Source: Sulfurimonas sp.
GTDB taxonomy: Bacteria > Campylobacterota > Campylobacteria > Campylobacterales > Sulfurimonadaceae
Length of the DNA stretch: 12,555 bases
Direction: 5' to 3'
NCBI GenBank assembly: GCA_030646745.1
Contig: JAUSKV010000223.1
Location: 1 to 12,555 of the forward strand
The position numbers were made by a program, and so were the translations under genes. Under the pieces are notes generated by a model. It was not told where the DNA came from, made no database searches, and worked only from the letters and a program-made list of their open reading frames with translations. How positions within the stretch are numbered: position 1 is the stretch's first letter; each line of letters starts with the position of its first letter. Positions 1-12,555 of the stretch are shown one piece after another.

Positions 1-301
1 AGTCAATAGCATTAATCTTTGCTTTTATATCAATCGGGTCTGTAGTCTCTAAAAAATAGAGTTTTTTAGTGAGCGGTTTTGAGTGTTTTAAAAATTTATA
101 TATTGCATAAGTTCCAAGAGTACTGCCGCCTATGCCTATAACTACAATGTTTTTTTGTTTTACTGTTTTTGCATATGCTTTAAATTCGGTTGTATCTTGA
201 TGAACAAGGTTGTAATAACCAATCTCTTCTTTCTCTTTTTTTATCTCATTAAAGAGTTGTGCGTCTGATATAGTCGGGTTAAAATTGTGTTGATAGTTCA
301 T
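1..301 (-). CDS. pgi: Glucose-6-phosphate isomerase, N-terminal part (truncated by window edge)
   Basis: Interconverts glucose-6-phosphate and fructose-6-phosphate in the cytoplasm; in an autotroph it would mainly serve gluconeogenesis and feed GalU with hexose phosphate. About 100 codons are visible, beginning MNYQHNFNPTISDAQ. The region around residues 60-75 reads NIVVIGIGGSTLGT, the sugar-isomerase (SIS) phosphate-binding segment typical of Pgi, followed by YFLETTDPIDI, which matches the family's strand after that loop. The ATG at 301-299 is preceded by a strong AAGGAG (positions 312-307) five bases upstream, which supports this start. It lies 42 bp downstream of galU in the same direction, so the two may be co-transcribed. 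The 3' end lies beyond the window. Other SIS-domain isomerases are the only real alternative. Confidence 0.88.
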   Translation of the reverse strand, partial: MNYQHNFNPTISDAQLFNEIKKEKEEIGYYNLVHQDTTEFKAYAKTVKQKNIVVIGIGGSTLGTYAIYKFLKHSKPLTKKLYFLETTDPIDIKAKINAID

Positions 302-335
302 TTATTCTCCTTAGTTTTAGCATATACAAAAATTG

Positions 336-371
336 AAACTACTCTATTTTACTTTATTATAAAAGTAGTTT
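336..371 (-). promoter_or_regulatory. Possible pgi promoter/hairpin at the galU 3' end
   Basis: The 8-bp perfect inverted repeat AAACTACT (336-343) and AGTAGTTT (364-371) brackets a 20-base AT-rich loop that holds the galU stop codon. The loop edge contains TATAAT on the minus strand (361-356), which would place a transcript start about 48 bases before pgi. There is no convincing T-run after the stem, so termination is doubtful. It could be a weak internal promoter or chance in AT-rich DNA. Confidence 0.25.
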
Positions 372-1183
372 GTAGCCTCTACGAAGCCATCTACACTTCC
401 ACAATCAAATCTTTTACCGTTAAATTTATAAGCGATTACTTTGCCCTTTTTTGCCTGAGCGAGAAGTGCATCTGTTATTTGAATCTCTCCGCCTTTTCCG
501 GGTTTTGTCTCTCGAATGATGTCAAATATATCAGGCGTCAATATATATCTTCCAATAATTGCTAGGTTTGAAGGAGCGTCTGCAGGTTCCGGTTTTTCAA
601 CCATGTCCGTTACTCTCACAATTGATTTTTCTATCTCTTCTCCTGCAATTACACCATACTTATTACTGTCTTGCATCGGTATCTCTTCAACTGCTACGAT
701 TGAACATTTGTATTTTTCGTACAACTCTACCATTTGAGCCAAAACTGAGTCACCACCCTCATTATCGCACAAATCGTCTGCCAAAATAACGGCAAACGGC
801 TCATTCCCTATAAGTGTTTCTCCGCAAAGTATAGCATGACCCAGTCCCTTCATCTCTATCTGTCTAGTGTATGAAAAAGTACAGCTTGTTATAACTTTTC
901 TTATTTCTGTTAAATAATGCTCTTTTGAAGTCCCTTTTATCTGGTGCTCAAGTTCATAAGAGATGTCAAAATGATCTTCAATTGCTCTTTTACCGCGACC
1001 TGTTACTATTGCCATTGTGTCTAGTCCGGCACTTATCGCCTCTTCAACACCATACTGCAAAAGCGGTTTCGTAAGAACAGGTAACATTTCCTTAGGAATT
1101 GCTTTGGTAGCCGGTAAAAATCTTGTTCCATAACCTGCAGCTGGGAAAAGACATTTTCTAATTATTTTTCTATCTTTTGGCAT
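344..1183 (-). CDS. galU: UTP--glucose-1-phosphate uridylyltransferase
   Basis: Makes UDP-glucose from UTP and glucose-1-phosphate, the activated sugar for surface glycans and for UDP-galactose. The 279-residue protein is the normal length for epsilonproteobacterial GalU. The nucleotide-binding signature GYGTRFLPATKAIPKEMLP lies at residues 17-35. The metal-binding aspartates are in ADDLCDNEGG (about 135-144). MVEKP, near residue 195, and the GGEIQITDAL segment before the C-terminus are characteristic of GalU and separate it from RfbA-type dTDP-glucose enzymes. The start is ATG with AAGTAAGG seven bases upstream. Three TATAAT boxes in a tandem repeat lie just upstream, so galU probably has its own promoter besides any read-through from pglB. 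Sugar specificity was not tested. Confidence 0.93.
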   Translation of the reverse strand: MPKDRKIIRKCLFPAAGYGTRFLPATKAIPKEMLPVLTKPLLQYGVEEAISAGLDTMAIVTGRGKRAIEDHFDISYELEHQIKGTSKEHYLTEIRKVITSCTFSYTRQIEMKGLGHAILCGETLIGNEPFAVILADDLCDNEGGDSVLAQMVELYEKYKCSIVAVEEIPMQDSNKYGVIAGEEIEKSIVRVTDMVEKPEPADAPSNLAIIGRYILTPDIFDIIRETKPGKGGEIQITDALLAQAKKGKVIAYKFNGKRFDCGSVDGFVEATNYFYNKVK

Positions 1184-1216
1184 TAATTATCCTTACTTCT
1201 TAAAATGATTCAGTTT

Positions 1217-1260
1217 ATTATTATACCTTAAATTATTATACCTTAAATTATTATACCTTG
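1217..1260. repeat. Three-copy 15-bp tandem repeat between pglB and galU
   Basis: A 15-bp unit is repeated at 1217-1230, 1232-1245 and 1247-1260. Read on the minus strand, the unit is AAGGTATAATAATTT. The copy farthest from galU overlaps the last codons and stop of pglB (K-V-stop), so extra copies add nothing to the protein. Each copy carries TATAAT directed toward galU. Confidence 0.9.
1220..1225 (-). promoter_or_regulatory. Putative galU -10 box (nearest of three)
   Basis: A perfect TATAAT on the minus strand, 36 bases before the galU ATG, would start transcription near position 1213 and give a leader of about 30 bases that includes the AAGG ribosome site. Identical boxes lie 15 and 30 bases further upstream (1240-1235 and 1255-1250). 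No clear -35 box is seen, which is usual for sigma-70 promoters of Campylobacterota. Confidence 0.5.
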
Positions 1261-3368
1261 AGTTTGTACACCTTGGCATGTGGAGTTGCAATAACCTTTT
1301 CAAAAAGTGTTTTGTCATACTCTTCTAAGACCATCAGCTGTATATAAAGAGAGTTGTATGTTTTATCATCTATCACTAAAAAAGTTTTGTAATCTGCCAT
1401 ATAAATCACATTCAAATACCCATTGTAATCTAACATCTGAACACTTTTCTGAAGCTCCATATTCGCATCATAAGAAGTTTTCACGAACCTTTTTACCGGA
1501 ACACTTTTAGTGCCAATTTTTATACTCGACTCTTTTTTGCTAAGAGATATTCCACTTCCTAACTCTATCGCATTTTGTGTTTCCGAAAATCCTCTGCTTA
1601 TAAAGAAAAAGGGTGCTGCCTGCTTTTCTCCATTCATCAAATTTATATATGAAAAGGCTGTTACAGTCGGGTAAATATCTAACATTCTGTATGGCAGATA
1701 GAAGTAGATACCATGCGTTTTCTCCGGCAGATGAATATCTGTGGCAAGTGAAGCTAAAAAATCATTCGTATCTTTAAATCCATAATCTTTTGTCATCTGC
1801 TCAATGTTTGTGAATGTTATCAGATTCTTATCTTTAGACTCTTCTGCTTTTTTGAATGTCTTTTCTGTGTATTCAACATCCAATCTTGCCATTTTTGCTG
1901 AAATCTGCTGAGGATTTGAGAGCATAAAACTAACTGGGAAATTTGATTCACCTCCATGTTTTCCACCGTCAATTAGCGTTTTTACATCCGTGTAGTATCG
2001 CAAAGGATAACCATAATCCCACCAAGAAATTATATAATCTTCTCTATCTAATTTTGTTTTTAATTTATCTAGTACTTGCACTTCATCCGCATTAAATACC
2101 GTCGGGACTTTGTAAGATTTTACATGCTCGATATTTGGATATAAAATAGCCAACGTAAAAGCTGCCATGCTAAGATATCTCAGTTTTGCATTGGGTATTC
2201 TTTGTGAAAGTTCGGTGATAAGAAATGCAACTCCGAAAGCCAAAACAGGAACTGCATATATGGTAAATCTCAGTCCTCCAACGCTCGCCAAAAAACCAAG
2301 CCCTATCATAGGAAGCGCAAAAAGCATAATTTTATGTCTATACGCCAAATAAGCAAAGCCAAGAAGTGATAAAATAAATGTCACTACATGCCCGCTTATT
2401 CGGTCTGCAAAGGTACTAAACGGAATCTGCCCTGCTTCACGAACCGTCTGCATAACAGAGTAAAAGTGAAGTTTAAGCCCAGTCTCTCCGACACTCACTG
2501 CATCTTTAAAAACATACCCTTTTAACTGAGACCAAATCGGGTCAAATCCACCGGTTGCAAAAAATGCTATGACCGAAATAGCTAAAATATGGTAGATATA
2601 TTTTTGAAATCTCTCCTCTTTAAAAAGGAAAAAAGCTGCTAAAACAAGAGGAAATCTAATAAAGATATCCAAATTTATCATGGCAAACATCATAATTGCC
2701 AAAAGTTTATAGTTGTACAAATTTTTTCTCTCATATACTAGAGTAAATAAGAGTATCAAACCAAAAAATGAAAATTCCAAAGAGTAACTTTGAGCATACC
2801 ACCATCTATAAGCCAAAATGTCAATCGCCGTGATAAGCAGATATTTATCTTCATTCGTTTTTATAGCCCAAATAATAGACCAGAGCAAAAACATCGGCAA
2901 TACAATGTTGAGCATGTCGGTATCGTAGTAGCCAATCATGGTACGGTTATAGTAGCTGTGCCCTATCGAAGCCAAAAGTGCCGCAATAAAACCCATCTCT
3001 AAGTTATCAATACTTCTTGCAATCAAAATTACCGGAATAACAATTAAAGAGCTTAAAAAAACCGGCATGTAAAAGATAATGGTCTCAAAAGAGAGTGGCA
3101 AAATCTTTGCAAAAAATGCCGTAAGCATCGCATTTGCATCATTTATAGGGGAAAGGTCATTTGCTTGGTGAATTCCACTGAGAATATCTCTAGCCCCCTC
3201 GGCGTAATAGTAGCCGTCATTCGTGTTAATCATAAACTGCCCATTAAATTTAAAGGCTTCAACATCAGCAAACTGATAAGCCCAAATCATACGAACGACA
3301 ACTGAAAATAGAAATGCGATAAATATATACGCGAGGGTTAGTTTTGTCTCATTTCTTATAGTGTTCAA
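1251..3368 (-). CDS. pglB: PglB-type oligosaccharyltransferase (STT3 family)
   Basis: Membrane enzyme that transfers a lipid-linked oligosaccharide to asparagine in D/E-X-N-X-S/T sequons on the periplasmic side. At 705 residues it is close to Campylobacter PglB (about 713). The N-terminal two thirds is a multi-pass membrane region and the C-terminal part is a soluble domain. Metal/catalytic residues are visible: D51 in INTNDGYYYAEGARD, D149 and D151 in GYYDTDML, and E311 in TVREAG, the TIXE-type loop. The sequon-binding WWDYG motif begins at W449. The start is TTG, three bases after the stop of the glycosyltransferase gene and preceded by AAAGGA. An in-frame stop lies just upstream, and the next ATG (residue 27) would cut the first membrane helix, so TTG is preferred. 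Known PglB enzymes work with pgl glycan genes, most of which are not in this window. Confidence 0.93.
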   Translation of the reverse strand: MNTIRNETKLTLAYIFIAFLFSVVVRMIWAYQFADVEAFKFNGQFMINTNDGYYYAEGARDILSGIHQANDLSPINDANAMLTAFFAKILPLSFETIIFYMPVFLSSLIVIPVILIARSIDNLEMGFIAALLASIGHSYYNRTMIGYYDTDMLNIVLPMFLLWSIIWAIKTNEDKYLLITAIDILAYRWWYAQSYSLEFSFFGLILLFTLVYERKNLYNYKLLAIMMFAMINLDIFIRFPLVLAAFFLFKEERFQKYIYHILAISVIAFFATGGFDPIWSQLKGYVFKDAVSVGETGLKLHFYSVMQTVREAGQIPFSTFADRISGHVVTFILSLLGFAYLAYRHKIMLFALPMIGLGFLASVGGLRFTIYAVPVLAFGVAFLITELSQRIPNAKLRYLSMAAFTLAILYPNIEHVKSYKVPTVFNADEVQVLDKLKTKLDREDYIISWWDYGYPLRYYTDVKTLIDGGKHGGESNFPVSFMLSNPQQISAKMARLDVEYTEKTFKKAEESKDKNLITFTNIEQMTKDYGFKDTNDFLASLATDIHLPEKTHGIYFYLPYRMLDIYPTVTAFSYINLMNGEKQAAPFFFISRGFSETQNAIELGSGISLSKKESSIKIGTKSVPVKRFVKTSYDANMELQKSVQMLDYNGYLNVIYMADYKTFLVIDDKTYNSLYIQLMVLEEYDKTLFEKVIATPHAKVYKLKV
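1275..1284 (+). repeat. GGCATGTGGA motif copy 1
   Basis: Exact copy of the dispersed 10-mer, inside the end of pglB, where it encodes part of T-P-H-A-K. Confidence 0.75.
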
Positions 3369-3371
3369 CTT

Positions 3372-4190
3372 TTAATCCTTTAATGTTTCATAAAATTTTA
3401 TTTTTTGATTATATTCACTTATCTCTGAAACCCTATCATACTTGATAGCACCTTTGAGAAGTAATTTATATTTGTGTAAAAGAGTTTCAATAATTAACTC
3501 TTTCTTTGTAACTTCAAACTTTAGCAGCTTCTCCAAAGCGACAACTCTAAACCTATCCATACCCCAATGTTTCAGACTCAACTGGTCATCATTTCCGCCA
3601 TATTTAGTAATAAGTTTTTCATCAATCAGCCCGATTAAATTTACACATGCCACTCTCAGCCACAAATCGTAATCTTCACAAACCTCTAAATTTTCATCAA
3701 AAAATCCCACTTCTTCCAATAATTTTTTATGAACTAAAGCAGCAGATGGAGCAATAATGCAGTGAGAGAGGCACTCAGCAAAAATAGCACCGCCCACTTT
3801 GTGAAACTTCTTAGCCATCTTCACCTCGATGCCATCTCTTATCCACTTCTCATCCGTGTAACTCATAAGGCATTCTGGATTTTGCTCATGAAATTCCACT
3901 TGTTTTTTGAGTTTATCCACATGCCACGCATCATCCGAATCCAAAAATGCAATCCACTGGCATGTGGAATTTTTTATGCCTAAATTTCTTGCACTTGAAA
4001 CACCTGCATTTTTTTGATAAATATATTTGGCATACGGAAATTGTTTTGTAATTTGTGAGGTATTATCGGTAGAGCCGTCATCGATAATGATAACTTCGCT
4101 CGGCATGTGGGATTGTAAGTAAACCGAGATTAAAGCTCTTTGTAAAACTTCATAACGATTATATGTCGGAATTACAACCGTTATATCCAT
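3372..4190 (-). CDS. Family 2 glycosyltransferase (GT-A fold)
   Basis: Cytoplasmic or membrane-associated inverting glycosyltransferase; donor and acceptor are unknown. The 272-residue protein begins MDITVVIPTYNR, the standard GT2 nucleotide-binding strand. DDGS at 37-40 and the DXD-like DSDD at 84-87 bind the nucleotide-sugar and metal. EDYDLWLR at 172-179 carries the likely catalytic base region. There is no obvious membrane segment. The ATG lies three bases after the mqnE stop, and pglB begins three bases after its own stop, so all three are probably translated from one message. The position directly before pglB suggests it helps build the glycan that PglB transfers, but this is inference. 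The fold does not identify which sugar is added. Confidence 0.85.
   Translation of the reverse strand: MDITVVIPTYNRYEVLQRALISVYLQSHMPSEVIIIDDGSTDNTSQITKQFPYAKYIYQKNAGVSSARNLGIKNSTCQWIAFLDSDDAWHVDKLKKQVEFHEQNPECLMSYTDEKWIRDGIEVKMAKKFHKVGGAIFAECLSHCIIAPSAALVHKKLLEEVGFFDENLEVCEDYDLWLRVACVNLIGLIDEKLITKYGGNDDQLSLKHWGMDRFRVVALEKLLKFEVTKKELIIETLLHKYKLLLKGAIKYDRVSEISEYNQKIKFYETLKD
3916..3925 (-). repeat. GGCATGTGGA motif copy 2 (inverted)
   Basis: Exact copy on the minus strand inside the glycosyltransferase gene, encoding part of W-H-V-D. With copy 3 it forms an 11-bp inverted repeat. Confidence 0.75.
3959..3968 (+). repeat. GGCATGTGGA motif copy 3
   Basis: Exact copy inside the glycosyltransferase gene, in a different reading frame from copy 2 (here encoding N-S-T-C-Q). 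The two face each other with a 31-base spacer. Confidence 0.75.
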
Positions 4191-4193
4191 CCT

Positions 4194-5255
4194 CTACCAA
4201 ACCTTGATTTCGTTATAAATACTGTCTCGCTCAACAGGCGTAAATCCGCTGTTTTTGATTAACCCAACGAACTCTTCAAGGTTTACACCGTTTGCACTCT
4301 TTGCACCTGCAGCGGAGTTTATCGACTCTTTTTCAATTGTTCCATCGAGGTCATTTGCCCCAAACTCTTGAGCGACCAAAGCAAGATTTACAGTCGAAGT
4401 CACCCAGTACGCTTTTAAATGCGGTACATTATCGAGCACAATTCGACTCACCGCCATCGTTTTTAAAATCTCATTTGCGGTAATTGGAGCTTCTATTTTT
4501 AGGTAGTTATTCTCTGTCTGATACACAAGCGGAATAAAGCAGTTAAAACCTCCCGTTTTATCCTGCAATTCACGAATACGCATCATGTGGTCAATGCGGT
4601 TTGCTCTGCTCTCTACATGTCCAAAAAGCATGGTTACATTACTCTTTTTGCCTCGCTCATGCCACTTCTGGTGAATCTCGAGCCACTGCTCTGAGGTAAC
4701 TTTGCCCTTGCAGATGTAATCTCGTACCGTCTCATCAAAAATTTCGGCACCGCCCCCAGGCATAGAATCAACACCGTTTGCAACCATCAAATCCAAAATC
4801 TCATCATACGTTTTGCCGTAATGTCGCGCCAAAAAATCCACCTCTGCCGCAGTCAAAGCTTTGACATGCAGATGCGGATAAGCGGTTTTAATCTTTTTGA
4901 ATATCTCCAGATACCACTCAAGCCCCGTCTCAGGATTATGTGCAGAAACGATATGCACCTCTTTAATCCCGCGACTCTCGATATCTTTGACAATCTCCAT
5001 AATCTGTTCATGGCTCATCGTGTAGGGATTTGGATTTTTTCTATTTGCGGAGTAAGCACAAAATTTACAAACATCCGCACACACATTAGTCGGATTGATA
5101 TGGCGGTTAATATTGAAGTATGTTTTTTTGCCATGGAGTGCTTTTCTTTTCGCATCCGCCAACTCGCCAAGTTCAAAGAAGTCCATCTCGTAAAGAGCAA
5201 GCGCCTCTTCAAAATTTATTCTGTTTTCCGATGCTATTTTCTCGTTCAAATTCAT
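4194..5255 (-). CDS. mqnE: Aminofutalosine synthase (radical SAM, menaquinone biosynthesis)
   Basis: Adds an adenosyl radical to 3-(1-carboxyvinyloxy)benzoate to give 6-amino-6-deoxyfutalosine, an early step of the futalosine route to menaquinone, the respiratory quinone of Campylobacterota. The 353-residue length is typical. The radical-SAM cluster ligands are C59, C63 and C66 (CADVCKFC). HIVSAHNPETGLEWYLE and VKALTAAEVDFLA are typical of MqnE and distinguish it from MqnC and the related F420-synthesis enzymes CofG/CofH. The start is ATG, 24 bases after the kinase stop, with only a weak GCGAG-type ribosome site, so it may be coupled to the gene before it. No other menaquinone gene is in the window. 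Confidence 0.9.
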   Translation of the reverse strand: MNLNEKIASENRINFEEALALYEMDFFELGELADAKRKALHGKKTYFNINRHINPTNVCADVCKFCAYSANRKNPNPYTMSHEQIMEIVKDIESRGIKEVHIVSAHNPETGLEWYLEIFKKIKTAYPHLHVKALTAAEVDFLARHYGKTYDEILDLMVANGVDSMPGGGAEIFDETVRDYICKGKVTSEQWLEIHQKWHERGKKSNVTMLFGHVESRANRIDHMMRIRELQDKTGGFNCFIPLVYQTENNYLKIEAPITANEILKTMAVSRIVLDNVPHLKAYWVTSTVNLALVAQEFGANDLDGTIEKESINSAAGAKSANGVNLEEFVGLIKNSGFTPVERDSIYNEIKVW

Positions 5256-5279
5256 TTAATCTCGCTATTTATCTTTATT

Positions 5280-6842
5280 TTAAAGTCCCGGTGCTTTCCA
5301 CATTGAGGTCGTGATATTATCATCTACCAACTTTAATTGCACTTCATATGCTCTTCTCCAACGCTCTTTTATCTCTTGATACTTCACAAAATATTCCATG
5401 TTCGGAATGAACTCTTTTTCCCAAACAACCAACTCTTTTGCGGCATGTGAAAGTGAATCATATATTCCAACACCCACTCCCGCCGCCATTGCAGTTCCCA
5501 GAGCCGTTGCTTCCGTAACGCGAGGAATTTTCACCCTGCATCCTGTCACATCCGCCAAAATTTGCGACCAAAGTTTACCGCGACTCGCACCTCCGGCAAA
5601 AACTATTTCGTCTATTTGCACACCCGTGAATGCTCTGATTTTTTCAAGATTTATACCTGAGACAATACACGCATTCTCCTGCAAACTTCTAAACATCGAA
5701 GCACGGTTACAGATTTGAGGGTCGAGTGAAAGGTTCAAAAAACTAGGAGCGGCATGGTACCATTTGCCATACTTCATAGAGTCTGAAAATATCGGGATAA
5801 TGCCGTGTGAACCGACGGGGATTTTAGAAGCTTTTTCTTCCAAAACTTCGTAAGTGTCGATGCCTCTTTTCTCTGCTTCTAGTTTTTCCGTTTCACAAAA
5901 AGCATCCCGAAACCATCGCATAATGAGACCGCTAAAAAAGGTAATTCCCTCCGCTTGAGAGAGGTTTGGCACGGCATGTGGATTGACGCGGATTGCCATA
6001 TCTTTTGGCGGCAGAGTATCGCTCGAAATATTCACAACCTGTTGCCAAAACGAACCACCCAAAATAGCTACTTGACCAATTTCAACCACGCCCAAACCGA
6101 CACTTCCAAGCCCAACATCACCGCCGCCCAAAACAACTTTTGTCTGCATGGATAAACCTGTTTCATCAGAAGCTTTTTCGCTCACACTTCCCAAAAGCGT
6201 ACCCACTTCATAGCATGCGGGAAATATGTCATCTTTAAGTCCAACGCGTTTGCACATTTCCACATGCCAATCACGATTTGCCAAAGAAAAAATTCCCGTC
6301 GTACCGCCGTTGCTCGGGTCTGTCGCTATCACTCCGCTAAGACGCGCCAAAATCCAATCCCCGATCATAGAGATTTTTGCAACTCTCTCATAAATCTCAG
6401 GTTTGTTGTTTTTAAGCCACAAAATCCGAGGAATTGCACCCAAAGCAAATGTCTGCCCCGAGAGTGCATAAAACTCCTCTTCAATCCCGACAAAATTTTC
6501 TTTGAGATATTTTACCTCGTGCGAAGCTCTCGCATCCACATTTGCAACTGCCCAAAGCTCCATACCATCAGCGTCATAAAGCACAATTCCCTCACGCATA
6601 CTTGTTGCACTCAGAGCGATTATGTCCTCACCTTTGAGATTTGCTTTTTGCAAAGATTCTCTAATACATCCACATGCCAAACCCCAATTCGTTTCACAAT
6701 CAAAACTCATAGAATTCGCCACACCAGCCTCTTCCAAATGCGTCCACTCTTTTTGAGCGACGGATATTTGATTGCCAAGTGTATCAAAAATCACCGCACG
6801 GATACTTCCCGTTCCTGCGTCTATTGCCATTAAATATTGCAC
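5280..6842 (-). CDS. lsrK: LsrK-type autoinducer-2 kinase (FGGY family)
   Basis: FGGY carbohydrate kinase. LsrK phosphorylates the quorum signal AI-2 (open-chain DPD) in the cytoplasm, trapping it. The 520-residue protein resembles enterobacterial LsrK, as I recall it, from end to end: YLMAIDAGTGSIRAVIFD at 3-20, SMREGIVLYD at 81-90, NVDARA at 101-106, GGSFWQQVVN at 262-271, RWFRDAFC at 309-316, WYHAAPSFLNLS, and the ending TTSMWKAPGL. D242 in GGGDVGLG is the expected catalytic base. The start is GTG with AAAGGAT seven bases before it; the next ATG, 12 bases on, would be too far from that site. GC is clearly higher than in the two genes just upstream. The substrate could instead be another ketose, since FGGY specificity shifts easily and no Lsr transporter or LsrR is present here. 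Confidence 0.8.
   Translation of the reverse strand: MQYLMAIDAGTGSIRAVIFDTLGNQISVAQKEWTHLEEAGVANSMSFDCETNWGLACGCIRESLQKANLKGEDIIALSATSMREGIVLYDADGMELWAVANVDARASHEVKYLKENFVGIEEEFYALSGQTFALGAIPRILWLKNNKPEIYERVAKISMIGDWILARLSGVIATDPSNGGTTGIFSLANRDWHVEMCKRVGLKDDIFPACYEVGTLLGSVSEKASDETGLSMQTKVVLGGGDVGLGSVGLGVVEIGQVAILGGSFWQQVVNISSDTLPPKDMAIRVNPHAVPNLSQAEGITFFSGLIMRWFRDAFCETEKLEAEKRGIDTYEVLEEKASKIPVGSHGIIPIFSDSMKYGKWYHAAPSFLNLSLDPQICNRASMFRSLQENACIVSGINLEKIRAFTGVQIDEIVFAGGASRGKLWSQILADVTGCRVKIPRVTEATALGTAMAAGVGVGIYDSLSHAAKELVVWEKEFIPNMEYFVKYQEIKERWRRAYEVQLKLVDDNITTSMWKAPGL
5973..5982 (+). repeat. GGCATGTGGA motif copy 4
   Basis: Exact copy inside the kinase gene, encoding part of N-P-H-A-V. Confidence 0.75.
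6259..6268 (-). repeat. GGCATGTGGA motif copy 5
   Basis: Exact copy on the minus strand inside the kinase gene, encoding part of W-H-V-E. Confidence 0.75.
6669..6678 (-). repeat. GGCATGTGGA motif copy 6
   Basis: Exact copy on the minus strand inside the kinase gene, in another frame (L-A-C-G-C). Confidence 0.75.
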
Positions 6843-6871
6843 TGTTTTATCCTTTGCGAAAAAATACTTTT

Positions 6872-7444
6872 CTATTGATTGAATAAATTGTTTAGTTTCT
6901 GTTTGAGTTCGTCAAAGTTTGGATGAGAAAAGTCATACGGAGCATTAGGGTAGGCTTTTTTATAAATTTCATTTAATACACTTTTATGATTTTCTTTGGA
7001 CTTAAACTCGGAACAATCTAAAAAAGTTTCTATGCATTTTTTTTGTTTTATTGGTATAGTTGAAAGGATTAATGATTCCAAATAGCCATCTTTTGTTTGT
7101 GGGTTACATGTAACATAAATATCTGCTATGTCTGATAAAGACAACTTGATGAGAACATTGTTCAATTCATTTTTTGTATTTTCAAACCCACCAGACACAC
7201 TATCATTTGCTTCATAGTCAGCATCAACTACAAACAAAATTTTGCTAATCAACTCTTCTTCTATTTGTAATTTTAACTCAGCATATTTTGTATCTTCAAT
7301 TTTAAAAAAATTACTTTTAGTTCCAAAGCCAAAAAATTCAACTTTATCTATGTCATGCCCTAAATTTTCAATCAAAAGTTTTAACAGTTCATTATCATTT
7401 GTTTTTTTAGAATTTCCTTCATGAAGTATGGCAACCTTTACCAT
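6872..7444 (-). CDS. Toprim-like protein, partner of the AAA ATPase
   Basis: A 190-residue protein with features of a small Toprim nuclease/primase fold: an early hydrophobic strand ending in a glutamate (VAILHEG, E9) and a later strand ending in a D-X-D pair (ILFVVDADYE, D74 and D76), the usual metal-binding layout. It resembles the DUF3226/DUF4435 type of stand-alone Toprim protein, though the exact family is uncertain. The ATG overlaps the ATPase stop by seven bases (ATGGTAA), so the two are translationally coupled. In OLD, Gabija and PARIS systems an ATPase of this class pairs with a Toprim nuclease, fused or separate, for phage defence. That role is inferred here from architecture. The AT-rich composition shared with the ATPase suggests acquisition as a unit. 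It ends 29 bases before the kinase start. Confidence 0.7.
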   Translation of the reverse strand: MVKVAILHEGNSKKTNDNELLKLLIENLGHDIDKVEFFGFGTKSNFFKIEDTKYAELKLQIEEELISKILFVVDADYEANDSVSGGFENTKNELNNVLIKLSLSDIADIYVTCNPQTKDGYLESLILSTIPIKQKKCIETFLDCSEFKSKENHKSVLNEIYKKAYPNAPYDFSHPNFDELKQKLNNLFNQ

Positions 7445-8397
7445 CCTCTTACCTCATGATCATCATCAATGCTATCTTGCAACATTTCAAAATCTCTAAC
7501 ACCAGCTTTTATACTGCCATCATTTAATCTGCTCATTTTTATATAGCTAATATCTTTATCTTCAAGCTTTTTAGAAACTCTAGCATACGAGTCTATACAC
7601 TCTTTTGAGTGAGTTGTGGCAAAAACTTGTACATTTAATTTTTTAGAAACTTCTAAGATAATATTCCAAATTTCATCAAGTTGTGTGTAGTGAATTCCAT
7701 TATCTATCTCATCAATAAACAAATATCCATTCTCACACTTATATAGAGAAGTAACTATTGAGATAAGATGTCTCACTCCATCTCCAAATTCTGTAATCTC
7801 AAGATATTCATCTCCAATTTTACATTGAGGTTTTTCATCTATAATTTTAAAAGCTTCTATTTTATCATCGAATTTATTAAGAATATCATTTAAAAAATAT
7901 TCGTCATCTTTTTTTTGTATCGCTGAATAATTACTGATAATTTGACTATTAAATAAACCAAAATTATCAATAAATTCAATACTGCTTATCGATTCTGATT
8001 CATATGAAAAATTATTAATATTTACTTTGACATATTGTTTATTAAAATCAAAAACATACTGTTTTATTCCTTCTAAATCTTCTATACTAAATGATGCTAA
8101 ATTAATATTTGATTTTGTAAATATTTTATTACTTTGTTCAATGAATACTTTAGCACTTTTACTAGCACCATTTAATATATTTAAGTTTTCTCTCATGAAT
8201 TTAATACCGTATAAGGAACCAACAAAAGATTTTAAACTTTTCGCTTCTACATTAACATAACAAGCCTCCATAAAAGCCGTCTTACCAACATTATTTTTCC
8301 CGCCAATGAGATTTACTCTTTTAAATCCATCCGCTTTGAAATCTTTGAAGCACTTAAAATCTTTTATCTCTATCTTTGTCAATAAATGTTTATCCAT
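7438..8397 (-). CDS. AAA15/OLD-like ABC-type ATPase
   Basis: A 319-residue ATPase of the ABC/SMC-like AAA15 class. It starts with LTKIEIKDFKCFKDF, typical of RecF/OLD-type ATPases. Walker A is GGKNNVGKT (32-40), the signature region EFGDGVRH (203-210), Walker B YLFIDE (225-230), and the H-loop histidine lies in TTHS (261-264). All ATPase motifs appear intact. There is no C-terminal Toprim domain; that function seems to be the next, overlapping gene. A strong AAGGAG (8411-8406) lies eight bases before the ATG. GC is very low: hand-counted 60-base lines at 7861, 7921 and 8041 give about 17-22 percent, against 45-60 percent in two kinase lines. The likely role is the sensor/ATPase half of a defence pair; a housekeeping role is less likely given the isolated, foreign-looking cassette. 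Confidence 0.8.
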   Translation of the reverse strand: MDKHLLTKIEIKDFKCFKDFKADGFKRVNLIGGKNNVGKTAFMEACYVNVEAKSLKSFVGSLYGIKFMRENLNILNGASKSAKVFIEQSNKIFTKSNINLASFSIEDLEGIKQYVFDFNKQYVKVNINNFSYESESISSIEFIDNFGLFNSQIISNYSAIQKKDDEYFLNDILNKFDDKIEAFKIIDEKPQCKIGDEYLEITEFGDGVRHLISIVTSLYKCENGYLFIDEIDNGIHYTQLDEIWNIILEVSKKLNVQVFATTHSKECIDSYARVSKKLEDKDISYIKMSRLNDGSIKAGVRDFEMLQDSIDDDHEVRGW

Positions 8398-8409
8398 AAT
8401 TGCGACTCC

Positions 8410-8490
8410 TTACAAAATATCTATTCTAAATTTTTCAGTTATTCTATCAAAATCTGCTTCACAAACAGCGTTATGAGTGAATTTTGATTT
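8410..8490 (-). other. 26-codon open stretch in frame after the aldolase stop
   Basis: After the aldolase TGA (8493-8491) the same frame stays open for 26 codons and ends in a TAA at 8412-8410, just before the ATPase ribosome site. It reads like protein (KSKFTHNAVCEAD, then FDRITEKFRIDIL) but has no usual start codon. It may be the tail of a gene carried in with the ATPase cassette, a read-through extension, or chance. Confidence 0.3.
8423..8428 (-). promoter_or_regulatory. Possible -10 box for the ATPase/Toprim pair
   Basis: TAGAAT on the minus strand matches TATAAT at five of six positions. It lies 25 bases before the ATPase ATG and would leave the AAGGAG ribosome site in the leader. It would give the cassette its own transcription, but the surrounding DNA is so AT-rich that chance is a real possibility. 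Confidence 0.3.
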
Positions 8491-9672
8491 TCACTTCTTC
8501 AACTTCGCCTGTTCCAACTCCCAATACTCCATCTCAAAACTATCCTTTAAACTTATACTTTTGTATCCGCCTAGTTTGTCGGCTCGAAGAACCGCCATCA
8601 TGGTGTGTCCTACAATGTCGTTTATGATGTTTGCCTCTTGCTCAGAATTTGCGCATGCAACGATTCCGTACTCTTTTACGACTATATAGTTTGGTGCAGG
8701 GTTGAGACAGATTTCATTTTTTGCAAACTTTTTAAAATAGTTTTCGTACTCATTTTTGTAGTTTTCTATCGCTTCTTCGATATTTTCATCTTCTAAAATC
8801 ATAGGGATTCTTTTTGTTCTTATGATATGTTCAGGGGTTAGAATGCCTCTTGTTGCGAACTCTTTTAGGTCTGAATGCGAAGCATAGTTTTTTGCCAAGT
8901 CGCTTCTGTTTTCTTTTAGAATTACTTCATACCCTTTCTCTTTTGAGAGGAGTTGTTGGAGTTTGTCGATATCAAAGAACTCAGGCTTTGGCGTGGCTGT
9001 GCTTGTGAACTCCACTTTCGCATGTTTCTCCAAAAACGCCTCGGCATATGTCACTGATTCTATCATCTTGTCATACGATTTTTTAGCATCATCATCAAAG
9101 GTAAAAATGCCGTGATTGTGCAGAATTATCCCATCAACTGCGTTCCAATCCAGCCCTTGCGTCATTTCATAAATCGTTCGTGCGAGAATAAATCCGGGCA
9201 TCACATAGGGAACGATTAAAAAGTTTGGAAACACTTTTTCTATATTTTCTATTCCAAACATAGAATTGGAAATAGTTACGACTGCATCGGCATGCGTATG
9301 GTCAACAAATTTATAGGGAATAAGTGCATGGAGTATTGCTTCAACGGATGGATTTGGAGCGGTTTTGTCAATCATAGCATCTTTCTGACCCGCTACCATG
9401 TCACTGTCGCAAAGCTCTTTTAATTGTGCCATCTTCAAAAGTGTTTTCATCTTCACAGGCGAAAAACCCTCCGCTTTTATGCTTACCAAATCCCAACCGC
9501 TTCCCTTGACAAAAAGTATCTCTTCGTCCTCAACCATACTTTTTACAGAGGTATTTCCGCCACCATGCAAGACTAATTCATCACTTCTTCCCAACAGATT
9601 GGATGTATAAACCCGTAACTCTAAATCAGTTTGAAAACTTTTTGCCTCTTCATATAACCATAAATTCTTCAA
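8491..9672 (-). CDS. Class II (zinc) aldolase, stand-alone N-terminal half of the RhaAD type
   Basis: Class II aldolase/adducin-fold enzyme, which would reversibly cleave a ketose phosphate using bound metal. The 393 residues match the aldolase half of the roughly 680-residue bifunctional aldolase/short-chain dehydrogenases. Metal ligands appear to be H125 and H127 (VDHTHAD) and H187 (LHNHG), with E111 (PSVEAILHA) as the likely catalytic acid/base. HGGGNTSVK (36-44) and VKGSGWDL (55-62) form the phosphate-binding region. It ends SFEMEYWELEQAKLKK, just where the dehydrogenase half would begin, and no dehydrogenase follows. The start is TTG, three bases after the ABM stop, with AGGAT overlapping that stop; no in-frame ATG occurs before M75. 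Its neighbours suggest it acts on a product of the LsrK-like kinase. Substrate unknown. Confidence 0.85.
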   Translation of the reverse strand: MKNLWLYEEAKSFQTDLELRVYTSNLLGRSDELVLHGGGNTSVKSMVEDEEILFVKGSGWDLVSIKAEGFSPVKMKTLLKMAQLKELCDSDMVAGQKDAMIDKTAPNPSVEAILHALIPYKFVDHTHADAVVTISNSMFGIENIEKVFPNFLIVPYVMPGFILARTIYEMTQGLDWNAVDGIILHNHGIFTFDDDAKKSYDKMIESVTYAEAFLEKHAKVEFTSTATPKPEFFDIDKLQQLLSKEKGYEVILKENRSDLAKNYASHSDLKEFATRGILTPEHIIRTKRIPMILEDENIEEAIENYKNEYENYFKKFAKNEICLNPAPNYIVVKEYGIVACANSEQEANIINDIVGHTMMAVLRADKLGGYKSISLKDSFEMEYWELEQAKLKK

Positions 9673-9675
9673 AAC

Positions 9676-9963
9676 TTATCCTAAAACTTCTAGTTCATCT
9701 GTATATTTTTCTAAACAGTATGGCTCGTAACTTGATTTATAGACTGCGTAGTGCGCCGAAGCTTTGTGTCCGTCCAGTGCTTTTTCATCCCTCCAACTCT
9801 CATACGCCATAAATTTTTGCGGCTTATTCTCATACTGAAAAATTTCATAGAAGATACAGCCATCTTCCGCCTTGCTTGGTGCTACCATTGCACTTAGAAG
9901 CTCTTTCATCATCTCTATCCCATCCGGTTTTGCTATAAAAGTCACTCTTTTTATAATCGCCAT
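9676..9963 (-). CDS. ABM-fold monooxygenase/isomerase (LsrG-like candidate)
   Basis: A 95-residue protein of the antibiotic-biosynthesis-monooxygenase fold, a dimeric ferredoxin-like barrel. The family includes quinol monooxygenases such as YgiN, and LsrG, which isomerises phospho-AI-2. The layout fits: an opening strand IIKRVTFIAKPDG, then EDGCIFYEIFQ (33-43), FMAYESWRDEKALDGH (51-66) and H71 in ASAHY. E. coli LsrG has the same order of EEG, YEAYKDEDAV and H-H elements, but general ABM proteins share much of this, so LsrG function is inferred mainly from the nearby LsrK-type kinase. The start is ATG with GGAG six bases upstream. It is the first gene of the leftward group and has a good promoter in front. 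Confidence 0.8.
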   Translation of the reverse strand: MAIIKRVTFIAKPDGIEMMKELLSAMVAPSKAEDGCIFYEIFQYENKPQKFMAYESWRDEKALDGHKASAHYAVYKSSYEPYCLEKYTDELEVLG

Positions 9964-9999
9964 TTTTTGCTCCGTAGTTGTTCAATTTTTAATCTTTGG

Positions 10000-10005
10000 A
10001 TTATA
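10000..10005 (-). promoter_or_regulatory. Extended -10 promoter for the leftward gene group
   Basis: TATAAT on the minus strand, preceded by TGC, gives an extended -10 element (TGCTATAAT) 36 bases before the ABM start codon. The predicted leader carries the GGAG ribosome site. It could drive the ABM and aldolase genes and possibly everything to their left. Confidence 0.55.
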
Positions 10006-10025
10006 GCAAATTTCCTCACTTTGAC

Positions 10026-10031
10026 TATAAT
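10026..10031 (+). promoter_or_regulatory. glnD -10 promoter box
   Basis: A perfect TATAAT 28 bases before the glnD ATG, with start of transcription expected near 10038 and an AAGAG ribosome site at 10046-10050, nine bases before the ATG. It stands back to back with the leftward promoter, 20 bases apart. Confidence 0.5.
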
Positions 10032-10059
10032 GTTGTAAAACTATTAAGAGACTGAAATT

Positions 10060-12555
10060 ATGGATTTACTGCTGCAAATAGAAGATATAATAGAAAAAAA
10101 CGGCTCCGATTTTGAGCTTTCAAAGCTTTTTAAAGCCTACATCAATGAGTACAAGACTTCACTCCCAAAGCTCTTTGAAAGCTCGCAAGGCAAGGATTTT
10201 TTGGTAAAACATACAAAAAAGCTAGACTCCATACTCTCTTTGATGTACAAGGTAACGCTTAGAAGAATTTTTGGAAACTACATTCCCATGAGCAGCTCCA
10301 TCCCCATTGCAATAGTTGCACTCGGAAGTTATGGACGGGAGCAGTTGTGTGTTCACAGCGACATAGATTTACTTATTGTTTATGAAAAAGTGGATGGCTA
10401 CAATACGCAGCTTATCATAGAAAAACTCTTCTATTTGGCACTAGATGCTGGGCTAAAACTGGGTCACAGAGTACATGAAACAAACGATTTGTTCAAAGCA
10501 AGCGATGAGGATATAACCATCCGCACATCTCTGATGGAGTCAAGACTTATCACAGGTTCGCCTTACACTTGGCATGCAACGCAAAAACAACTCAATAAAA
10601 TTCGTCTTTACAAACAAAAAGAGTTTATTCTCGCCAAAATCGAAGAAGCGCAAATTAGAAGAAAAAAATACCCGACCTCTATGCAGCCGAATATAAAAGA
10701 GAGTGTGGGTGGGCTTCGCGATACGCAGCTTCTTTTTTGGGTAGCACAGACAATTTACGGGATTTCAAATCTAAGAGAATTAAGCCAGATTTTATTTAGC
10801 GATGAGGAGTATAAAGAATACCGCATTGCACTGGAACTTCTCTTTCGCGTTAGGAGTGCTCTGCACCTCATCACAAACAAACAGGAGGATAGACTTCTCT
10901 TTGAACTGATGCCGCAAGTAAGTGCCATGCTGGGCTTTAAAAATGAGAAAAAAATGGCTTCTAAGGTGCTTGAAGCACAGTGGCGCATAAGCAACTTTAC
11001 GCAGATATTTGTAAAGAAGATGGTACGACCTTTTATTGTAGAGAAACAAAATATCAGTAAATTTAAGTCACACCGCCTGAGAAAGGGGATTTATGAGTAT
11101 GATTCAAGGCTTTTCGCCTCTTTTAACCTTAAAATTCAACCCATAAACTCACTTTTGGAGCTTTTAGTTTCACTCCCTGACAAGGAGTACCACTTTGATG
11201 CAGGTTTTTTAAACCAGTTTACCTACACAAAAATTTCCCATCCTCTCAATCAAAGAACTTATACACTCATAAAAGAGCTTCTAAAGAAAAAAAATATGTA
11301 CTGCTTTTTGAAACTTTTTTATGATGCCGGCATACTCCATGAAATATTTTCAAGTTTTAGAAAAGTGATGCACCTTCCGCAGTTTGACGGCTACCACACC
11401 TATCCGGTGGACATTCACTCCATTAAATGTGTAGAAGCGTTAGAGAATATCAAAGAGCCTTTCATTCAAAAACTTTATGACGAGCTGAGCGAAGAGGAAA
11501 AACTGCTTTTAAAAGTGGCAGTACTTCTGCATGACTCAGGAAAGGGTCGTAAACAAGACCACAGCGAAGTGGGTGCAAAGCTCATTGTTCCTTTCGCAAA
11601 ACATTTAAAGCTCAAACCGGAGTCGATTGAGCGAGCCGTCACCCTTGTAAAACAACATGTTCTTATGAGCAGTGTCGCTTTTAAAGAGAACATCCACAAT
11701 GAAAACACACTCTACAATTTTATGTCAAATATTCATGATGACAAAAATCTGAAACTTCTCTACATTCTTACCTATGCTGATATAAACGGGGTGGCGGGGG
11801 AAACATATAACTCTTTTAACTCCAAACTGCTTTTTGATTTGTACAAAAGTGCCTTGGAAGTTTCACAAAACAGTGACAGGATTACAGACGCTACAAAAAG
11901 ATTGAATATAGAAAAAAAAGTTCAGCACCAAGAGGAGTTTAAAGCCCTGCCAAAACTTTTACAAACAAAAGTTTTACGCATAGAATCAAATCTTTTCTTT
12001 TTTAAACACTCAATCCCCGACATAATCTGCATAGCGACCAAAGCAAATGAGACCAAAGAGTACAGTTACAGCATCAAAGCTGTGGATTCGCTCACCATAG
12101 AGATTTACAGAAAAATTCCTCTCAACATAGGATATCTGCTAGCAACACTTGCACATTTGGATGTCGGCTCCATGGAGATTATCACTCTCTTTGACAATGT
12201 GAAATATTTTAAAATTGAGTTTGTTAAAAATGTTGAGGGGGATGAACTTTTAGAGGTCGAAGAGATTATCAAAAAAGCCTTCGATATGTCTTTGCATGTG
12301 GAGCTAAAAAACATTAAAATAACAAGAAAAGAGATACATATAGATTGCGAGCATTCGCTCACACATGCCGAACTTACTGTTCATACAACAAATCAAAGAG
12401 GTCTTTTGGCGTATATCATGAACTGTTTTGAAGAGTTGAAAATCAACATAGTAACCGCCAAAATTCACACCACAAAAAACAGAGTCAGAGATAGTTTTTT
12501 AATGGAGAAACAAAACGATATATGCAATAATGTCGAGCAAATTTATAAATTATTA
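10060..12555 (+). CDS. glnD: PII uridylyltransferase/uridylyl-removing enzyme (3' end outside window)
   Basis: Senses glutamine and adds or removes UMP on PII proteins, controlling nitrogen assimilation. The frame is open for 832 codons to the window edge with no stop; family members are about 850-890 residues, so little is missing. The nucleotidyltransferase site is GSYGREQL (89-96) with DID at 101-103. NIKESVGGLRD, starting near residue 211, is a hallmark of GlnD. The HD domain for UMP removal contains FDGYHTYPVDIHS, HDSGKG (H491, D492) and a later YADINGV. The C-terminus has two ACT regions: a divergent one (about 677-745) and a clear one with NQRGLL (about 769-822). The ATG follows an AAGAG site and a TATAAT box. 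It is transcribed away from the other genes and seems functionally unrelated to them. Confidence 0.92.
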   Translation, partial: MDLLLQIEDIIEKNGSDFELSKLFKAYINEYKTSLPKLFESSQGKDFLVKHTKKLDSILSLMYKVTLRRIFGNYIPMSSSIPIAIVALGSYGREQLCVHSDIDLLIVYEKVDGYNTQLIIEKLFYLALDAGLKLGHRVHETNDLFKASDEDITIRTSLMESRLITGSPYTWHATQKQLNKIRLYKQKEFILAKIEEAQIRRKKYPTSMQPNIKESVGGLRDTQLLFWVAQTIYGISNLRELSQILFSDEEYKEYRIALELLFRVRSALHLITNKQEDRLLFELMPQVSAMLGFKNEKKMASKVLEAQWRISNFTQIFVKKMVRPFIVEKQNISKFKSHRLRKGIYEYDSRLFASFNLKIQPINSLLELLVSLPDKEYHFDAGFLNQFTYTKISHPLNQRTYTLIKELLKKKNMYCFLKLFYDAGILHEIFSSFRKVMHLPQFDGYHTYPVDIHSIKCVEALENIKEPFIQKLYDELSEEEKLLLKVAVLLHDSGKGRKQDHSEVGAKLIVPFAKHLKLKPESIERAVTLVKQHVLMSSVAFKENIHNENTLYNFMSNIHDDKNLKLLYILTYADINGVAGETYNSFNSKLLFDLYKSALEVSQNSDRITDATKRLNIEKKVQHQEEFKALPKLLQTKVLRIESNLFFFKHSIPDIICIATKANETKEYSYSIKAVDSLTIEIYRKIPLNIGYLLATLAHLDVGSMEIITLFDNVKYFKIEFVKNVEGDELLEVEEIIKKAFDMSLHVELKNIKITRKEIHIDCEHSLTHAELTVHTTNQRGLLAYIMNCFEELKINIVTAKIHTTKNRVRDSFLMEKQNDICNNVEQIYKLL

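Follow-up and report, generated by a model that had tools for sequence, protein, structure and literature searches.

A ten-base word that is probably a DNA-uptake-type sequence in a subset of Sulfurimonas, and its apparent decay in one subclade

The window, i.e., the whole 12,555-nt stretch of DNA analysed here, belongs to a Sulfurimonas genome (G000) assembled to 2.15 Mb in 390 contigs and 74% complete. On its minus strand, a predicted nucleotidyltransferase, a PglB/STT3-type oligosaccharyltransferase and an adjoining family 2 glycosyltransferase (positions 344-4190) make up what looks like an N-glycosylation-type locus, and positions 6872-8397, also on the minus strand, hold an AT-rich cassette of two genes located between conserved genes. 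This cassette would encode a small partner and an AAA ATPase, the latter scoring with the defence models AbiLi and PDC-M38A. The window also contains, counting both strands, ten copies of the word GGCATGTGGA, six exact and four with one mismatch, at precisely the coordinates that the first-pass annotation had given, as well as relics with two or three mismatches. These sites were compared in seven relatives. Loci named in this work were paired with genomes by their identical coordinates, as follows: L031 with G112, L032 with G156, L033 with G084, L034 with G111, L035 with G108, L039 with G083, L042 with G077 and L093 with G096.

1275..1284, plus strand: exact GGCATGTGGA; exact in L034, L035 and L042 of the 7 relatives compared
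1726..1735, plus strand: three-mismatch relic GGCAGATGAA; exact in L033, L034, L039 and L042
3642..3651, minus strand: one-mismatch copy GGCATGTGTA; exact in L033, L034, L039 and L042
3916..3925, minus strand: exact GGCATGTGGA; exact in L032, L033, L034, L035 and L039, one mismatch in L031 and L042
3959..3968, plus strand: exact GGCATGTGGA; exact in L031, L033, L034 and L042
4029..4038, plus strand: two-mismatch relic GGCATACGGA; exact in L033, L034 and L039
4102..4111, plus strand: one-mismatch copy GGCATGTGGG; identical variant in L031, L033, L034 and L039
4612..4621, minus strand: two-mismatch relic GACATGTAGA; exact in 7/7 relatives aligned there
5442..5451, plus strand: one-mismatch copy GGCATGTGAA; exact in L033 only
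5973..5982, plus strand: exact GGCATGTGGA; exact in L032, L033 and L034
6259..6268, minus strand: exact GGCATGTGGA; exact in L033 and L039
6669..6678, minus strand: exact GGCATGTGGA; exact in L033, L034 and L042
12293..12302, plus strand: one-mismatch copy TGCATGTGGA; exact in L034 and L035; L031 and L032 share the variant

The clearest relic is that at 4612, mutated at two bases in the window and exact in every relative aligned, and the GGCATGTGGG variant at 4102 is common to four relatives and, thus, is not a window-specific loss. When shuffled 200 times with its dinucleotides preserved, the window yielded 0.43 exact or one-mismatch matches on average and never more than 3, compared with the 10 real ones. 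A third-order Markov background predicts 0.02 exact copies in the window, the same value as the first-pass estimate of about 0.02. The window is a dense patch for the word, with 6 exact copies vs 0.8 expected from the mean density of the genome. The absence of the word from the ATPase/Toprim cassette had been taken as a sign of recent acquisition. This idea was rejected: a 1.5-kb stretch should contain about 0.1 copies at the density of the genome and no more than 0.8 at that of the window, which leaves the absence uninformative and without weight.

The earlier suspicion of a genome-wide signal holds, since the enrichment is not limited to the window: G000 contains 140 exact copies (73 on the plus and 67 on the minus strand) and none of the reversed word used as control, and at up to one mismatch the counts are 510 vs 34. 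It also extends to relatives. Among 135 other genomes of the genus, GGCATGTGGA is dense in 18 (31-1302 exact copies) and occurs at most 13 times in the other 117, the reversed word being found 0 to 4 times per genome. Outside the genus, the maximum is 11 copies among 366 genomes, in a phylum sample of 397 genomes of which 31 belong to the genus. Most of the genomes compared are draft assemblies. In a scan of viral contigs, there was one match per contig among the matches listed (80 contigs, of 120 stretches).

The anatomy of the word was analysed in 300 kb of the carrier genome G083, where genes were long open frames chosen by a simple script. GGCATGTGGA is the top 10-mer of this sequence, with 112 copies observed vs 0.65 expected from a Markov-type background, and 33 further copies have one mismatch, 27 of them at position 1. 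An extended flanking consensus, which the first-pass annotation had thought worth seeking, was found in the form TTTT-GGCATGTGGA-AAT. Seven named loci have T-rich bases before the word and AAT after it, and the 14-mer TTGGCATGTGGAAA occurs in 53-383 copies in 7/7 genomes, with 0 copies of its control. Most of the 112 copies in G083 are located in predicted open frames (89) or at their edges (4), and 19 lie between frames, where the word is enriched given that 6.3% of the sequence is outside frames (P = 7e-5). Copies also form inverted pairs within 30 bp (6 vs 0.65 expected), of which 5/6 begin 2-20 bases past a predicted gene end, and the four pairs that were folded give predicted hairpins of -19.4 to -25.5 kcal/mol. 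Such pairs at gene ends match a feature of known uptake words, i.e., the DNA uptake sequence (DUS) of Neisseriaceae and the uptake signal sequence (USS) of Pasteurellaceae, with a putative role as terminators. No regular spacing of the copies was found in the 300 kb.

The sites are strongly conserved in position across species. In the mqnE neighbourhood of seven active species, aligned pairwise in both directions at an overall identity of 72-85%, the partner also has the exact word at 216 of the 326 aligned exact sites vs 25.9 expected from other 10-mers with six G+C, and at the competence-cluster locus of five active species the figure is 66 of 86 vs 5.7 expected, although these comparisons share species and are not independent. 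At the competence locus, 0/11 site comparisons involving G083 keep the site, a result that is counted against an uptake reading.

Other members of the genus carry other words. Word counts in 80 named loci revealed YTTACATGTAAR in some members, and the second word TTACATGTAA, a perfect palindrome that has CATGT in common with GGCATGTGGA, reaches at least 40 copies in 17/135 genus genomes, with up to 425. The 8-mer TACATGTA is kept in 70/104 comparisons of six carrier loci vs 19.3 expected, and in 14/101 comparisons of five non-carrier loci vs 15.1 expected. The second word is also enriched between genes (11/47 copies, while 7.2% of the sequence lies outside frames). Overall, TTACATGTAA behaves like GGCATGTGGA in other members and is a candidate dialect. 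On the mqnE tree, with word labels set by density in each locus, GGCATGTGGA requires three changes and the second word four. A mutual exclusion of the two words was considered and set aside as weak, since only G155 exceeds both cut-offs (36 and 43 copies) and about 2 such double carriers are expected by chance.

Further repeated words occur in the genus. A third dense word, AAACGCAG, is present in L052, L053, L058, L059, L065 and L096. It is strand-biased (72 plus and 37 minus over seven loci), mostly sense to genes and conserved (198/364 vs 53.9 expected), so that a polar signal of Chi type seems a better match for it than a sequence for uptake. In L056 and L055, another word, built around CGTCATTC, is repeated; its shared flanks are longer and it resembles a repeat element. 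L082 has the word variant RCATGTGGA, with 15 copies of CATGTGGA in 21 kb and only 2 of the full ten-base word.

In the mqnE tree, which represents one gene in a group that may recombine, the window forms a supported trio with L031 and L032 (100/96), nested in a supported six-row clade with L033-L035 (100/98). Exact counts amount to 140, 141 and 183 in the trio vs 1298, 1302 and 840 in the sisters L033-L035. Of the sites that are exact in active species, the trio keeps the exact word in 52/203 cases at the mqnE neighbourhood (17.9 expected) and in 10/60 at the competence locus (3.8 expected), a retention above expectation that indicates that some memory of the sites remains. In addition, most of the sites at which the trio retains the exact word are old, 52/70 being exact in active species vs 5.6 expected. 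Within the trio, retention is 8/23 at mqnE (7.0 expected) and 0/3 at the competence locus (0.9 expected), i.e., conservation of word sites does not go beyond background.

The distribution of mismatches was also determined, in stretches some of which were picked for their genes. The excess per 100 kb at 0/1/2 mismatches is 7/25/60 in G112, 12/20/80 in G156 and 1/16/53 in G000 (counted in 81 kb outside both the window and the contigs that had been selected for the word). The corresponding values are 69/37/45 in G111, 80/16/45 in G084, 40/17/25 in G108, 37/10/17 in G083 and 52/12/34 in G096. Mismatches in G000 fall at 8/10 positions of the word, and members of the trio differ from one another at the same site. 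The lineage of the window appears to be losing the word, its copies being decaying relics that are mostly mutated. No clear replacement for GGCATGTGGA was found in 206 kb plus 76.6 kb of G000, the latter taken without regard to the word.

Competence genes are widespread in the genus. ComEC was found in 33/38 chosen genomes by family search and in 126/135 genus genomes by protein search, including 78/79 of those at least 90% complete. A conserved cluster contains a secretin, two ATPases (a small AAA ATPase and one of T2SSE type) and a protein of T2SSF type, and we take it to be Cts-like from the gene order of Campylobacter. Its small ATPase was detected in 38/42 entries, equivalent to 30/34 distinct genomes because eight entries repeat listed genomes. 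Those without a match are three incomplete genomes and G065, which is complete and has 77 copies of the second word, an observation that counts against an uptake reading. Regarding the linkage to competence genes that the first-pass annotation proposed to check, ComEC and the Cts-like cluster are present in carriers, but they are also present in genomes with neither word, so their presence is not discriminating and serves as context, not as proof.

The state of comEC differs among the three species of the window's lineage. In G112, an AT-rich insertion of 8136 bases (L414:3226-11361, contig C15) splits comEC, the two parts of which lie on a single contig with about 8.1 kb between them. The insertion contains a TnsA-like endonuclease gene (Pfam E = 1.7e-12), is bounded on both sides by the 5-base target duplication GTCTC and has similar inverted termini, features that make it Tn7-like. 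In G156, comEC was not found and neither was its neighbour yihY, so this absence may be an assembly gap. The comEC frame of G000 is full length, though the word sites of this genome are decayed, so that decay cannot be put down to comEC loss alone. With comEC intact in G000 and possibly gapped in G156, the link between decay and comEC loss is thus firm in one species only. Stops within comEC matches were flagged in G013, G071 and G153, genomes rich in neither word.

Some other features of these regions were recorded. Besides a pilin-like gene, the cargo of the G112 insertion includes genes for a radical SAM/B12 protein and for a protein of uracil-DNA glycosylase type. No GGCATGTGGA at up to one mismatch was found in the 8.1 kb of the insertion. 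The 4.9 kb of flanks likewise lack the word, and nothing on depletion of the word in mobile DNA therefore follows from this element. In G000, yihY is in two overlapping pieces (contig C281:2074-2909; L412, L413), with a stop present and the reading spread over two frames.

We consider it probable that GGCATGTGGA serves part of the genus Sulfurimonas as a DNA-uptake-type sequence, with a bias that has now stopped in the subclade of the window. The uptake-type sequence favoured by the first-pass annotation is supported by the computed density, strand balance, inverted pairs, positional conservation, clade restriction, candidate sister word and competence genes, to which the decay is added here. 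From these patterns, we infer uptake as the cause, a receptor that reads the word, and a lost preference as the cause of decay. At the cell surface or in the periplasm, a component of the Cts-like competence machine, which resembles type II secretion systems, would bind the word, and DNA fragments bearing the word would be taken up and recombined more often. Incoming DNA from kin would carry the word and recombination would restore or spread copies. The bias would in this way add and keep copies genome-wide, in any strand, frame or gene. Elsewhere in the genus this role would fall to at least one further word, TTACATGTAA, which also has CATGT as its core, and in the three-species subclade of the window the bias would have stopped, leaving copies to drift like ordinary sequence.

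The main rival to uptake bias is a protein that binds DNA throughout the chromosome, with a role in the nucleoid, segregation, replication or transcription control, and that has GGCATGTGGA as its site, selection acting on each site and decay following loss of the protein. Such a protein fits the positional conservation, the clade-wise loss and the hairpin-forming copies after genes, and the second word is a perfect palindrome, like many protein sites. However, a genome may hold up to 1302 copies, most copies in G083 are genic (89/112), and strand preference and regular spacing are both absent. The number of genic copies, the indifference to strand and the paired copies after genes make this explanation less likely, and we judge it unlikely overall. 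A second possibility is a HIP1-like iterated element, also raised by the first-pass annotation, in which biased mutation, repair or methylation, independent of uptake, would maintain the word. HIP1 of cyanobacteria is the palindromic octamer GCGATCGC. Both words are iterated, strand-balanced and clade-restricted. However, GGCATGTGGA is not palindromic and, thus, fits less well. It does not contain GCGATCGC, it forms inverted pairs after genes above chance, and its flanking preference reaches past ten bases, all of which renders a HIP1-like element quite improbable.

Genome-wide over-representation would also fit a polar signal of the Chi or KOPS kind. Nevertheless, strand counts in G083 are 41/44 and 13/14, and along a contig of 220 kb the strands are near balance in each 20-kb block while GC skew is positive in 10/11 blocks. 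There is, thus, no replication polarity, as the first-pass annotation had argued from the occurrence of both orientations, and in contrast with the strand-biased AAACGCAG of the same genus, so a polar signal is highly improbable. As little credit can be given to the idea that the copies are left over from a dispersed mobile repeat of REP or MITE type, since, despite the existence of inverted pairs, similarity between copies stops within about 4 bases of the word, diverged species have sites at the same positions, and genic copies in G083 encode many peptides (including LACG, PHA and STCQ types), in agreement with the different peptides noted earlier for the window.

Established uptake words are known from only two bacterial families. 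The Neisseriaceae DUS, GCCGTCTGAA and its dialects, resembles the Sulfurimonas word in its ten-base core, density, strand balance, and inverted pairs after genes, and possibly also in having related words in related species. However, the word is unrelated and the phylum differs, one putative sister word in Sulfurimonas is palindromic, and the DUS is read by the type IV pilus protein ComP, whereas the candidate reader in Sulfurimonas is the Cts-like machine. The Pasteurellaceae USS, with the core AAGTGCGGT, is likewise a short core with a softer flanking preference, a high copy number, both strands used and inverted pairs. Its word is unrelated, its second AT-rich tract is not seen around the Sulfurimonas word, and the Sulfurimonas flanks span about 4 bases before and 3 after. 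Campylobacter, in the same phylum, recognises its own DNA by methylation (CtsM-type) of a short, frequent site. The Cts-type uptake machine and a preference for own DNA, which is proposed for Sulfurimonas, would be shared, whereas the mark there is methylation and in Sulfurimonas it would be the enriched ten-base word.

On balance, we lean towards the broader view that Sulfurimonas evolved its own sequence-based self-recognition for uptake, apart from Neisseriaceae and Pasteurellaceae, with at least two CATGT dialects, one of them palindromic. The subclade of the window would then record the natural death of such a system, with hundreds of sites caught in mid-decay and, in one sister, a Tn7-like element interrupting comEC. 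If true, the independent origin, the use of different words by related species and the loss of the bias in one lineage would together constitute a natural experiment on how uptake words arise, change and vanish. Moreover, the words offer a handle for the genetic tractability of the sulfur oxidisers of this genus and for finding the receptor.

As for the receptor, none that tracks the word by similarity was found among 19 proteins in up to 15 genomes, the highest ratio in this comparison being 1.15, for comEC. In a search for a ComP-type receptor, nine pilin-like proteins matched only general pilin, pseudopilin and ComG-type models, in libraries that may lack a ComP model. Two other clusters were observed in these genomes. 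L247 and L250 (G060 and G011, both rich in TTACATGTAA) contain a second Cts-like cluster with its own pilins, and close matches to its ATPase occur only in G011, G073, G118 and G060 among the 34 distinct genomes. L241 (G083), L243 (G000) and L249 (G011) contain a type II secretion cluster with GspG- and GspD-type proteins, which is present in several GGCATGTGGA carriers and in some other genomes.
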